Shown: positions 1 to 64,000 of the stretch, piece after piece
Layout of the letters: each line of letters opens with the position of its first letter
Position numbering within the stretch: position 1 is the stretch's first letter
DNA from: Lentzea alba
Lineage (GTDB): Bacteria; Actinomycetota; Actinomycetes; Mycobacteriales; Pseudonocardiaceae
Length of the DNA: 64,000 bases
NCBI RefSeq assembly: GCF_011067745.1
Contig: NZ_JAAMPJ010000001.1
Location: forward strand, 854,829 to 918,828
Direction of reading: 5' to 3'
Notes under the pieces: model-generated
What the model saw: the letters and a program-made list of their open reading frames with translations, nothing else
Databases searched by the model: none
What the model was told of the DNA's origin: nothing
Position numbers and translations under genes: made by a program

Positions 1-1
1 C

Positions 2-223
2 GAGGCCGTGCGGTACGGCCCGTACCGGCAGTCGATGCGGCTGGCCGTGCCCTATCGCCCGGCCGACACCCCGCGCGGGTTCGCGGTGCACCGGCCCAAG
101 TTCATGGACGCGGAGTGCGGGGACCCGCAGTTCAACGCGATGGCCGAGGCGTTCTTCGTCGGTGCCGCGTCCCACACCGAAGCCCATGCGGTGTGGGACG
201 CGCACCTCGACGAGTCGGTCTGA
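2..223 (+). CDS. C-terminal end of an unrecognised protein (cut by window start)
   Basis: The reading frame is open from the first bases of the window and stops at TGA 221-223, so only the last 73 or so residues are present. I do not recognise the family. The tail is soluble, rich in Phe, Ala, His and Glu, ends in DESV, and has no transmembrane segment or motif I can name. The next gene runs toward it on the opposite strand and ends 10 nt away, so the two are convergent. An internal ATG at position 8 is just a methionine-like start within the frame and is not evidence for a short gene. Confidence 0.6.
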   Translation, partial: EAVRYGPYRQSMRLAVPYRPADTPRGFAVHRPKFMDAECGDPQFNAMAEAFFVGAASHTEAHAVWDAHLDESV

Positions 224-233
224 CTGAATCCGG

Positions 234-2321
234 CTAGCGTCCGGTCACCGTGCAGGTGGCGGTCGCGGACCTGCCGGGATTGCTCTCCGAGACGGCCGTC
301 AGCGTCACCTTCGACATGATCGGGCCACCGGTGCGCTGGGCGTGCACCGGCACGTCGACCCGCCCGCCGAACTTGGCCGTGGCCAACGCGTTCGGCACCG
401 AGACGGTCCAGCCGTTCTCCGCCTTCGCCGTCACGCGGTAGACGTCGCCGTCGAGGTACTGGTCGACGGGCTCCGGGTGCTGGCCTCCCGGCGGCGCGCT
501 GCGGCCGGTGTTGGTCAGCGGGAAGCGGCACGTCGCCACGCCGTCGGCACCCGCACGCGCCGCGGTCGGGTTGACCCGCACGCCCCGCTGCTGCGGGCCC
601 GCGCCGTCGAGCGACCGGACGGCCACGGTGTAGGACAGCACACCGCGTGCATCCCGTTGCAGGTCCAGCACGTAGAAGTGCAACCGGTTGGCCGTGTCGA
701 CGAACTCGTACTCACTGCCCGAGTTGGTGCCCGCGTGGAACAGCGCGTCGGACAGCTGGCGGTAGTCGCCGATCGTGATCGGGACCTTGGTGCCGTCCGG
801 CAGGACGTAGTCGGTCATGCCGATGTCCTGCGGGTTCGCGTCGATCACCCACGTGAACGGTGCGGCGTCGGCGTTCTTGGTCTTCGCGAGCAGCACGCCG
901 GAGTCCGGGGTGAACGAGTCGGCACCCATCCGGTCGACGACCTCGAGCGTGTAGTTGTTGTAGCCGCCGCCGTCGCAGAACGGGTTGGTGGCCACGTTGC
1001 ACGCCGGTGTCTTGTCGCCGGTGCCCAGCGCGAGGTTGATGCCGGTCAGGCCGGAAGCACCCGGATTGACCTCGCGGGCGGTGATCTTCGCGATGACCGT
1101 GCCGGAACCGGCCAACGCCTCGCGCGACAACCGCAGGACGTTCTTCTCGTCCACGATGCCGAGCTTGATCCTGTTGCGGAACGTCTGCTGGGCGCCGAGC
1201 GACCCGCCGCCGGTGGCCGGGATCGTCCAGCGCGAGTGCGGACCGCCGGGGCCGTTGAACGAACCGCGCGACAGCATGTCCCACGGGCCGCTGTAGTCAC
1301 GGCGTGGCGGGCTGCCGTACGGGTTGTTGTAGTTGTCGCCGATGCCGAGGATGTGGCTCAGCTCGTGCGCGTACACGCCCTGGCCGGAGCTCTCCGCCTG
1401 CGTCGACGAACCGCCGCCCGCGTTGGGCCAGATCGACGAGCCGGCCGCCCACGACGTCCAGTCGACGTACCGGGTCTGCGACCAGTTCGGCAGCGCCGGG
1501 TCCGGCGGGCCGAAGTCGTCGGTCACGTCCTGCATGGTTCGGAACTTCATCATCCCGAACTCCTGCCAGGTGCCGGACTCGTCCTGGCCCGCCGACAGGT
1601 AGTAGATGAAGTCGTAGCCCGCGGGCACTTCCGCGCCGACGTCCGCCACCCACGCGGCACGGCCGTCCGTGCGGATGTTGCGGTTGCACGAGTCGCCGGC
1701 CGGGCAGGCGGTGCCGCCCTGGAACTCCATGGCGTACTCGTGGTCCTTGCCCGGCATCGTGTACGGCCCGAACGCCTTCAGTTCGACGCCGTAACGCCCG
1801 CCGGAGGTCTCCATCCAGTACTCGTGCACGGTGTGGCCGCGGTTGAGGCCGTTCGGCTTGTTGAGGAAGTCCTGGTAGAACTGCCCGACCTGGGCGCGCG
1901 GCACGTTGTTCGCCTCGGCGCTCGGGTTGCCGAACACCGTGGAGTTCTTGGCCTGCGTGACGACGAACGGCTGGTTCGGGTAGTCCAGCAGGACCAGCGC
2001 GCCCTTGAAGTTGCGCACCGACCCCTTGACCGCCGGGTCGGCCCAGTTGGTGCCGGGGATCTTCTTGTAGTCCCGTTCCCAGGTCATGTGGTCGGGGTTG
2101 ACCCAGTTCTGCGGGTCGACGGGGCCGGGGAACCCGTTGTGCGCGAGCACTCTGGCGGTGTCCCGGGACTGCTGCCACGGCTGTTGCTGGGGCCAGTGGT
2201 CGTACTGCCAGTGGTGCAACGGTTCGTCAGGAGGAGCTGCGGCGGAGTTGCCGGCGGTGAACATCGCGACCGAGAGGAACGCGGTGATCATCAGGGCAGG
2301 GCGCCGGTGTCTGCGGTCCAT
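234..2321 (-). CDS. Secreted M6-type (immune inhibitor A-like) zinc metalloprotease
   Basis: The 695-residue protein opens with a basic n-region, a hydrophobic stretch and an Ala-rich cleavage region near residues 25-30, a typical Sec signal peptide. The catalytic site HELSHILGIGD near residue 320 is the HExxHxxGxxD zinc motif of M6/metzincin-like proteases. The N-terminal third contains the conserved FKGALVLLDYPNQPF strand region seen in M6 proteases. The last 120 residues look like an immunoglobulin-like or bacterial beta-sandwich domain. It is expected to degrade extracellular protein. It lies 54 nt downstream of the histidine kinase gene on the same strand, so RR, kinase and protease may be co-transcribed. 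The start at ATG 2321 is preceded only by a weak GGTGGT. Confidence 0.87.
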   Translation of the reverse strand: MDRRHRRPALMITAFLSVAMFTAGNSAAAPPDEPLHHWQYDHWPQQQPWQQSRDTARVLAHNGFPGPVDPQNWVNPDHMTWERDYKKIPGTNWADPAVKGSVRNFKGALVLLDYPNQPFVVTQAKNSTVFGNPSAEANNVPRAQVGQFYQDFLNKPNGLNRGHTVHEYWMETSGGRYGVELKAFGPYTMPGKDHEYAMEFQGGTACPAGDSCNRNIRTDGRAAWVADVGAEVPAGYDFIYYLSAGQDESGTWQEFGMMKFRTMQDVTDDFGPPDPALPNWSQTRYVDWTSWAAGSSIWPNAGGGSSTQAESSGQGVYAHELSHILGIGDNYNNPYGSPPRRDYSGPWDMLSRGSFNGPGGPHSRWTIPATGGGSLGAQQTFRNRIKLGIVDEKNVLRLSREALAGSGTVIAKITAREVNPGASGLTGINLALGTGDKTPACNVATNPFCDGGGYNNYTLEVVDRMGADSFTPDSGVLLAKTKNADAAPFTWVIDANPQDIGMTDYVLPDGTKVPITIGDYRQLSDALFHAGTNSGSEYEFVDTANRLHFYVLDLQRDARGVLSYTVAVRSLDGAGPQQRGVRVNPTAARAGADGVATCRFPLTNTGRSAPPGGQHPEPVDQYLDGDVYRVTAKAENGWTVSVPNALATAKFGGRVDVPVHAQRTGGPIMSKVTLTAVSESNPGRSATATCTVTGR

Positions 2322-2375
2322 ACCACCACCGTGGTGCAGGGCCGCCGGTGCAAACCACCGTCCATCGTCGGAGAC

Positions 2376-3722
2376 TTAGCGGAATTCGGGCAGATCAACG
2401 CGAACGGACGCACCGCGCGGTCGCGGCACGAACCGCACCGAACCGCCGTGCACCGCCACGACGTCCGCCACGATCGCCAGTCCCAGACCGGATCCGGGCA
2501 GGCCGCGGGCGTCCGGCGCGCGCCAGAACCGTTCGAACGCCGACCGCCGGTGCTCGAACGGCACGCCGGGGCCCTCGTCGCTGACGGTGAGCCAGCCCGG
2601 CCGGGAGCGGACGGTGATGGTCGAGCTCGCCGGCGAGAACTTCACGGCGTTGTCCAGCAGGTTGAGCACGCTGCGTTCCAACGCGCCCGCGTCGCCGACG
2701 ATCGACCAGCCGGCGCGGTCGACGTCGAAGACGTGGTCGTGGGCACGGCTGCGGGCTCGTTCGACGGCTCGGTCGATCACCGCGGACACGTCGACGGGGT
2801 CGCGGGCCAGTTCGCGGTCGTCGCGGGCGAGGACGACGAGTTCGGTGACGAGATCGCTGAACTCCTCGCTCTGGGCCTGCAGGCGGTCGAGGACCTCGGC
2901 CCGCTGCGGCAGCTCGCGGCCCGTGCGTTCGGCGCGCACCAGCAGGTCGATGTTGGTGCGCAACGACGTCAGCGGGGTGCGCAGCTCGTGCGCGGCGTCG
3001 TTGACCAGATCCCGTTGGCGACGGCGGGATTCGGCCAGGGCAGCGGTCATCGAGGTGAAGGCGCGGCCGAGCCGGCCCACCTCGTCCTGGCCGGAGACGG
3101 TGACCGGGGTGGTGAGGTCTTCGGTGCGCGCGATGTGTTCGACGGTTTCGGTCAGGTGTGCCATCGGGGTCAGGGCGCGCCGGGTCAGCCACAGGCCCAG
3201 GCCGGCGACCAGCAGGGTTCCGCAGAGCGACACGCCGACCAGGACGCCGGCCAGCGCGGTCAGGGTGTCGTCGATCTCCGCGAGGCTGCGGCTGAGGATC
3301 AGGACGTCACCGTTGTCCAGCGGCTGCAGCAGGACTCGCGCGGACGTGCCGGACCTGGTCACGCCGTCCCGGTAGGTGGTGGCCTGCACGAAGTCGGCGG
3401 CGCTGGTGACGACGGGATCGACGCCGGGCGGTGCGCAGGTGCGGCCGGCCGTGCTCAGCGTCTGGATGCCTTGAAGCACCTGCTGAAGGCCCTCGTTGGG
3501 CAGGCCTTCGTCACAGATGATCTTCAACATCCGGTGCTCGCCCGGCCCCGGTGACCGGTCCAGCCGCGGCGGCAGGCTCGCCAGCAACGACTTGTCGAGC
3601 TGCGAACGCAGGTTGTGCTCGGTGACGAGCCAGGTGACGACGCTGATGCCCGCGATGGCCAGCGCGACCACGCAGGCCGTGATCAGAGCGATCTTGCCGC
3701 GCAGCAGCACCGGACCCTTCAC
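2376..3722 (-). CDS. Membrane sensor histidine kinase (HAMP, HisKA, HATPase)
   Basis: I place the start at GTG 3722, which overlaps the stop of the response regulator as GTGA; this gives 448 residues. Transmembrane helices at about 10-33 and 157-180 flank an extracytoplasmic sensor region of about 120 residues. HAMP follows. The phospho-acceptor histidine is H245 in DAAHELRTPL, then come the N-box LNLLDNAVKF, the G1 box DEGPGVP and the G2 box GSGLGLAIV. It autophosphorylates and passes phosphate to the OmpR-type regulator encoded immediately upstream. The longer open frame to 3854 only reads through the regulator gene in another frame. The ligand cannot be told from sequence. Confidence 0.93.
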   Translation of the reverse strand: MKGPVLLRGKIALITACVVALAIAGISVVTWLVTEHNLRSQLDKSLLASLPPRLDRSPGPGEHRMLKIICDEGLPNEGLQQVLQGIQTLSTAGRTCAPPGVDPVVTSAADFVQATTYRDGVTRSGTSARVLLQPLDNGDVLILSRSLAEIDDTLTALAGVLVGVSLCGTLLVAGLGLWLTRRALTPMAHLTETVEHIARTEDLTTPVTVSGQDEVGRLGRAFTSMTAALAESRRRQRDLVNDAAHELRTPLTSLRTNIDLLVRAERTGRELPQRAEVLDRLQAQSEEFSDLVTELVVLARDDRELARDPVDVSAVIDRAVERARSRAHDHVFDVDRAGWSIVGDAGALERSVLNLLDNAVKFSPASSTITVRSRPGWLTVSDEGPGVPFEHRRSAFERFWRAPDARGLPGSGLGLAIVADVVAVHGGSVRFVPRPRGASVRVDLPEFR

Positions 3723-4384
3723 GGTTCCTCGCGCAGGATGAAACCCATGCCGCGCACGGTGTGCAGCAGGCGGGCGCGACCGCCGGTCTCGGTCTTGCGG
3801 CGCAGGTAGCCGATGTACACGTCGAGGAGGTTGGTGCCCGGATCCTTGCCCCACACGGCGTGCTTGAGGTGGTTCTTGGTCAGCAACCGCTCGGGATCGC
3901 CCAGGAACACGGCCAGCAGGTCGAACTCGGTCGGGGTCAGGTCGAGCCGGACGCCACCCCGTGTCACCTCCCGCGCCCGCGGATCCATCCGCAGGTCGGC
4001 GAACTGCAGCGTTTCCGGGGCCGGGCGGTGCCGGTTCTGCTTGAGCAACGCGCGGACGCGGGCGAGGAGTTCTTCCAGCGCGAAGGGTTTGACCAGGTAG
4101 TCGTCGGCGCCGGCGTCCAGGCCGGTGACCTTGTCGCCGAGCGCGTCGCGGGCGGTGAGCATCAGCACGGGCAGGCGTTCCCCGGCCGCGCGCAACCGGC
4201 GGCAGGCCTCCGAGCCGTCCACGTTCGGCATCATCAGGTCGAGAATGGCCAGGTCGGCACGGCTGACGAGGGGCAGCGCCTCGGCACCGTCCGCGGCGGT
4301 GGTGACCTCGTAGCCCTCGAACTCGAGGCTGCGCCGCAGACTGTCCCGGACGTCCGGGTCGTCGTCCACCACGAGCAGTCGCAT
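3719..4384 (-). CDS. OmpR/PhoB-family response regulator
   Basis: The 221-residue protein has a receiver domain (acidic pocket D7-D8, phospho-acceptor D49, T77, K99 in LVKPF) and a C-terminal winged-helix DNA-binding domain ending in RTVRGMGFIL. I chose ATG 4384 because the receiver fold begins there and because a TACCGT element (complement of 4392-4397) lies 7 nt upstream with no ribosome-binding site, suggesting a leaderless transcript. Its stop overlaps the kinase start. The 150-bp region between it and the divergent glycosyltransferase operon carries an OmpR-style direct repeat, so it may control both directions. Confidence 0.93.
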   Translation of the reverse strand: MRLLVVDDDPDVRDSLRRSLEFEGYEVTTAADGAEALPLVSRADLAILDLMMPNVDGSEACRRLRAAGERLPVLMLTARDALGDKVTGLDAGADDYLVKPFALEELLARVRALLKQNRHRPAPETLQFADLRMDPRAREVTRGGVRLDLTPTEFDLLAVFLGDPERLLTKNHLKHAVWGKDPGTNLLDVYIGYLRRKTETGGRARLLHTVRGMGFILREEP

Positions 4385-4431
4385 GCGGGCGACGGTAGGG
4401 CCGAACCCTGTGAACCAGCTGTGCATCACCG

Positions 4432-4448
4432 CTCTCACGAATCTCTCA
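4432..4448 (+). promoter_or_regulatory. Candidate OmpR-type direct-repeat operator
   Basis: CTCTCA occurs at 4432-4437 and again at 4443-4448, a direct repeat with 11-bp periodicity, the usual spacing for OmpR/PhoB dimers. It sits between the response regulator (minus strand) and the GT2-GtrA gene (plus strand). A perfect 10-bp palindrome, CACAGCTGTG, follows at 4504-4513. Binding by the neighbouring regulator is inference. Confidence 0.4.
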
Positions 4449-4535
4449 GCACAAGCCAAGGACGTTCTCACGACGACCTCAGCAGGCTCAGTCCCACAAC
4501 GGTCACAGCTGTGTCCACAGTGGAACGGAGATGAC

Positions 4536-5753
4536 ATGGCGGTGAGCACCGCACAGGCCACGGGGACGGTGGACATCATGATCCCCGTGTACAACGAGGA
4601 ACGCGCGCTGCCCGGCTGCGTCGAGGTGCTGCACGGGTTCCTGAGCGAGCAGTTCCCGTTCGACTGGTCGATCGTGGTCGTGGACAACGCCAGCACGGAC
4701 TCGACGCTCGCCGTCGCTCGTGCCCTGGCGGAGAAGTACGAACGGGTGCGCGTGCACCACCTGGACCGCAAGGGGCGCGGGCTGGCGCTGAGAGAGTCGT
4801 GGGGTGCCAGCGAGGCTGCCGTCGTCGTCTACATGGACGTCGACCTGTCCACCGGGCTCGACGGCCTGCTCCCGCTGGTCGCGCCGCTGCTCAACGGGCA
4901 CTCGGACCTGGCGATCGGCTCGCGGCTCGCGCCGGGTTCCCGGACTGTTCGCGGGCCACGGCGAGAACTGGTCTCGCGCGCCTACAACTCGTTGATCAGG
5001 CTCACGCACGGCGCGCGGTTCAGCGATGCGCAGTGCGGGTTCAAGGCAGCCCGCACCGAGGTCGTCCGGCCGTTGCTCGGCCAGGCCCGTGACGAGGCGT
5101 GGTTCTTCGACACCGAACTGCTGCTCCTGGCCGAGCACAACGGGTTGCGCGTGCACGAGGTGCCGGTTGACTGGGTCGAGGACGTGGACAGCCGGGTCGA
5201 CGTGGTCGGCACGGCGATCGACGACATCAAGGGGTTGATCCGGGTTGCCCGAGCCAAGGCCAACGGCACCGCACTGGTCGACGGGCTGCCGAGACGGCCG
5301 CAACCCAAAGCCGTCCACCCCGACGCCGTGCTGAGCCGCAGCGAGGGCGGGTTGTCCTGGCAGATGCTGTCGTTCGCGGTGATCGGCGTGCTCTCCACGC
5401 TCGCGAACCTGGCTCTGTACGGCGTCTTCCGGCTGTGGTGGCCGGTCCTGGCGGCGAACCTGGCCGCGCTGGTGATCACGACGTTGTTCAACACCGAGGC
5501 CAACCGCCGCTTCACCTTCACCGCCCGCAACACCGGCCGCGGCAAGTCGCATCTGCAGGGCCTCGTGGTGTTCGGCCTCTACTACGCGTTCACATCGGCC
5601 GCGCTGCTCCTGTTGCACGCGGTCTCCTCCAACCCGTCCCGCGCACTGGAGCTGGCGGTGCTGCTCGGCTCGTCGGCCCTGGGCACCGCGGGACGTTTCT
5701 TCCTGTTGCGGAGCTGGGTGTTCCGCCGGGACGACCGAAAGGACCAGGCATGA
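4536..5753 (+). CDS. GT2 polyprenyl-phosphate glycosyltransferase fused to a GtrA-like membrane domain
   Basis: The 405-residue protein starts at ATG 4536 behind GGAACGGAG. The N-terminal half is a DPM1-like GT-A domain: the opening strand IMIPVYNEERAL, VVVDNASTDS and the metal-binding YMDVDLST. From about residue 270 a GtrA-like region with four membrane helices follows, including FNTEANRRFTFTAR and a final RSWVFRR. Such fusions are expected to load a sugar onto polyprenyl phosphate and help flip it across the membrane. The stop overlaps the next start as ATGA, so it is translationally coupled to an ArnT/PMT-like transferase that could use the lipid-linked sugar. The sugar and acceptor are unknown. 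Confidence 0.9.
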   Translation: MAVSTAQATGTVDIMIPVYNEERALPGCVEVLHGFLSEQFPFDWSIVVVDNASTDSTLAVARALAEKYERVRVHHLDRKGRGLALRESWGASEAAVVVYMDVDLSTGLDGLLPLVAPLLNGHSDLAIGSRLAPGSRTVRGPRRELVSRAYNSLIRLTHGARFSDAQCGFKAARTEVVRPLLGQARDEAWFFDTELLLLAEHNGLRVHEVPVDWVEDVDSRVDVVGTAIDDIKGLIRVARAKANGTALVDGLPRRPQPKAVHPDAVLSRSEGGLSWQMLSFAVIGVLSTLANLALYGVFRLWWPVLAANLAALVITTLFNTEANRRFTFTARNTGRGKSHLQGLVVFGLYYAFTSAALLLLHAVSSNPSRALELAVLLGSSALGTAGRFFLLRSWVFRRDDRKDQA

Positions 5754-7753
5754 CCGCCACTGCCGAAGTGGCAGCTCCGGCTGACGCACCGATCGACGCC
5801 CGGCCATCTCGTTGGCCGGTGTGGGCTTTGGTGGCGATCTGCGTGCTGGCCGGAGCTCTGTACGTGTGGGCGATAGGCGGGGGCCAGGTCGGCAACTCGT
5901 ACTACGCGGCCGCCGCGAAGTCGATGTCCGTTTCGTTCACCAACTTCCTGTTCGGCTCGTTCGACCCTTACGGCGTCGTGACCGTCGACAAGCCGCCGAT
6001 GTCGTTGTGGCCACAGGCGATCGCCGTCTGGATCTTCGGGTTCCACGGCTGGGCGGTGTTGCTGCCGCAGGTGATCGAGGGCGTTGCGGCGGTGTTCCTG
6101 TTGCACCGCACCGTCCGGCTGTGGGCGGACGAGAAGGTGGCGCTGCTCGCGGCGTTGATCCTCGCGCTGACACCGATCACGGTGGCGATCAACCGCGACA
6201 ACAACCCGGACACGTTGCTGGTGCTGTTGCTCGTCGCGGCCGCTTACGCCTTCACGCGGGCGGTTCAGTCCACGGAGAGCCGGCCGCGGACGAAGTGGTT
6301 GCTGTGGTGCGCTTTCTTCATCGGCTGCGGGTTCCTCACCAAGATGCTGCAGGCGTGGATCGTGGTGCCGGGCTTCGCACTGGCCTATCTGGTGGGCACT
6401 TCGGCGCCCGTGAAGAGGCGGATTCTCGACCTGCTGGCCGCTGGTGCGGTGCTGGTCGCGTCGTCGTTCTGGTGGGTGGCGCTGCACGCGTGGTGGCCGG
6501 GCTCCAAGCCGTACATCGGCGGCAGCACGGACGGCGGCGCGTGGGACCTGATCATCGGCTACAACGGCCTCGGCCGGGTGTTCGGCGGCAGCGGCAACCG
6601 GGGTGGAGGGTCGTTCGTCGGTGATCCGACCATCGGCCAGATGCCTCCCGGTCAGGTGCCCACCGGTCAAGGGCCGATGGAGTTCGGCGGCCCCGGTGGT
6701 GGCGCGATGTTCGGCGGTCAGCCGGGTGCCACGCGCATGTTCGACGCGTCGGTCGGCGGACAGATCTCCTGGCTGCTGCCGTTGTGCCTGCTGGTGTTGG
6801 GGGCGGTGGCCGTCGCGGGTGTGCTGCAGTGGCGCGGCAAGGTGCCCGGTGTCCCGGCCGAACGCGCGGGCTGGTTCATGTGGGGCAGCTGGCTGTTGGT
6901 GACGGCGGTGGTGTTCAGCTTCGCGCAGGGCATCTTCCACCCGTACTACACGACGATGCTCGCGCCCGCGGTCGCCGCGATCAGCGCGGCGGGTTTGCTG
7001 ATGTTCTGGCGCGCCAAGAGCTTCGTGCGCTTCCTGGTGCCGCTGTCGGTCGCGATCACCGCGGTGTGGGCCTTCGTCGTGGTCTCCCGGGACACGTCCT
7101 TCCACGGGTGGACCCGATGGGCCGTGTTCGCGGTCGCGGCGGTGGCGATCGTCGTGCTGCTGGCGGGCTTGCGCCGAGTTGGGCTGGTGGCCGCGCTGGT
7201 CGCGGTGCTGCTGACGCCCGCCGTGTGGTCGACTGCCACTGCTGCGAGGGCGAGCAACGGTGTGATGCCCGCTGCCGGTCCTGTTGAACGCGGTGGCGGC
7301 GGCTTCGAGGTCTTCATGAACGGGCAACAGCCGCCGGGCCGCGGAAACCGGGGACCGATGATGGGTGGTCCCGGTGGCGGTGAGCTCACCGACGAGCAGA
7401 AGCGCATCCTCGACTACGCCGAGGAACACGGCGACGGCGCCGAGATCACCCTCGCGATCGCGGGTTCGGCGCAGGCTGCCTCGCCGTACATCATGCGCAC
7501 CGACGAGGTGGTGATCGGCATGGGCGGGTTCTCCGGCTCGGACGACGCGCCGTCGGTCGACCAGCTGCGGCAGTGGGTGAGGGAGGGCAAGCTCAAGTTC
7601 GTGCTCGGCGGCGGCGACCGGATGGGCCGTGGCGGTCCTGGCGGCCGCGACGACCACGGCCGCCAGGAGTGGATCGGACAGCACTGCTCCACAGTGGATC
7701 CGAGCGCTTACGGCGGAGGATCAACGCAAACGCTCATGGAGTGTCATGCCTGA
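5750..7753 (+). CDS. ArnT/PMT-like (GT39/GT83) membrane glycosyltransferase
   Basis: The 667-residue polytopic protein has roughly a dozen hydrophobic helices. Near the first extracytoplasmic loop it carries VVTVDKPPM, and near residue 145 AINRDNNPDTLLVL; both are typical of the lipid-linked-sugar transferases in the ArnT/PMT group. A long Gly/Pro/Met-rich loop (about residues 280-325) and a soluble Gly-rich C-terminal domain face outside. Its ATG overlaps the stop of the GT2-GtrA gene (ATGA). The pair probably decorates a cell-surface polymer or protein: the first makes and flips the donor, this one transfers it. It ends 5 nt before a convergent gene. Confidence 0.88.
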   Translation: MTATAEVAAPADAPIDARPSRWPVWALVAICVLAGALYVWAIGGGQVGNSYYAAAAKSMSVSFTNFLFGSFDPYGVVTVDKPPMSLWPQAIAVWIFGFHGWAVLLPQVIEGVAAVFLLHRTVRLWADEKVALLAALILALTPITVAINRDNNPDTLLVLLLVAAAYAFTRAVQSTESRPRTKWLLWCAFFIGCGFLTKMLQAWIVVPGFALAYLVGTSAPVKRRILDLLAAGAVLVASSFWWVALHAWWPGSKPYIGGSTDGGAWDLIIGYNGLGRVFGGSGNRGGGSFVGDPTIGQMPPGQVPTGQGPMEFGGPGGGAMFGGQPGATRMFDASVGGQISWLLPLCLLVLGAVAVAGVLQWRGKVPGVPAERAGWFMWGSWLLVTAVVFSFAQGIFHPYYTTMLAPAVAAISAAGLLMFWRAKSFVRFLVPLSVAITAVWAFVVVSRDTSFHGWTRWAVFAVAAVAIVVLLAGLRRVGLVAALVAVLLTPAVWSTATAARASNGVMPAAGPVERGGGGFEVFMNGQQPPGRGNRGPMMGGPGGGELTDEQKRILDYAEEHGDGAEITLAIAGSAQAASPYIMRTDEVVIGMGGFSGSDDAPSVDQLRQWVREGKLKFVLGGGDRMGRGGPGGRDDHGRQEWIGQHCSTVDPSAYGGGSTQTLMECHA

Positions 7754-7757
7754 GAGG

Positions 7758-8162
7758 TCAGCACCGCTGGCTGCGGACGTGCGCGTCCTCGTGGGTGGAG
7801 ATCTTCCGCGCGTACCCGGCCTGGAGCGTGAAGTCGCTCCACTTCCACACGCCCGGCGGCACCCACGCCGCGATGCGCCCGGAAGCGCTGCAGGGCACCC
7901 AGAAACCGTCCCAGTCCTGGTTGCGCTGCGTCTCCTCGCCGGGATTCAGGCGCTTCCACTCGGTGCCGGGCTTGGGACCGTCGGTGCCCCAGTCCTTGAT
8001 CGCGTAGATGTAGACGCTGCTCTCGTTCATGACCGAGCCGCAGATCGCGGCGAGGCAACCGCCCTGGATCTCGACGTCACCGGCCGGCGCGGCGTTCGCC
8101 ATGCCGGCGGTGGCCATCAACGCGGCGGCGCTGAGTCCCAATGCCGTGAGAGTTCGTTTCAT
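7758..8162 (-). CDS. Small secreted protein of unknown function
   Basis: The 134-residue product has a clear Sec signal peptide (MKRTLTALGLSAAALMATAG, cleavage after an ANA near residue 24). The mature part of about 110 residues has four cysteines, two of them near the start in GGCLAAICGS, and many Trp and Gly residues. I do not recognise the family. It begins 15 nt after the stop of the extensin-like gene, with GGGGAGG filling the gap, so the two secreted proteins are made from one transcript. Confidence 0.8.
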   Translation of the reverse strand: MKRTLTALGLSAAALMATAGMANAAPAGDVEIQGGCLAAICGSVMNESSVYIYAIKDWGTDGPKPGTEWKRLNPGEETQRNQDWDGFWVPCSASGRIAAWVPPGVWKWSDFTLQAGYARKISTHEDAHVRSQRC

Positions 8163-8177
8163 CTCAACCTCCCCTTG

Positions 8178-8981
8178 TCAGGGCACGAGTGCCCATGCCT
8201 TCTGTGCACTGGCCTTGCAGAACGTGAGCCAGCGGCTCTGCGTGGTGATCACGCCGTCGGAGCCGGCGCGGGTGAGGGCCGTGGACGAGTTGCGCTGGGT
8301 CTCCGGTCCCCAGTCACCGTCGATGCCCGTGGACAGACCCCAGATGTACTGGCACGCGGCCTGGACGAAGTACGTCTGCGTGGCCGATCCCGTGGTGAAG
8401 CTGGAGTCACCGCTGCCCGACACCGCGTTGTCGATGTGGGCGTGGTTGTGGTGCTCGGCGTTGTCCAGGTACGAGATCACGTGCCGGAAGTGGTAGTGCA
8501 GCGACGCCATCGTGCCCCAGTAACGGATCCGCGCGGTGCGCAGGGCGTCACCGGTGAGGCTCCGCCACTGGTCGTAACGGCCGTTGAAGGCGGTGAACGT
8601 CGCGCCCGTGTCGCGGTTCGTGATGAGCATGCGCGCGAGGTCGAACGCACGACCGTCGCCGTGCATGCCGGGCTTGTTCACGTAGGCGCCGTACGAGTAG
8701 ATCTTGTGCGGCGCGGTCCAGTGTTGCGGCGTCCAGTTGCGCCAGTGGACGTGCCAGGTCTCCAGGCGGGAGTAGAAACCGGGCTCGTAGCGGAACGACG
8801 TCGCGGCGCCGTTCACCTCGTAGAAGGTCGGTTGCGAGTTGATCTCGCTGTGGGTGACCAGGCTCGCGGCCGAAGCGTGGCCGGTGCCGAGCAGAACCGC
8901 CGCTGAGCCCGCCACTCCAGCGGCGAGGATGCTCCGGCGCGACATGGATCCGTTCATGCCCAGCAGTGTTCTGCCGGGCAT
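8178..8981 (-). CDS. Tat-exported extensin-like / M15-fold cell-wall protein with PG-binding-like tail
   Basis: A twin-arginine signal (MSRRSIL followed by a hydrophobic Ala/Gly stretch ending ASAA) starts the protein. The core carries HGDGRAFDLARM and, 70 residues on, HHNHAHID. This is the HxxGxAxD plus HxHxD pattern of extensin-like/M15 zinc-peptidase folds acting on peptidoglycan. The last 65 residues, with GIDGDWGPETQ, resemble a peptidoglycan-binding module. I place the start at ATG 8981, where AGGGAT lies 8 nt upstream; ATG 8957 or 8945 are alternatives that leave the Tat motif intact. It is co-transcribed with the small secreted gene downstream. Confidence 0.77.
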   Translation of the reverse strand: MPGRTLLGMNGSMSRRSILAAGVAGSAAVLLGTGHASAASLVTHSEINSQPTFYEVNGAATSFRYEPGFYSRLETWHVHWRNWTPQHWTAPHKIYSYGAYVNKPGMHGDGRAFDLARMLITNRDTGATFTAFNGRYDQWRSLTGDALRTARIRYWGTMASLHYHFRHVISYLDNAEHHNHAHIDNAVSGSGDSSFTTGSATQTYFVQAACQYIWGLSTGIDGDWGPETQRNSSTALTRAGSDGVITTQSRWLTFCKASAQKAWALVP

Positions 8982-8992
8982 GAACGCGATCC

Positions 8993-9133
8993 CTAGTCCT
9001 GCGGCCAGTCTTCGGCCGCGGGGACGCTGACCGGTGTCTCGTCGACGCCGGTCAGCTCCTGGTGCTCCGCCTCGCCGGTCAGCCCGAGCGCGCGGTGCTT
9101 TTGTTCCTCGCTGGCACCGAACATGAAGCACAT
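8993..9133 (-). CDS. Small acidic 46-residue protein, probably leaderless
   Basis: A short frame begins MCFMFGASEEQKHRALG and ends AAEDWPQD. It has no recognised family. Support comes from a TAGCGT element (complement of 9141-9146) exactly 7 nt before the ATG with no ribosome-binding site, the same leaderless layout found at many starts in this window. Third-position GC is also high. It stops 11 nt before the Tat protein start, so the two could share a transcript. Confidence 0.45.
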   Translation of the reverse strand: MCFMFGASEEQKHRALGLTGEAEHQELTGVDETPVSVPAAEDWPQD

Positions 9134-9225
9134 GCCGTTGACGCTAGGCGCGCCCGCCGGAGCTTGGCTTCTCGATTCCTGCTCGCTGTCGGCACGCCGA
9201 TGCCGAGCCGGGCACGAAATTTGCA

Positions 9226-9241
9226 CGCGCACGCGTGCGCG
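9226..9241. promoter_or_regulatory. 16-bp perfect palindrome upstream of the DUF2252 gene
   Basis: CGCGCACGCGTGCGCG is an uninterrupted perfect palindrome 54 bp before the DUF2252 start, just after a locally A/T-rich GAAATTTG. It could be a dimeric repressor site. In such GC-rich DNA a chance CG-rich palindrome is not excluded. The rest of 9134-9295 shows nothing else I can name. Confidence 0.3.
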
Positions 9242-9295
9242 CAGGCATCCTCGTGCTGGGATGTGCGTCCGCAGGCCGGAGACAGGGAGGCTGCC

Positions 9296-10606
9296 ATGAC
9301 CGATCGCGGCGACCGCATCGTGAGCGTGCTCGAGGAAGCGTTCTCCGGGCTGATGGCGGCCGACCCCGCCGCGTTCCGGCACAAGTTCCGCAAGATGGCG
9401 GCCGAACCGTTCGCGTTCTACCGGGGCAGCGCCTGCCTGTTCTACGCCGACATGGCCGAGCTGCCGGACGAGTGGGCCGACGACCGCACCGGCCGCATCT
9501 GGATCCAGGGCGACCTGCACGCGCAGAACTTCGGCACCTACATGGACGCCGAGGGCACGCTGGTGTTCGACGTCAACGACTTCGACGAGGCCTACCTCGG
9601 CTCGTTCACCTGGGACGTCCGCCGCTTCGCCGCCTCCATGGCCCTGCTCGGCTGGCGCAAGGCGTTGCCGGACGGCGTGATCACCGACCTGATCCGCACC
9701 TACGTCACCTCCTATGTGGCCCAGATCCGCGCGTTCGTCACGCGACCGGACGACTCGCTGTTCAGCCTGCGTCTCGACAACACCGAGGGAGCCCTGCACC
9801 GCGTCCTGCAACGCGCCCGTCTGGAGACCCGCATCGGCCTGCTGAACGACAAGACCGCCATCGTCAACTACGAACGCCGCTTCCGCCGCGACCGCGAAGG
9901 CACCCACGAACTGGCGCCCGAGGTCCTGGCCGCGGTCCTGCGGGCCTTCGAGTCCTATCTGGACACGATCCCGACCGGCAAACGGGCCAGCAGCCGCACC
10001 TACGCCGTCAAGGACGTGGTGGGCCGCAGCGGTTTCGGCATCGGCTCGGCCGGCCTGCACGCCTACAACATCCTCGTGGAGGGCCGCTCCCAGGCGTTGG
10101 AAAACGATGTCGTCCTCTCGATGAAACAAGCGAACGTGGCAGCCCCCAGCCGAATCGTGCCCGACGCGCGGATCCGCTCGTACTTCACCGACCACGGCCA
10201 CCGCACCGCCGTCTCGCAGCGGGCCCTGCAGGCGCACGCCGACCCCTGGCTCGGGCACACGCAGATCGACGGGGTCGGGTACGTCGTCGCCGAGCTCTCG
10301 CCCTACGAGGCCGACCTGGACTGGTCCGACCTGACCGAGCCCGCGGACATGCTGCCGGTGCTCGACTACCTGGGGCGGGCGACGGCCAAGATGCACTGCG
10401 TGGCGGACGAGGACTCCGCGCAGACCCTCGTCGACTTCCAGTGCGAGGAGGCGATCGCCGCGGCCATCGGCGACCGCGAGGACGAGTTCGCCGACTCGAT
10501 CGTGGCGTTCGCGCTCGACTACGCACAGCAGACGCGGGAGGACCACCGGCTGTTCGTGGACGCGTTCCGGGAGGGCCGCATCAAGGGGGTCGGCTCGACC
10601 GCGTAG
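9296..10606 (+). CDS. DUF2252 family protein (kinase-like fold)
   Basis: ATG 9296 follows AGGGAGG by 6 nt, giving 436 residues. The sequence matches the DUF2252 layout: an N-terminal KFRKMAAEPFAFYRGSA, then WIQGDLHAQNFG and FDVNDFDEAYLG. The last two read like the catalytic HGDLHxxN and DxxD-type loops of aminoglycoside-phosphotransferase-like kinases. DUF2252 proteins are widespread in actinobacteria and their substrate is not established, so kinase activity is only suggested by these motifs. It stands alone between a divergent secreted-protein operon and a DsbA-like gene. Confidence 0.88.
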   Translation: MTDRGDRIVSVLEEAFSGLMAADPAAFRHKFRKMAAEPFAFYRGSACLFYADMAELPDEWADDRTGRIWIQGDLHAQNFGTYMDAEGTLVFDVNDFDEAYLGSFTWDVRRFAASMALLGWRKALPDGVITDLIRTYVTSYVAQIRAFVTRPDDSLFSLRLDNTEGALHRVLQRARLETRIGLLNDKTAIVNYERRFRRDREGTHELAPEVLAAVLRAFESYLDTIPTGKRASSRTYAVKDVVGRSGFGIGSAGLHAYNILVEGRSQALENDVVLSMKQANVAAPSRIVPDARIRSYFTDHGHRTAVSQRALQAHADPWLGHTQIDGVGYVVAELSPYEADLDWSDLTEPADMLPVLDYLGRATAKMHCVADEDSAQTLVDFQCEEAIAAAIGDREDEFADSIVAFALDYAQQTREDHRLFVDAFREGRIKGVGSTA

Positions 10607-10659
10607 TGAACGAACTCATAAAGCCAACTACCTGACGAGTCAGATACTTTGTACCCATC

Positions 10660-11259
10660 GTGAAGCTCGTCTACGTCTTCGACGCCTACTGCGGCTGGTC
10701 GCACGCCTTCTCCGGCACGCTGGAGACGGTCATCGCGCGCCACCCCGACCTGCCGGTCGAGGTGGTCTCCGGCGGTCTGTTCACCGGCGCGCGCCGGGTG
10801 CCGATCCGCGAGTACGGGTTCATCAGGGGCGCCAACGCCCAGATCACCGAACGGACCGGGGCGACGTTCGGCGAGGCCTTCGACGCGCTGCTCGCCGACG
10901 GGTCGTTCGTCATGGACTCCGAGGCCGCGGCGCGCGGGCTGATCGCGCTCCGCCAGGTCGCGCCGGACCGGGCGGCCGAGCTGGCCGTCGCGATGCAGAA
11001 GGCGTACTTCCACGACGGGTTGAGCCTGTCGAACGCGAAGACCTACCGGGTGATCGCCGACGCGTTCGGCCTCGACTCCGACGCGGTCGTGAGCGCGTTC
11101 AAGAACGCCGTGCCGGAGACCGACTTCGACCGGGCCGCCCAGCTCGGTGTGAGCAGCTACCCGACCTTGATCGCCGTGCGGGAGAACAAGGCGTTCGTGC
11201 TCGCACGTGGGCACGCCACCGCCGACGAGATCGAAGAGCGGCTGGCGCAGCTCCTCTGA
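10660..11259 (+). CDS. DsbA-family (COG3531-like) thioredoxin-fold protein with CxxS active site
   Basis: The 199-residue protein has the DsbA-like layout: first strand and active site VFDAYCGWSH, a helical insert, and a cis-Pro-like loop SSYPTLI near residue 170. The CGWS replaces the usual CxxC, so it cannot form the normal active-site disulfide and may act as a reductant-independent isomerase, glutathionyl-type enzyme or binding protein. No signal peptide is seen, so it should be cytoplasmic. GTG 10660 lacks a ribosome-binding site, but TACTTT lies at 10645-10650, 9 nt upstream, fitting a leaderless mRNA. Confidence 0.82.
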   Translation: MKLVYVFDAYCGWSHAFSGTLETVIARHPDLPVEVVSGGLFTGARRVPIREYGFIRGANAQITERTGATFGEAFDALLADGSFVMDSEAAARGLIALRQVAPDRAAELAVAMQKAYFHDGLSLSNAKTYRVIADAFGLDSDAVVSAFKNAVPETDFDRAAQLGVSSYPTLIAVRENKAFVLARGHATADEIEERLAQLL

Positions 11260-11260
11260 G

Positions 11261-12190
11261 TCAGCGGACGAGCCCGTGGTGGCGGTTCGTCCACGCGGCG
11301 ACGGCCGGCAGCACGTCGGTGATCCACTCGCGAGCGGCGGCGGTGAGCTCGTAGCGTCCCGCTCGGCGGAGCACGAAACCGTTGTCCTGCAAGCGCTCCA
11401 GCGTCATGATCACGCGCGGGCCGAGTGCGCTGATGAGTTCTTCGGCGCCCTTCGGGCCGTCGGACAGCGCGACCATGACGTGTGGCAACTGGTCGCTGCT
11501 CATCAGGTCCTGCAGCGCGATCAGGTGGTGCAGTGCCAGGACGTCGTTGTTGCGCTCGGTCGCGAACCCGCTCGGGTCGTGCACCTGGACGCGGGCCCTA
11601 CCGTTGCGCTTCGCCCGTTGCAGAGCCGCGTCGGTGTCGCGGACCAGGTCGATCAGCGTGTCCTCGCCGCCCGGCACGTGCGACGCCACGCCGATGGACG
11701 CGGTCTGGCCGTGCAGCGTGAGGCCGTAGCCGTCGTTCGTGGTGATGTCGCTCTGCAACGCACGGATACCGCGCAACATACGTTCGGCGACAACAGCCGC
11801 TTCACCGCCCGTGGTGCGAGGCAGCAGCACGAGGAACTCATCGCCGCCGTACCGGCACACGAGATCCGACGACCGTGTGTGTGCCTTCAGCACGTCGGCG
11901 ACATCGCTCAGCACGACGTCACCGGCCGGGTGGCCGTACTCGTCGTTGATCTTCTTGAAGCGGTCGAGGTCGATCATGAGCAGCGCCACCTGCTCCCACC
12001 GGCGCTGGGCACGGCGGTACGCCGCGGGTGCCTGGTCGTCCCAGCCCCACCGGCCGAGCAGGCCGGTCAAGCGGTCTGTCGTCCACGCACCAACCGGTTG
12101 CGCGCAGGAACCACAGCGCGAGGGAGCGCTCTCGTCGTGCAAGCGCAGAGAACCACGGTTCACCGGAAGCCCCGTCCGCGCAGTCGTCAT
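11261..12190 (-). CDS. Diguanylate cyclase (GGDEF) fused to an HxlR-like winged helix
   Basis: The 309-residue protein starts at ATG 12190 behind GGGGGGA. Residues 38-205 are a GGDEF domain: the catalytic loop RYGGDEF at 113-119, the substrate helix FKKINDEYGHPAGD, and an allosteric I-site RSSD at 106-109. It should therefore make cyclic di-GMP and be product-inhibited. Residues 215-309 look like an HxlR/MarR winged helix (VALSDGPKGAEELISALG, then RLQDNGFVLRR and YELTAAAREW), a DNA-binding module not normally attached to GGDEF. A CGSC pair lies at 26-29. No membrane segment is seen. It converges on the DsbA-like gene with 1 nt between stops. Confidence 0.88.
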   Translation of the reverse strand: MTTARTGLPVNRGSLRLHDESAPSRCGSCAQPVGAWTTDRLTGLLGRWGWDDQAPAAYRRAQRRWEQVALLMIDLDRFKKINDEYGHPAGDVVLSDVADVLKAHTRSSDLVCRYGGDEFLVLLPRTTGGEAAVVAERMLRGIRALQSDITTNDGYGLTLHGQTASIGVASHVPGGEDTLIDLVRDTDAALQRAKRNGRARVQVHDPSGFATERNNDVLALHHLIALQDLMSSDQLPHVMVALSDGPKGAEELISALGPRVIMTLERLQDNGFVLRRAGRYELTAAAREWITDVLPAVAAWTNRHHGLVR

Positions 12191-12268
12191 GAGTCCCCCC
12201 AGACTTCAGCTCTGACTGGCCCGATCTGCCCGCTTCAACTCAAGTGACGTCGTTCGGATCAAATGCGA

Positions 12269-12366
12269 CACATCAGTTGAAGCGACGGAGTGTGATCATA
12301 GGGCGACACACAGGTGGATTCAACCCCTGTGATGCCATATGCTCTTCGGGTTCCACATCAGTGGAA
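12269..12366. promoter_or_regulatory. Paired 13-mer operator candidates for the EspR-like regulator
   Basis: CACATCAGTTGAA at 12269-12281 recurs as CACATCAGTGGAA at 12354-12366, one mismatch and 85 bp apart. The second copy lies inside a perfect inverted repeat TTCCAC-ATCA-GTGGAA (12351-12366). They occupy the divergent gap between the GGDEF gene and the four-gene operon. EspR-type proteins bind distant sites and loop DNA, so two spaced copies fit autoregulation. This is inference. Confidence 0.45.
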
Positions 12367-12404
12367 TGATCGCTGGCCAGGGGTCGCTCCAGCGGAGGTG
12401 TGGC

Positions 12405-13112
12405 GTGAGGCCGTTCGCCGAAGTGCTCAACGAGCTGTGCAACAACCCGCCGGGCGGCGGAGGCAAGGTGACCAACGTAGCGCTCGCGGCGGCGGTCAAG
12501 GCTCGGGGTGGCGACATCGGGCACGGCTACATCTCGCAGCTTCGGCTGGGGGTGAAGGACAACCCGACGTGCCAGGCCATCGTCGACCTCGCCGGCGCGC
12601 TCGGCGTGCACCCCGCGGTGTTCCTCGGCGGTCGCGGCCGGCTGCACCCCGGTGAGCAGCCCGGCTGGCGCGCCACCGCGTTGAGCACGCTCTTCGAGGC
12701 CGTGCACCCGCCGGACCGCGGGCCGTGGTCACCGGAGGAGGTCGCGACCGCGATCAGCTCGTCCGGCCAGTTCGGCAGCATCTCCGCCAGCTACATCCGC
12801 GAACTGCTGAGCAACACCAGCGACAACCCGCGGCTCAAGCACATCCTCGGCCTGGCCGACCACTTCGGCGCCGACCCCGCGTACTTCTTCGACGACGACC
12901 TCGCGGCGCGGGTCGATTCGGAGCTGACCGACTTCCTGGCACTGCGCGAGCTCGGCGTGGTCGAGTTCGTCACCCGTCTGGCCGAACGTACGGGCGAACT
13001 GTCCCCGCAGGCCAGGGCCGCTGCGGTAGAAGGGTTCCGGCAGGCGCTCGAAGTCGGCGAGGGTTGGTCGTTCCCACTGAACGCCCGCCGTACATCCGCG
13101 GACCACACTTGA
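12405..13112 (+). CDS. Tandem EspR-like helix-turn-helix regulator
   Basis: GTG 12405 follows GGAGG by 6 nt, giving 235 residues. Two EspR-like units follow each other. The first (about 1-85) has KVTNVALAAAVKARG and GYISQLRLGVKDNPT; the second (about 88-215) has LFEAVHPPDRGPWSPEEV, SYIRELLSNTSDNPRLKHI and YFFDDDLAARVDSEL. Mycobacterial EspR has one such unit plus a dimerisation helix, so this is a duplicated version. It heads a compact operon with an ImmA/IrrE-like protease, a pairing that often means the protease inactivates the regulator. The ORF upstream of 12405 has no ribosome-binding site. Confidence 0.87.
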   Translation: MRPFAEVLNELCNNPPGGGGKVTNVALAAAVKARGGDIGHGYISQLRLGVKDNPTCQAIVDLAGALGVHPAVFLGGRGRLHPGEQPGWRATALSTLFEAVHPPDRGPWSPEEVATAISSSGQFGSISASYIRELLSNTSDNPRLKHILGLADHFGADPAYFFDDDLAARVDSELTDFLALRELGVVEFVTRLAERTGELSPQARAAAVEGFRQALEVGEGWSFPLNARRTSADHT

Positions 13113-13176
13113 TGACGACGACGGCGTGAAGATCTCAGCCTGGACCGCTCCAGCCGACATCGAGAGGAGGCGACGG

Positions 13177-13734
13177 GTGAACCGCAGGAAACTGCGCAAG
13201 CTGGTCGACGAGGTCGCCCGGGACCTCGACCTGCCGCCCGACGCCACGCACCGGGACGCGAGCCGGCGGGTCTGCGAGCTCATGAGCGAACGGCTCGGGC
13301 GTCCCGTCGACGTCCGTTTCGCCGCCATCACGAACGCGGTCTGCCTCAGCGGCGCGACGGCGTTGCTCGAGAACGGCACGTATCTCGTCATCTGCGCGGA
13401 CTCCCCGTCCTGGTACCACCGCCTGCACGTGCTGCTGCACGAGTTCGCGCACGTGTTGCTGCAGCACCAGCCCGTGGCGCTCGGACGCAGCGAAGGCATG
13501 CGCAAGCTCGCACCGCACCTGTTGCCGCGCATGGCGCAGATCATCGCGGGCCGGACCACGCTGACCGAGGACGAGGAACGCGAAGCCGAGAACCTCGCCG
13601 ACCACCTGCTGGAGCGCCTGACCGAACACCGGGTGTGGGCCGACACCGCGGCCACCGAGGAGCCGGCGCACGTGCGGCGGGTGGCCGAATCTCTCGAAGG
13701 AAGATCTCGCTGGGTGCGTCGTGGCGATCTTTAA
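13177..13734 (+). CDS. ImmA/IrrE-like zinc metalloprotease
   Basis: GTG 13177 follows GAGGAGG by 6 nt and gives 185 residues; the frame is open further upstream to 13126 but without such a site. The zinc motif HEFAH (H88, E89, H92) sits in LLHEFAHVLL. A downstream EREAENLADHLL could supply the third ligand, as in COG2856 proteases. ImmA/IrrE proteins typically cleave a partner HTH repressor in response to a signal, and here the HTH gene lies 64 nt upstream. The 3' end overlaps the membrane-protein gene by 14 nt. No signal peptide is seen, so it is cytoplasmic. Confidence 0.83.
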   Translation: MNRRKLRKLVDEVARDLDLPPDATHRDASRRVCELMSERLGRPVDVRFAAITNAVCLSGATALLENGTYLVICADSPSWYHRLHVLLHEFAHVLLQHQPVALGRSEGMRKLAPHLLPRMAQIIAGRTTLTEDEEREAENLADHLLERLTEHRVWADTAATEEPAHVRRVAESLEGRSRWVRRGDL

Positions 13735-14929
13735 CCTGATCTACCTCTCGTGCGGCATCGTCGGACTGCTCCTCCTCGCGTACAAGATCCGCGCGTTGCG
13801 GTCGAGCTGGGGCAGTCCCCGGGTCGTCGCGCTGATCTCCACCGTCTTCTTCTCGGCGTTCGCCGTGCTCTTCGCGGCCCCCGCGAACATCACCTGGATC
13901 AACTGGACCAGCGGCGTGCCGAACTTCGCCGCGCTGGTCGTGTACAGCCTGGTGGTCTGCTTCGCCGGTTCGGCGTTCGCGCTGGTGCTGTACTGGCGCT
14001 ACCCGGCCGCTCAGGCGTGGCAACGGGTCCGGCTGATCGTCGTCAGCTACGCCTCGATCGTCGCCGCGATGATCGTGCTGTTCTTCAAGTCCGAGGTCGG
14101 CGAAGAGCGTCAGGTCGACTTCGACACCTACTACGCCACCCAACCGACGATCGCGGTCTTCCTGTTCATCTACTTCGTCGCGACCATGATCGGCTGCGCC
14201 GGTCAGGCCTACCACTGCTGGCAGGGTTCGCGGGACGAGGCGATCTCCGCCCGGCCGTGGCTTCGGCTCGGGCTGCGCTGGTACTGCGCGGCGGCGCTGT
14301 TCCCGATGGCGTTCGCGGTCATCAAGCTGTTCGTGCTGCTGATGGACTGGGCCGGTGAGCGCAGCTTCGACGTGCTGAGCACGACCGCGCCGTTGATGGC
14401 GTCGCTGTCGATGATCCCGCTGGTGATCGCGATGGCCCTGCCGGTCTTCGGACCGCGCCGGCCGTCGCCGTCGCTGTGGCTGCGGCGCTGGCGGACGTAC
14501 TTCGCGCTGCGGCCGCTGCACCGGGCGTTGGTGCACGTGAACCCCGGCATCGTGCTGGTGGCGCCGGGCAAGTTCCTCAACCCGCACCACCGCGTGCGCC
14601 GGCAGATCATCGAGCTCAACGACTGGCGGTGGGCGCTCACGCCGTACTTCGACCTGTCCGTCGGCGAGGCCGCGACTTCGCTCGCGCGCAAGGCCTCCCT
14701 GACCAAGGACGAGGTCGCCGCCGTCGTGGAGGCCGCTCAGCTGCGTGCCGCCGGTTCGTCCAGCGGGCGGCCGCGGGCTCCCAAGCGCCGTCCCGTCGCG
14801 GAGATCGTCGACGGCACGGACCTCTCCGTCGAGCACGACAGATGGGTGCGGATCTCGCGTGCGTACCAGCACTCGCCGATAGTCGACGCGGCCGTCACGC
14901 ACGTGCACGCAGCAGGAGGAACGGATTAG
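13721..14929 (+). CDS. DUF6545 (MAB_1171c-like) seven-helix membrane protein
   Basis: The first 240 residues contain seven hydrophobic helices, beginning at the GTG start (AIFNLIYLSCGIVGLLLL). The rest is a soluble cytoplasmic part of about 160 residues rich in Arg, with PLHRALVHVNPGI and RRQIIELNDWRWAL. This matches the proteins annotated as MAB_1171c-like putative transporters (DUF6545); transport has not been shown to my knowledge, and the layout also fits a receptor. The start overlaps the protease gene, and the stop TAG 14927-14929 directly abuts the ATG of the flavoprotein, so the genes are translationally coupled. Confidence 0.83.
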   Translation: MAIFNLIYLSCGIVGLLLLAYKIRALRSSWGSPRVVALISTVFFSAFAVLFAAPANITWINWTSGVPNFAALVVYSLVVCFAGSAFALVLYWRYPAAQAWQRVRLIVVSYASIVAAMIVLFFKSEVGEERQVDFDTYYATQPTIAVFLFIYFVATMIGCAGQAYHCWQGSRDEAISARPWLRLGLRWYCAAALFPMAFAVIKLFVLLMDWAGERSFDVLSTTAPLMASLSMIPLVIAMALPVFGPRRPSPSLWLRRWRTYFALRPLHRALVHVNPGIVLVAPGKFLNPHHRVRRQIIELNDWRWALTPYFDLSVGEAATSLARKASLTKDEVAAVVEAAQLRAAGSSSGRPRAPKRRPVAEIVDGTDLSVEHDRWVRISRAYQHSPIVDAAVTHVHAAGGTD

Positions 14930-16306
14930 ATGGCACCCACACACGCCGTAGTCCTGGGCGGCGGGCTCGCGGGCATGCTCACCGCGTCCGTCCTCGTCAA
15001 GCACGTGGACGAGGTCACCGTCGTGGAACGCGACAAGCTGCCGGACGGCCCCGAGTCCCGGTCCGGCGTGCCTCAGGCCCGGCACGCGCACCTGCTGATG
15101 TCCGGTGGCGCGCGGGCGATCGAGTCGTTGCTGCCGGGGACGCTGGACGCGTTGTTCGCGGCCGGCGCGCACCGGATCGGGGTGCCGAACGACCTGGTGT
15201 CGTTGAGCGCTCAGGGCTGGGTGCCGCGGTTTCCCGAGATGCAGTTCATCGTGACGTGCAGTCGCGGGCTGCTGGACTACGTCGTGCGGTCGCAGGCGTT
15301 GCGGGACAGCAAGATCTCGCTGCTGACCGGGACGGAACCGGTGTCGTTGCTCGGCTCGGCGGAGGCGGTGGCCGGGGTGCTGGTCGAGGACCGGATCTCG
15401 CGCGAGCAGATCTCGCTGGAGGCGGACCTGGTCGTCGACGCGACCGGGCGCGGTTCGCGGTTGCCGGCGTGGCTGACGTCGTTCGGGCTGCCCGAGGTGC
15501 ACTCGGAGAGCGTCGACTCCGGACTCGCCTACGCCACCCGGATCTTCCAGGCGCCCGCGTCGGCCGCCGCCGACTTCCCGATCGTCAACGTGCAGGCGAA
15601 CCCGCGTGACCCGCACCCCGGCTGCACGGCGACCCTGCTGCCCATCGAGGACGGGAAGTGGCTGGTCACTCTGTCCGGCACGCGCGGTGGTGAGCCGTCG
15701 ACCGACGAGTCGGAGTTCGTCTCGTTCGCCCGGTCGGTGCGCAACCCGGTCGTGGGTGACCTGATCGCCTCCGCCGAGCCGTTGTCGCCGGTGTACGGGT
15801 CGCACAGCACCGCGAACCGGCGGATGTTCTTCGAGCGCTTGAAGTCCTGGCCGACCGGGTTGCTCGCGCTGGGCGACTCGGTGGCGACCTACAACCCCGT
15901 CTACGGGCACGGGATGTCCATCGCCGCGCAGAGTGCCCAGGCCCTGGATGCCGGGTTGCATGCCGGGCACGGTGCGCAGCAGATCCAGCGCGCGATCGGC
16001 AAGGTGGTCGACGGGGCCTGGGCGATGGCGACCAACCAGGACATCCTCTATCCGGGTGCGGTCGGCAAGCCGTTGCCGTTGGCGGGGCGGGTGTTGCAGC
16101 GCTATGTGGACCGTTTGGTGCGCACGGCGACCACCGAGGCCGAGGTGACCCGCGCCTTCCTGGACGCGTTCACGTTGTCGGCACCGATGGCGAACCTGGT
16201 CAGCCCCAAGGTGATGTGGGCGACCATGCGCGGGCCCCGGAGCGAGGTGTCGCCGGAGCCCACGCTGACCGCGGACGAGCGGGAGCGCGTCACGTCCGCG
16301 GAGTGA
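14930..16306 (+). CDS. FAD-dependent monooxygenase/oxidoreductase of the four-gene module
   Basis: The 458-residue protein starts at ATG 14930 behind AGGAGGAA. It has an N-terminal Rossmann dinucleotide motif (VVLGGGLAGMLTASVL), an Arg-rich PQARHAHLL region and a second FAD segment LLALGDSVATYNPVYGHGM, the GD box of the p-hydroxybenzoate-hydroxylase group. The substrate is unknown. It is the last gene of the operon with the EspR-like regulator, protease and membrane protein, so it may be the response enzyme of that pathway. Its last 17 nt overlap the 3' end of the convergent VOC gene. Confidence 0.87.
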   Translation: MAPTHAVVLGGGLAGMLTASVLVKHVDEVTVVERDKLPDGPESRSGVPQARHAHLLMSGGARAIESLLPGTLDALFAAGAHRIGVPNDLVSLSAQGWVPRFPEMQFIVTCSRGLLDYVVRSQALRDSKISLLTGTEPVSLLGSAEAVAGVLVEDRISREQISLEADLVVDATGRGSRLPAWLTSFGLPEVHSESVDSGLAYATRIFQAPASAAADFPIVNVQANPRDPHPGCTATLLPIEDGKWLVTLSGTRGGEPSTDESEFVSFARSVRNPVVGDLIASAEPLSPVYGSHSTANRRMFFERLKSWPTGLLALGDSVATYNPVYGHGMSIAAQSAQALDAGLHAGHGAQQIQRAIGKVVDGAWAMATNQDILYPGAVGKPLPLAGRVLQRYVDRLVRTATTEAEVTRAFLDAFTLSAPMANLVSPKVMWATMRGPRSEVSPEPTLTADERERVTSAE

Positions 16307-16763
16307 AGTCCGCGCTCTGCACGTAGTTCATGGCCTCGATGAACTTCGGGTCCCGCATCCTCTCGTCCATCTCTTCGGCGGTCGGTTCGGTGACGCGCTG
16401 GTGGAGCCACCACAGGTTGCCGAACGGGTCGGCGAACCGGCTGACCCGATCGCCCCAGAACAGTTCGGTGGGCTCGGTGACGACGGTGGCGCCCAGGCTC
16501 GTGGCCTTCGCGAGCGTCGCCTTGTCGTCTTCGACGTAGAGCCGGAGGAACGCCGGCGTCCCCGGCCAGTTCGGCTTGTCGAAGAGCATCACGACCGAGT
16601 CGCCGATGCGGACCTCGGCGTGGCCGATGTTCGGTGCTTCGCCGACGCGGCCGAGGTCGGTGGCGTCGAAGACCTCCAGGATGAAGTCGATCAGCTCGGC
16701 CGTGTGGCCGCGCGTGATCAGCCACGGCGTGACGGTGTGGTAGCCCTCGGGCACGACGTTCAT
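16290..16763 (-). CDS. PhnB-like VOC (glyoxalase/bleomycin-resistance fold) protein
   Basis: The 157-residue protein begins MNVVPEGYHTVTPWL and contains the paired beta-alpha-beta-beta-beta units of VOC proteins: IGHAEVRIGDSVVMLFD, then RLYVEDDKATLAKATSLGA and RFADPFGNLWWLHQ. The usual Glu/His metal ligands are plausible (H48 and E or H in the second half), but metal use is not certain. AAGGGGAGA precedes the start. The gene is divergent from a WYL-type regulator across an 86-bp gap with a palindromic operator, so it is probably that regulator's target. Confidence 0.85.
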   Translation of the reverse strand: MNVVPEGYHTVTPWLITRGHTAELIDFILEVFDATDLGRVGEAPNIGHAEVRIGDSVVMLFDKPNWPGTPAFLRLYVEDDKATLAKATSLGATVVTEPTELFWGDRVSRFADPFGNLWWLHQRVTEPTAEEMDERMRDPKFIEAMNYVQSADFTPRT

Positions 16764-16808
16764 GCGATTCTCCCCTTCGATCCGTTGTGGGAGACCGTAT
16801 TCGCGATC

Positions 16809-16827
16809 TAGGACAATATCGGTCCTA
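16809..16827. promoter_or_regulatory. Palindromic operator between VOC and WYL-regulator genes
   Basis: TAGGAC at 16809-16814 and GTCCTA at 16822-16827 form a perfect 6-bp inverted repeat around an A/T-rich 7-bp centre. It is midway in the divergent gap. Ten bp further on, TAGATT at 16837-16842 serves as a likely -10 for the regulator, 7 nt before its ATG. Binding by the WYL regulator is inference. Confidence 0.5.
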
Positions 16828-16849
16828 TTTTTCGCCTAGATTTGTCGGC

Positions 16850-17809
16850 ATGAGTGATGCGGCCCGGTTGTTGCGTCTGCTGTCGCTGCTGCAGACACCG
16901 CGCGAGTGGCCCGGCAGCGAGCTCGCCGGCCGGTTGGGCGTCACGCCGCGAACGGTGCGGCGCGACATCGACCGGCTGCGCGACCTCGGCTACCCCGTCG
17001 AGGCCTCGCTGGGCGTGCTCGGCGGGTACCGGCTCGTCGCGGGCACGGCGATGCCGCCGCTGCTGCTCGACGACGAGGAGGCGGTCGCCATCGCGGTCGG
17101 CCTGCGCACCGCCGCCCGGCAACCGGTGGCGGGCATCGCCGAGGCGTCGCTGCGCGCGCTGGCGAAGCTGCAGCAGGTCCTGCCGCCCCGGCTGGCCCGG
17201 CGGGTGTCGTCGCTGACGTCGGCGACCGCGGCGGCGGCTTCGTCGTTCGCCTCACTGGTCGACCCGGCTCAGCTCACCGTGATCGCGGGCGCGGTGACGG
17301 CTCGCGAGCGAGTGCGGTTCGGCTATGTGACGAACGAGAGCGTGGTCTCGAAGCGGCACGTCGAGCCTGTTCAGTTGGTAGCGCTGGGACGGCGCTGGTA
17401 CCTCCTCGCTTTCGACGTGGAACGGGACGACTGGCGGATCTTCCGGTTGGACCGCGTCTCCTCGGCGCTGGCCACCGGTGCCCGGTTCACCCCTCGGGTG
17501 CCTCCGGGTGGGGACGCGACCGAGTACGTGACGCAGAAGATGTACGACTCGGCGCCCACCTATCGGGCGCACGCGACGCTGCGGTTGCCCGTGGAGCTGG
17601 CGCGGGCTCGGCTGGCGGACTTCGCCGGGGACCTGACGGCCCTCGACGACGTGTCGTGCACCTGGCACAGCGTCGAGGACACGATCGACTACCTCGCTTT
17701 CCGGCTCACGTTGCTGGGCTGCGAGTTCCGCGTGCACGGGCCCGATGAGCTGGTGGAACACCTGCGGGGACTCGGGGCGCGGATCAGCCGCTCGGTGGGC
17801 GAGCCCTGA
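16850..17809 (+). CDS. DeoR-type HTH regulator with WYL ligand-binding domain
   Basis: The 319-residue protein has an N-terminal winged helix (ELAGRLGVTPRTVRRDIDRLRDLGYP) and a WYL domain with the signature GRRWYLLAFDVERDDWRIFRLDRV near residues 175-200. A C-terminal WCX-like domain follows. WYL proteins sense small ligands or nucleic acid and often control a divergent gene, here the VOC protein. ATG 16850 has TAGATT 7 nt upstream and no ribosome-binding site, so it is probably leaderless. Its last 26 nt overlap the convergent DUF4262 gene. Confidence 0.9.
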   Translation: MSDAARLLRLLSLLQTPREWPGSELAGRLGVTPRTVRRDIDRLRDLGYPVEASLGVLGGYRLVAGTAMPPLLLDDEEAVAIAVGLRTAARQPVAGIAEASLRALAKLQQVLPPRLARRVSSLTSATAAAASSFASLVDPAQLTVIAGAVTARERVRFGYVTNESVVSKRHVEPVQLVALGRRWYLLAFDVERDDWRIFRLDRVSSALATGARFTPRVPPGGDATEYVTQKMYDSAPTYRAHATLRLPVELARARLADFAGDLTALDDVSCTWHSVEDTIDYLAFRLTLLGCEFRVHGPDELVEHLRGLGARISRSVGEP

Positions 17810-18263
17810 CCCCGAGCACCGGCTGACCGCCCACCACGCCCTCGTAGTCGCGGTCCCAAGGCCATCGCCCGGCCTCGTCGGCGTGCACGAGCTGCAACGC
17901 GTCGATGCTCTCGCCGTAAAGCCGTGCGGACACCAGCAGATGCGCCCACGGGCGTGCGACGCGCACGACTTCCAGCAGTGGGCCGCCTTCCAGGGCAAAG
18001 CGTTGGCCCGGCGAAGGGGCGCAGCTGTGCGCGAGGTGTTCGGCGGTGTCGTCGAGCAGGCGGCCCGCTTCCAGGACGGCCATGCCCGTCACGACGAGTT
18101 CGGGCAGGCCGCGCAGGGTCAGGCCGACGGTGTACGCCCAGGGCGGATGGGCTCTGTCCCGTTCTATCGCCTGCACGGCCCACCCCCGCACGTCGATGCA
18201 GCGGCGCAGGGTGGCCAGGTGTTCTTCCATGCGGCCGGCGGGGTGGTCGCAGTCCCAGCACAT
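17784..18263 (-). CDS. DUF4262 domain protein
   Basis: ATG 18263 behind GGAGACC gives 159 residues. It opens MCWDCDHPAGRMEEHLA, a short Cys/His cluster, and continues with WAVQAIERDRAHPPWAYTVGLTLRGLPELV, the core of DUF4262. The function of that family is unknown. The gene is divergent from the CHAT-TIR gene across a 179-bp region with a conspicuous inverted repeat and a TTGACA box, so shared regulation is possible. No membrane segment is seen. Confidence 0.84.
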   Translation of the reverse strand: MCWDCDHPAGRMEEHLATLRRCIDVRGWAVQAIERDRAHPPWAYTVGLTLRGLPELVVTGMAVLEAGRLLDDTAEHLAHSCAPSPGQRFALEGGPLLEVVRVARPWAHLLVSARLYGESIDALQLVHADEAGRWPWDRDYEGVVGGQPVLGVRARPPSG

Positions 18264-18314
18264 GACGGTCTCCTCGGATCGGTGGTGGTTCCAGTGTGCC
18301 GAGGAGCACCGACA

Positions 18315-18373
18315 AGATCGTTTGGGCAGTTCGTGGACAGAAAGTTGACAAACGATCTGTGCGCCGTCTGGAT
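18315..18373 (+). promoter_or_regulatory. Promoter and operator region of the CHAT-TIR gene
   Basis: AGATCGTTTG (18315-18324) and CAAACGATCT (18349-18358) form a perfect 10-bp inverted repeat with a 24-nt spacer. The right arm overlaps a consensus -35 TTGACA (18345-18350). A weak -10 (CTGGAT, 18368-18373) follows at 17 nt. A further half-like GATCGTT occurs at 18371-18377. A repressor bound to the repeat would cover the -35, suggesting tight control. Confidence 0.5.
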
Positions 18374-18442
18374 CGTTAACCTGCGACGCACGGAGGATCG
18401 TCGATGCGCCCACGAACACCCCGGCGGGGCTGCGGGGACTGA

Positions 18443-21433
18443 ATGGAAATCGAGCCCGGAACACCGCTGGCAAACGCGATCAAAGCCGCGCAGGCCGCTG
18501 CCCGACGCGGCGACGTGCACGGGATCGACCACTACTACCGGGAGGCCGCGAAGGTCACCTGGATCATCGCCCACGACCACTGCGCCACCCTGCTCGCCCA
18601 CGGCGCGATCGCGAAGGCCGCCCGGCGCTGCGACGAGTACCTGGCTCAGAGCAACGACATCGAACTGAGAGTCCTCCGGGCTCAGATCCGCAGTGCCGCA
18701 ACGGATCACGCGAGCGCCGTCCAGGACGTCCGGGAGCTGCGGAAGCTGAAGCTCACCGAACTGCAGCAGGCCGTGCTCGCTCGGGTGGCCGCGCTGGCCG
18801 CCGCCGACCACTTCGATTTCCCCACCGCGGAAAGCGAGCTGGACGCCGCCGAACGGCACTTCCGCCGCGCCGGGCACACCGAGCACCTGGAACACGTCGG
18901 CGACGACCGGGTGCTGCTCGACGTGCGCCGCGGCACCCACGTGCCGAAGATCGACGGCCCGGCCCCGCGTACCCCGGCCGAGTACCTGCGACAGGCTTCG
19001 GCGCTGCGCCGGGAAGTCCGGTACACCGAAGCGCTGGCGCTGATGACCAGGTGCGCCACCAGCTTCGAGATCGAGCCCTCCCTGCGGTTCGCCGTCCTCC
19101 ACGAGCTGACCGTCCTGCTGGTGATGACCCGGCAGGCGGGCGCGGCCCGCAGGTTGTTCCCGCTGCTCGTCGCCATGGCGGGGCCGGAGGTGTTGTCGAA
19201 GCTCCCGGACGCCACCCAGACGCTCACCCCGGAACGTTGCCTCGACCGCGTCCGCCGGCTGATCGCGGACGACCAGCTGATCACCGCGGAAAGCTTGCTG
19301 GGGCAGGGTAACTCCGCGCTGTGGCACCTCACGAAGGCCGAGCTCACCTACGCCAACGGACACTTCGGCCAGGCCGCGCTCCACTTCCGCGAAGCCGCCC
19401 GCACGAACCACGCCGAGCTGAAAGCGTTGGCACTGCGCAAACTCGGCGACACCTGCGCCGACACCGGCGCCGAAGACGAAGCCTCCCAGCTCTGGACCGC
19501 GGCTCGACACGTCGAAGAAATCCTGCCCCACCACCAGGACGCCGAGCTCCGGATGCTGAGCGTCGCCAGGGACGAGCACGACCACCGGGTGTTCGCCGCG
19601 GCCCGCCGTGTCCAGCGCGATGGCAGGAAAGCGTTGGCGGGACTGGTGGTCGCGGTCGAGGCTGCCAGAACCGCCACGCACGACCTCCCCGGCTTCACCG
19701 ACCTGCCGGCCGCCAGGCGCTGGCTCCGCACGACGACGAGACTCCTGCCGCGCGACCAGGTGGTGTGGCTGATGCATCCCACCCCGGACCAGATCCACCA
19801 CGTGATCATCGGCCGCGGCACGACCCACCTGACGACCGGCGTCCACATCAGCGAGCTCACCGCCACGATCCACCGGCTCACGGCGTGGAATCCCAGGCAC
19901 AGCCCGGCGATCTTCGGCACCCTGCTCGCCGAGCTGGCCACCCTGATCGGCCTGGACGACGTGCTCGCCGCCCTGCCACCGAAGACCACGAGGATCGTCG
20001 TCGTGGCGGGCGGCGTCCTCGCGGACATCCCGTTCGCCGGTCTGCCCGTCCCAGGCGCCCACCACTTCCTCGGCCTCACGCACGCGCTGTCCAGCCTGCC
20101 GAGCCTGTCCGCCCTACCCGTGCTCCACCGCCGCTCCCGCAAGCAGAGAAGCGACGAGACCGTCACCTTCCGGGAGGCGGCCGAACTCGAACGAGCCTTG
20201 AAAGAGCAACACCGCCAACGCATCCGGATCGACGCCCAGAACACGCACGATCGGCTGAACGCCGACCGGTCCTGGCTGAAGTTCAGCGACGAACAGATGA
20301 CCGCGGAAACGTGGGCAAGCCTGGACTTCGGCAGGTGCGGCACGGTCGTGCTCGGCCGCGACGACCAGGCCGGCTTCGCCCGCGCGGCCATCACCGCCGG
20401 CGCGGGAGCGGTCGTGGCGGCCCGCTGGAAGCCCGAGGACGAGACCGCGCGGAAGGTGCTCGACGCGTTCGACCGCAACCTGGCCAAACTCCCCCGCGAC
20501 CGTGCGCTGCAACACGCGCTGAAAGAGGTCGCGGACCGGCACCCGGCTGACTGGGCGTGCTGGTCCCTGCACGGCGACGCGGGATTCCAGACCACAGCCG
20601 GCCCGCTGCGCAGACGACTCAGGAAGAACGGAGAACCCGTGCCGCTCGAAACCCGTCCCAAGGTGTTCCTGTCGTTCGCCGGCAAGGACCGCCCGCACGC
20701 CGAGCAACTCCGCGCCGAACTGGAGTCGCGCAGCGTCAACGCCTTCCTCGACGAGAACGAGATCGCGCCCGGTGCCAACGTCGTCAACGCCGTCAACGAG
20801 GCGTTGGCGACCTCCGACTACTACGTCCTGCTCTGGTCGGCGAACACCCCGCAACGCGAGTGGATCACCGACGAGTGGGCCGCCGCGTTCAACCTGGAGA
20901 TGACGCGCCGCCGCGCCTTCCTGTTCATCGTGCGGCTGGACGAGGAACCGCTGCCGCCTCTGCTCGCACCGCGCAAGCACGTCGACCTGGTGCACGCCGC
21001 CGATCGCCTGATCGCGACCTGGCGCGCCGACCGCAAGTCCGAACTCCCGGTGTTCCCCCAGCCCATGCCTCCCACGCCGGACGGCCCGACCGTCGCGATC
21101 TCGGTGCGCAGCCACGACCTCGGCGTCACGCACGTCGTCATGGCCCCGCTGCACCTGACCGGCGCCACCCTGCACCGGGCGGTGTTCGACGCGTTGCAGC
21201 TGCCGACCGAGCAGGCCGCGTTCGACGGCACGATCGGGATGCGGTTCTCCTACGAGCTGTCCCAGCAGAACCAGCCGATCCCGGCCGATCAGTCCACTGT
21301 GGACCTCAAGTCCGGGGTGGTCGACATCGCGGTCCGCGTCGAGTCGTTCGTGCCGAAGAGCAAGGACGACGGCCTCGACGTGGACCAGCAACGCATGTTG
21401 CTGGTCGCCGCCTTCCGCCATCTCTTGCCCTGA
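18443..21433 (+). CDS. TPR - degenerate CHAT - TIR multidomain protein
   Basis: Residues 1-420 of this 996-residue protein are helical TPR-like repeats. Residues 434-715 follow the CHAT (caspase-like) layout, ending with GAGAVVAARWKPEDETARKV and WACWSLHGD. However, the segment that is normally LSACET reads LGRDDQ (637-642), so the catalytic cysteine is replaced by D640; a candidate His remains at H602. Residues 735-860 are a TIR domain (KVFLSFAGKDRPHAEQL) that keeps the putative NADase glutamate E811 in WITDEW. Residues 880-996 may be a ubiquitin-like beta-grasp. I infer that a dead CHAT acts as sensor or scaffold and the TIR as NAD-depleting effector, as in anti-phage abortive systems. No partner is obvious. 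GGGGA precedes ATG 18443. Confidence 0.85.
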   Translation: MEIEPGTPLANAIKAAQAAARRGDVHGIDHYYREAAKVTWIIAHDHCATLLAHGAIAKAARRCDEYLAQSNDIELRVLRAQIRSAATDHASAVQDVRELRKLKLTELQQAVLARVAALAAADHFDFPTAESELDAAERHFRRAGHTEHLEHVGDDRVLLDVRRGTHVPKIDGPAPRTPAEYLRQASALRREVRYTEALALMTRCATSFEIEPSLRFAVLHELTVLLVMTRQAGAARRLFPLLVAMAGPEVLSKLPDATQTLTPERCLDRVRRLIADDQLITAESLLGQGNSALWHLTKAELTYANGHFGQAALHFREAARTNHAELKALALRKLGDTCADTGAEDEASQLWTAARHVEEILPHHQDAELRMLSVARDEHDHRVFAAARRVQRDGRKALAGLVVAVEAARTATHDLPGFTDLPAARRWLRTTTRLLPRDQVVWLMHPTPDQIHHVIIGRGTTHLTTGVHISELTATIHRLTAWNPRHSPAIFGTLLAELATLIGLDDVLAALPPKTTRIVVVAGGVLADIPFAGLPVPGAHHFLGLTHALSSLPSLSALPVLHRRSRKQRSDETVTFREAAELERALKEQHRQRIRIDAQNTHDRLNADRSWLKFSDEQMTAETWASLDFGRCGTVVLGRDDQAGFARAAITAGAGAVVAARWKPEDETARKVLDAFDRNLAKLPRDRALQHALKEVADRHPADWACWSLHGDAGFQTTAGPLRRRLRKNGEPVPLETRPKVFLSFAGKDRPHAEQLRAELESRSVNAFLDENEIAPGANVVNAVNEALATSDYYVLLWSANTPQREWITDEWAAAFNLEMTRRRAFLFIVRLDEEPLPPLLAPRKHVDLVHAADRLIATWRADRKSELPVFPQPMPPTPDGPTVAISVRSHDLGVTHVVMAPLHLTGATLHRAVFDALQLPTEQAAFDGTIGMRFSYELSQQNQPIPADQSTVDLKSGVVDIAVRVESFVPKSKDDGLDVDQQRMLLVAAFRHLLP

Positions 21434-21443
21434 CACAAGGCAA

Positions 21444-21472
21444 CGGCCCCCGGAGGCGAAGACCGGGGGCCG
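21444..21472. terminator. Bidirectional hairpin terminator
   Basis: CGGCCCCCGG (21444-21453) pairs perfectly with CCGGGGGCCG (21463-21472) around a 9-nt loop. It lies between the convergent CHAT-TIR and surface-protein genes. There is no strong T-run, as is common in actinobacteria. Confidence 0.75.
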
Positions 21473-21493
21473 CTACCGCTCAACTCATTTCAC

Positions 21494-24400
21494 TCAGGAC
21501 TCGCGCCGGCGCCTACCCCGCACCAGCAGGAACGCACCACCGGCGAGCATCGTCAGCGCCGCGAGGAGCAGGCTCCACACGGCCACACCGGTGCTGGCCA
21601 GCGGCGGTGCCGGCGGTTTGGGCAGCAGGCCCGCGTCGAGGGTCAGGTCGGCGCGCTTGTCCTTGCCCAGCTTGACGACGTGGGTGCATCCGGAAGCCGG
21701 GTCGGCGTCGGAGTCCTTGGCGTCGTCACCGACGTGCGGCGTGGTCAGCTTGCGACCAGCCACCAGACCGGTTTGCGGATCGGCGTTGAAGCAGACCTTG
21801 TACTCACCGTCGGGAAGATCGGTGAACAGGTACTTGCCGTCCTTGTCGGTCTTGCTCTGCGCCACCGGCTTGCCGGTGCCGTCCTGCAGGAACACCGGCA
21901 GGTCCGGCACGCCGGGCTCGCCGGAGTCCTGCACTCCGTTGGAGTTGTTGTCGTACCAGACGAAGTCACCGACGCGGTTGGCCGGCGAGACGAGGCCGAG
22001 GTCGAGGGTCAGGTTCTCCCTCTTGCCCACTCCCACGGTCACCGGCGGCGTGCACCCGCTGGCCGGGTCCACGTCGGAGTCCTTTCCGTCATCACCGACG
22101 TTCGGCTTCGTCGCCTGGTAGCCGGCGTAGTCACCCGGCAGAGCGCCCATCTCGAAGCACACCTTGTAGGTGCCGTCCGGGATGTTCGGGAACTCGTACT
22201 TGCCGTCCTTGTCGGTCTTCACCGGCTCACCGACGGGCTTGCCGTCGGAGCCCACCAGCTTGACCGGCACACCGGGAACACCCGGCTCGCCCGGATCCTG
22301 CACACCGTTGCGGTTCTTGTCGGACCACACGAAGTCGCCGATGGTATTCGGCGGTGCGATCAGACCCGCGTCGAGCGTGTAGTCCCGGCGCTTGCCGACG
22401 CCGACCGTGGTGGTCAGCGTGCAGCCGGAGGACGGATCTGCGTCGGAGTCCTTGCCATCGTCACCGGCGTTCGGCTTGGTGAGCGTGTAGTCCGCCACCG
22501 CCGCAGGCAGGTTCTTGATGTCGAAGCACACCTGGTACGTGCCGTCCGGCAGGTTGTCGGTGAAGTAGTACTTGCCGTTGGAACTGGTCTTCTGGGTGCC
22601 CAGCTCCTTGCCCTGAGCGTCCTTCAGGACGGCGGTGACGCCCTCGACGGGCTTCTCGCCTTCGTCCTGCAGGCCGTTGGAGTTGGCGTCGATCCACACG
22701 TAGTCACCGACACCGTTGGCCGGCGGGTGGATACCGGCGTCGACGGTCGGGTTCTCGCGCTTGCCGAGCCCCAGCTCCACCTCGGGGGTGCAGCCGGTCG
22801 CCGGGTCGGCGTCCGAGTCCTTGGCGTCGTCGGAGCCCGCGTTCGGCGTGGTGAAGACGAAGTCCTTCACCGCGTCCGACATCGGGCCGAAGCACACCGT
22901 GTACTTGCCGTCGGGCAGGTTGTCGAAGACGTACTTGCCGTTCGGGTCGGTCACCGTCGTCTTGCCGTCCGACAGCTTGACCGGAACGTTCGGGACACCG
23001 GGTTCGCCGTCGTCCTGCACGCCGTTCTTGTTGTCGTCACGCCAAACCGTGTCGCCCAGCTTGTTCGGCGGGGAGACCAGGCCCATGTCGAGCGTGAGGT
23101 CTTCACGCTTTCCGGTGCCCAGCGTGGTTTCCGCCGTGCAACCCTGCGCGTCCGCATCCGAGTCGACAGCGTCGTTGCCGCCCGCGTTCTGCGTGGTGAC
23201 CTTGTAGTCCTTCACCGCGGCGGGAAGGTTGGCGACGTCGAAGCAGACCTTGTAGGTGCCGTCGAGCAGATCGGTGAACAGGTACTTGCCGTCAGCACCG
23301 GTCTTCGTGATCGCACCGGTGCTCAACTTCACCGTCACGCCCTCGACCGGAACATCGGACGCGTCCTGCAAACCGTCCTTGTTCACGTCGATCCACACGT
23401 AGTCACCAAGACGGTTCACCGGCGAGATCAGACCCATGTCGATCGTCAGGTCTTCCGGCTTGTCGACGTTCAGCTCGACTTCCGGCGCACAACCCGTCGC
23501 CACGTCGGCATCGCTGTCCTTGGCGTCGTCACCCGCGTTCGGCTTGGTGACCTGGTAGTCAGCGACCGGCCCCGGCAAGTTCGCGATGTCGAAGCACACC
23601 TTGTACTTGCCATCAGGCAGGTTCGGGAATTCGTACTTGCCCTGCTCGTTGGTGGTCGTGGTCTTGTCGCCGACCTTGACCGTCACACCGGGCACGCCGG
23701 GCTCGTTCGGGTCCTGGACGCCGTTCTTGTTGTCGTCACGCCACACCGTGTCGCCCAACTTGTTCGGCGGCCTGATGCCGAGGTCCAGCGTCAGATCCTC
23801 GCGCTTGGCACTGCCCAGCGAGGTCTCCGGCGTACAACCGTCCGCACCCGCGTCGGAGTCCTTCGCGTCGTCGCCGCCCGCGTTCGACCTCGTCACCAGG
23901 TAGGCCTGGTACGGCGCCGGCATGTTGGCGATGTCGAAGCACACCTTGTACGTGCCGTCGGACAAGTCGTCGAAGATGTACTTGCCCTGGTCGTTGGTGG
24001 TCGTGGTCTTGTCGCCCACCTTGACGGTCACGCCCGGCACACCCGGCTCGTCGCCGTCCTGGACACCGTTGCGGTTGGTGTCGACCCAGACGTAGTCACC
24101 CAGCCTGTTCGGCGGGGAGACCAGACCCATGTCGAGCGTCAGGTCCTCACGCTTTCCGGTGCCCAGCGTGGTTTCCGCCGTGCAACCCTGCGCGTCCGCG
24201 TCGGAGTCCTTCGCGTCGTCCCCACCGGCGTTCTGCGTGGTGACCTTGTAGTCCTTCACCGCGGCGGGAAGGTTGGCGAGGTCGAAGCAGACCTTGTAGG
24301 TGCCGTCGAGCAGATCGGTGAACAGGTACTTGCCATCAGCACCGGTCTTCGTGGTCGCACCGGTGCTCAACTTCACCGTCACACCCTCGACCGGAACATC

Positions 24401-27400
24401 AGACGCGTCCTGCAAACCGTCCTTGTTCACGTCGATCCACACGTAATCACCAAGGCGATTCACCGGCGAGATCAGACCCATGTCGATCGTCAGGTCTTCC
24501 GGCTTGTCGACGTTCAGCTCGACCTCGGGCGCACAACCCGTTGCCACATCGGCATCCGAGTCCTTCGCGTCCTCACCGGCGTTCGGCTTGGTGACCTGGT
24601 AGTCCGCCACCGGCCCCGGCAGGTTCTTGAGGTCGAAGCACACCGTGTACTTGCCGTCCGGCAGCTTGTCGAAGACGTACTTGCCGTCCGGGCCCGTCGT
24701 GGTCGTCTTGCCGTCCGACAGCTTGACCGGCACGTTCGGCACCGCCGGTTCGCCGTCGTCCTGCAGGCCGTTCTTGTTGTTGTCGATCCAGACGTAGTCG
24801 CCGAGCTTGTTCGGCGGCCTGATGCCCGCGTCGAGCGTGAGGTCTTCACGCTTGTTCGGGCCGACGGTGGTCGTCTGCGTGCACTTCGACGTCGGATCGG
24901 CGTCGGAGTCCTTGACGTCGTCACCGGCGTTCGGCTTCGTCAGCAGGTAGCCCGCGTACTCGGCCGGAGCGGTCGAGATGTCGAAGCACACCTGGTAGGT
25001 GCCGTCCGGCAGGTTGTCGAACAGGTACTTGCCGTCCGCACCGGTCTGCTTCGGCTGGCCGACCGGCTCTCCGGCACCGTTCTTCAACGTCACGGTCACA
25101 CCCGGAACGCCCGGCTCGTCGCCGTCCTGGAGGCCGTTGCGGTTGGTGTCCTTCCAGACGAGGTCGCCGACCTTGTTGCTGGGCGGCGAGATGCCGGCGT
25201 CGAGGGTCAGGTCCTCCCGCTTGGCCGCGCCCAACGTCGTCGTCACGGTGCAGCCGTCAGCCGGATCCGCGTCCGAGTCCTTCGCGTCGTCACCGGCGTC
25301 CTTGCCGGTGAAGGTGAACCCGGCGTACAGGGAAGGCAACGTCGACAGGTCGAAGCACACCTTGTAGACGCCGTCGTCGAGCTGGTCGAACAGGTACTTG
25401 CCCTGCGCGTCCGTCGTCTTCGGCTGGCCGACCTGCGTGCCGTCACCCTTCTTCAGCACGACCGTCACGCCCGGAACACCCTGCTCGTCGGCGTCCTGCA
25501 GACCGTTGCGGTTCGCGTCGACCCACACGAAGTCACCGAGCTTGTTGGTGACCTTCGCGACGATGCCGGCGTCGACGGTGTGATCCGCGGTGCCCGCCTT
25601 GCCGATGGTCACCTGGGTCTTGCCCTCGGCGTCCACGTTGGAGTCGATGACGCGGTCCGGCCCGGCTTCCTTGACCGTCCACTTGAGATCCGCGGCGGCC
25701 GGAGCGTTCGGCAGTCCGCCCGCGTTCACCGCGCTGCGGTCGAACGTCAGGTTGTAACAGGTGTCCGGCTTCAGACCGTCCGCGACGCCGAAGTAGTACT
25801 CACCCTTGGCGTTCGTGACCTTGGTCCCGAGCGACGCACCACCGGCACACGGGGTCGCGGTCACCTTGACACCCGCGACCGGCGGCTCGTCACCGTCCTG
25901 CACGCCGTCGGCGTCGGTGTCGAACCAGACGCGGTTGCCGAGCTGGACGGGTGCGAGGTCGCAGAGCGCCTCGAGGTCGGCGAGGCCGTTCGCCTTGCCC
26001 CAGCCCTCGGTGTTCACGTCGCTGATCAGGTAGGAGTTCGGGTAGCCGTCGGCCATCATGCCGCCGCCGGCCCGGTCGAACCAGCCGACACCGCCGGTGT
26101 TGATCGCCGTGGGGTCCATGATGGTTTCGGGCATCCGGGTCTCGCCGTACAGGACGGCGAGAGCGCCCTGCGCGGTCTCCTTGTGGGGCTGGCCGTTGGC
26201 CTGGCTGGAGAAGAACTCGCCGTTGTAGTACTCGACCACGCCGTCCACCTGGCCGCCACCGTTGTTGGCGGGGGTGTTGTGGTTGGGGCAGTTGGCGGCG
26301 GTGCCTTCCCAGGCGTAGCTGCCGTCGGCCTGCCGGCACACCCGGTTGAGGTCGCCGCCGCTGACGGTGTCGAACGTCCCTGCGGATCCGTCCGCCGGGG
26401 ACAGGCTCTTGCCGCCCTGGTCGCCGAAGCGGTCCCGGAACGCCAGGACGAGGTCACCGTTCGCCTCGATGCCGATGTCGGTCAGCAACGGCTCCGGGTT
26501 CACCACGAGCCCGCCGTTGGGCGTCGGTTGCTTGAAGGTGGTCTGCCACGGCCGCCAGTGATCGGCGGTGGTGCCTCCCCACAGCACGGTGCCGCGCAGG
26601 AAGTTCAACGTGTGAGTGACCACGGGTGCGCCGAACGCGCCCGCGGTGAACGTCCGCACCACGACCTTCATGTCGGCGACGTTCTGCGTCGACTCACCAG
26701 AACAGACACCACCGACGTAGAGCACGCCGTCGCGCACGGCCAGTGCGCCGGGCCGCCAGTCAACGGCGTTGGTGCAGGGGGAAGGGATGGCGTAGGAGCC
26801 CTTCGGCGCGCTCGCGGTCGCCGCCGTGGCGTCGTAGACGTAGAGCTTCCGGTCGCCCAGGTTGACGACGTAGAGCTCGCTGCCGTCCTCGGAGATGTCG
26901 ATGTCGCCCAGCGCCTCCTTGCCGACCACGTTCGCGAAACCACCGTCGAAGTTGTTCTGGTGGTTGTGCTTGGTGGTACCGGCGTTGGGCACGGTGGCGA
27001 ACAGCGTCGTCGCACCACCAGCGGCGGGCGTGACGTAGACACCGCCGGCGTTGCCGCTGCCGTAGTCGGTGAGCCGCTTCGCGAACGCGCCGGAGAAGAT
27101 CCGCTTGTCCTGCTTGCGGTACGCGATGCCGTACACCGAACCCGTGGTGCCCTGGTTCGCGATCTGGGTAGGAGCGGGGCCTGTGCCGCGGTTCGTGAAC
27201 GGCAGGGTGACCAGCGATCGCGCGGAGTCGCTGACGTTGCTGCTGCCGTCCTGCTTGCGGGTCGCCCGCTGACAGCCGGTGACGAGCGTCGGGTTGGCCT
27301 GGCAGTAGTCGGCCGGGTTCCACAACGCCGTCGTGACGGTCTTGTTCTGACCGCCCGAGACGTCGACGAACATCGTGTTGCTCTCGAGCCCGGCCCCCGC

Positions 27401-27724
27401 GGGGGCGGGCTGGAGCACGCTGCCGGCCGGCGGGTTGACCTGCACGCGGTACTTGCCGCCGCTCACCGGGCCGAGACCGACGGTGACGTTGCCGTCCGCG
27501 CCCGTCGTGCCGGTCGCGGTCTTGCCCGCGGGATCGGTCACGAGGACGGAGGCACCGGCCACGCCGACTTCGAGGGCGGCCTCGTACGTGCCGTTCGCGT
27601 TGATGTCACGAATGACCTTCACGGTCAGCGTGCCGTCACCGGGACCGGCGTGCGCGGAAGGTATCACCACGGCGAACGAGGCGGCCATCAGCGCACTGAG
27701 CGCGACAGCGAGCGGACGTTTCAC
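21494..27724 (-). CDS. Giant LAxTG-anchored surface protein with twelve SdrD B-like repeats
   Basis: GTG 27724 sits 7 nt after AGGAG, giving 2076 residues and a Sec signal (VKRPLAVALSALMAASFAVV to SAHA). A short SdrD-like unit follows. Residues of about 130-590 look like a beta-propeller (GDIDISEDGSELYVVNLGDRKLYVYDA). Twelve repeats of about 116-120 residues then run from about 594 to 2030, each starting like NKLGDYVWIDNNKNGLQD with a calcium-loop-like D-N-N-x-D pattern and ending in DLTLDAGI. The C-terminus has LASTG, a hydrophobic helix and the tail GRRRRES, a class E sortase (LAxTG) signal. It should be wall-linked and act in adhesion or as a rigid stalk. No sortase gene is in the window. 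Confidence 0.92.
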   Translation of the reverse strand: MKRPLAVALSALMAASFAVVIPSAHAGPGDGTLTVKVIRDINANGTYEAALEVGVAGASVLVTDPAGKTATGTTGADGNVTVGLGPVSGGKYRVQVNPPAGSVLQPAPAGAGLESNTMFVDVSGGQNKTVTTALWNPADYCQANPTLVTGCQRATRKQDGSSNVSDSARSLVTLPFTNRGTGPAPTQIANQGTTGSVYGIAYRKQDKRIFSGAFAKRLTDYGSGNAGGVYVTPAAGGATTLFATVPNAGTTKHNHQNNFDGGFANVVGKEALGDIDISEDGSELYVVNLGDRKLYVYDATAATASAPKGSYAIPSPCTNAVDWRPGALAVRDGVLYVGGVCSGESTQNVADMKVVVRTFTAGAFGAPVVTHTLNFLRGTVLWGGTTADHWRPWQTTFKQPTPNGGLVVNPEPLLTDIGIEANGDLVLAFRDRFGDQGGKSLSPADGSAGTFDTVSGGDLNRVCRQADGSYAWEGTAANCPNHNTPANNGGGQVDGVVEYYNGEFFSSQANGQPHKETAQGALAVLYGETRMPETIMDPTAINTGGVGWFDRAGGGMMADGYPNSYLISDVNTEGWGKANGLADLEALCDLAPVQLGNRVWFDTDADGVQDGDEPPVAGVKVTATPCAGGASLGTKVTNAKGEYYFGVADGLKPDTCYNLTFDRSAVNAGGLPNAPAAADLKWTVKEAGPDRVIDSNVDAEGKTQVTIGKAGTADHTVDAGIVAKVTNKLGDFVWVDANRNGLQDADEQGVPGVTVVLKKGDGTQVGQPKTTDAQGKYLFDQLDDGVYKVCFDLSTLPSLYAGFTFTGKDAGDDAKDSDADPADGCTVTTTLGAAKREDLTLDAGISPPSNKVGDLVWKDTNRNGLQDGDEPGVPGVTVTLKNGAGEPVGQPKQTGADGKYLFDNLPDGTYQVCFDISTAPAEYAGYLLTKPNAGDDVKDSDADPTSKCTQTTTVGPNKREDLTLDAGIRPPNKLGDYVWIDNNKNGLQDDGEPAVPNVPVKLSDGKTTTTGPDGKYVFDKLPDGKYTVCFDLKNLPGPVADYQVTKPNAGEDAKDSDADVATGCAPEVELNVDKPEDLTIDMGLISPVNRLGDYVWIDVNKDGLQDASDVPVEGVTVKLSTGATTKTGADGKYLFTDLLDGTYKVCFDLANLPAAVKDYKVTTQNAGGDDAKDSDADAQGCTAETTLGTGKREDLTLDMGLVSPPNRLGDYVWVDTNRNGVQDGDEPGVPGVTVKVGDKTTTTNDQGKYIFDDLSDGTYKVCFDIANMPAPYQAYLVTRSNAGGDDAKDSDAGADGCTPETSLGSAKREDLTLDLGIRPPNKLGDTVWRDDNKNGVQDPNEPGVPGVTVKVGDKTTTTNEQGKYEFPNLPDGKYKVCFDIANLPGPVADYQVTKPNAGDDAKDSDADVATGCAPEVELNVDKPEDLTIDMGLISPVNRLGDYVWIDVNKDGLQDASDVPVEGVTVKLSTGAITKTGADGKYLFTDLLDGTYKVCFDVANLPAAVKDYKVTTQNAGGNDAVDSDADAQGCTAETTLGTGKREDLTLDMGLVSPPNKLGDTVWRDDNKNGVQDDGEPGVPNVPVKLSDGKTTVTDPNGKYVFDNLPDGKYTVCFGPMSDAVKDFVFTTPNAGSDDAKDSDADPATGCTPEVELGLGKRENPTVDAGIHPPANGVGDYVWIDANSNGLQDEGEKPVEGVTAVLKDAQGKELGTQKTSSNGKYYFTDNLPDGTYQVCFDIKNLPAAVADYTLTKPNAGDDGKDSDADPSSGCTLTTTVGVGKRRDYTLDAGLIAPPNTIGDFVWSDKNRNGVQDPGEPGVPGVPVKLVGSDGKPVGEPVKTDKDGKYEFPNIPDGTYKVCFEMGALPGDYAGYQATKPNVGDDGKDSDVDPASGCTPPVTVGVGKRENLTLDLGLVSPANRVGDFVWYDNNSNGVQDSGEPGVPDLPVFLQDGTGKPVAQSKTDKDGKYLFTDLPDGEYKVCFNADPQTGLVAGRKLTTPHVGDDAKDSDADPASGCTHVVKLGKDKRADLTLDAGLLPKPPAPPLASTGVAVWSLLLAALTMLAGGAFLLVRGRRRRES
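21640..25950 (-). repeat. Array of twelve 350-nt in-frame B-repeat units
   Basis: Repeats of 345-360 nt code for SdrD B-like domains. Divergence is uneven: units 5 and 8 (counted from the N-terminus) are almost identical in DNA, about 94 percent over 23.08-23.60 kb against 24.12-24.64 kb, exactly 1,044 nt (three units) apart, while the outer units are much more diverged. This suggests recent block duplication inside the array. Confidence 0.85.
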
Positions 27725-28160
27725 GAAATCGCTCCTAAAGCAGCAGGGTCGGGGGCACACACTGCGGGAGCTTGGAAAATGCCACTGTTTCCGCAGGTCC
27801 GCCCGGTTACCCAGAGCCGCTTGTCGCACTTCCCGGTGAATTCTTCTCGCCGAGACGGCCGCTTGATCACCGATTTGCGTCGCGCTCGGTGTAGCACTGT
27901 CCCCTTGTCGGGTGACATGCGATCCACGATCAGGGATACAGGTTTAGATCGGAATTCATGGCGAGTGACCGTCCACAGAGGAGGGTTCGCTCTTCTGGGT
28001 CGTTCGTGCGTGTGGAGGTCTCGGCTTGACCACACGGCCTATGAGTCTGAACGGGTGAATACGCGTGTAGGACTCAGCCTTTCCTGGCTTCAGCGCCTGT
28101 AACCGGTGAAGGTCGCTTTCGGGCGGTGAAGGGCACGAGCGGACGCTGAAGGGAAGGCCG
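27725..28160. promoter_or_regulatory. 436-bp divergent regulatory region, surface protein / SigE-type sigma operon
   Basis: No gene was found here. It holds the ribosome-binding site of the surface-protein gene (AGGAG, complement strand) and a 7-bp inverted repeat CGTGTGG (28009-28015) / CCACACG (28030-28036). There are also three spaced GTGAAG/CTGAAG-like direct repeats just before the sigma gene (about 28105-28150). GC content falls in 27880-27960. Whether the sigma factor drives the surface gene is unknown. Confidence 0.35.
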
Positions 28161-28640
28161 TTGAGCACACCGGAGCCGGATCAGGGCTTCGCGGAGTTCT
28201 TCCGCACCTGTCTGCCGGTGGTGACCAGGACGTTGACGGCGCTCACCGGCGACACCCGAATGGTCGAGGACATCGCACAGGACGCGTTGCTGATCGCACA
28301 GCACCGTTGGGGCGACATCCGCTCGTACGACAAGCCCGAGGCGTGGGTGCTGAAGGTCGCCATCCGGCTGATGCGCCGGTGGCAGCAGCGGCACCTGCAC
28401 GAGACGCCGCTGGCCTCGGTGCCCGATGTTGTTGTGGACGTGCACGACGTGGAGGCGGTGCACTCCGCCGTGCGACAGCTCTCCCCCAGGCACCGCGAGA
28501 CCGTGGCGTTGCACCACCTGCTCGGCTACTCCGTCAACGAGATCGCCGCGGTGCTGGTGGTCAGCGAGTCGACCGTGCGCACGCACCTCACCCGCGGCCG
28601 GGCCGAGCTGCGGCGGATTCTCGGAGGCAGTGATGAGTGA
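28161..28640 (+). CDS. SigE-family ECF RNA polymerase sigma factor
   Basis: The 159-residue protein has sigma region 2 (FRTCLPVVTRTLTALTGDTRMVEDIAQDALLIAQHRW) and region 4 (QLSPRHRETVALHHLLGYSVNEIAAVL, VSESTVRTHLTRGRAELRRIL). The start appears to be TTG 28161, with GGGAAGG 3-9 nt upstream; no ATG or GTG lies at a sensible position. The last 8 nt overlap the next gene, a TPR-like protein that takes the place where an anti-sigma factor would be expected. The divergent giant surface protein is a candidate target. Confidence 0.85.
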   Translation: MSTPEPDQGFAEFFRTCLPVVTRTLTALTGDTRMVEDIAQDALLIAQHRWGDIRSYDKPEAWVLKVAIRLMRRWQQRHLHETPLASVPDVVVDVHDVEAVHSAVRQLSPRHRETVALHHLLGYSVNEIAAVLVVSESTVRTHLTRGRAELRRILGGSDE

Positions 28641-29670
28641 GCTACTGGCCCAGTTCGAGATCGACGAGGCGGTCGAACGGCTGTACCGCGCGGGCGAGGC
28701 CGCCGAACGGGCCGGGCGCCTGCGCGAGGCCGCCGTGTGCTTCCGGGTGGCCGCCGATCAGCACCTCGGTGACGCGGCGGTGCGGCTGGCCGTCGTGTTG
28801 TTCGCGCTCGGCGAGATCTCCGAAGCCCAGCACTGGTGCGAGGTCGCGGTGGCCGACGGCTTCACCGAGGCCGCGGAGTTGATGCAGTCGGATCTCGCTG
28901 CCCGGCAACGATTCCTGGAGCACGCCGCCCGCATCATGGTGGGCGCACCGACGTTCGACTGGCTGCCCTCCTCGGTTCCGTCTGGTCGCATCGAACCGTC
29001 AGAGGTGCACGCGCGGACACAGGCGTTGCGCGCGTTGGACCGGCAGTACGGCGGAATCGCTTGCCACGCCTCGGTGTTGGAGCACCTCGCTTTTGTCGAG
29101 CCGTTCATCGTCGTCGGTGACGCGGACGTGTGGACGGCCGTCGCGGAGGTGCACGAACTGGCGGGCTGGACCGCGTTCGACAGCGGCATGCCCGGCACCG
29201 CGCTGCCGCACTTCGAGCGCGCGCTGACGTTGGCACGGCAGGCCGAGAACGAGTCCCTGATCGCCTCGGTGCTGACACGTGCGGGCCGGATGTTCCTGCA
29301 CCACAACGCACCCGAGGACGCGTTGCGAGCGTTCCAGCTCGGATTCGTCGCGGCGCACAACTCAGGCGACCAGCGAGACCTGTCCGATCCGGAACACGCC
29401 ATCGCCTCGCTCACGACAAAGGTCGGCACATACGGTCTCGAACGCGTCCGCGCCCGCACGATCGCGTTGACCGCGCTGGCCCGCAACCACCTCGCCCTCG
29501 GTGACGTGGCCGCTGCCGGCGATTTCGCGGCGAGCGCACTGGCCGTCGCGACGAACCTGCGGTCAACGCGCGCCGCCGACCAACTCCGCTGGCTGGACGA
29601 GGAAGCACGACGTGCCGGCGCGTCCGCGCTGGTGGAGCAGATCTCGGTCCGTTTCGCACGCTGTGGCTGA
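28633..29670 (+). CDS. TPR-like soluble protein partnered with a sigma factor
   Basis: ATG 28633 behind GGAGG gives 345 residues. The sequence is almost wholly helical, with repeats such as RAGRLREAAVCFRVAADQHLGDAAVRLAV and SGMPGTALPHFERALTLARQAENESLI, so it is a tetratricopeptide-type scaffold. It has no membrane segment or DNA-binding motif. Overlap with the sigma-factor gene implies coupled translation and probably physical partnership; it might hold the sigma factor in check or relay a signal, but nothing in the sequence proves this. Its closest relatives may be transcription-regulator TPR tails. Confidence 0.75.
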   Translation: MSELLAQFEIDEAVERLYRAGEAAERAGRLREAAVCFRVAADQHLGDAAVRLAVVLFALGEISEAQHWCEVAVADGFTEAAELMQSDLAARQRFLEHAARIMVGAPTFDWLPSSVPSGRIEPSEVHARTQALRALDRQYGGIACHASVLEHLAFVEPFIVVGDADVWTAVAEVHELAGWTAFDSGMPGTALPHFERALTLARQAENESLIASVLTRAGRMFLHHNAPEDALRAFQLGFVAAHNSGDQRDLSDPEHAIASLTTKVGTYGLERVRARTIALTALARNHLALGDVAAAGDFAASALAVATNLRSTRAADQLRWLDEEARRAGASALVEQISVRFARCG

Positions 29671-29728
29671 CGTGTTCACCCGATCCGGGCCGATACACGC
29701 GTAGGCACAAACAGGTAGGTTCTGCGGC

Positions 29729-30532
29729 ATGGCCGAGCCTTTCTCGTGGGTGCCCACAGGAATCAACACCGACGTGCCCAGCGCGGCACGGGTCTACGAC
29801 TTCCTGTTGGGAGGTGGCCACAACTTCGCGTCGGACCGCATGGTCGGCGACAAGGTGCTGCAGATCCTGCGCGACGGCCGCGCCATCGCGGCCTCGAACC
29901 GCTCGTTCATGCGCCGCGCCGTCCTGCTGATGATGGAGCAGGGCATCACCCAGTTCCTCGACCTCGGCTCGGGCATCCCGACGGTCGGCAACGTCCACGA
30001 GATCGTGCAACAGGAAAACCCGGACGCACGCGTGGTCTACGTGGACTACGACGAGGTGGCCGTCTCGCACAGCCAGCTCATCCTGGAGGGCAACGACAAC
30101 GCGGGCGTCGTGCAGGCGGACATGTGCCGCCCCGACGACGTGCTGTCCGACCCGGTCGTGAAGGACCTGATCGACTTCTCCCAGCCCGTAGGCCTGCTCA
30201 TGGTCGCCGTGCTGCACTTCGTCTCGGACGAGAAGGGCCCGGCCGAGGTCGTCGCCCGCTACCGCGACGCCATGCCGTCCGGCAGCCTGATCGCGCTCTC
30301 GCACCTCACCGCCGACTTCAAGCCGGACGAGATGGGCGGCGTCGTCGAGGCCATGAAGCACAGCCGCGACCCGATGTACTTCCGCGCGCTCACCGAGTTC
30401 GAGCCGATGTTCGCCGGCCTGGAGGTCCTCCAGCCGGGCGTCGTCTCGGCGCCGCAGTGGCACCCGGAACTCGGCCCGGCCGGAGAGGGCGGCCCGGCGG
30501 ACGTCTACGTGGGAGTCGCCCGCAAGCCCTAG
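29729..30532 (+). CDS. DUF574-type SAM-dependent methyltransferase
   Basis: The 267-residue protein carries the hallmarks of the Streptomyces-type DUF574 (Methyltransf_19) family: NTDVPSAARVYDFLLGGGHNFASDR at the start, the SAM-binding FLDLGSGIPTVGNVHE, VVYVDYDEVAVSH and LMVAVLHFVSDE. These proteins are abundant in actinomycetes, yet their substrates are largely unknown. ATG 29729 has TAGGTT 7 nt upstream and no ribosome-binding site, so it is probably leaderless and has its own promoter in the 58-bp gap. It converges with the PI-PLC gene, 3 nt apart. Confidence 0.92.
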   Translation: MAEPFSWVPTGINTDVPSAARVYDFLLGGGHNFASDRMVGDKVLQILRDGRAIAASNRSFMRRAVLLMMEQGITQFLDLGSGIPTVGNVHEIVQQENPDARVVYVDYDEVAVSHSQLILEGNDNAGVVQADMCRPDDVLSDPVVKDLIDFSQPVGLLMVAVLHFVSDEKGPAEVVARYRDAMPSGSLIALSHLTADFKPDEMGGVVEAMKHSRDPMYFRALTEFEPMFAGLEVLQPGVVSAPQWHPELGPAGEGGPADVYVGVARKP

Positions 30533-30535
30533 CGG

Positions 30536-32149
30536 CTAGCGGAACCTCCACGCCTGGGCCGCGGAACCGTTGCAGGTCCAGATGTTCAGGCGCGTTCCCG
30601 GGGTCGTCGACGCACCGGGGTTGTCCAGGCACAGCCCCGACTGCGGGTTCTGCACCGAACCGTCAGACCGCACGCGCCACTGCTGCGCGCCCGAGCCGTT
30701 GCACTCCCACAGCCGCACGGCCGTGCCGTTGGTGGTGCCGCCGTTGTCGATGTCGAGGCATTTGCCGGAGATGGCGATCGTGCCGTCGGCGACGACGCGC
30801 CACTTCTGCGCGTAGGAGTTGTTGCACGTCCAGATCTGCACCGGGTTGCCGTTGGCGGTGCCGCCGGCGTTGTTGTCCAGGCAGAGCGTCGAAGCCGTTG
30901 CCATCTCCACGGAACCGGCGCCGGACGGGTGGCGGTCGGCCGGGAGCGTTGGCGTGTTGCGGTGGTAGAAGTCGACGGCCAGGTAGTTCGGGGTCTTGCG
31001 GGCCGCGGGTTCGCAGAAGCGGCGGGCGCGGTCGACGGCCTTCGAGTTGTCGGTCGCGACGGTGCCTTCCATGGGGACGTCGCGGAAGTGGTTCATGACG
31101 AACAGCGGGCGGAAGTTGGCTTCCGTGGCGGTGAGCGGCTTCTCGCCCCAGCGGGAGTAGCAGGACCAGTCGGACGCGCCTACGCCCGAGCCCATCGACC
31201 AGTAGTTCTCGACGGTCCAGTCCCGCTGGTAGAGCACGCCGGAGTTCTCGCGGCCGTCCTTGCCGTGGTCGGTGAAGATGAGCAAACGCTTGCCGGACGC
31301 CCTCATCTGCGACAACCTCGGCCAGCCGTTCTCCCGCACGCCCTCGGCACGGAACAACACGTCGTTCAGGCCGTTGACGGACGCGAGAGAGGACCGGAGC
31401 ACGTCGGCGGAGACGTAGTCCTCCAGGAACACAGTGACGATCTCGGTCGGGCGTGACTTCAGGAAGTCGACGATGCGCTGGATGTCGACGCCAAGTGCCA
31501 CGGGTTTGCTGACCAGGGTGCAGCTGTTGTGGCAGAGGATCGCGCCGTCGGGCGTTTGGTGGATGTCGAGCATGAAGCCACGCACGCCGTCGTTGAGCTG
31601 CTGCACGATGCCGCGCGACTGGTTCGGGGCGATGTTGGCGAACGTGAAGCCGCCGTCGACGCCGTTCGCGTAGGCGTTGTGGGCGGTCAGGAACGTCATC
31701 TCGTCCAGGCGCGGGTCAGCCGGGGGCTGGTAGCGGACCGGGTTGACCGGCGTGAGGAACCACGTGTCGTTGCCGGTGCCGACGCGGACCTGGTCGGTGC
31801 CGGACGCGATCAGGTAGCGGTTCGCGCCGGGGTCCTTGAAGCGGTAGCGGTCCTGGTCGTCGGGCACCGCGACCCACTGGGCGTCGGCGCTGGAGCAGCT
31901 GATCATCTGGGCGGTGTCGCCGGAGCGGCCGAGGCACTGCCCGCCCTCGGACAGGGTGCTGCCGTTCCAGGCGAACTGCTGGCGGTCCTCGTTGCCCTTG
32001 GGGCGGTGCTGGAGGACGGACGAGCCGGACACGGCGGCGTTCTGGCCGGTCACGGCGCTTTGCAGGTAGTAGTTGCCGTTGGGTGCGGCGGCCGCGTCGA
32101 CGGGGACGAGCAGCAGCGACAACAGCGCGAGTGCAGGGATGATGCGCAT
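30536..32149 (-). CDS. Secreted PI-PLC-like phosphodiesterase with C-terminal ricin-type lectin
   Basis: A signal peptide (MRIIPALALLSLLLVPVDAAAA) starts the 537-residue protein. Residues 20-140 look like a beta-trefoil of their own. The PI-PLC X-like catalytic part follows: FLTAHNAYANG (first catalytic His), GVRGFMLDIHQ with the Asp, and LCHNSCTL (second His), ending near DRHPSG. Residues 410-537 are a ricin B-type lectin with QxW-like repeats (QIWTCNN, QKWRV, RLWECNG, QQWRV, NIWTCNG, QAWRF). It should cleave phosphatidylinositol-like lipids outside the cell while bound to carbohydrate. No ribosome-binding site stands out before ATG 32149. Confidence 0.88.
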   Translation of the reverse strand: MRIIPALALLSLLLVPVDAAAAPNGNYYLQSAVTGQNAAVSGSSVLQHRPKGNEDRQQFAWNGSTLSEGGQCLGRSGDTAQMISCSSADAQWVAVPDDQDRYRFKDPGANRYLIASGTDQVRVGTGNDTWFLTPVNPVRYQPPADPRLDEMTFLTAHNAYANGVDGGFTFANIAPNQSRGIVQQLNDGVRGFMLDIHQTPDGAILCHNSCTLVSKPVALGVDIQRIVDFLKSRPTEIVTVFLEDYVSADVLRSSLASVNGLNDVLFRAEGVRENGWPRLSQMRASGKRLLIFTDHGKDGRENSGVLYQRDWTVENYWSMGSGVGASDWSCYSRWGEKPLTATEANFRPLFVMNHFRDVPMEGTVATDNSKAVDRARRFCEPAARKTPNYLAVDFYHRNTPTLPADRHPSGAGSVEMATASTLCLDNNAGGTANGNPVQIWTCNNSYAQKWRVVADGTIAISGKCLDIDNGGTTNGTAVRLWECNGSGAQQWRVRSDGSVQNPQSGLCLDNPGASTTPGTRLNIWTCNGSAAQAWRFR

Positions 32150-32312
32150 GGGGTGAAGGCTGGTTCATCGGCGTGAACGTGAAAAGACTTCACACCGAAA
32201 TCCGTCCAAACCGAGACATCTGTGGTCCGGGCCACAAAAGCCGATGCAGCGGATCGAGCGGCGAGCGGGGTTTCCCGATCCGCCAACGACCACGGACAAG
32301 TGAGGGGGCGGC

Positions 32313-32819
32313 GTGGGGTTCGACCAGTTCGTCGCTGATCGGCTGGACCGGCTGCTGAGGTACGCCACCGCGATCACCTGCGACAAACACCTGGCGCAGG
32401 ACATCGTGCAGAACGTGCTCATGCGCGCGCAGCACAAGTGGGAGCGCATCGGCGCGATGGACGCTCCCTACCTCTATGTGAAGCGCATGGTGACCAACGA
32501 CTACCTGTCGTGGCGGCACCGCAAGGCCGCGCGCGAGATCTCGGTGGAACGCAGCGAGCTCGCCAAGCACGTGCCGTCGATGGCTGATCCAGCCGACGCG
32601 CACGCCGAACGCGAGGCCATGCGCGCGCGGATCGCTGTCTTGCCGCGCAAGCAACGTGCCGCGTTGGTGCTGCGGTTCTACGAGGACTGCAGTGACGCGG
32701 AGATCGCACAGGTGCTGGGGTGCGCGGAATCCACCGTGCGCAGCCAACTCTCTCGCGCGCTGCAGACGTTGCGTGCCCACGAACTTGCCCGGTCCGCCAC
32801 CCTGGGGGTGCACTCGTGA
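32313..32819 (+). CDS. SigE-family ECF RNA polymerase sigma factor
   Basis: The 168-residue protein opens GFDQFVADRLDRLLRYATAITCDKHLAQDIVQ (region 2) and ends in a region 4 helix-turn-helix (LPRKQRAALVLRFYEDCSDAEIAQVLGCAESTVRSQLSRAL). GTG 32313 follows AGGGGG by a few nt. It is a different lineage from the sigma factor at 28161. Its TGA overlaps the GTG start of an LCP-family membrane protein, so the two are translationally coupled. The PI-PLC gene is divergent from it across 163 bp. Confidence 0.9.
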   Translation: MGFDQFVADRLDRLLRYATAITCDKHLAQDIVQNVLMRAQHKWERIGAMDAPYLYVKRMVTNDYLSWRHRKAAREISVERSELAKHVPSMADPADAHAEREAMRARIAVLPRKQRAALVLRFYEDCSDAEIAQVLGCAESTVRSQLSRALQTLRAHELARSATLGVHS

Positions 32820-33736
32820 ACGACCTGATCCGCCAGGCCATCGCCGCCGAAGCCGAGGAGCGCGTCGACTCCCGGACCGTGCTGGCCGAACTGCACAAGC
32901 GCAAGAAGAAGCCGTTCGGCCTGATCATCGGCGTCGCGACGCTCACGGTGGCAGCCGCCGCGGCGGCCGTCATCATCCCGACGACGATCAAGAAGACCGA
33001 CGCGTCACCTGCCGTGCAACCGGTACCGGCGACCGCGCAGAACGTGCTGCTCATCGGCACCGACAACAACGACTACACGGACTCGCTCGTGCTCGCGCGG
33101 TTCGAGGCCGACGGATCCGTCCGCGCCGTGTCGTTGCCGCGTGACATCCAGGTCGGCGACGAGAGGCTCAACCGCCTCTTCCGGCAGGACCCGAAGAAGC
33201 TGACCAGCACGGTCGAGCAGCTGACCTCCACGAAGGTCGACCACTACGCGGTGATCAAGATGTCCGAGTTCGGCCGGATCGCGCAGCTCGTCGGGGGGGT
33301 CGAGGTCTGCGTGTCCGCCGCGACCGTGGACGTCCAGACCGGAGCCACCTTTCCCGCCGGCAGTCAGACGCTCGAGGGCGACCGGGCGCTGCAGTTCCTT
33401 CGTCAGCGCATGGGCCTGCCCATGGGCGATTTCGACCGGATCAAGCGGCATCAGGCGTTCCTCGCCGGACTCGCCGCCAAGATCAACAAGGACAACGCCC
33501 TCGCGCTCGCCGGTGAGGTGGGGAGGTCCGTCCGCGTCGACGAGGGGTGGGACGTGCTGGCGTTCGCGCAGCGGTTCCAGGGCCCGGTCAAGATCTTCAC
33601 GGCGACCCTGCCGATCACCGATCCCGGTGTCACCCCGAACGGACAGGGCCTCGGGGTCGATCAGGCACAGGCGAAGCAGTTCGTCGAGGCGCAGTTCGGC
33701 GGCACGGCACAGCCCCAGGACAGGTGCGTGAACTGA
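32816..33736 (+). CDS. LytR-CpsA-Psr (LCP) membrane protein in the anti-sigma position
   Basis: GTG 32816 overlaps the sigma-factor stop (GTGA), giving 306 residues. The first 33 residues are cytoplasmic and charged (EERVDSRTVLAELHKRKKK); one transmembrane helix follows (about 34-55); the rest is an extracytoplasmic LCP domain: VLLIGTDNNDYTDSLVLARF, SLPRDI, LEGDRALQFLRQR and GDFDRIKRHQAFL. LCP enzymes attach glycopolymers to peptidoglycan. The single-helix topology with a cytosolic tail, coded immediately after a sigma factor, also suits a membrane anti-sigma factor, so it may couple wall-polymer status to transcription. That double role is inference. Confidence 0.85.
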   Translation: MNDLIRQAIAAEAEERVDSRTVLAELHKRKKKPFGLIIGVATLTVAAAAAAVIIPTTIKKTDASPAVQPVPATAQNVLLIGTDNNDYTDSLVLARFEADGSVRAVSLPRDIQVGDERLNRLFRQDPKKLTSTVEQLTSTKVDHYAVIKMSEFGRIAQLVGGVEVCVSAATVDVQTGATFPAGSQTLEGDRALQFLRQRMGLPMGDFDRIKRHQAFLAGLAAKINKDNALALAGEVGRSVRVDEGWDVLAFAQRFQGPVKIFTATLPITDPGVTPNGQGLGVDQAQAKQFVEAQFGGTAQPQDRCVN

Positions 33737-33822
33737 CCTTCACACCAATGGAGCATCAAGTCGCCCGTCTGCGCCGCCGATGACCAGCATGTAGCCCGCC
33801 GAATGGCCGCTACGATCAATTC

Positions 33823-36582
33823 GTGCGCGAACCACTTGAACGAGATTCCGAGATCGCGCACATTCGTGAAGCTCTCGACGCAGCCACCCGTGGTGAGGGT
33901 CGCGTCGTCGTCATCGAGGGCCGCGCCGGCATCGGCAAGACCAGGCTCGTGCACGAGTGCCGCGAGCTGGCCAAGGAGCGCGGTTTCGGGAGACTCCAAG
34001 CTGTCGGCGACGCCCTGGAGAGCGCCATGGCGTGGGGCGTCGTCCGGCAGATGGTCGAGCGGTCGGTGTCGCGGTACTCCGGCGAGATCCGCGAGAAGAT
34101 CCTGGCGGGGCCGTCCGGGGCGGCGTTGAAGGCCCTGGACGACGCCGCGCTCGACCCGAGCGAGGCCGAGCTCGCGCGCACGCTGCACTCGTTGTGGTGG
34201 GTCGCGGTGGACCTCTCCTCCACCCGGCCGCTGCTGATCACCGTGGACGACGCGCACTGGGCGGACCTGTCGTCGCTGCAGTTCCTCGTCTACCTGTCCC
34301 GCCGGATCGCGGACCTGCCGATCGCGCTGGTCGTCGCGACCCGGCCGCCCGCGGACAACTTCGGGCCGCTCGCGCAGCTCAGTGTGTCCGCGGACCGGCT
34401 GATGCCCCGCCCGCTGACCCCGGAAGCCCTCCGCGCGCTGGTGGGCGGGCATCCCGAGGTCGTCGAGGCCCTGCACGCGGCCAGCGGCGGCAACCCGTTC
34501 CTGACCGGTGTGCTGGTCGACGAGCTCGCCGCGCTCGGGCTCCCGCTGGAAGACGCCGGGACCGCGGCGAAGATCGGCGGGCTCGGCCCCAGCACCGTCT
34601 TCCGGGCGACGCTCGGCAGGTTGCCCGCGGAGGCCGTCGCGCTCGCGGGCGCGGTCGCCGTCCTCGGCACGCATGCCGATCCGTGGCAGGCGGCGGCGCT
34701 GGCCGAGGTGAAGGATCTGCCGGCCGCGGTCGAGGCGTTGGTCGCGGCGAACGTGATCGTCACCGGAGACCACCTCGAGTACGTGCATCCCGTTGTGCGT
34801 GAGGCGGTGCTGAACGGCCTCGGCCCGATCGCGCGCGCCTCGCTGCACGCGCGCGCTGCGACGACGTTGTGGGAGACGCACGCGCCGGCCGATCGGGTGG
34901 CCGCGCACTTGGTGCACGCTCCCAAAGGGACGCTGCCCAACGCCGCCGAGGTGCTGCGCAAGGCCGCGTCGGCGTTGCTGGCCGCCGGAGATCCACGCAC
35001 CGCCGCAGCCCATCTGACGCGGGCGGTGGAGGAACGGCCGACCGACGCCGCGCTGCGGGCCGAGCTGGGCCGGGCGTTGCTGCGGACCGGCGATGCGGTG
35101 AACGCGCACCGGCACCTCAAGGCCGCGGCGGCCGGGTTGCCGGACGCGGAACTGGTGGCGGCGGCTGCCTCCGCGACCGCCGCGATCGAGGGTCCGGCGG
35201 CGGCGATCGAGGAGCTGACCGAGGCCATCGCGGCCAGGCCGGGCGGCGAGTCGCGGTTGCACCTGGAGGCACGGCTGGCGGTGTTCCGGTCGTTCCTGCC
35301 GGATCAGCGGCAGATCGCGTCGGCGCACCTCAGCGACTACGCGGGACTGGCGGGCGGCACTCCGGACGAACGCACGTTGCTCGGGCTCCTCGCGCAGATG
35401 GGCCGGTACGAGGTGTGGCCGCACGACGAGGTGGCGGCGACCGCGACGCGTGCGCTGGCGAACGGCGCGTACCTCGACGACGCGACGGGCAGCACGGACG
35501 CGATGGTCGCGTGGCTCGTGGCGTTGCTCGCGCTGATGGCGGCAGACGGCGTCGACACCGCGCGCCGAGAGATCGAACGCGCACGGCTGAAGGTGCGCAC
35601 GCACGGTTCGCCGGTGGAGTTCGCGATGGTCGCGAACGCCTCGCTGTTCCTGAACTGGCGCTGCGGCAACATGCAGGCCGTCGAGGCGGAAGCCGAGGGC
35701 GCGCTGGCGGCCGTCGCGCACGAGGACCCGGTGTCCGCGGTGATCAGCCTGCGCGCGACTTCGACGCACTTCGCCGTGTACGCCGCACTCGAACGAGGTG
35801 ACGTCGCAGCAGCAGAGGCGTTCATCGCGGCGTTCGACGGCAGGCACGCGGACGCCCGTCCGACCATGCCGACGATCTGGCTGCACGAGGTGCGGGCGTT
35901 GATCGCGCTGGCCCAGGGCGACCCGCGACGGGCGATGTCCGAGGCTTACCGCCAGCGGGACGCGATGCACCAGGTGCACGTGGATCCGCCCACGATCCCC
36001 TGGCGCGCACCGGCGACGAAGGCGTCGTTGCAGCTCGGCGAGCACGAACTCGCGCTGGAACTGGCCGCCGAACAGCTCGACGTGGCCCGCAAGTGGGGCG
36101 CGGCGACCGAGGTCGGCGCGGCGCTGCGGCTGCTCGCGCACGCCTCCCCCGACGCGCGGCTGGAGCTGCTGACCGAGTCCGTCTCGGTGCTGGAGGACTC
36201 ACCGTCACGGCTGGAGCTCGCCCGATCGCTGGTCGACCTGGGCGAGGCCCTGCGGGTGGCGCGGCGGCGGACGGACGCGCGGGAGCCGTTGCACAGGGCC
36301 ATCGAACTCGCGGGTGACTGCGGCTCGGCGGTGCTGCGGGCGCGGGCGGTCGAGGCGTTGGAAGCGCTCGGCGACCGGCCGCGACGGCAGTTGGTGGTGG
36401 GTGCCGAAGCCCTGACGGCGTCCGAGCGGCGGGTGGCGGACCTGGCGGCCGCGGGCCGGGCGAACCGGGAGATCGCGCAGGAGCTGTTCGTGACGCCCAA
36501 GACGGTCGAGAACCACCTCGGCCGGATCTACACGAAGCTCGGAATCGCAGGTCGCAGGGACCTCGCACGCGTCCTTGCCTGA
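33823..36582 (+). CDS. LAL-type LuxR-family ATPase regulator
   Basis: The 919-residue protein has an N-terminal AAA/STAND ATPase (Walker A GRAGIGKT at about 31-38, Walker B ITVDDAHWADL), a long TPR-like helical middle, and a C-terminal LuxR helix-turn-helix (LTASERRVADLAAAGRANREIAQELFVTPKTVENHLGRIYTKL). Such large regulators often control secondary metabolism or sugar use. GTG 33823 has TACGAT at 33811-33816, 6 nt upstream, and no ribosome-binding site, which fits a leaderless mRNA. The C39-like protease gene 143 bp downstream could be a target. Confidence 0.92.
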   Translation: MREPLERDSEIAHIREALDAATRGEGRVVVIEGRAGIGKTRLVHECRELAKERGFGRLQAVGDALESAMAWGVVRQMVERSVSRYSGEIREKILAGPSGAALKALDDAALDPSEAELARTLHSLWWVAVDLSSTRPLLITVDDAHWADLSSLQFLVYLSRRIADLPIALVVATRPPADNFGPLAQLSVSADRLMPRPLTPEALRALVGGHPEVVEALHAASGGNPFLTGVLVDELAALGLPLEDAGTAAKIGGLGPSTVFRATLGRLPAEAVALAGAVAVLGTHADPWQAAALAEVKDLPAAVEALVAANVIVTGDHLEYVHPVVREAVLNGLGPIARASLHARAATTLWETHAPADRVAAHLVHAPKGTLPNAAEVLRKAASALLAAGDPRTAAAHLTRAVEERPTDAALRAELGRALLRTGDAVNAHRHLKAAAAGLPDAELVAAAASATAAIEGPAAAIEELTEAIAARPGGESRLHLEARLAVFRSFLPDQRQIASAHLSDYAGLAGGTPDERTLLGLLAQMGRYEVWPHDEVAATATRALANGAYLDDATGSTDAMVAWLVALLALMAADGVDTARREIERARLKVRTHGSPVEFAMVANASLFLNWRCGNMQAVEAEAEGALAAVAHEDPVSAVISLRATSTHFAVYAALERGDVAAAEAFIAAFDGRHADARPTMPTIWLHEVRALIALAQGDPRRAMSEAYRQRDAMHQVHVDPPTIPWRAPATKASLQLGEHELALELAAEQLDVARKWGAATEVGAALRLLAHASPDARLELLTESVSVLEDSPSRLELARSLVDLGEALRVARRRTDAREPLHRAIELAGDCGSAVLRARAVEALEALGDRPRRQLVVGAEALTASERRVADLAAAGRANREIAQELFVTPKTVENHLGRIYTKLGIAGRRDLARVLA

Positions 36583-36725
36583 GACAGAGCGACGTGGGGG
36601 TGTGCCTGATACACCCAACTTTTCCGGCTGAGGGTTGAGGGATCGTCCCTCATGCCTTTGGGGGTTCGCCTCGGCGAATCTTGTGTCACCACAGGGGAAC
36701 ACAAGATCTCGAAGGGGAAACCGAA

Positions 36726-37646
36726 ATGATCCGCAACGCTCTGCTCGCCGCCGCCGCTCTCACCGCCGTCGTCGCCCCCGCCACCGCGGTCGCCGACCCG
36801 ATCATCGGCACGCCGCCCCCGTGCGTCGGCGCCGCCGACCTCGTCGGCCCGACGTTCAACGTCAAGAAGTGCGGCATCAGCGATGTGGACCAGCACCGCG
36901 CCGGTCTGGAGAGCAACGGCAACGCCTACTGCGGCCCCGCTTCGCTCTACAACGTCCTGCACTACTGGGGCCACGAGAAGGACGCGCCGGTCGGCTGGCT
37001 GACCACCAAGGTCGGCAACCTCGACCCGAAGGACCCCTCCGACTACAGCGTCATCACCAACTCGATCTGGCGCATCGGCGTCGACGCGAAGTACGACGGC
37101 GGCACCAACCTCACCAACCTGCGCAGCGCGTGGAACATCGCCACCAAGCCCGCCCGCGACGCCGGCTGGACGACCACGCAGGGCGTCATCAGCACCAACG
37201 ACTCCGCGGACTTCGCGGGTGACGTCGCCCGCAAGCTGAACGAGGGCCCGATCCAGCTGGTGTACGGCCGCTACAAGGCGGGCCCGACGGCCGGTTCCCT
37301 GCAGCGCAGCGGCGGCCACATCGTCACGGTCGTGTCCGCGACCGGCAACTTCAACGGCACCACGATCCAGCTCAAGCTGGCCGACCCCGGCCGCGCGCTG
37401 GACAGCGGCCAGGGCAACTACCTCTACACCCAGTCCGCCTACGAGTCGCTCGACGTCACGCTGAACAAGAAGGTCTTCACCGAGTACGTCCCGGTCAAGG
37501 ACGACGAGAACACCCGTGAGGACGAGTCGATGCAGCCGGGCACCTACCGCACGGTGACGCGCTGGGAGCTGACCGGCCCGCGCTACGTCAGCGACACCAC
37601 GCGTCAGATGGTCGAGGGCTTCAACTGGTTCGACATGGCCAAGTAA
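36726..37646 (+). CDS. Secreted C39-like (papain-fold) cysteine protease
   Basis: ATG 36726 lies behind AAGGGGA. A signal peptide (MIRNALLAAAALTAVVAPAT, cleaved near AVADP) gives a mature protein of about 280 residues. Residues around NAYCGPASLYNVLHYWG provide the catalytic cysteine C69, SGGHIVTVVSA the histidine H198, and LADPG a possible Asp D220; this order fits the peptidase C39-like group. Two further Cys lie at about 37 and 50. The extended C-terminal region does not resemble a known domain. It is an extracellular protease whose natural substrate is unknown. It is followed by a very long hairpin and a terminator. Confidence 0.83.
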   Translation: MIRNALLAAAALTAVVAPATAVADPIIGTPPPCVGAADLVGPTFNVKKCGISDVDQHRAGLESNGNAYCGPASLYNVLHYWGHEKDAPVGWLTTKVGNLDPKDPSDYSVITNSIWRIGVDAKYDGGTNLTNLRSAWNIATKPARDAGWTTTQGVISTNDSADFAGDVARKLNEGPIQLVYGRYKAGPTAGSLQRSGGHIVTVVSATGNFNGTTIQLKLADPGRALDSGQGNYLYTQSAYESLDVTLNKKVFTEYVPVKDDENTREDESMQPGTYRTVTRWELTGPRYVSDTTRQMVEGFNWFDMAK

Positions 37647-37651
37647 CCCGT

Positions 37652-37717
37652 CCAGGTGGTTGATGAGGGGAGCTTTCATAAACCTCAGGTTTGTGAAAGC
37701 TCCCCTCATCAACCTGG
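37652..37717. repeat. Long near-perfect inverted repeat (about 30 bp arms)
   Basis: The arm 37652-37685 and the arm 37687-37717 are reverse complements except for a 3-nt bulge and one T/C mismatch, with only one base between them. The core GATGAGGGGAGCTTTCA reads into AAACCT. It could act as a transcription terminator or RNA-protecting hairpin, but its size and A/T-rich centre, unlike the surrounding DNA, suggest a dispersed palindromic element. Confidence 0.7.
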
Positions 37718-37744
37718 GGCCGCGCCCTTCATGGGCGCGGCCCC
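37716..37744 (+). terminator. GC-rich intrinsic terminator
   Basis: GGGGCCGCGCCC (37716-37727) pairs perfectly with GGGCGCGGCCCC (37733-37744) around the loop TTCAT, followed by TTCG. It directly follows the long inverted repeat and ends transcription of the C39-like gene just before the TetR start. Confidence 0.8.
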
Positions 37745-37764
37745 TTCGCCATAGCCTGAACTCC

Positions 37765-38289
37765 ATGGTCGGCCGCGATCGGGAACGAACCCGCCGCCGG
37801 TTGCTGGACGCCGCGTGCGTCGAGTTCGCGGCCTACGGGATCGCCGGCGCACGGATGGAACGGATCGCCCGCATCGCCGGGTGTTCCGCGGGTCTCGCGT
37901 ACACCTACTACGGCGGCAAGGACGAGCTGTTCGACGCCGTGCAGTCCGAAGTGATGCGCGCGGCGTCGGTGGAGTTCGACGCCCGCGACCTCCCCGGCTA
38001 CGCGGCGCGGCTGTACGACCTGCAGCACCGGCACCCCGAGTTCGCGCGGCTCGCCACCTGGCAACGGCTGGAGCGGCGCTGGGGAATCGTCAGTCGGGCG
38101 GCCGATGTGGAGGCGATCCGGTCGGCGCAGGAGCTGGGGCTGGTGTCGTGCCGGTTCCCGGCGGAGCACGTGTTGCAGCTGGTGCTGGCGATCGCGTCGA
38201 TGTGGTCGAACGCGCCGGCGTGGGGGTCGGATCACGCGGTGCGGCGGCGGACCGTCGAGGAAGCCGTGCGGCGGCTGGTGGACCCGTAG
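37765..38289 (+). CDS. TetR-family transcriptional regulator
   Basis: ATG 37765 gives 174 residues. The N-terminal helix-turn-helix is typical (RRRLLDAACVEFAAYGIAGARMERIARIAGCSAGLAYTYYGGKDELFDAV). The C-terminal ligand domain is shorter than usual and Leu/Trp-rich. TAGCCT at 37752-37757 lies 7 nt upstream and no ribosome-binding site is seen, so it is probably leaderless. Its target is unknown; the two glycosyltransferase genes downstream are on the same strand but separated by a broken convergent gene. Confidence 0.9.
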   Translation: MVGRDRERTRRRLLDAACVEFAAYGIAGARMERIARIAGCSAGLAYTYYGGKDELFDAVQSEVMRAASVEFDARDLPGYAARLYDLQHRHPEFARLATWQRLERRWGIVSRAADVEAIRSAQELGLVSCRFPAEHVLQLVLAIASMWSNAPAWGSDHAVRRRTVEEAVRRLVDP

Positions 38290-38290
38290 G

Positions 38291-38517
38291 TCACACCAGC
38301 GCCTCGGCGGCGGTCGCAGGATCAGCAGCTCGGCGAGGCCCTCCCGGACCAGCTCGCTGTTGAAGTCCAGTGCCGGATCCGCCACGGGCACCTGTTCCCA
38401 GACGATGGCCTTCTGCGAGGCGATGAGCTCCACCAGGCCGCCGGGCTCGTCGTCGCGGTTGATCACGTTCCACGACCGTCGCACAGCCGGAGTCTGACAG
38501 CCACGAGCACCGCTCAC
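38291..38517 (-). pseudogene. Frameshifted remnant of a small gene of unknown function
   Basis: On the minus strand a frame from ATG 38517 reads NVINRDDEPGGLVELIASQK and then REGLAELL. It runs on without stopping through the TetR gene. In the neighbouring frame the same region gives ADPATAAEALV and a TGA at 38291, two bases from the TetR stop. One missing nucleotide near 38325 would join the two and restore a normal 75-residue convergent gene. I do not recognise the family. A sequencing error instead of a real mutation is possible. Confidence 0.4.
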
Positions 38518-38536
38518 ATGTGGTTAACCTGGTCGT

Positions 38537-39616
38537 ATGCGTGTTCTCGTGGTCGCCGCCCCGCTCCTGGGCCATGTCTTCCCGTTGATGCCCTTCGCGT
38601 TGGCGCTGCGGGACGCGGGACACGAGGTCGTGGTGGCGACCGGCGGCGAGGCGCTGCGGGTCCGCGACTCGGGTCTGCACGTCGAGGACGTCGTCCCCGC
38701 GAAGGTCCGCTTCGGGCCGATCGCGTTGCGCATCATGGTCACGCACCCGTTCGTGGCGAAGAGGGAGATGCGGGGCAGCGGCAGGCTGGACTTCGTGTCC
38801 CGGTTGTTCGGGGCGGTCGGCGACGCGATGACCGAGCCGTTGCAGGCGCTGGCGAAGAAGTGGCAGCCGGACGTCGTGGTGCACGAACCGCTGGCGGCCG
38901 CCGGGTCGGCGCTCGGGGTGCCGTCGATCGTGCACGACGTGTCGTTGTTCGACGGGCTGGAGCTGACGGCGGCGGTCGGTGCTCGGATGAAGGCCGGGGT
39001 GCGTTCTCCGGCCACGATTCTGCGGACCGCGCCGAAGTCCCTCGCGGAGTTCTGGGGTGGGCGGCCGATGCGGTTCGTCGCCTACAGCGGTGACGGCGAG
39101 GTGCCGCAGTGGCTGGCCGAACCCTCCGGCAAGCCGCGGATCCTGGTGAGCCGCAGCACGGCGCCCGGTCCCGGGTCGGGGCGGATGATGGCGGCGGTGG
39201 TCAGGGCGGCGGAACGGGTGGACGCCGAGTTCGTGCTGGTCCGGCCGGAACGCGCGGAAGGTCTGCCGGACAACGTCCGGACGGTCGGGTGGGTGCCGAT
39301 TCCGCGGGTGCTGCCGTTCTGCGACGGGATCGTGCACCACGGTGGCGCGGGCACGGTGCTCGGAGCGCTGGCGGCCGGGGTGCCGCAGCTGGTCGAGCCG
39401 GGGCCGGGTGACCGGACGGTGCACGCGAACGCGATCGCCGGGCGCGGTGCCGGGCTCAGGGCGGCGGCGCGGGAGGTCACGCCCGAACTGCTCACCGGGT
39501 TGATCGAGGACTCGAAACTGCAGCGGGCGGCGGGTGAGGTGCGCGACGAGATCGCCGGGATGCCGGCGCCGGCGGAGGTCGCGGCGACTCTGGAAGATCT
39601 CATCCCGCTGAAATGA
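38537..39616 (+). CDS. GT1 (MGT/UGT-like) glycosyltransferase
   Basis: The 359-residue GT-B protein opens RVLVVAAPLLGHVFPLMPFALAL and has the nucleotide-sugar signature VGWVPIPRVLPFCDGIVHHGGAGTVLGALAAGVPQLV near residues 255-290. These enzymes glycosylate small lipophilic molecules, for example macrolides. ATG 38537 has TAACCT at 38525-38530, 6 nt upstream, with no ribosome-binding site, so it is probably leaderless. It stands immediately before a second GT1 gene; they are only moderately alike and seem to be old paralogues. Confidence 0.88.
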   Translation: MRVLVVAAPLLGHVFPLMPFALALRDAGHEVVVATGGEALRVRDSGLHVEDVVPAKVRFGPIALRIMVTHPFVAKREMRGSGRLDFVSRLFGAVGDAMTEPLQALAKKWQPDVVVHEPLAAAGSALGVPSIVHDVSLFDGLELTAAVGARMKAGVRSPATILRTAPKSLAEFWGGRPMRFVAYSGDGEVPQWLAEPSGKPRILVSRSTAPGPGSGRMMAAVVRAAERVDAEFVLVRPERAEGLPDNVRTVGWVPIPRVLPFCDGIVHHGGAGTVLGALAAGVPQLVEPGPGDRTVHANAIAGRGAGLRAAAREVTPELLTGLIEDSKLQRAAGEVRDEIAGMPAPAEVAATLEDLIPLK

Positions 39617-39624
39617 GAAGCACC

Positions 39625-39630
39625 TATTGT
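39625..39630 (+). promoter_or_regulatory. TANNNT -10 element that decides the start of the second GT1 gene
   Basis: TATTGT lies 7 nt before GTG 39638 and overlaps the alternative start GTG 39629. A leaderless transcript beginning at 39638 would make that GTG the true start; it also matches the usual opening RILFSSLGSHGH of this family. Confidence 0.5.
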
Positions 39631-39637
39631 GGGGCGG

Positions 39638-40783
39638 GTGCGCATTCTCTTCTCGAGCTTAGGCTCACACGGACACACATACCCGTTACTCCCGCTCGCG
39701 ATCTCCGCCCGCGAGCAGGGTCATGACATCGTTTACGCGATCGATCCCGGCTTTCACCCGACGGTGGAAAAGCTGGGTTTCACGGCGGTGGACGCGGGGC
39801 TGAGCATCGGGGACGCGTTCCGGCAAGCCAACGAACTGCACGGCACACCGGAGTTCCGGCGGGACATGTTGCGGCAGACCGCCGTCGAGGCCTTCGGATC
39901 TGTGCTGCCCAGGGCGTTCGTGGCGGACCTGGAGCCGGTTCTGCTCCGCGAGCGGCCCGACCTGGTCGTCTTCGAGATCGTCAACCCCGGCGCCGGCCTC
40001 GCGGCCCTGCAGGCGGGCATCCCGTCGGTGTGCCACGGGTTCGGCAAGATGGACGAGACGATGGTCCCGGAGGCCATGAGCGACCTGTTGCTGGAGTACG
40101 TCGCCGAACTCGGCATTCAGGTACCGCATGGGCAGCATTTCGGACTCGGAGCGCCGTACCTCGACGTCTTCCCTCCGTCTCTACAGGATTTGTCGTATCT
40201 TTCCGACTTCGATCGCATTCTGATGCGACCGATCCCCTTCGCCGAATCCGGGGAATTGCCCGAATGGGTGATCGAACACCGGCAGCCGCTCGTGTATTTG
40301 ACGTTCGGCACCGCGTTCGCGAACCCGGATCTGCTGCGCACCGCCATCGCCGGGCTGTCCCGCCTCGACGCCGAGGTGCTGGTCGCCAGTGGGCCGCTGG
40401 TCGACCCGGCCGAGCTGGCCGACGTGCCGGGCAACGTGCACGTGCTGCCGTGGGTGCCTCAGGCGGATCTGCTCGCGCACGCGGATCTCGTCGCGCACCA
40501 CGGCGGCTCCGGCACCACCATCGCCGCGATGACCCACGGCGTGCCCCAGCTCGTCCTGCCGCAGGGCGCCGACCAGTTCCGCAACGCCGAGCTCGTCGCG
40601 AGCTCAGGCCTGGGCGCCCAGCTCGTCGGCGAGGCGTTCACGGCGGACGCGGCGCGCGAGATCGCCCAGAAGTTGCTGCGGGACAACGACGTTCACGCCG
40701 CGAACGCGCGCATCGCGGCGGAGATCGCCGCCATGCCGCATCCGGACGAGATCGTGCCGAAGCTGGTCGAACTGGCCGGCTGA
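39638..40783 (+). CDS. GT1 (MGT/UGT-like) glycosyltransferase
   Basis: I use GTG 39638, giving 381 residues, because of the -10 element above. The GT-B fold is clear: RILFSSLGSHGHTYPLLPLAI, LVYLTFGTAFANPDLL, and the donor-binding VLPWVPQADLLAHADLVAHHGGSGTTIAAMTHGVPQLVLPQGADQF near residues 265-310. It probably glycosylates a small molecule, possibly for self-resistance or detoxification. It starts 22 nt after the preceding GT1 gene. An alternative GTG at 39629 would add three residues. Confidence 0.87.
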   Translation: MRILFSSLGSHGHTYPLLPLAISAREQGHDIVYAIDPGFHPTVEKLGFTAVDAGLSIGDAFRQANELHGTPEFRRDMLRQTAVEAFGSVLPRAFVADLEPVLLRERPDLVVFEIVNPGAGLAALQAGIPSVCHGFGKMDETMVPEAMSDLLLEYVAELGIQVPHGQHFGLGAPYLDVFPPSLQDLSYLSDFDRILMRPIPFAESGELPEWVIEHRQPLVYLTFGTAFANPDLLRTAIAGLSRLDAEVLVASGPLVDPAELADVPGNVHVLPWVPQADLLAHADLVAHHGGSGTTIAAMTHGVPQLVLPQGADQFRNAELVASSGLGAQLVGEAFTADAAREIAQKLLRDNDVHAANARIAAEIAAMPHPDEIVPKLVELAG

Positions 40784-40800
40784 CGCGGTGGACCCGGTGC

Positions 40801-41184
40801 CTACTCGCTGGGCACCGGTTTCAGCGCGGACAACACCTCGTCGATCGAGTCGTACAGGGCCAGCACGTCGGCCACTCCCGTGACCTGCAACGGCCTCTTC
40901 ACCGCGCGTTGTGGCGCCACGACGTGGAAACCCGTGTGGTGCTCCTCGGAGAGCTCGTGGGCCGTGATCAACGTGGAGATGCCGGTCGAGCCGAAGAAGC
41001 TGACCTCGGTGAGATCGGCGACAACGGCGGGCCCTCCCGCCTCGAAGCCGAGGCGAAGCGCGTCGAGCACGTCGTCGGCGGTGTCGACGTCGATCTCGCC
41101 TTCCACCGCGACTACCACGATCCCCGCGACGTCCGCGGCACGGACTGTGAGCAGCGGTGATTCCCTGAGCTGATCTTCGTTCAC
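40801..41184 (-). CDS. STAS-domain anti-sigma factor antagonist
   Basis: GTG 41184 follows GGGGAG by 5 nt and gives 127 residues. The STAS core is DVAGIVVVAVEGEIDVDTADDVLDAL and ADLTEVSFFGSTGISTL, in which S66 is the likely phosphorylatable serine. It should bind an RsbW-like kinase when dephosphorylated and release a sigma factor. A candidate kinase is encoded 1.5 kb upstream on the same strand (42692-43063). It is the last gene of the signalling block. Confidence 0.88.
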   Translation of the reverse strand: MNEDQLRESPLLTVRAADVAGIVVVAVEGEIDVDTADDVLDALRLGFEAGGPAVVADLTEVSFFGSTGISTLITAHELSEEHHTGFHVVAPQRAVKRPLQVTGVADVLALYDSIDEVLSALKPVPSE

Positions 41185-41284
41185 CAGCACTCCCCGGTGG
41201 CCGAAGCACATAGGTACCGGTCCGAGCACCTTGCTGAACCCGGCTGAGCCTTCGACGTTACGGCTGTTGCTTCCACACCACAAC

Positions 41285-41653
41285 CTATCGTTCGCCCAAA
41301 CGCCGGACGGCGGCGACCAGTTCGGTGTTGCGCACGCCTTTGGCCAGGTAGTCGGTGACACCGGCGCGGCGCATCTCGTCGACGGCGCCGGGATCGGTGT
41401 AGGCGGAGAACGCCAGGATCCGCGTGCCGGGCGCGCGCTGCAGGATCTCGGTGGCCGCGTGCGAACCACCTCCGCACGGCATCCGGACGTCCAGCACGAC
41501 CACCGCCGGAGCGTGACGCTCAGCCAGTTCCACTGCCTCGCGGGCGTCGGCGGCGACCGCGACGACCTCCATGTCCGGCTGGTCGTCGAGCACGTCCCGC
41601 AGGACGTCCCTGATCAGCGGATCGTCGTCGGCGATGAGGATCCGGACGATCAC
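41285..41653 (-). CDS. Single-domain receiver (REC) response regulator
   Basis: GTG 41653 overlaps the kinase stop (GTGA), giving 122 residues and nothing but a receiver: acidic pocket DDD near 9-11, phospho-acceptor D55 in VVLDVRMP, and a Lys near 107 in DYLAKG. With no output domain it must act by protein contact, perhaps on the kinase, the STAS protein or the ATPase next door, or as a phosphate sink. Confidence 0.88.
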   Translation of the reverse strand: MIVRILIADDDPLIRDVLRDVLDDQPDMEVVAVAADAREAVELAERHAPAVVVLDVRMPCGGGSHAATEILQRAPGTRILAFSAYTDPGAVDEMRRAGVTDYLAKGVRNTELVAAVRRLGER

Positions 41654-42681
41654 GGCCGCACGTCCGGCAGCCAGAACTCGACCACGGTGCCCCCGGCCGG
41701 CCCTCCGGACACGCTGCACCAGCCGCCCGCGGCCTCCGCTCGTTCGCGCATCTCGATCAGTCCGAAGTGGCCCGCGTTCGGGTCGAGGTCGGGCAGTCCG
41801 GCACCGTCGTCGACGACCCGGACCAGGAACCCCCGGTCCACTGTGGACAGATCGAGGGTGACGGCCGACGCCCGCGCGTGCTTGCGCACGTTGGTCAGCG
41901 CCTCCTGGCAGATGCGGAAGATCGTGATGGCCGCGTCGTCACCGGGCTCGCGTTCGAACGCGTAGCGGATCTCCCCCACCATCGCGGTGTCCGCGAGGTA
42001 CGCGGCCAGCGAGTTCCGCAGGCCCTGCCGCTCGATGCCGGGCGGGCGGACGCGGTACACCAGGTTGCGCAGCCGGCTGATGGTCGCCCGGACCGCGCCG
42101 TCGAGCTGGTCCACGGTCGCACGGTGCTCTGCGGGCAGCTTGGTCGCGAGCAGCTGCAACCTCATGTCGACGGCCACCATGGCCTGGATCGTGTCATCGT
42201 GGACGTCCCACGCGATGCGCTGCCGTTCCCGCTCCTGCGCCTCGACCAGATGGGCGAGCAGCCGGCGCCGGTCGGTGAGCTGCTGCTCGGCCCGCCGCCG
42301 TTCGGTCATGTCCCGGGTGACCTTGCCGAACCCGCGCAGCTCGCCGCTGTCGTCGTAGAGCGCGGTGATGATCACGTTGGCCCAGAACCGGGTGCCGTCC
42401 TTGCGCACCCGCCAGCCCTCGTCCTCCAGGGCGCCTTCGGCCCGCGCGACCCGCAGCTCCCAGTCGGGCTTGCCGGCCTGGACGTCCTCGATCGGGTAGA
42501 ACGTGGAGAAGTGCCGTCCGATGATCTCCTCGGCGGCATAACCCTTGATGCGCTCGGCGCCGGCGTTCCAGCTCACGACGTGCCCGCCGGGGTCGAGCAT
42601 GAAGATCCCGTAGTCCCGCACGCCGAGGACGAGCAGACGGAAGAGGTCGCTGTCTCGCCAGTCGTCCGGTTCCACGGCCAC
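41650..42681 (-). CDS. Soluble PAS histidine kinase (HisKA_3)
   Basis: The 343-residue protein has a PAS domain (about 10-130: YGIFMLDPGGHVVSWNAGAERIKGY, FWANVIITALYDDSGELRGF). A coiled stretch and a HisKA_3 phospho-acceptor follow, with H161 in RIAWDVHDDTIQAM, then an ATPase with HFGLIEMRERAEAAGG. No membrane helix is present, so it senses an internal signal such as redox or a cofactor. It overlaps the single-domain REC gene, its obvious partner. The start is GTG 42681, with GTG 42675 as an alternative. Confidence 0.9.
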   Translation of the reverse strand: MAVEPDDWRDSDLFRLLVLGVRDYGIFMLDPGGHVVSWNAGAERIKGYAAEEIIGRHFSTFYPIEDVQAGKPDWELRVARAEGALEDEGWRVRKDGTRFWANVIITALYDDSGELRGFGKVTRDMTERRRAEQQLTDRRRLLAHLVEAQERERQRIAWDVHDDTIQAMVAVDMRLQLLATKLPAEHRATVDQLDGAVRATISRLRNLVYRVRPPGIERQGLRNSLAAYLADTAMVGEIRYAFEREPGDDAAITIFRICQEALTNVRKHARASAVTLDLSTVDRGFLVRVVDDGAGLPDLDPNAGHFGLIEMRERAEAAGGWCSVSGGPAGGTVVEFWLPDVRP

Positions 42682-42691
42682 ATCATGGCGG

Positions 42692-43063
42692 TCAGGCCGT
42701 CAGCTCACACCAGACGACCTTCTGACCAGCACGTTCTGTCACACCCCAGCTCTCGCTGAACAGGGCGACCAGCTGGAGTCCCCAGCGCCCGGCACGCACT
42801 TCGGGTCTGGCGTCGTCGTCGTCGGCGACCTCGACCAGCATCTGGTCCCGGCCACCGACGATGCGCACCAGCGGGCGGCCGCTGCCGTGGCGGACGGCGT
42901 TGGTGGTCAGCTCGTTGACGACCAGCACGACGTCGTCGTGGTTGCCGAGGTAACCGCAGATGGCCGTGGCCCGGCGGGCGAAGTCGCGGGCGAGTGCCAC
43001 ACCCCCGCGCCGGTCCTCACCCGGAAGGGAGAACACCGCTTCGGTGAGCGAACTCGTGGCCAC
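42692..43063 (-). CDS. RsbW/HATPase_c_2-type anti-sigma kinase-like protein
   Basis: The protein of about 123 residues contains the N-box VVLVVNELTTNAVRHGSG and a G-type loop VEVADDDDARP, ending GRWGLQLVALFSESWGV. It is a stand-alone GHKL ATPase of the kind that phosphorylates STAS proteins and binds sigma factors. The start is uncertain: GTG 43063 fits the fold, but no ribosome-binding site is clear and the frame is open to 43192. It lies between the PAS kinase and a NarL-type regulator. Confidence 0.8.
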   Translation of the reverse strand: MATSSLTEAVFSLPGEDRRGGVALARDFARRATAICGYLGNHDDVVLVVNELTTNAVRHGSGRPLVRIVGGRDQMLVEVADDDDARPEVRAGRWGLQLVALFSESWGVTERAGQKVVWCELTA

Positions 43064-43133
43064 AGAAGCACAGTGCAGCAACGCCGCCGCCGGAAGCAGA
43101 CGCAGGCAGATCAGCTCGTGTAGTGCAGTTGCA

Positions 43134-43754
43134 TCAGTCGAGCAGGCCCTCGCGGCGCGCGATGGACACCGCCTCCAGCTTCGAACTGGCACCGAGCTTG
43201 TCGAGCACGCGCTGCACGTGGTTGCGCGCGGTGTTGCGGGCGACGCCGAGCCTGCTGGAGATCTGGTCGGTGCCCGCGCCGTCCGCGAGCAGCAGCAACG
43301 TCTCCTGCTCGCGTGCGGTGAGGGTGGCTCCGGCGAACTTGATCCGGCCGCTCAGCCGGTCCAGCACACCCCCGAGGAGCTTCTGGTCGAACACCACCTC
43401 GCCGTCGGCGACCCTGCGGACCGCCTCGACCAGCTCGTCGAGCCGCGCGGACTTGAGGATCAGCCCGGCACCGCCGGCCTCGGCGACGCGGGCGGCGATC
43501 GACGCCGTCGCCTCGCCGGTCAGCACCAGCACCCTGACGCCGGCCTGGACGAGCTCCGGGATCAGCGCGGTGCCGTCACCGTCGGGCAGCCTGCGGTCGA
43601 GGAGGACGACATCGGGCTTGCCGCCGCGGGTGTGCGCGAGCGCGGCCGCGACGGTGGACGCACGGGCGATCACCTCGATCCCGGCGCGTTCCAGCGCCAG
43701 TCCGATCGCCTCGGCGACCATGTCGTGGTCCTCCACGAGAACCACTCTGGTCAT
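43134..43754 (-). CDS. NarL/FixJ-family response regulator
   Basis: The 206-residue protein has a receiver (VVLVEDHDMVAEA, phospho-acceptor D53 in VVLLDRRLPDGDG, K101) and a C-terminal LuxR helix-turn-helix (LTAREQETLLLLADGAGTDQISSRLGVARNTARNHVQRVLDKL). TAGGCT (complement of 43762-43767) lies 7 nt before ATG 43754 with no ribosome-binding site, so it heads the signalling block on a leaderless transcript. The PAS kinase two genes on could phosphorylate it too. Confidence 0.9.
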   Translation of the reverse strand: MTRVVLVEDHDMVAEAIGLALERAGIEVIARASTVAAALAHTRGGKPDVVLLDRRLPDGDGTALIPELVQAGVRVLVLTGEATASIAARVAEAGGAGLILKSARLDELVEAVRRVADGEVVFDQKLLGGVLDRLSGRIKFAGATLTAREQETLLLLADGAGTDQISSRLGVARNTARNHVQRVLDKLGASSKLEAVSIARREGLLD

Positions 43755-43759
43755 GTGGT

Positions 43760-44755
43760 TCAGCCTACGGCGTACCGGAAATTCCGCGACCGTCCGACGA
43801 CGAACGATCGCACTTCGTCGAACACCTCCTCGTGCTGCTGCTCGACGCCGAGCAACGGTGAGATCAGCTTCAGCAGGTGCGTGGCCTCGGTCTTGAGTGC
43901 GCCGCCGAGTGGCATGAGGCCGAGGAAGACGGGCACTCCGGCGTTGGACGCTGCCTGCCGGACGCGGTGCAGCACGTCCAGCGGGAGGTCGTCGAGCAGC
44001 ACGTTGTCGCCCTGGTAGGTGTGCGGCGGGAGGGGTTTGCCGGCTGCCTCGGCGAACGGCTTCCGGCCGAACTCGTCGATCAGCGTCGGGGCGACGCGGA
44101 GGTGGTCGACGTCGAACGGCCTGGTGCTCGCGAAGGTGAGGCGGACGACGTCACCGAGGGTCGTGAGCGTCGGCGTGACGTGGTCGGGCAGGTCCCACGA
44201 GTGGAACGCCTCGAACACCGCTTCGGCGTGCTCGGCGTCGAAGTGCAGCTCGCCCGCGTGGACCTGGTCGATCTCCAGGAGGTCGAACTCCAGCGCGGTG
44301 ACGACGTCTCCGACCTTCTCGGTCTTGCGGACGCGATCGCTCGCGAAGCCGAACTCACGGGCCAGCACGCTGAACCCGCCGCCGAGCGTGTAGCCGACGA
44401 CGCCCACGTCGCTCGCGTCACCGCTGAGCGGGGCGAGGCCGTGCGGTGAGGCCTGCTCGATCACCTGCTGCCAGACCGCGCCTGCCTCGGCCCTCGCGGT
44501 CCTGGTCGTCGGATCGATCTCGACGTTGTTCATGCGCCTGGTCGAGATGAGGACGCCGGTGGCCGGGGTGGTCAGGCCGTGGCCGGTGGTGTGGACCGTG
44601 TGGTCGAGACCGCGGGTTTCGGCGTGGTGGACGGCTTGTTCGACGTCCCGTGCGTTCTCCACGGCGAAAATCACCTGGGGTTCGTGGCGGAGTCCGGTCT
44701 GGAAGCCGCTCCGTTCGTCGTCGTAGCCGGTGTCTCCGGGGTAGAAGATTCGCAT
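43760..44755 (-). CDS. PCMH-type FAD-linked oxidoreductase, internally shortened
   Basis: The 331-residue protein has the FAD-binding_4 half: TTGHGLTTPATGVLISTRRM (the His that can bind FAD covalently), ARAEAGAVWQQVIEQASPHGLAPLSG and VVGYTLGGGFSVLAREFGFASDRV. Family members run to about 450 residues. Here FASDRV is followed almost at once by DVVTALEFDLLEID, so some 30-35 residues that usually carry the LFWALRGGGGN loop are missing, and the C-terminal berberine-bridge (BBE) part is absent too. It may be degenerate. It is divergent from a LysR regulator that probably controls it. Confidence 0.78.
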   Translation of the reverse strand: MRIFYPGDTGYDDERSGFQTGLRHEPQVIFAVENARDVEQAVHHAETRGLDHTVHTTGHGLTTPATGVLISTRRMNNVEIDPTTRTARAEAGAVWQQVIEQASPHGLAPLSGDASDVGVVGYTLGGGFSVLAREFGFASDRVRKTEKVGDVVTALEFDLLEIDQVHAGELHFDAEHAEAVFEAFHSWDLPDHVTPTLTTLGDVVRLTFASTRPFDVDHLRVAPTLIDEFGRKPFAEAAGKPLPPHTYQGDNVLLDDLPLDVLHRVRQAASNAGVPVFLGLMPLGGALKTEATHLLKLISPLLGVEQQHEEVFDEVRSFVVGRSRNFRYAVG

Positions 44756-44782
44756 AAATCCAGCATGGTTGGCCTGCTGTTA

Positions 44783-44797
44783 TATGTCCAAGACATA
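44783..44797. promoter_or_regulatory. LysR-type operator (T-N11-A palindrome)
   Basis: TATGTC-CAA-GACATA is a perfect 6+3+6 palindrome with T-N11-A geometry in the 70-bp gap between the flavoprotein and the LysR gene. It lies just upstream of the perfect TATAAT, the place expected for an autoregulatory LysR site. Confidence 0.7.
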
Positions 44798-44811
44798 GTT
44801 GTGCTCAGGTC

Positions 44812-44817
44812 TATAAT
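44812..44817 (+). promoter_or_regulatory. Consensus -10 (TATAAT) of the LysR gene
   Basis: A perfect TATAAT ends 8 nt before ATG 44826 and no ribosome-binding site follows, so transcription probably begins at or next to the A of the start codon (leaderless). Confidence 0.6.
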
Positions 44818-44825
44818 CATTGGTT

Positions 44826-45698
44826 ATGGAGCTTCGGCAGCTTGAGTACTTCGTCGCGGTCGCCGAGGAGGCGTCGTTCACGCGGGCGGCGGAACGGGTG
44901 CACGTCGCGCAGCCCGGCGTGAGCGCGCAGATCCGGCGACTGGAGCGGGAGCTCGGGCACGACCTGCTGGACCGATCGGGACGCGGTGTCACGCTGACGG
45001 ACGTCGGAGCGGCGGTGCTGCCGTTGGCACGGGTGGCCTTGCAGTCGGTGGAGTCGGCGCGGCGGACCGTGGAGGAGATGGCCGGGCTGGTGCGCGGAGT
45101 CGTGCGCGTCGGGATGGTCGTGTCGTGCGGGATCATGGACCTGCCGGAGCTGTTGTCCGCGTTCCACTCCTCGCATCCCGACGTGGAGATCACGTTGGTG
45201 GAGGCGAACTCCGACGCGTTGATAGAGTCTCTTCTGGACGGTCAGCTGGACTTCGCCCTGATCGGCTACGCGGGTTCGGCACCGGACGGGTTGTCGGTGC
45301 GGGTGCTGGCGGATGAACCGCTGGTGGCCGCGGTTGCTCCCGAAGATCCTTGGTACGGCAGAGAATCCGTTTCACTGGACGAACTGCTGGAGCGCGGGTT
45401 GATCAGCCTGCCGCCGGGAACGGGGCTGCGCGGGGCGCTGGACGCGGCGTGCGGGTCGCGCCGGCCGCGGATCGCCTTCGAGGCGTCCGCACCGCCGATG
45501 GTGATCACGCTGGCGCAGCGCGGACTCGGCCCGGCGATCCTGGCGCTGTCGATGACTGACGGGCTGCACGCAGTGCGGATCACCGACCCGTCACCGTCCA
45601 GCAGGCTCGGTTTCGCGTGGCGTTCGGAGGGGCCGCACAGCCCTGCCGCGCGGGCGCTGATCCGGGTGGCGGAAAACCAAGTGACAGCGAAACCGTAG
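44826..45698 (+). CDS. LysR-family transcriptional regulator
   Basis: The 290-residue protein starts MELRQLEYFVAVAEEASFTRAAERVHVAQPGVSAQIRRLERELG, the classical LysR winged helix. The effector domain follows (VRVGMVVSCGIMDLPELLSAF, ...LDFALIGYAG). It is divergent from the FAD oxidoreductase and has its own T-N11-A site, so it probably activates that gene in response to a small ligand. ATG 44826 is chosen over TTG 44820 because of the -10 position. Confidence 0.92.
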   Translation: MELRQLEYFVAVAEEASFTRAAERVHVAQPGVSAQIRRLERELGHDLLDRSGRGVTLTDVGAAVLPLARVALQSVESARRTVEEMAGLVRGVVRVGMVVSCGIMDLPELLSAFHSSHPDVEITLVEANSDALIESLLDGQLDFALIGYAGSAPDGLSVRVLADEPLVAAVAPEDPWYGRESVSLDELLERGLISLPPGTGLRGALDAACGSRRPRIAFEASAPPMVITLAQRGLGPAILALSMTDGLHAVRITDPSPSSRLGFAWRSEGPHSPAARALIRVAENQVTAKP

Positions 45699-45710
45699 GT
45701 CTGTCACGAT
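45681..45710 (+). promoter_or_regulatory. Promoter of the EF-Tu leader with flanking inverted repeat
   Basis: GTGACA (45681-45686) and CACGAT (45705-45710) are separated by 18 nt and fit a -35/-10 pair whose start point falls on the leader ATG (45717, 6 nt on). GTGACAG (45681-45687) and CTGTCAC (45701-45707) form a perfect 7-bp inverted repeat, so the promoter may carry an operator. It overlaps the end of the LysR gene. Confidence 0.5.
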
Positions 45711-45716
45711 CACCGC

Positions 45717-45809
45717 ATGTTCCTGACGGCTGAGCTCAACACGTTCGCAGGTGTTCCTGCGGGCGCGCTCGCCGTTGCCTCGGCACAGCTGGCCGGCGCC
45801 CGACTCTGA
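45717..45809 (+). CDS. 30-codon leader peptide upstream of the EF-Tu paralogue
   Basis: An ATG at 45717 opens a 30-codon frame ([18 protein letters not shown], ending LAGARL) that stops at TGA 45807-45809. No ribosome-binding site precedes it; a promoter-like -10 lies 6 nt upstream, so the mRNA would start at the ATG. The peptide has no run of one amino acid. Its stop lies 5 nt before the first arm of the antiterminator stem, so a ribosome reaching the end would cover that arm. This is the layout of ribosome-mediated attenuation leaders of drug-resistance genes. Expression is not proved. Confidence 0.55.
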
Positions 45810-45814
45810 CCCTT

Positions 45815-45890
45815 CTCCAGTCCCTCCTTCAGGACCGCTGGAGGAGGGTGGTGGCGGTCCAACGGTTCTGAACCCTCCAGCTGTTTCTTC
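45815..45890 (+). promoter_or_regulatory. Mutually exclusive antiterminator/terminator hairpins (attenuator)
   Basis: Segment 45838-45849 (CTGGAGGAGGGT) has two partners. Upstream, CTCCAG (45815-45820) pairs with 45838-45843, and CCCTCC (45822-45827) with GGAGGG (45843-45848). Downstream, CCTCCAG (45874-45880) pairs with CTGGAGG (45838-45844), and ACCCTCC with GGAGGGT. The downstream stem is followed by CTGTTTCTTC, a U-rich tract, so it reads as a terminator. An extra stem GGACCGC (45832-45838) / GCGGTCC (45854-45860) offers a third state. Confidence 0.6.
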
Positions 45891-45903
45891 GAGGACAAGG
45901 GCA

Positions 45904-47085
45904 ATGAAGCAAGAGTTCGTGCGCGCCAAGCCGCACCTGAACATCGGCACCATGGGGCACGTCGACCACGGCAAGACCACGCTGACGGCGGCGATCACCA
46001 AGGTGCTGTCCGAAATGGACCCGTCGGGCACCACCTTCACCGCGTTCGACCGCATCGACCGCGCTCCGGAGGAGCTCGCCCGCGGCATCACGATCAACAT
46101 CGCGCACGTCGAGTACGAGACGCCCACGCGGCACTACGCGCACGTCGACATGCCCGGCCACGCCGACTACGTGAAGAACATGATCACAGGTGCGGCGCAG
46201 CTGGACGGCGCGATCCTCGTGGTGTCCGCCGAGGACGGCACGATGCCGCAGACGCGCGAACACGTGGTGCTGGCGCACCGCGTGGGCGTGCCGCACGTGG
46301 TGGTGGCGCTGAACAAGGCCGACGCGGTGAACGACCCGGAGCTGCTCGACCTGGTGGAGCTGGAGATCCGCGACCTGCTCTCCCAGTACGGCTTCGACGG
46401 CGACGCCACGCCGGTGGTGCGGGTGTCCGGCCTGCGCGCGCTGCAGGGTGACCCGCGGTGGACGGCGTCGATCAAGGCGCTGCTGGACGCCGTGGACACG
46501 CACGTGCCGGTGCCGGAACGGGATCTCGACGGCGCTTTCCTGATGCCGATCGAGAACGTCATGACCATCACCGGTCGCGGCACCGTCGTGACCGGCGCGG
46601 TGGAGCGCGGCGTGCTCGGCCTCGGCGACGCGGTCGAGGTGCTCGGTCTCGGCGCGGCGGTCACCTCGGTGGCCACCGGCATCGAGACGTTCGGCAAGCC
46701 GATGCGGCAGGCCCAGGCGGGAGACAACGCCGCGGTGCTGCTGCGCGGTGTTCGCCGTGGCGAGGTCAGGCGCGGCCAGGTGCTGGCCCTGCCCGGCAGC
46801 GTCGCGCCGCACACCAGGTTCCGCGCCACGGTGTACCTGCTGTCCCACGCGGAGGGCGGCCGGCACACCGGTATCGCCACGAACTACCGGCCGCAGTTCC
46901 ACTTCCGCACCGGCGACGTCGTCGGGGTGGTCGAGCTCGACAGGACGCTGGCACTGCCAGGTGACACCGTCGAGGTCACGGTGGAGCTGGGCAAGGCGGT
47001 GGCGATGGACACCGGACTCGGCTTCGCGATTCGCGAGGGCGGCAAGACCGTGGGTGCCGGCACGGTCGGCGAGATCCTCGCCTAG
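45904..47085 (+). CDS. Divergent second EF-Tu, candidate elfamycin-resistant
   Basis: The 393-residue protein keeps all GTPase motifs: [11 protein letters not shown] (G1), DMPGHAD with H86 (G3, where canonical is DCPGH), NKAD (G4), SGL (G5, usually SAL). All three domains are present, including [16 protein letters not shown] and the end [16 protein letters not shown]. Compared with E. coli EF-Tu it has Arg at Q124 (R126 here) and Gly at R373, both in or next to the kirromycin pocket; Q124K is a known resistance change. Streptomyces ramocissimus EF-Tu3 is a known drug-resistant paralogue. The attenuator upstream fits inducible expression. ATG 45904 is chosen over the longer open frame, in front of AGGACAAGGG. 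Confidence 0.9.
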
Positions 47086-47131
47086 AGGGCGGCGGTTGAC
47101 GGCCCGCGAAGGTGGTCGCGCTGCCTTGAGG

Positions 47132-47165
47132 GCGCGGCGGGACAACTTGTCCCGCCGCGCTTTCG
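47132..47165 (+). terminator. Strong hairpin terminator after the EF-Tu gene
   Basis: GCGCGGCGGGACAA (47132-47145) pairs with TTGTCCCGCCGCGC (47147-47160) over 14 bp, followed by TTTCG. It lies between the convergent EF-Tu and the next minus-strand gene and can serve both. Confidence 0.8.
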
Positions 47166-47567
47166 TCATTCGAGCAGGCCGCGCAGTTCGGCGTGCTCCG
47201 GACTGGGAATCGAGCGAGCGAGGTACAGGTCGTCGAGCGGCCGGACGAGTGCGCGCAACTCGCGGGCCGCCCTGGCGGGCAAGGCGATCAGGGCTCTGCG
47301 AAGAACGCGGCGTTCCACGTACGGGTCGAGCGAATCGCAGCACGGACAGGGATTCAGCTCGGTCCCATAACCCGTGATGACGCGCGCAGGCCCGTGCACG
47401 AACCGGGACCAGCTGTCGAGCGCTCCGGCGACGGAGCCGGGTGTGTAGTGGATGCGTTCGAACCTGGCGATGGCACGCAACGCGGGTGCGGAGACCCTGG
47501 AGACTTGTCTGATCGGTCGGCCGTGCAGCTCACGGGCGCGGACCGGAGCGGGGCGCCTACGCGGCAT
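47166..47567 (-). CDS. Conserved actinobacterial hypothetical protein with CPCC motif
   Basis: The 133-residue protein starts at ATG 47567 behind AAAGGG. It is Arg- and Leu-rich. In the middle it has TELNPCPCCDSLDPYVERRVLRRALI, an isolated CPCC that may bind metal or be redox-active. I do not recognise a named domain. It precedes the EF-Tu terminator and shares no obvious operon; the DUF6766 gene upstream ends 29 bp away. Confidence 0.7.
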   Translation of the reverse strand: MPRRRPAPVRARELHGRPIRQVSRVSAPALRAIARFERIHYTPGSVAGALDSWSRFVHGPARVITGYGTELNPCPCCDSLDPYVERRVLRRALIALPARAARELRALVRPLDDLYLARSIPSPEHAELRGLLE

Positions 47568-47596
47568 GGCCCTTTCTGATGGTCATGCGACCGATC

Positions 47597-48262
47597 TTAG
47601 CCCGACTCGTCGCTCGTCGAGTGCGCCGCTCCCACCGGTTTCGACTCGGGCGAACCGCGCTGCCGCAGGTAGACGCTGAGAATCGCCATCGACGCGATCG
47701 CCAGGAACTCGGACTGCCAGTTCTGCAGCGAGCGGTTCCAGAAGTCGGCGGAGAAGAAGTAGTCGACCAGCCCCATCTTCTCGGCCAGCGGGTCGGAGTT
47801 GTTGGCGTACCAGCCCGCGATCCACTGCATCGTCCAGGAGAACAGGAACAGCACCAGCATCGCGAGGCCGAGCGACTTCGAGAACACCGCGGTGCGCCAG
47901 CCACCGGTGCGTGCCCACTTCGGTGACGATTCGCTCGCGTACTGGCCGACCTGCTGTTCCTCGTCGCTCTCGTGGCCGGCCTTGCCCACCGGCTTGGACT
48001 CGGGTGAACCCTTCTGGATCAGCCAGACGGTGGCCGTGACGTACAGGAAGAACTGCAGGTACTCGGACTGCCAGTTCTCCACGACGTCGACTAGGAAGTC
48101 GGCGGAGAACAGGTAGGACCCCAGTGCCAGCTCGGGCTGGCCCAACGCGGCCTGACGCTCGTTGTAGTCGGCGTGCCCGGCGAAGAACTGACCGACCAGC
48201 GCCGCGAGGAAAAGCCCCCCGAAGACGAGCGTCAGGCTGTGCTCGCGCAGGAATCTCCTCAT
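47597..48262 (-). CDS. DUF6766 membrane protein with internal duplication
   Basis: The 221-residue protein has four hydrophobic helices in two matching halves. Half one carries LFSADFLVDVVENWQSEYLQ and GSPESKPVG; half two carries FFSADFWNRSLQNWQSEFLA and again GSPESKPVG, so the gene arose by duplication. This fits DUF6766, of unknown function. ATG 48262 gives MRRFLREHSLTLVFGGLF; GTG 48283 is an alternative. It lies 27 nt downstream of the F420 gene in the same operon. Confidence 0.82.
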   Translation of the reverse strand: MRRFLREHSLTLVFGGLFLAALVGQFFAGHADYNERQAALGQPELALGSYLFSADFLVDVVENWQSEYLQFFLYVTATVWLIQKGSPESKPVGKAGHESDEEQQVGQYASESSPKWARTGGWRTAVFSKSLGLAMLVLFLFSWTMQWIAGWYANNSDPLAEKMGLVDYFFSADFWNRSLQNWQSEFLAIASMAILSVYLRQRGSPESKPVGAAHSTSDESG

Positions 48263-48289
48263 AGGACCGGGTGCCCCGCGCACCTGCTG

Positions 48290-49240
48290 CTAAACATCGA
48301 TCAGCGGGACGACCTCCTTGGCCCAGAAGTCGAAGAACTCCCGCTGGTTGGACCCGATCTGCTGCACGTAGACCTCGTCGAACCCGGCGTCGGCGAACTC
48401 CTTGATCTTCTCCGCGTACTTCTCCGGATCGGGCCCGCACGGGATCGCCGACCGGATCATCTCCGGCGTCACCAGCTCCGACGCCTGCTCGAAGTGGCGC
48501 GGCGTCGGCAGCACCTGGGCCAGCTCGCCGGGCAGGCCGTCGTTGGGCCACAGGCGATGCGCGGTGGCCACCGCGTCCTCTTCGGACTCGGCGTAGCAGA
48601 CCTTCAACCCGCTCTGCGCCGGTCCGCGGCCGCCTTCCGCGCGGTACTGCTCGACCAGGTCACCGGCCGGGCCGACGGACATGTACCCGTCGCCGCAGCG
48701 CGCCGCGAGCCGGACCGCCTTGGGGCCGAACGCCGACACGTAGATCGGCACCGGGCGTTCGGGCACGGTGTACACGCGGGCGTTCTCGACGGTGTAGTGC
48801 TTGCCGTGGTGGGTGAGCTCGTCGCCCTGGTGCAGCGTGCGGATGATGCCGATCGCTTCTTCCAGCATCTCCAGCCGCACGTCCGCGGACGGCCAGTGCG
48901 AGCCCAGCACGTGCTCGTTCAGGGCCTCGCCGCTGCCCACGCCGAGCACGAACCGGCCCTCGCACTGCACGGCCGCGGTGGCCGCCGCCTGGGCGATGAC
49001 CGCCGGGTGGATGCGGACGGTCGGGCAGGTCACGGCGGTCGTGATCGGCATGGACACCGTCTCGGACAGCGCTCCGATGGTGCCCCAGACGAACGGCGAC
49101 TGGCCCTGTTCGTCGTTCCACGGGTGGTAGTGGTCGGAGATCCACAGCGCCTCGAAGCCCTGCTCTTGGGCCATGCGGGCGTGTTGGACCAGGTCGCGCG
49201 GGCCGTGTTCTTCCGAGGACAGGAAATAGCCGAGCTTCAC
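48290..49240 (-). CDS. F420-dependent LLM-class oxidoreductase (G6PDH-like)
   Basis: GTG 49240 overlaps the TPP-enzyme stop (GTGA) and gives 316 residues with the TIM-barrel luciferase-like fold: KLGYFLSSEEHGPRDLVQHARMAQEQGFEALWISDHYHPW, EGRFVLGVGSGEALNEHVLG and YVSAFGPKAVRLAARCGDG. The sequence near the start matches the F420-dependent glucose-6-phosphate dehydrogenase-like group, but the sugar-phosphate pocket is not clear, so the substrate is open. It should use coenzyme F420, as expected in actinobacteria. Confidence 0.87.
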   Translation of the reverse strand: MKLGYFLSSEEHGPRDLVQHARMAQEQGFEALWISDHYHPWNDEQGQSPFVWGTIGALSETVSMPITTAVTCPTVRIHPAVIAQAAATAAVQCEGRFVLGVGSGEALNEHVLGSHWPSADVRLEMLEEAIGIIRTLHQGDELTHHGKHYTVENARVYTVPERPVPIYVSAFGPKAVRLAARCGDGYMSVGPAGDLVEQYRAEGGRGPAQSGLKVCYAESEEDAVATAHRLWPNDGLPGELAQVLPTPRHFEQASELVTPEMIRSAIPCGPDPEKYAEKIKEFADAGFDEVYVQQIGSNQREFFDFWAKEVVPLIDV

Positions 49241-50994
49241 GGGAGCAACTCCTGGATCTTGGTGGTCAGGCCGCGGCGCAGCACGTCCCACGCGTCGGGG
49301 TCGCCGCGCAGCACCGCTTCGGTCATGTCCTTGATCTGGTCGAACGTCGCGTGCGGCGGGATCGGCGGCACGTTCGGGTCGCAGCGCACGTCGAGCACCA
49401 CCGTGCCGTCCGAAGCCAGAGCGGTCTCCCACGCCGGCCCGAGCTGGTCCGGTGAGTCGACCTCGATGCCCTGCAAGCCGATCGAACGCGCGTAGGCCGC
49501 GTACGAGACGTCCGGAAGTTCCTGCGACACCTCGAACTTCGGCGCCCCGCCCATCGCCCGCAGTTCCCACGTGACCTGGTTGAGGTCGTTGTTGTGGAAC
49601 ACGCACACCACGCAACGGATGTTGTGGTGCCGCAACGTCAACAGCTCCGCCATGCCGTTCATCTGCATCGCGCCGTCGCCGACGAGAGCGATCAACGGCT
49701 GTGAAGGCTTGGCGAACGCGGCACCCAACGCGTACGGGACCGCGCAGCCCATCGTGGCCAGCGTGCCGGACAGCGACGACCGCACGTTGCCGTGAATGCG
49801 CAGCAGGCGGGCGTACCAGTTCGTCGCGGAACCGGAGTCCGCGGTGACGATCGCGTTGGCCGGCAGGCGTTTCGAGAGCTCCGACACGATCAGCATCGGG
49901 TTGACCGGATCAGCCGGCGCGTGCGCCTGCCGTTCGACGACCTCCCACCAGCGCTTCGTGTTCTTCTCGATCGTCTGCCGCCACGAGCGGTCGTTCTTGC
50001 GTTCCAGCAACGGGATCAGCGCGCGCAACGTCTCCCGCGCGTCGCCCACGAGGTTGACCTCGGTCGGGTAGCGCATGCCGATCGAGCGGCCGTCGACGTC
50101 GATCTGCACCCCGCGCGCTTTGCCGTACTCCGGCAGGAACTGCGAGTACGGGAAGTTCGATCCGACGATCAGCAACCGGTCGCAGTCGCGCATCATCTCG
50201 TACGACGGCCGGGTGCCGAGCAGCCCGATCGACCCGGTCACGTACGGCAGGTCGTCGGGCAGCACGTCCTTGCCCAGCAACGCCTTCGCGACGCCGGCCC
50301 CGAGCAGGTCCGCGACCTCGCGCACCTCGGCGGCCGCCCCGCGGGCGCCCTGGCCGATCAGGATCGCGACCTTCTCCCCCGTGTTCAGCACCTCTGCCGC
50401 ACGCCGCACCTCGTCGTTGGCGGGCACGACACACGACGACGGGCGCGAGGGCGGGCTCGACGGGATGTACTTGAACTCGTGCTTGGGCGGCTCGTAGTCC
50501 TGTTCCTGAACGTCGTTCGGGATGATCAGCACGGCCGGCGCGCGGTCGGCCGCGGCTGTGCGCATCGCCCGGTCCAGCGCGTTCGGCAACTGCTCGGGCA
50601 CCGTCACGTCGACCAGGAACGAGGCGACGTCGCGGAACAACGAGTGCAGATCGACTTCCTGCTGGTAGCTGCCGCCCTGCGCGGTGCGGGCGGTTTGGCC
50701 GACGATCGCGACGACCGGCACGTGGTCGAGTTTCGCGTCGTACAACCCGTTCAGCAGGTGGATGGCGCCGGGACCGCTGGTCGCCAGGCACACGCCGACC
50801 TCGTCGCTGAACTTCGCGTAGCCGACCGCGGCGAACGCGGCCATCTCCTCGTGCCGGGTCTGGATGAAGGCGGGGTCGTTGTCCGCCTTGCCGAACGCCG
50901 CCACGATCCCGTTGATGCCGTCGCCGGGGTACGCGAACACCTGCTTGACTCCCCAGTCGCGCAGGCGTTGGACGATGAAATCTCCGACGGTCAT
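49237..50994 (-). CDS. Thiamine-pyrophosphate enzyme (pyruvate oxidase/acetolactate-synthase-like)
   Basis: The 585-residue protein has the three TPP-enzyme domains: N-terminal PYR (QVFAYPGDGINGIV, catalytic Glu in QTRHEEMAAFAAVGYAK, GVCLATSGPGAIHLLNGLYDAK), a central domain (VAILIGQGARGAA, LLIVGSNFPYSQ) and C-terminal PP domain with the GDG...N signature LVGDGAMQMNGMAELL and FHNNDLNQ. It resembles PoxB-like enzymes that turn pyruvate into acetate or acetyl phosphate. The pyruvate-oxidase label is inference. It overlaps the metallophosphoesterase (ATGA) and the F420 gene (GTGA). Confidence 0.9.
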   Translation of the reverse strand: MTVGDFIVQRLRDWGVKQVFAYPGDGINGIVAAFGKADNDPAFIQTRHEEMAAFAAVGYAKFSDEVGVCLATSGPGAIHLLNGLYDAKLDHVPVVAIVGQTARTAQGGSYQQEVDLHSLFRDVASFLVDVTVPEQLPNALDRAMRTAAADRAPAVLIIPNDVQEQDYEPPKHEFKYIPSSPPSRPSSCVVPANDEVRRAAEVLNTGEKVAILIGQGARGAAAEVREVADLLGAGVAKALLGKDVLPDDLPYVTGSIGLLGTRPSYEMMRDCDRLLIVGSNFPYSQFLPEYGKARGVQIDVDGRSIGMRYPTEVNLVGDARETLRALIPLLERKNDRSWRQTIEKNTKRWWEVVERQAHAPADPVNPMLIVSELSKRLPANAIVTADSGSATNWYARLLRIHGNVRSSLSGTLATMGCAVPYALGAAFAKPSQPLIALVGDGAMQMNGMAELLTLRHHNIRCVVCVFHNNDLNQVTWELRAMGGAPKFEVSQELPDVSYAAYARSIGLQGIEVDSPDQLGPAWETALASDGTVVLDVRCDPNVPPIPPHATFDQIKDMTEAVLRGDPDAWDVLRRGLTTKIQELLP

Positions 50995-51713
50995 GCGGAA
51001 GCACCTTCCATGACGTAGACCGTGTAGGCGGAGCGGATGATGGGCTGCGCGACGTTGCGGACCCGCACCCCGCCTGGGGTCATGCCCTGCTCGGTGCCGA
51101 AGTGCGCGTGACCGTGCACCGCGAGATGCGTGCCGGTGCGGTCGATCGCCTCGCCCAGCAGGTACGAGCCGAGGAACGGGTAGATCTCCGGCGGCTCACC
51201 GCGCAACGTGTCCGGCACCGGCGCGTAGTGCGTCAGCGCGACCTTGATGTCGGTGTCCAGTTCGGACAGTGCCTGCTCCAGGGTCTCCGCGATGTCGCAG
51301 GTGTGCTGGATGAACGCCTTCATCTCGCGTTCGCCGAACGCGCTGCCGCACTTGCCGGCGAACCCGCCGCCGAACCCCTTGACCCCGGCGACGCCGAGCG
51401 TGCAGCCGTTGATCCGGGTTTCGAAGCTCGTGCCCTCCAGCACGTGAATGCCCTTGTCCTGCAACGTCTTGGTGACTTCGAGCGGCTTGTCGTCCTGGTG
51501 GTCGTGGTTACCGAGCACGGCGACGACGGGCACCGGCAGATCGGCGAACTCGTCCGCGACGACCTGGGCCTCGCTGACCGTGCCGTGCCGGGTGAGGTCA
51601 CCGGCCAGCAGCAGCACGTCGGCGTGCTCACCGACCTTCTCGAGCGCGGGCCTCAGTCGTCCGCGCATGTCTTCGCCGAGGTGCACGTCCCCGACCGCGG
51701 CGATCCGGATCAT
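50991..51713 (-). CDS. Calcineurin-like metallophosphoesterase
   Basis: The 240-residue protein has the five metal motifs in order: GDVHLGED, GDLTRHG, GNHDHQDD, LTHYAP and HGHAH. No signal peptide is present, so it is cytoplasmic. Its stop overlaps the TPP-enzyme start and its own start overlaps the BON-domain stop (both ATGA), placing it inside a tight operon. The substrate is unknown. Confidence 0.92.
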   Translation of the reverse strand: MIRIAAVGDVHLGEDMRGRLRPALEKVGEHADVLLLAGDLTRHGTVSEAQVVADEFADLPVPVVAVLGNHDHQDDKPLEVTKTLQDKGIHVLEGTSFETRINGCTLGVAGVKGFGGGFAGKCGSAFGEREMKAFIQHTCDIAETLEQALSELDTDIKVALTHYAPVPDTLRGEPPEIYPFLGSYLLGEAIDRTGTHLAVHGHAHFGTEQGMTPGGVRVRNVAQPIIRSAYTVYVMEGASA

Positions 51714-51958
51714 CGCAGGTCCTCCTCACCCTCCGGTTCGCCCGCCGGCGTCACGCGCACGTCGTTGAAGATCGTCAACTCGGGTGCCGCCTCGTGCAGC
51801 ACCTCCTCGAGCACCTTCCTGCGGTCCTCGCACGCCACGTCGCCGGAGAGCATCACGTGATCACCGCGCACGGTGATCCGCACGCCGAGCTCGGCTGTTC
51901 TGGGGTCCTCCGCGACCGTCCTACGCAGGTTTGCCGCGAGGTACTGCTCGGATTCCAT
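51710..51958 (-). CDS. Small BON-domain protein
   Basis: The 82-residue protein is a single BON domain: YLAANLRRTVAEDPRTAELGVRITVRGDHVMLSGDVACEDRRKVLEEVL. No signal peptide is seen, which is unusual because many BON proteins are exported. It may bind membrane or act as an adaptor for the phosphoesterase it overlaps (ATGA). Its start lies inside the end of the nucleotidyltransferase gene (38-nt overlap). Confidence 0.83.
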   Translation of the reverse strand: MESEQYLAANLRRTVAEDPRTAELGVRITVRGDHVMLSGDVACEDRRKVLEEVLHEAAPELTIFNDVRVTPAGEPEGEEDLR

Positions 51959-52511
51959 TGCCCCTCCCGATGATCTCCAGACGTTCGATGAGCACCAGGA
52001 ACGCTTCGGCGTACGGCGAGTGCTGGGTCTCCTTGCGCACCTGCTCCCAGTCGATCTGCTCTCTCAAAGCGCGCGCGAAGGGCAGCAGCTCGCTGAAGTC
52101 GCACCGGTGCCCGTCCAGCACGAGCAGCTTGCTGCTCAGCACGAACGTCGCGGGCATCACCGGCAACATCACCGACCCGACCGGCATCTCCTCGGCCATC
52201 GCGAGGATCTCGTCGGTGACCGGGCGCTCATTGGGGCGGAACAACAGGTCCACCAACGAATCCCCGTCGTAGACCTTCAGCAGCCAGTCCTCCGGTGGCT
52301 CCGCGGCCCGCAGTCCCCGCTGTACGAGAACCCGCACCGCCTCGGTCGCGTCCTGCTCTCGCACCAGCAGGTCCACGTCGTGTTCACTCGCCGGTCCGCC
52401 CCGCGCGTAGCCCGCGCATCCACCTGTCAACGCGAAGGGGATCTCCGCGCTGCGCAGGGCGTTGGCGACCTTGGTCAACGTCCGCAGCAGCTCGTCCTGC
52501 ACGTCGCTCAT
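51921..52511 (-). CDS. Nucleotidyltransferase-fold protein
   Basis: The 196-residue protein has a nucleotidyltransferase core: IPFALTGGCAGYARGGPASEHDVDLLV, where the Gly-Gly and Asp-Val-Asp supply the metal site, and LVDLLFRPN as the third strand. This resembles the group that includes AbiEii-like and MNT-type enzymes, but no toxin partner of that sort is nearby. It is the first gene of the operon running to the DUF6766 gene. Start at ATG 52511 without a clear ribosome-binding site. Confidence 0.8.
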   Translation of the reverse strand: MSDVQDELLRTLTKVANALRSAEIPFALTGGCAGYARGGPASEHDVDLLVREQDATEAVRVLVQRGLRAAEPPEDWLLKVYDGDSLVDLLFRPNERPVTDEILAMAEEMPVGSVMLPVMPATFVLSSKLLVLDGHRCDFSELLPFARALREQIDWEQVRKETQHSPYAEAFLVLIERLEIIGRGNGIRAVPRGKPA

Positions 52512-52593
52512 GCACTACCGGCTACCCACCCGAGCGCAACGAGAACCACCGGCCGCGCGTCAATAGGGTGAAACGGACCCCTCAGGAGCCCAC

Positions 52594-52818
52594 ATGGTCA
52601 TCTTCGGCTGGCGAACGACGATCCAGCAGCTGCGGATGCTGCAGCTGGTGTGCGGGCACTGCCACCACCAGTCCGCGCACAACCTGTTCCGGCGCTACAC
52701 CAAGCCGACCATCTTCTTCATCCCGCTGTTCACCATCAGCAGCAGGTACGGGCTGCAGTGCACGTTCTGCGGTGTCTCCTACGACATCAGCAAGATCCAC
52801 GCCCGTCAGCTCGTCTGA
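52594..52818 (+). CDS. Small zinc-ribbon protein
   Basis: ATG 52594 follows AGGAG and gives 74 residues with two CxxC knuckles (VCGHCHHQ and CTFCGVSY) about 35 residues apart, around TKPTIFFIPLFTISSRYG. It is a zinc-ribbon protein, probably cytoplasmic and perhaps membrane-associated through the hydrophobic centre. Function unknown. Its end overlaps a second zinc-ribbon-like segment on the opposite strand. Confidence 0.75.
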   Translation: MVIFGWRTTIQQLRMLQLVCGHCHHQSAHNLFRRYTKPTIFFIPLFTISSRYGLQCTFCGVSYDISKIHARQLV

Positions 52819-52910
52819 CGGCACGCCTCACAACCGGGCGCGTCGTCGTCGGTGGTGACGCGCCCGCACTCCGGGCAGATCAGCTCGAGAAGGCAGGCCG
52901 GTTCAGCCTC
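52806..52910 (-). other. Orphan zinc-ribbon coding segment without a start
   Basis: On the minus strand, just past the DUF998 stop but in another frame, the sequence reads ICPECGRVTTDDDAPGCEAC followed by RQTS and a stop at 52806. Two CxxC pairs this neat are unlikely by chance. No usable start exists near it; the frame is open into the DUF998 gene. It could be a fusion tail lost by a frameshift, or a gene starting from a rare codon. Confidence 0.3.
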
Positions 52911-53464
52911 AGGGACACGAGCGACGTCCAGATCCAGCCGGCCGTCGCCACCGCGTAGAGCAGCACGGTCCCACCGGGGTTGCCGAGGAACGCCATCGGC
53001 ACCATCAGGAGCACGCCCGTCAGGCCGCTCACCACCGCCAGCCATCCTCCGAGCCTACGCGCGAACACGAAGCACGCGCCGATCCAGCCGATCATGGCGA
53101 TGCCGAACGCCGCCGCGTGCAACGCGCCGTGCCACGACATCGAGGCGGGCGGCCCGTCCGGTGCGCCCGCCGGGAAGCCGAGGCCTGGATCGGCGACGAA
53201 CACCCCGCCGAGGATCATCCCCACCCCCATCAGACCGATCAGCCGAGCACCCCACTTGGTGTGCCTGGCCATGCCGGTCGCGGCGATGACGAACAGCGCG
53301 CCGCTCACGACGAAGTTCGCGATCTGGATCCAGCCCAGCGACCCCAGGCTGAGCATGCTGAACGGGTGCCGCGACAGGTCGAAGCCCTCGCGGGTGAAGG
53401 CCTGGGCGTACCCGACGACGAGGTAGAGCGGGCCGGCGACGACACCACAAGCGATGCGGGACAT
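52880..53464 (-). CDS. DUF998 family membrane protein
   Basis: ATG 53464 behind GGAGGAAG gives 194 residues with six hydrophobic helices, including MSRIACGVVAGPLYLVVGYA and HPFSMLSLGSLGWIQIANFVVSGALFV, which fits DUF998. Function unknown. It is divergent from the SRPBCC gene across a 136-bp region that carries a striking inverted repeat, so the pair is likely co-regulated. Confidence 0.86.
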   Translation of the reverse strand: MSRIACGVVAGPLYLVVGYAQAFTREGFDLSRHPFSMLSLGSLGWIQIANFVVSGALFVIAATGMARHTKWGARLIGLMGVGMILGGVFVADPGLGFPAGAPDGPPASMSWHGALHAAAFGIAMIGWIGACFVFARRLGGWLAVVSGLTGVLLMVPMAFLGNPGGTVLLYAVATAGWIWTSLVSLRLNRPAFSS

Positions 53465-53502
53465 GACTTCCTCCAAAGGTTTCGGTGCCGAGAACGGAAC
53501 CA

Positions 53503-53558
53503 CCGACAATTTTTCTTGTCAAGACTAGAGCTACTGTCTTGACGAAGAGAATTGTCGG
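53503..53558. promoter_or_regulatory. Divergent promoter with 23-bp inverted repeat
   Basis: The left arm 53503-53525 and right arm 53536-53558 match in 19 of 23 positions with a 10-bp spacer (TAGAGCTACT). The central arms TTGTCAAGAC / GTCTTGACGA give a -35-like TTGAC in each direction. This A/T-rich block stands out from its surroundings and is the obvious control site for the DUF998 and SRPBCC genes. No regulator gene is next to it. Confidence 0.55.
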
Positions 53559-53600
53559 CGGCAAGATGGGACCATCCACGCACCACGAAGGGGAGGGCCG

Positions 53601-54284
53601 ATGGGCCACGCGTTCGAAAGCACCGACGACATCGAGGTGCCGGCGTCCGTCGACGACGTCTGGACGGCCATCGCGACCGGGCCTGGCATCGACTCGTGGT
53701 TCATGGGCCGCAACGAGGTGGCGAACGGCCAGGTCAAGATGGCCTTCGGCGGGTACCAGCCGACGAGCGAGATCACCGCGTCGGAGCCGTTGCGCCACTT
53801 CGCCTACAACAGCGGCGAGGCGCCGGACGGCCGGTTCATCGCCTACGAGTTCCTCATCGAGGGCCGCGAGCACAGCAGCACCGTGCTGCGGATGGTGACG
53901 AGCGGCTTCCTGCCCGGCGACGACTGGGCGGACGAGTTCGAGGCGATGACGCTGGGCGGCGCGCTGTTCCGGAGCACGCTGGCCGAGTACCTGACCCACT
54001 TCGCCGGCCGCACGGCCCGCCCGCTCACGGTCTTCGGCCCGATGGTCTCGGACTGGGACGAGGCCTGGAAGAAGCTCGACGCGGCGCTGACCGAGAAGCT
54101 CCCGGACGCCGTCGAGTACCACCGCAACGCCCACACGCTCGGCCTGCGCACCGACAAGGGCATCTACCGGTTCATGCGCGGGTTCTTCGGCCCGTTCATC
54201 GCCGCACACCACGTCTTCGAGGGCGACGAGTCCGTGCAGGACTGGCAGGTCTTCCTCGACACCACCTTGGGAGACCGGAAATGA
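53601..54284 (+). CDS. SRPBCC (AHSA1-like) domain protein
   Basis: ATG 53601 follows GGGGAGGG. The 227-residue protein carries ESTDDIEVPASVDDVWTAIATGPGIDSWFMG and GGALFRSTLAEYLTHFAG, typical of the START/Bet-v-1-like AHSA1 group that binds hydrophobic ligands. A second half of about 90 residues extends beyond the usual domain. The stop overlaps the hydrolase start (ATGA), so the two are co-translated. Confidence 0.85.
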   Translation: MGHAFESTDDIEVPASVDDVWTAIATGPGIDSWFMGRNEVANGQVKMAFGGYQPTSEITASEPLRHFAYNSGEAPDGRFIAYEFLIEGREHSSTVLRMVTSGFLPGDDWADEFEAMTLGGALFRSTLAEYLTHFAGRTARPLTVFGPMVSDWDEAWKKLDAALTEKLPDAVEYHRNAHTLGLRTDKGIYRFMRGFFGPFIAAHHVFEGDESVQDWQVFLDTTLGDRK

Positions 54285-55105
54285 CGCGCTTCACGACCTC
54301 CGCCGACGGCACCGAGATCGCACACTCGATCACCGGTTCCGGGCCCGCGCTGATCCTCGTGGACGGCGCGATGTGTCACCGGATGTTCGGTCCGTCCACC
54401 GAGCTGGCGTCCGTGCTGGACAAGGACTTCACCGTCTACACCTACGACCGGCGCGGCCGCGGCGAGACCGGTGACGGCACGACGCCGTGGTCGGAGGAAC
54501 GCGAGATCGAGGACCTCGAAGCGCTGATCAAGGAAGCCGGCGGGTCGGCGTTCGTGTTCGGCGTTTCCTCGGGTGCGGTGCTCGCGCTCGACGCCGCCAC
54601 GAAGCTGACGTCCATCACCCGGCTGGCGATCTACGAGCTGCCGATGGTCGTGGACGACACGTACACCCCGCGTCCCGCCGACATCGTCGAGCAGATGGAC
54701 GGCATGCTCGCTCGCGACGACCGTTCCGGCATGATCTCGAAGTTCATGAAGATGGTCGGTGTGCCCGGCTTCGGCCTCGCGATCATGAAGCTGACCCCGG
54801 TGTGGAAGAAGCTGAAGCTGGTCGCCCACACGCTGCCGTGGGACCTGCGCATCCTCGGCGACGACGGCCGCGGCCGGCCGTTGCGGGCGGACCGCTGGAA
54901 GATCAAGGTGCCGACGCTCGTCATGAACGGCGGCAAGAGCCCCGAATACCTCCGCAACACGATGAAGAACGTCGCGGAGGTGCTCGGAGACGTGGAGTAC
55001 CAGGAGCTTCCCGGTCAGACGCACATGCTCAAGTCCTCGGCCGCCGCACCGGTGCTGGTGGAGTTCTTCTCGCGGGCCCAGCGCACCGCGGGCCCCATCG
55101 CGTAA
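54281..55105 (+). CDS. Alpha/beta-hydrolase
   Basis: The 274-residue protein has the nucleophile elbow GVSSG (Ser nucleophile) near residue 94 and a late His in GQTHMLKS. It begins TRFTTSADGTEIAHSITGSGPALILVDGAMCHR. The substrate is unknown. It is coupled to the SRPBCC gene. Its last 91 nt overlap the 3' end of the MFS transporter on the opposite strand, an unusually long convergent overlap. Confidence 0.87.
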   Translation: MTRFTTSADGTEIAHSITGSGPALILVDGAMCHRMFGPSTELASVLDKDFTVYTYDRRGRGETGDGTTPWSEEREIEDLEALIKEAGGSAFVFGVSSGAVLALDAATKLTSITRLAIYELPMVVDDTYTPRPADIVEQMDGMLARDDRSGMISKFMKMVGVPGFGLAIMKLTPVWKKLKLVAHTLPWDLRILGDDGRGRPLRADRWKIKVPTLVMNGGKSPEYLRNTMKNVAEVLGDVEYQELPGQTHMLKSSAAAPVLVEFFSRAQRTAGPIA

Positions 55106-56220
55106 CCGGCCACGACGAACAGCCCGCCGACCAGCAGCCAGCCGATCGAGCCCCAGCCGAGCACGACGGTGGTGAGCAGCGCGGGGCCGACCATCCGGGC
55201 CACGGCCGTTCCGGTCGCGAAGAAGCCCTGGTATTGGCCCTGCCGGTCGGCGGGCGCGAGGGTGAAGCTGATCTCCCACGCTCCGGAGGCGAGCATCATC
55301 TCGCCGAGCACCTGCAGCGCGGCGGCCGCGATCAACAGCGCCGCCGCGGACCAGGCCCCGAAGCTGAACGCCGTCACCGCGAAGACCGCGCAGGACGCGA
55401 GCATGATCAGCCCGGCGTGCCGGACGAGCGTCGACGCCTCGGTCAAACCGTTGGCACGGCGTGCGATCCGGACCTGGAACAGCACGACGGCCCCGGTGTT
55501 GAGCACCAGCAGAGCGGCGGCGAGCCAGGTCGGCGCCTCGGTCCGCTGCACGATCCACAGCGGGATGATCAGGCTCAGCAACGGCATGTAGAGCAGCATC
55601 ACGGCGTTGATGAGCGTGATCAGCGCGTACGGGCGATCCTTCAGCACGTCGAACTTGCCCTTGGCGCGGGTCATCACGGTCTCCGGCAGCGTGCTGAGGA
55701 TCGCCGCGGCGGCGAGGAAGCTGAGCGCGTCGAGCACGAACACAGCCGTGTAGGCGGCTTCGGTGCCGAGGTGCAGGGCGAACCCGCCCATCGCCGCGCC
55801 GATCGCGATGCCCGCGTTGGCCGTGGACTGGATCCGGGCGCGGGCTCGGGTGCGTTCCTCCGGCGTGGTGAGGCCCGCGAGAAGGGCCTGCCGGGACGCC
55901 TGCAGTCCGCTCTGGAAGCTCGCATACAGGCACATGACCAGCACGAACGCCGGGAAGCTGCGGGTGAAGAGCAGGATCGAGATGCTCAGCGCCGTCGCTG
56001 CCGCGAGCACGACCGCGGTGGTGCGCGGGCCCAGCCGGTCGGCGAGATGTCCCAACGCCACACCGGCGACGGCTCCGACGCCCCAGGCGAGGGTCAGGGC
56101 GAGCCCGACCCGTGCCGCGCTCAGGCCGACGATCTGGGTGAAGTACAGCGCCGACACCACGAGAAACCCGCCGTCACCGATAGAGTTCGTCAGTTGTGCG
56201 TACGCGAGTCGCCTGGTCAT
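55015..56220 (-). CDS. MFS transporter
   Basis: The 401-residue protein has twelve hydrophobic helices, with a motif-A-like GHLADRLGPRTTAVV after helix two, and belongs to the MFS_1 exporters. The C-terminal tail is short and charged. TACGGT (complement of 56228-56233) lies 7 nt before ATG 56220, so it is probably leaderless. It could export a drug or metabolite. Its 3' end overlaps the hydrolase gene on the other strand. Confidence 0.88.
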   Translation of the reverse strand: MTRRLAYAQLTNSIGDGGFLVVSALYFTQIVGLSAARVGLALTLAWGVGAVAGVALGHLADRLGPRTTAVVLAAATALSISILLFTRSFPAFVLVMCLYASFQSGLQASRQALLAGLTTPEERTRARARIQSTANAGIAIGAAMGGFALHLGTEAAYTAVFVLDALSFLAAAAILSTLPETVMTRAKGKFDVLKDRPYALITLINAVMLLYMPLLSLIIPLWIVQRTEAPTWLAAALLVLNTGAVVLFQVRIARRANGLTEASTLVRHAGLIMLASCAVFAVTAFSFGAWSAAALLIAAAALQVLGEMMLASGAWEISFTLAPADRQGQYQGFFATGTAVARMVGPALLTTVVLGWGSIGWLLVGGLFVVAGYAMGPAVRWAREKNSTSTGAAAEDLSMCV

Positions 56221-56248
56221 GACTTAGACCGTAGGACGCCGATTGGCC

Positions 56249-57388
56249 CTAGTCGTGGGACAAGGCGGCGTTGCTTCCTTGGGCCAATTCCGCGCCGGCC
56301 GTGCTGATCCGCCGACGACGCGACGGGGCCAGCACCGTCGGGTGCGAGATGCTCCACGCCGCGCTCTTGCAGATGAGCTCCTTGACGCGCACGGCCACCT
56401 TGCCGGTGAGGACGGACGGCTTGGGCTGGTCGTCGGGAGTCACCCACTGCACCATGGCGTCGTTGCGGCCGAGGCTGATGCACTGTCCGGTGTAACCGAT
56501 CTTGTTCTCCGGGATCGCGCGGCCGGTCAGACGCGCGGCGATGGCGTCGGCCGCCAGGTGTGCCGTCGGAACGCCTGAGGCGCACGACATCCGCAACAGC
56601 GAACCGCTCCCGCCGACGGCGAACGCGGCGTCACCGACGGCGTACACGTCCGGGTGCGAGACGGACCGCATCGTCTCGTCCACGACGATCTGCCCCGTCG
56701 GTGAGACCTCCAGGGTCGTGGCGGCGGCGATGGGGTGAACGGCGAAGCCGGCGGTCCACACCGTCACGTCAGCCGGGATCTCCCGACCGTCGACCCCCTC
56801 GTGCACGGTGATCCCGAGCCGGTCGAACGCCTTGCGCAGGTAGCCGTGGGCCTTGTCGCTCAGCCACGATCCGAACTCACCTCGGGTGGCGAGCGAGACG
56901 TCGAGGTCCGGCCGCGCCTCAGCGATCTCGGTGGCGGCCTCGATGCCGGTGAGACCGCCACCGACGACGAGCACGGCGGCACCCGCGCCGAGTTCCGCGA
57001 GCCGAGCCCGCAGGCGCAGCGCGGACTGCTTGCCCGCGATGTCGTAGGCGTGCTCGGGAACGCCGTGGGCAGCGCTGCCGAGCGCGTAGACGAGGGTGTC
57101 GTAGGCGATGTCGCCGCCGTCGGTGTCCACGATCTTGCGTTCGGCGTCGACGGCGTTGACCCGCGCGATGCGCACCTGCACGCCCGTCTTCGCGAAGACG
57201 TCGGTCAGCTTGCGCACCTTCAGGTCCTGACCGGCCGCCAGCTGGTGCATGCGCACGCGCTCGACGAACTCGGCGTCGGCGTTGACGAGAACGATCTCGG
57301 TGTCGGCGGGGTGCAGCCGCTTGGCGAGGCGTCCGGCCGCGTTGGCTCCGGCGTATCCGGCTCCGAGAACGACGATGCGGTGCGTCAT
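56249..57388 (-). CDS. NDH-2-like NAD(P)/FAD-dependent oxidoreductase
   Basis: ATG 57388 behind AGGAGTG gives 379 residues with two dinucleotide motifs, VVLGAGYAGANAAGRLA (FAD) and VLVVGGGLTGIEAATEI (NADH), and the second FAD loop DVYAVGDAAF. This fits type II NADH dehydrogenases and related enzymes, but a membrane-binding C-terminus is not obvious; the tail is basic (SRRRR). A SigJ-type sigma factor is coded 55 nt downstream of the stop region's opposite side, the usual neighbour of such genes. Confidence 0.86.
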   Translation of the reverse strand: MTHRIVVLGAGYAGANAAGRLAKRLHPADTEIVLVNADAEFVERVRMHQLAAGQDLKVRKLTDVFAKTGVQVRIARVNAVDAERKIVDTDGGDIAYDTLVYALGSAAHGVPEHAYDIAGKQSALRLRARLAELGAGAAVLVVGGGLTGIEAATEIAEARPDLDVSLATRGEFGSWLSDKAHGYLRKAFDRLGITVHEGVDGREIPADVTVWTAGFAVHPIAAATTLEVSPTGQIVVDETMRSVSHPDVYAVGDAAFAVGGSGSLLRMSCASGVPTAHLAADAIAARLTGRAIPENKIGYTGQCISLGRNDAMVQWVTPDDQPKPSVLTGKVAVRVKELICKSAAWSISHPTVLAPSRRRRISTAGAELAQGSNAALSHD

Positions 57389-57470
57389 GGTTTCACTCCT
57401 GTCCGGTGGGTTGTCGCTCCCTGAACCGGGCAGCGGCGCGAAACCTGACAGGAGTGGGATGTGACCTGCG

Positions 57471-58415
57471 TCACCAGCTTTCGATGACGGGCTCCCCGTG
57501 TGCGGCCGTGGCCCACTGACGCGTGGCGCGGTCGAGCTTGGCGGGGTTGGCCAGGGTGTGGACGGCCGCGATGCCGTCGGTGGTCACCTCGAGGGTGACG
57601 ACGACGGCGACCCGGCCCGCGGCCACCACCACCAGCGCGGGAACGCCGTTGACGACCTCGGCGAACAACGACGGACTGCCGCCGATCATGTCCCGCTTGG
57701 CGTCGTCCGGCGTGAGCAGGGTGCGCAGGAACCTCGCCACCCTGAGCGCACCGGTGACCGGCCGCGGCAGGCTGATGAACACGCCACCGGCGTCGCCCGC
57801 GCTGACCACGTCGTCGGAGAGCATCTTCACGAGCGAGTCGGTGTTGCCGCTGAGCGCCGCGGCGAGGAACTCCTCGACGATCCGGCGCGCACCGGCCGCG
57901 TCGATCTCCACGCGGGTCCGGCCGGTGGCCAGGTGCTGCTTGGCACGCCGGTAGATCTGCTGGCAGTTCGCCTCGGTGAGGTCGAGCATCTCGGCGATCT
58001 CGCTGTGCGCGTAGCCGAACGCCTCGCGCAGCACGTACACGACCCGTTCGTTGGCCGTGAGCCGTTCCATCAGGGTGAGCATCGCGATGGAGACCGATTC
58101 GCGCTGCTCGACGGTCTCGGACGGGCCCAGCATCCGGTCACCGGCGAAGACCGGCTCGGGCAGCCACTGGCCCACGTAGGTCTCGCGCCTGGCCTTCGCC
58201 GAGGTGAGCCGGTTGAGGCAGAGGTTGGTGAGCACCTTCGTCAGCCACGCCTCTGGCGTCTCGATGTTCTCGTGGTCAGCCGCCTGCCAGCGCAGGTACG
58301 TGTCCTGCACCGCGTCCTCGGCGTCGCTGGCCGAACTCAGCAGGCGATACGCGATCGCCTCCATCCGCGGCCTGAACTTCTCGAACACCTCAAGCTCACG
58401 CGTCCCCACCAGCAT
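57471..58415 (-). CDS. SigJ-type ECF sigma factor with C-terminal SnoaL-like domain
   Basis: The 314-residue protein has region 2 (FEKFRPRMEAIAYRLLSSASDAEDAVQDTYLRWQ), region 4 (LTANERVVYVLREAFGYAHSEIAEMLDLTEANCQQIYRRAK) and a C-terminal SnoaL-like domain of about 120 residues that takes the place of an anti-sigma partner in the ECF41 group. It is on the same strand and immediately upstream of the NDH-like gene, the usual ECF41 arrangement, so it probably drives that gene. Start ATG 58415; GTG 58409 is possible. Confidence 0.9.
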   Translation of the reverse strand: MLVGTRELEVFEKFRPRMEAIAYRLLSSASDAEDAVQDTYLRWQAADHENIETPEAWLTKVLTNLCLNRLTSAKARRETYVGQWLPEPVFAGDRMLGPSETVEQRESVSIAMLTLMERLTANERVVYVLREAFGYAHSEIAEMLDLTEANCQQIYRRAKQHLATGRTRVEIDAAGARRIVEEFLAAALSGNTDSLVKMLSDDVVSAGDAGGVFISLPRPVTGALRVARFLRTLLTPDDAKRDMIGGSPSLFAEVVNGVPALVVVAAGRVAVVVTLEVTTDGIAAVHTLANPAKLDRATRQWATAAHGEPVIESW

Positions 58416-58428
58416 GGTTCGCAGTCAA

Positions 58429-58827
58429 TCACGGATGCATGCGCGCGCCCTTGAAGATTTTGTCGACGGCGTTCTTCTGGCCGTGCACGGCGATCCCGAC
58501 CAGGTCGAGGTCCTGGGTGTGCACTTTGCGGACGGCGGCGCGGTTGTCCTCGTCGTTGCCGGTCGCGAACAGGTCCGCGGTGAAGACGGTCATGGCCTGG
58601 TTGCGGTTGAGAGCGCGCTCGTGGGCCTTCATGACCAGGTCCTTGTCACCCTGGAGGACCACCACGGGCTGTCCGAACATCGGCAGGTAGGTCACGTCGT
58701 CGGCGTCGATGTAGGGCTCGCCTCGAAGCTCCTCGGGCAGCCCGCTGACGAGGAAGGCGGTGACGTTCAGCGCCTGCCAGCCGGCCAGGTCGTCCCGCAG
58801 CAACACAGCGATCTTGGTGTCGAACAT
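58429..58827 (-). CDS. DUF2000 family protein
   Basis: ATG 58827 gives 132 residues, MFDTKIAVLLRDDLAGWQALNVTAFLVSGLPEEL at the start, with DUF2000 features throughout. The family is uncharacterised, with a small alpha/beta fold. It is divergent from the AraC-family gene across 49 bp, a pairing often seen in actinobacteria. Confidence 0.86.
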   Translation of the reverse strand: MFDTKIAVLLRDDLAGWQALNVTAFLVSGLPEELRGEPYIDADDVTYLPMFGQPVVVLQGDKDLVMKAHERALNRNQAMTVFTADLFATGNDEDNRAAVRKVHTQDLDLVGIAVHGQKNAVDKIFKGARMHP

Positions 58828-58864
58828 GGACCCACGATCGCGGGTGTGCCGGTTTCGCGTCTTG

Positions 58865-58870
58865 TACGTT
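58865..58870 (+). promoter_or_regulatory. TANNNT -10 element of the AraC gene
   Basis: TACGTT ends 6 nt before ATG 58877. It fixes the start there, instead of any upstream in-frame ATG, and points to a leaderless mRNA. Confidence 0.5.
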
Positions 58871-58876
58871 CTTGAC

Positions 58877-59638
58877 ATGAGCATCGCGGCGTGGAAGCCC
58901 GCCGTGGAAGGCATCAGGGAGGTCTTCCACGCGCGGTTCACCACGCACGTCTACCCCGCGCACACGCACGACGCGTGGACGTTGATGCTGCTAGACACGG
59001 GTGCCGTGCGGTACGAACTGGACCGTCACGAGCACGGCGCTCTCGTGGACGGCGTCACGTTGTTGCCGCCGCACGTGCCACACGACGGCAGGTCCGCGTA
59101 CCCGACCGGCTTCCACAAGCGCGTGCTGTACCTGGACGACTCGGTGTTGCCGCAAGAGCTGATTGGCAAGGCCGTCGACACGCCCATGCTCGTCGATCCG
59201 CTGCTGCGGCAACGGGTGCACCAGCTGCACCTGGCGCTGGAGGACCCGTTCGAAGCGTCGAGCCGGCTGGCGTTGATCACAGACCGCCTCACGCACCACT
59301 TCGCGGGCACGTCACCGGTCGTGCACGCGGATCCGACGCTCGCCGACCGGTTGCGGCAGCTGCTCGACGCCTCCCTGCCCGCCGGGATCACGCTCGCCGA
59401 GGCCGCCGCCGAGCTGCAGACCAGCCCGACGCACCTGGTGCGGGCGTTCAGCCGGCGGTTCGGGTTGCCGCCGCACCGCTACCTGACCGGCCGCCGGGTC
59501 GATCTTGCTCGTGGGTACCTCGTGGACGGGCTGGCGGCGGCCGAGGTGGCGGTGCTGGCCGGGTTCCACGACCAGTCGCATCTCACGCGCCATTTTCGCC
59601 GTGTCCTGGGTACGAGTCCCGGCCGCTTCGTACGCTGA
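58877..59638 (+). CDS. AraC-family transcriptional regulator
   Basis: The 253-residue protein has an N-terminal cupin-like sensing domain (HVYPAHTHDAWTLMLLDTGAVRYELDRH) and a C-terminal double helix-turn-helix (GITLAEAAAELQTSPTHLVRAFSRRFGLPPHRYL, AAAEVAVLAGFHDQSHLTRHFRRVLGTSPGRFVR). The divergent DUF2000 gene is its probable target. The start follows from TACGTT just upstream. Confidence 0.92.
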   Translation: MSIAAWKPAVEGIREVFHARFTTHVYPAHTHDAWTLMLLDTGAVRYELDRHEHGALVDGVTLLPPHVPHDGRSAYPTGFHKRVLYLDDSVLPQELIGKAVDTPMLVDPLLRQRVHQLHLALEDPFEASSRLALITDRLTHHFAGTSPVVHADPTLADRLRQLLDASLPAGITLAEAAAELQTSPTHLVRAFSRRFGLPPHRYLTGRRVDLARGYLVDGLAAAEVAVLAGFHDQSHLTRHFRRVLGTSPGRFVR

Positions 59639-59642
59639 CACC

Positions 59643-62252
59643 GTGCACGTCGGCATTCTCGGCCCAGTTGAGGCGCACTCCCCGGACGGCAGGATCTCGG
59701 TGGGTGGCCCGCGGCCGCGCACCCTGTTGGCGTTGCTGGCCATCAGGGTGGGCGACATCGTCCCGCTCGACCGGTTGATCGACGAGCTCTACGGCTCCGA
59801 GCCGCCGTCCGACGCCGCGAACGCCCTGCAGGGCCAGGTCTCGCGACTGCGCCGGGCGCTCGGCGACGCCGCGCTGATCGAGTTCTACCCGGCCGGCTAT
59901 CGGCTGGCCCTGCCGGCGGAGCGGGTCGACGCGCACCGGTTCGCCGCGCTCGCGGCGGACGGTCAGCGGGCGTTGGAACAAGGTGATCCACAGGCAGCGG
60001 AATCCCTGTTGTCCGAAGCACTTCAGTTGTGGCGCGGTCCGGCGCTCGCCGACGTCCACGCCGCGGACCACGCGACCCGGCTCGAACAGCAGCGGGCGAC
60101 CGCGACGAGTTCCCTGATGGCCGCGCGGATCCGGCTCGGCAAGGCCGACGTGCAGGAGATCGCGGACCTGGTCCGGCAGCACCCGTTGGACGAACGCCTG
60201 CGCGGCTACCTGATGCAGGCGCTCAACCAGCAGGGTCGCCAGGCCGAGGCGTTGCAGGCGTTCGAGGACGCCAAGGCGATGCTGGCCGACGAGCTCGGCA
60301 CCGATCCCTCGGAGGAACTGCGTGCCGTCCACCTGCAGATCCTGCGCGGGCAGACCCACCGCGAACTTCCCTCGCAGCTGACCAGTTTCGTTGGCAGGCA
60401 AGAAGAACTGCGGCGGATCGCCGCGCTGACCTCGCGGCTCGTCACGCTGACCGGTCCCGGCGGCGCGGGAAAGACCAGGCTGGCTCTGCAAAGCGCCGGT
60501 CCGGACGCGATCTTCGTGGACCTGGCCCCGGTCAAGGACGTCGCGGCGGCGACGCTGCACGCGTTGGGGCTCAAGGAAACCGTGCTGGCGCCGGAAGATC
60601 GGCTCGCGCTCGCCCTGCGCGAGCGCGACACGTTGCTGATCCTGGACAACTGCGAGCACGTGATCGTTCAGGCCGCTCACCTGGCGCAGCGGTTGCTCAC
60701 CACGTGCCCGTCGTTGCGGATCCTGGCCACGAGCCGGGAAGCGCTGGGCATCACCGGCGAGACGCTGTGTCCGGTTCCGCCGTTGAACCCGGAGCAGAGC
60801 GTGGCGTTGTTCGTCGACCGCGCCCGCCTGGTGAACCCCGGTTTCGTGCAGGACCGGCACACCGTCGACATCTGCCGCGAACTCGACGGCCTCCCGCTCG
60901 CGATCGAGCTCGCCGCGGCCCGCACCCGGACGTTGACCACACAGGACATCTCGGACCGGTTGAACGATCGTTTCCGGCTGCTCACCAAGGGAAACCGCGC
61001 CGCCGCACCGCGCCACCAGACCCTGCGGGCCGTCGTGGAGTGGAGCTGGGACCTGCTCGACTCCGACGAACGCGACCTGGCGGCGGCATTGGCCACGTTC
61101 AGCGGCGGGGCGACGCTGGACGCCGTCGAACAGGTCTGCGGGCACGACGTCGAAGTGCTGGAAGCGTTGGTGGACAAGTCTTTGGTGGAGGCCGGCGATG
61201 GCCGCTACCGCATGCTGGAGACCATTCGCGAGTTCTGCTCGCAGCACAAACGGGTCGACGCCGAGCACACCGCGTACTTCCACGCACTGGCTCGTCGCGC
61301 GGATCCCGAGCTGCGCCGGCGAGACCAGGTGGAGTGGTTCACCAGACTGACCGCCGAACACGCGAACCTGTTGCAGGCCGTCGAGTGGGCCACCGAACAC
61401 GACCCGGACCTGGCGCTGCAGTTCGTCAGCGATCTCTCGTGGTACTGGTACGTGAAGGGCAGCCGCACGGAAGTCCAAGGCGTGGCCCAGAAACTCCTCA
61501 CGCTCGTCGAGGAGGAGACGACCGAGCGGTACGCGATCCTGCTCGCACTGGCCGCTCCGGAACGCGTGCCGGCCGTGCTCACGCAGCTGCGCGGCCCGAT
61601 CGAACAACCCTTCGTGCTGATCGCGTGGGCGATGCTCACCGGCCCGCCCGACCCCGCCGCGCCGCGCACCGACCTGCAGGACGAGGTCGAGCGCAGCGAC
61701 GACCCGTGGGTCCAGGGCCTGATCGGCTTCAGCAACTCCTACCTCACCTGGGCCCGGCACGGTGACCGCGCGCAGGCGATCGAGCAGTCCCGCGCGGCGC
61801 TGCGGCAGTTCCAGGACCTGGGCGAACGCTGGGGCGCGGCCCAGGTCCTGGACGTGCTGGCCAACCTCACCGAGGATCCGCGCGAGGCCCTCGCGCTCAC
61901 CGACGAGGCACTCCGGGCGGTCGGTGAACTGGGCGCCAAGGAGGAACTCGCGGAACTGCGCGGGCGGCGCGCGGACCGGTTGCTCGACATCGACCAGGAC
62001 GCGGCCGAACGCGACTACCTCCAGGCGTTGGAGATGGCCACGCAGGCCGGTCTGGCCGCCACCCGAGCGCTGGCGAACGCCGGTCTGGCCAAGATCGCCC
62101 AGCGCCGCGGAGAACCGGCGCGCGCCGAAGCGTTGTTGCGAGAAGCCCAGCAAGAACTGGGGTTCGGCTGGATGCACGCGGCGGCCAAGCAGCACGTGGA
62201 AGAGGTCCTCAACGAACTGGGGCCCGCCTCAAAGCCGCCCCCGTTCGAGTGA
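59643..62252 (+). CDS. SARP/AfsR-type regulator (winged helix, BTAD, NB-ARC, TPR)
   Basis: GTG 59643 gives 869 residues. Order: OmpR-like winged helix (VHVGILGPVEAHSPDGRISV, PLDRLIDELYGSEPPSDAANALQGQVSRLRRAL), BTAD (to about 250), NB-ARC ATPase (Walker A GPGGAGKTRLAL, near 280; LLILDNCEHV), and a TPR-like tail. These proteins control secondary metabolism. TACGCT at 59631-59636 lies 6 nt upstream and no ribosome-binding site is seen (leaderless). A FAD monooxygenase follows convergently. No antibiotic gene cluster is in the window, so the target is unknown. Confidence 0.93.
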   Translation: MHVGILGPVEAHSPDGRISVGGPRPRTLLALLAIRVGDIVPLDRLIDELYGSEPPSDAANALQGQVSRLRRALGDAALIEFYPAGYRLALPAERVDAHRFAALAADGQRALEQGDPQAAESLLSEALQLWRGPALADVHAADHATRLEQQRATATSSLMAARIRLGKADVQEIADLVRQHPLDERLRGYLMQALNQQGRQAEALQAFEDAKAMLADELGTDPSEELRAVHLQILRGQTHRELPSQLTSFVGRQEELRRIAALTSRLVTLTGPGGAGKTRLALQSAGPDAIFVDLAPVKDVAAATLHALGLKETVLAPEDRLALALRERDTLLILDNCEHVIVQAAHLAQRLLTTCPSLRILATSREALGITGETLCPVPPLNPEQSVALFVDRARLVNPGFVQDRHTVDICRELDGLPLAIELAAARTRTLTTQDISDRLNDRFRLLTKGNRAAAPRHQTLRAVVEWSWDLLDSDERDLAAALATFSGGATLDAVEQVCGHDVEVLEALVDKSLVEAGDGRYRMLETIREFCSQHKRVDAEHTAYFHALARRADPELRRRDQVEWFTRLTAEHANLLQAVEWATEHDPDLALQFVSDLSWYWYVKGSRTEVQGVAQKLLTLVEEETTERYAILLALAAPERVPAVLTQLRGPIEQPFVLIAWAMLTGPPDPAAPRTDLQDEVERSDDPWVQGLIGFSNSYLTWARHGDRAQAIEQSRAALRQFQDLGERWGAAQVLDVLANLTEDPREALALTDEALRAVGELGAKEELAELRGRRADRLLDIDQDAAERDYLQALEMATQAGLAATRALANAGLAKIAQRRGEPARAEALLREAQQELGFGWMHAAAKQHVEEVLNELGPASKPPPFE

Positions 62253-62334
62253 AGCAACACCACGTCGATCACCCACCGCAACCCCGCCCGCCCTGCCGAC
62301 GGTGACGCGGGGCCCTTTCGTCCGTTCCTGTAGT

Positions 62335-62351
62335 ACGCGGGGTCCCCGCGT
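62335..62351. terminator. Short perfect hairpin after the SARP gene
   Basis: ACGCGGGG (62335-62342) pairs perfectly with CCCCGCGT (62344-62351) around one base. A second possible stem, CCCCGC (62282-62287) / GCGGGG (62307-62312) followed by CCCTTTCG, is closer to the gene end. Either may stop transcription from the convergent SARP and monooxygenase genes. Confidence 0.45.
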
Positions 62352-62411
62352 GCCGAAAAATGGGGCTGGTGGGGTTGGTGTGAGTGAATGAGCGCCGCTA
62401 AGACATAGGGC

Positions 62412-63425
62412 CTAGGCGTAGTTGGGGAGCTTGATCGCGGTCGCCGCGCGGAGATCCATCCGGGCGATCTTCGGCATCTTCGGCAGCAGGCCGAACATCC
62501 GGTCCCTGAGCCACATCCCGAGTTTGGTCGCGGGGGCGAGGAACAGTCCGGCGTTGCCCTGGCTGCCGCGCGCGTACGGTCCGATCAGGGCTTCGTACCG
62601 CGCGAAAGCGTCTCCGCCCGCGGCCATCTCCCCGGCCAGCACGTACGCCGAGACGACCGAGAGCCCGGTTCCCATGCCACCCAGCGTGGATCCGTACCCG
62701 GCGTCGCCGATCAGCGTGACCCGGCCCGAGCTGACCGTCGGCATCCGAACCCGGCTGACCGAGTCGAAGTACACGCCGGGGGCGATCACCTCGTACGGCA
62801 TGAGGTCGGGCGGGATCGAGGACTTGTACATCAGCCACCCCGGCGCGGTCACCAGTCCGGGAGAACACGTCATGTCGTAGTCGTCGCCCTCCGCGTCCCA
62901 GATCGCGAAGTAGTAGCCCTGGAACTTCGGGCGGTACTCCGGGAAGACCAGGCGCCGCACGCCGGACCGCATCCCGTCGGCCCCGATGACGAAGTCGAAC
63001 CTCCGGGACGGCCCGCGCGCGAACGTCACGTCCACCCCCGCACCGTCGTCGTGCAGCGACGTGATCCAGTCGCCGAACACGTACTCGGCGTCGTCCGCGC
63101 TCAGCTCGTACAACAGGCGCGACAGATCGCCGCGGAGGATCTCCACCTCCCCGGCGATGAACGAGGCGGGCAGCCGTGACCGTTCGCGGCCGCCGACGCC
63201 CCGGAACACCATGTCGCGCGGCGAGGTCCGCGCGGCCAGCACAGCGTCGAGCACGCCCATCCGCCGCAGCACGGAGAAGTGCACCTCGCCGCGGAAGTCC
63301 ACGGCCTGACCGCCGCTGCGCAGCGACGACGCGCGTTCCACGACCGTGACCGAGAAGCCGAAGCGTGACAACCAGTGAGCGAGCGCGGGTCCGGCGATGC
63401 CCGCTCCCGAGATCAGTACGTCCAT
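62412..63425 (-). CDS. FAD-dependent aromatic-type monooxygenase, shortened
   Basis: The 337-residue protein has the p-hydroxybenzoate-hydroxylase fold: VLISGAGIAGPALAHWLSRFGFSVTVVERA (FAD), RGDLSRLLYEL, FVIGADGMRSGVRRLVFP (DG motif) and RVTLIGDAGYGSTLGGMGTGL (GD). Family members are usually about 390-400 residues. Between WLMYKSS and VYFDSVSRVRM only some 15 residues are left where 60-70 are normal, so a helical substrate-lid segment is missing. It may be active on a small substrate or degraded. Start ATG 63425. Confidence 0.84.
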   Translation of the reverse strand: MDVLISGAGIAGPALAHWLSRFGFSVTVVERASSLRSGGQAVDFRGEVHFSVLRRMGVLDAVLAARTSPRDMVFRGVGGRERSRLPASFIAGEVEILRGDLSRLLYELSADDAEYVFGDWITSLHDDGAGVDVTFARGPSRRFDFVIGADGMRSGVRRLVFPEYRPKFQGYYFAIWDAEGDDYDMTCSPGLVTAPGWLMYKSSIPPDLMPYEVIAPGVYFDSVSRVRMPTVSSGRVTLIGDAGYGSTLGGMGTGLSVVSAYVLAGEMAAGGDAFARYEALIGPYARGSQGNAGLFLAPATKLGMWLRDRMFGLLPKMPKIARMDLRAATAIKLPNYA

Positions 63426-63461
63426 GACCGGGAAGGGAACGCCGGACCGCTGACCAAACGC

Positions 63462-64000
63462 TTACTGGTCGCTGATGACCTTCAGCATCTGCGAGATCTG
63501 GCCCTGCCGGATGGTGGTCACGCGCTCGGCGTAGGCGATGGCCTCCGGGTTCGAGCCGTCCTTCTTCTCCGCGAGGGCCATCTCGACCGCGGCACCCTGG
63601 TGCCCGGCCATCAGGTTGAGGAAGGCGAGATCGAACTCGGCCCCGCTCTTGTCCTTGGTGTCACTGATGACCTTGTCGTCGAGCAACGGCTGGCCGCCGT
63701 GCGCGGCGTGCAGGTCCTTGCCGCCGTCCTCGGGCTTGCCCCAGAGCTTCAGCCACGACTTCAGCATCGAGAGTTCCTCGCGCTGGGTCGCGTCGATGGC
63801 GCCCGCGAGGTCCTTCGCCTCCTTCTTGGTGGCCTTCGCCAACGCCACCTGCGAGAGGCTGACGCCGAGTTGCAGGTGGTCCACCATCATCTGCGCGAAC
63901 ACGACGTCCGCGTCGTTGAACCTCGCGCTGGCGGCCGGAACGGGTGGTGCGGCGGAGGACGCGCCGTGACCGTGGGCTCCCTGGCCCTCCGGCACGATCG
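63462..64000 (-). CDS. DUF305 family protein (5' end beyond window)
   Basis: The frame runs off the right edge; about 178 residues are visible. DUF305 features are clear: DADVVFAQMMVDHLQLGVSLSQVAL and FLNLMAGHQGAAVEMAL, a ferritin-like four-helix pattern with MMVDHL and MAGHQ motifs. An Ala/Pro/Gly/His-rich stretch (GQGAHGHGASSAAPPVPAAS) precedes it, so it is probably a secreted or lipid-anchored protein with a signal peptide outside the window. DUF305 proteins often bind metal. Confidence 0.85.
   Translation of the reverse strand, partial: IVPEGQGAHGHGASSAAPPVPAASARFNDADVVFAQMMVDHLQLGVSLSQVALAKATKKEAKDLAGAIDATQREELSMLKSWLKLWGKPEDGGKDLHAAHGGQPLLDDKVISDTKDKSGAEFDLAFLNLMAGHQGAAVEMALAEKKDGSNPEAIAYAERVTTIRQGQISQMLKVISDQ

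What the first reader, a model, noticed from the sequence alone, without database searches (positions are those of the whole stretch)
12405..16306. Four-gene EspR-like / ImmA-like / DUF6545 / FAD-monooxygenase module
Four genes are packed with overlaps or zero gaps: duplicated EspR-like DNA-binding protein, HEFAH zinc protease, seven-helix membrane protein with a cytoplasmic domain, and a flavin enzyme. A membrane receptor, a protease that can cleave a repressor, the repressor and an enzyme make a complete signal chain. Similar neighbourhoods seem common in actinomycetes, yet I know of no described function.
Basis: partly seen in the sequence, partly recalled or inferred. Interest (0 to 1): 0.7.

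Follow-up and report, generated by a model that had tools for sequence, protein, structure and literature searches.

The report
Bacterial 7TM receptor–protease–repressor enzyme cassette
Many soil actinomycetes carry a compact gene set that looks like a complete chemical sensor: a membrane receptor with the same overall fold as animal GPCRs, a protease, a DNA-binding repressor with its own conserved DNA sites, and a swappable enzyme that modifies small molecules; no function has been described for it.

Summary
The four genes are real, on one strand and tightly packed; the membrane-protein gene is kept in 23 of 24 genomes of the genus (Lentzea). Three form a widespread actinomycete cassette: an EspR-like repressor, an ImmA-like zinc protease with invariant metal ligands, and a MAB_1171c/DUF6545 membrane protein. 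In 111 non-redundant loci the protease gene lies near the membrane gene in 89 and the repressor also in 74. The fourth gene is not constant. It is an interchangeable small-molecule enzyme: Lsd18/MonCI-type flavin epoxidase (as here), P450, TetX-like monooxygenase, amidohydrolase, amidase, PAP2 phosphatase, methyltransferase or F420-type reductase. The membrane domain is predicted with high confidence to have a GPCR-like 7TM fold (VIA Z 18.6; all top 50 matches GPCRs or GPCR-like; repeated on a distant relative). A conserved operator, TCAACTNNNNGTG, lies upstream of the repressor gene family-wide; here four copies in a fixed 35/50/35-bp array. Best explanation: a ligand-sensing, protease-triggered derepression switch, working like BlaR1–BlaI–BlaZ but with receptor and protease as separate proteins. 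The anatomy is shown; ligand, cleavage and enzyme substrate are inferred. I found no published function; the only phenotype found is for a M. abscessus MAB_1171c mutant.

The parts
12234..12247 (+). operator element 1, TTCAACTCAAGTGA
   Evidence: conserved in Lentzea orthologs; family-wide motif
12269..12281 (-). operator element 2 (inverted), TTCAACTGATGTG read on the - strand; 35 bp from element 1
12319..12332 (+). operator element 3, TTCAACCCCTGTGA; 50 bp from element 2
12354..12366 (-). operator element 4 (inverted), TTCCACTGATGTG read on the - strand; 35 bp from element 3
   Evidence: the inverted-pair pattern occurs at no other place in the 10.2-Mb genome
12405..13112 (+). EspR-like DNA-binding protein, 235 aa, two HTH/EspR units; predicted repressor
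13126..13734 (+). ImmA/IrrE-like (M78-like) zinc metalloprotease, HEFAH + E151; likelier start GTG at 13177
   Evidence: H105, E106, H109, E151 conserved in at least 99% of 180 relatives; start:
13721..14461 (+). GPCR-like 7TM domain (residues 1-247) of the MAB_1171c-family protein; predicted receptor
   Evidence: AF2 pLDDT 91; VIA Z 18.6 to a prostaglandin receptor, top 50 all GPCRs or GPCR-like; replicate
14477..14869 (+). cytoplasmic DUF6545 domain (residues 253-383); predicted output domain
   Evidence: PF20182 E 3e-30; most conserved part of the family
13721..14929 (+). whole MAB_1171c / DUF6545 family membrane protein, 402 aa
   Evidence: NF042915 178.5 bits, cut-off 100
14930..16306 (+). 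Lsd18/MonCI-type FAD-dependent epoxidase homolog, 458 aa; the exchangeable fourth gene
   Evidence: 477 bits to Lsd18/LasC, 421 to MonCI; FAD contacts R34 and H54 kept
11261..12190 (-). divergent GGDEF diguanylate cyclase, accessory neighbour sharing the operator region
   Evidence: Pfam GGDEF E 8e-41; GGDEF proteins are the HTH neighbour in 12 of 79 loci against about 1% of other genes

Best explanation
A self-regulated small-molecule response cassette. The 7TM membrane protein is a receptor that binds a (probably hydrophobic or lipid-like) small molecule. Its cytoplasmic DUF6545 domain then activates or releases the soluble ImmA-like zinc protease. The protease cleaves the EspR-like repressor, which otherwise sits on the paired operator elements just upstream. 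The operon is derepressed and the last gene makes an enzyme that chemically changes the inducing compound (here an Lsd18/MonCI-type epoxidase), so the response detoxifies, consumes or matures the compound and ends itself. The enzyme is exchanged between lineages while receptor, protease and repressor stay. Shown by sequence or prediction: gene set and order, zinc ligands, EspR relationship, operator motif, GPCR-like fold, enzyme exchange. Inferred: ligand binding, receptor-protease contact, repressor cleavage, direction of control, and that the enzyme acts on the ligand.
For: Triad conserved: protease directly upstream of the membrane gene on the same strand in 105 of 134 non-redundant loci, HTH nearby in 99; TM-anchored subset 74 of 111 with both. 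Protease ligands H105/E106/H109/E151 at least 99% conserved in 180 sequences, so activity is under selection. Receptor: GPCR-like 7TM fold, Z 18.6, rmsd 3.7 A over 243 residues, replicated on a Mycobacteroides-type member (Z 15.9); positive charges at the cytoplasmic ends give N-out/C-in (sequence); outer helix halves less conserved than inner (p 0.014); a basic residue inside TM6 (K202; K/R in 94 of 128 loci). Operator: motif learnt on half of the non-Lentzea loci is enriched upstream of the HTH genes of the other half (p about 1e-9; 41-47% above the 95% control quantile); strong-site density 1.68 per kb upstream of HTH against 0.061 in other intergenic DNA; four elements in fixed 35/50/35-bp spacing in nearly all Lentzea orthologs. 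Enzyme: 40 of about 48 same-strand next genes in the TM-anchored set fall in eight recurrent small-molecule enzyme classes, against 3 of 64 control genes in those classes; class follows receptor lineage (28 changes against 42.6 shuffled). Precedents: IrrE/PprI cleaves DdrO and CapP cleaves CapH (PMC10904395); BlaR1-BlaI (PMC9834060).
Against: No ligand, no cleavage, no interaction and no expression data. The membrane protein is annotated by NCBI as a putative transporter. 41 of 111 loci have an opposite-strand gene after the receptor, so the enzyme is not obligatory. Part of the loci lack a detectable HTH or protease nearby (17 of 111 lack both). EspR itself is a nucleoid-type regulator, so the HTH protein need not be a simple repressor. 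The GPCR-like match is of fold only; Foldseek E-values are weak (best 0.003). Enzyme classes were named after seeing them.
Confidence: 0.5

Rival explanations
1. Signal-making rather than signal-clearing: the enzyme completes synthesis of the ligand that the 7TM protein senses, giving a positive-feedback cell-cell signalling (autoregulator) loop, as with gamma-butyrolactone systems.
For: Epoxidase, P450, methyltransferase and PAP2 phosphatase are typical tailoring enzymes for isoprenoid or polyketide signals; Lsd18 also epoxidises farnesyl acetate (PMC12144862); the enzyme class follows the receptor lineage; the cassette is kept across the whole genus Lentzea.
Against: Amidohydrolase, amidase and TetX-like classes look degradative; no scaffold-building enzyme (PKS, terpene synthase) is regularly next to the cassette.
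Confidence: 0.2
2. The protease-repressor pair answers an intracellular signal such as DNA damage (like CapP/CapH or PprI/DdrO) and the 7TM protein is an effector or transporter, not the sensor; the module could be defence- or toxin-antitoxin-like, as the NCBI label 'toxin' for the protease suggests.
For: Weak PADLOC capH match to the HTH protein (E 3e-4); ssDNA activates PprI and CapP (PMC10904395); 'toxin' and 'putative transporter' annotations on plasmid copies.
Against: No PADLOC match to the other genes; no match in phage records; the genus-wide fixed locus and metabolic fourth genes do not look like a defence island; the GPCR-like fold and basic TM6 residue suggest a receptor.
Confidence: 0.15
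3. The triad is a real regulatory unit but the fourth gene is a passenger: enzymes are read through from the strong operon and exchanged neutrally; the true target of the repressor lies elsewhere.
For: Fourth gene absent or opposite in 41 of 111 loci; amidohydrolase and F420-reductase classes are scattered over the receptor tree.
Against: Strong excess of a few enzyme classes over control operon genes; 4-bp start/stop overlaps are the commonest spacing to the fourth gene; the operator pair occurs only at this locus in the window's genome.
Confidence: 0.15

Closest known systems
BlaR1-BlaI-BlaZ / MecR1-MecI (beta-lactam sensing; PMC9834060)
   Same: Membrane sensor, zinc metalloprotease, winged/HTH repressor on paired operators, and an enzyme that destroys the inducer, in one locus (architecture level).
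   Different: BlaR1 carries sensor and M56-type protease in one polypeptide with an external penicillin-binding domain; here a 7TM GPCR-like protein and a separate cytosolic M78-like protease. No shared sequence family.
ImmR-ImmA, DdrO-IrrE/PprI, CapH-CapP
   Same: HTH protein encoded next to an M78/ImmA-like metalloprotease; proteolytic derepression is shown in those systems.
   Different: Here the HTH protein is EspR-like and a membrane receptor-like gene and an enzyme gene are part of the operon; the protease scores below the Pfam M78 cut-off.
EspR (Mycobacterium tuberculosis)
   Same: Second half of the window HTH protein is a full-length EspR homolog (E 5e-12).
   Different: Window protein has an extra N-terminal HTH unit and is linked to a protease; EspR is a stand-alone nucleoid-associated regulator.
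MAB_1171c family putative transporter (NF042915) / DUF6545 (PF20182)
   Same: The membrane protein is a member (178.5 bits, cut-off 100).
   Different: Here a GPCR-like receptor fold is predicted; the 'transporter' name rests on annotation.
Lsd18/LasC and MonCI polyether epoxidases
   Same: Fourth gene is a close homolog (477 and 421 bits) with FAD contacts kept.
   Different: Not in a polyether cluster here; pocket residues differ (I72L, W74M, H239Q, V252T by alignment), so the substrate is probably different.
Eukaryotic GPCRs and microbial rhodopsins
   Same: 7TM helix arrangement, N-out/C-in.
   Different: About 10% identity, no sequence homology shown; no lysine in TM7 for retinal; output goes to a DUF6545 domain.

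Membership tests
MAB_1171c family (NF042915) | score above NCBI's curated cut-off of 100 bits over the full length | tested here: met
   178.5 bits, residues 11-382, profile 3-362 of 362
Peptidase_M78 / ImmA-IrrE | score above the Pfam gathering cut-off | tested here: not met
   16.6 bits against 22
Peptidase_M78 / ImmA-IrrE | HExxH motif plus a downstream glutamate ligand | tested here: met
   H105, E106, H109, E151 conserved in at least 99% of 180 relatives
Peptidase_M78 / ImmA-IrrE | cleavage of the partner HTH repressor | not testable with these tools
   needs protein work
EspR | sequence homology over HTH and C-terminal region | tested here: met
   residues 90-200 match 3qf3, E 5e-12
EspR | stand-alone nucleoid-associated DNA binding at many sites | not tested
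   only one inverted-pair operator locus found in the own genome; genome-wide binding needs ChIP
GPCR-like 7TM fold | seven helices packed as in GPCRs, covering the whole domain | tested here: met
   predicted structures only: Z 18.6, rmsd 3.7 A, 243 residues; all top 50 GPCRs or GPCR-like; replicate Z 15.9
GPCR superfamily (by descent) | significant sequence similarity to GPCRs | tested here: inconclusive
   6-16% identity in structural alignments; Foldseek E 0.003 at best
Microbial rhodopsin | retinal-binding lysine in TM7 | tested here: not met
   no lysine in residues 218-243 (sequence, helices)
Lsd18/MonCI-type epoxidase | full-length homology and conserved FAD contacts | tested here: met
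   477 bits over residues 5-456; GGGxAG, R34, H54 kept (residues from PMC12144862)
Lsd18/MonCI-type epoxidase | epoxidation of a polyene | not testable with these tools
   needs an enzyme assay
BlaR1-BlaI type system | sensor and M56 protease in one membrane protein | tested here: not met
   separate genes; the only apparent M78-7TM fusion (L261) is a frameshift
CapH-CapP (CBASS regulators) | located with CBASS genes | tested here: not met
   no PADLOC matches apart from a weak capH hit, E 3e-4

The most novel reading that the evidence does not exclude
Actinomycetes have evolved a large, diversified family of GPCR-like chemosensory receptors, up to seven or more per genome, each wired through a private ImmA-type protease and EspR-type repressor to its own metabolic enzyme: a bacterial counterpart of a chemoreceptor gene family whose output is proteolysis instead of G proteins.
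Probability: 0.3. Interest if true: 0.92.

Novelty: new variant of a known kind. Interest (0 to 1): 0.72.

Why it matters
If right, a protein family now labelled 'putative transporter' in thousands of actinomycete genomes is a receptor family, and the enzyme next to each copy gives a direct clue to what each receptor senses. That makes ligand discovery testable pair by pair, offers new inducible switches for Streptomyces engineering, and would be the first example known to me of a GPCR-like, non-retinal bacterial receptor acting through a metalloprotease. It also gives a hypothesis for the antibiotic-susceptibility and biofilm phenotype of the M. abscessus MAB_1171c mutant (PMC8707978).

Tried and rejected
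(1) Fixed four-family module: rejected; the fourth gene is one of at least eight enzyme classes. (2) Physical coupling by gene fusion: an apparent protease-7TM fusion in L261 (Streptomyces albireticuli) turned out to be a frameshift. (3) Defence system: PADLOC gave only a weak capH match; phage records no match. (4) Mobile element regulator (ImmA/ImmR-like): the locus is kept in 23 of 24 genus genomes at 80-96% identity with the same neighbours, so it is not a recent mobile element, though plasmid copies exist in Streptomyces. (5) Rhodopsin: no TM7 lysine. (6) L181 as proof of MAB_1171c context: the published MAB_1171c primers do not match it closely; only the family membership and a similar neighbourhood are shown. 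(7) Alignment-wide scan for the membrane gene in genome contigs failed because no stretch is conserved enough. (8) Literature searches for DUF6545, a bacterial GPCR-like receptor, or an EspR/metallopeptidase/monooxygenase operon found nothing relevant. (9) The DUF6545 domain was not folded alone, so nothing is said of its fold; a family missing from the fold lists is not excluded. (10) First operator search used a gap one base too short and found nothing; corrected.
Full report
1. Observation. The four genes are present as described, on the + strand of a 10.2-Mb, 69% GC genome. Loci with the closest relatives are named Lentzea, so the window is from Lentzea. The HTH protein (12405-13112) is two EspR-like units: its halves align (E 4e-9), and its second half matches solved EspR (E 5e-12). 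The next protein carries HEFAH and scores sub-threshold against Pfam M78. Its start is probably GTG 13177, not 13126, because AGAGGAGG lies just before 13177 and this is conserved in orthologs. The third protein is a full-length MAB_1171c-family/DUF6545 member. The fourth is a flavin enzyme whose best solved relatives are the polyether epoxidases Lsd18/LasC (477 bits) and MonCI (421 bits). The FAD contacts of Lsd18 are kept (R51 = R34, H71 = H54), while several substrate-pocket residues differ.

2. Distribution. The window-type membrane protein has an ortholog in 23 of 24 genus genomes (80-96% identity), with the same gene order in the 14 loci fetched (13 with the HTH gene called). The wider family is over cut-off in 167 of 249 genomes of the taxonomic family, often with seven or more copies (only seven candidates per genome were scored), in 41 of 297 of the class and in 9 of 296 of the phylum. 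In the own genome the membrane protein and the protease are single-copy. The flavin enzyme has three more distant paralogs at 33-39% identity, plus a weak fourth match.

3. Neighbourhood survey. I fetched 140 regions of about 13 kb, 80 named flavin-enzyme loci and 8 annotated plasmid loci. Genes were called with a simple GC-frame method and scored with profiles built from these loci. Of 134 membrane-protein loci under 75% identity, the protease is directly upstream on the same strand in 105 and the HTH lies within 4.5 kb in 99. In the 111 loci chosen through the membrane gene alone, 74 have both, 15 the protease only, 5 the HTH only and 17 neither. NCBI-annotated plasmid copies show the same order, with labels HTH / 'toxin' / MAB_1171c / cytochrome P450 or FAD monooxygenase. 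Conversely, close relatives of the window's flavin enzyme have the membrane gene immediately upstream in 57 of 78 called loci; in several others the enzyme is near PKS-like genes.

4. The fourth gene is an exchangeable enzyme. In the TM-anchored set the next same-strand gene is: Lsd18-type epoxidase 12, amidohydrolase 7, PAP2-like 6, TetX-like FAD monooxygenase 5, P450 4, F420-type reductase 2, methyltransferase 2, amidase 2, singletons 8 (Pfam). A control of 64 operon-downstream genes from the same loci shows no such pattern. In these classes it is about 40 of 48 against 3 of 64; the exact test used 40 of 47 and gave 2e-19. The classes were named after the fact. Treating the control the same way (families seen at least twice: MFS/sugar transporters, histidine kinases, methyltransferases, one arabinofuranosidase pair) gives roughly 10 of 64, so the contrast stays large. 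An alpha/beta hydrolase sits between HTH and protease in another clade. On the receptor tree the labels are clustered (28 changes, shuffled mean 42.6), but several classes arise more than once. Forty-one loci have an opposite-strand gene instead, so an enzyme is common but not obligatory.

5. The receptor. AlphaFold2 gives pLDDT 91 and pTM 0.80. A second look at Foldseek's matches with VIA-align gives only GPCRs or GPCR-like folds in the top 50: Z 18.6, rmsd 3.7 A, 243 residues to the PGF2-alpha receptor, and Z 15.8 at rank 50; one entry is a designed GPCR-like fold. A Mycobacteroides-type member at 16% identity gives again only GPCRs, Z 15.9 to 13.6. Foldseek alone is weak, so descent from or with GPCRs is not claimed. 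The loops after helices 1, 3, 5 and 7 are rich in Arg/Lys, which gives N-out/C-in. The cytoplasmic DUF6545 part is the most conserved. Outer helix halves are less conserved than inner ones (p 0.014), as expected for a variable ligand pocket. Helix 6 has a basic residue (K202) in 94 of 128 loci. There is no TM7 lysine, so it is not a rhodopsin.

6. The protease. H105, E106, H109 and E151 are conserved in at least 99% of 180 relatives, as are G76 and R143 at 98-100%. Catalytic metal binding is therefore very likely. Substrate is not shown.

7. The operator. Upstream of the HTH gene lie four 13-14-bp elements, alternately + and -, at 12234, 12269, 12319 and 12354. The 35/50/35-bp spacing is kept in nearly all Lentzea orthologs. 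The inverted pair occurs twice here and nowhere else in the genome. A related motif, (g)TCAACTNNNNGTg, is found upstream of HTH genes in other genera: a motif trained on half of 68 non-redundant loci separates the held-out half from control upstream regions (p about 1e-9 both ways; 41-47% above the 95% control quantile). Strong sites are 27 times denser there than in other intergenic DNA. Similar spacings (52/36, 52/34) recur in L231 and L123. This is good evidence that the HTH protein controls its own operon. It does not show repression versus activation.

8. Mechanism. The best-supported chain is: ligand binds the 7TM receptor; the DUF6545 domain switches on the protease; the EspR-like repressor is cut; the operon, including the enzyme, is expressed; the enzyme removes or converts the ligand. 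The precedents are proteolytic derepression by PprI/IrrE of DdrO and CapP of CapH (PMC10904395) and the BlaR1-BlaI logic (PMC9834060). I put about 0.5 on this chain with the enzyme acting on the ligand as inducer, 0.2 on signal synthesis, 0.15 on an intracellular (for example DNA-damage) trigger with the membrane protein as effector or transporter, and 0.15 on a passenger enzyme.

9. What is known. The library searched holds no paper on DUF6545 and one that names MAB_1171c: a M. abscessus transposon mutant with lower clarithromycin (0.5 against 2) and cefoxitin (4 against 16) MICs and about half the biofilm mass, interpreted there as a transporter (PMC8707978). This fits a regulator as well as a transporter. 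Subscription journals and preprints are not covered, so an earlier description cannot be excluded.

10. Verdict. Observation confirmed; interpretation partly supported and extended. The stable unit is receptor-protease-repressor-operator; the enzyme is a plug-in. New variant of a known kind (proteolytic derepression), with an unusual receptor.

Noticed in passing
window 11261-12190 (-): A GGDEF diguanylate cyclase gene divergent from the cassette shares the operator region; GGDEF proteins are the neighbour of the cassette's HTH gene in 12 of 79 loci against about 1% of other genes (Fisher p 1e-9). A c-di-GMP link to the cassette is possible.
   Followed up: partly
window 18443-21433 (+): A 996-aa protein with CHAT and TIR domains (Pfam CHAT 7e-13, TIR_2 5e-22), possibly a defence or cell-death protein.
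   Followed up: no
L118, L121, L122, L125, L126 (e.g. L122:4611-5444 +): An alpha/beta hydrolase gene is inserted between the HTH and protease genes of one clade of the cassette.
   Followed up: partly
L157, L163, L164, L174, L212: Streptomyces loci with two membrane-protein genes near each other, mostly in tandem, with Lsd18-type enzymes close by, perhaps a receptor dimer.
   Followed up: no
window 9062-10606 (+): DUF2252 protein next to a DsbA-like gene (10660-11259), upstream of the GGDEF gene.
   Followed up: no
L297, L303, L305: Lsd18-type enzymes without the cassette, directly downstream of a ~1825-aa ORF and a ~150-aa ORF, probably polyketide-type clusters.
   Followed up: no
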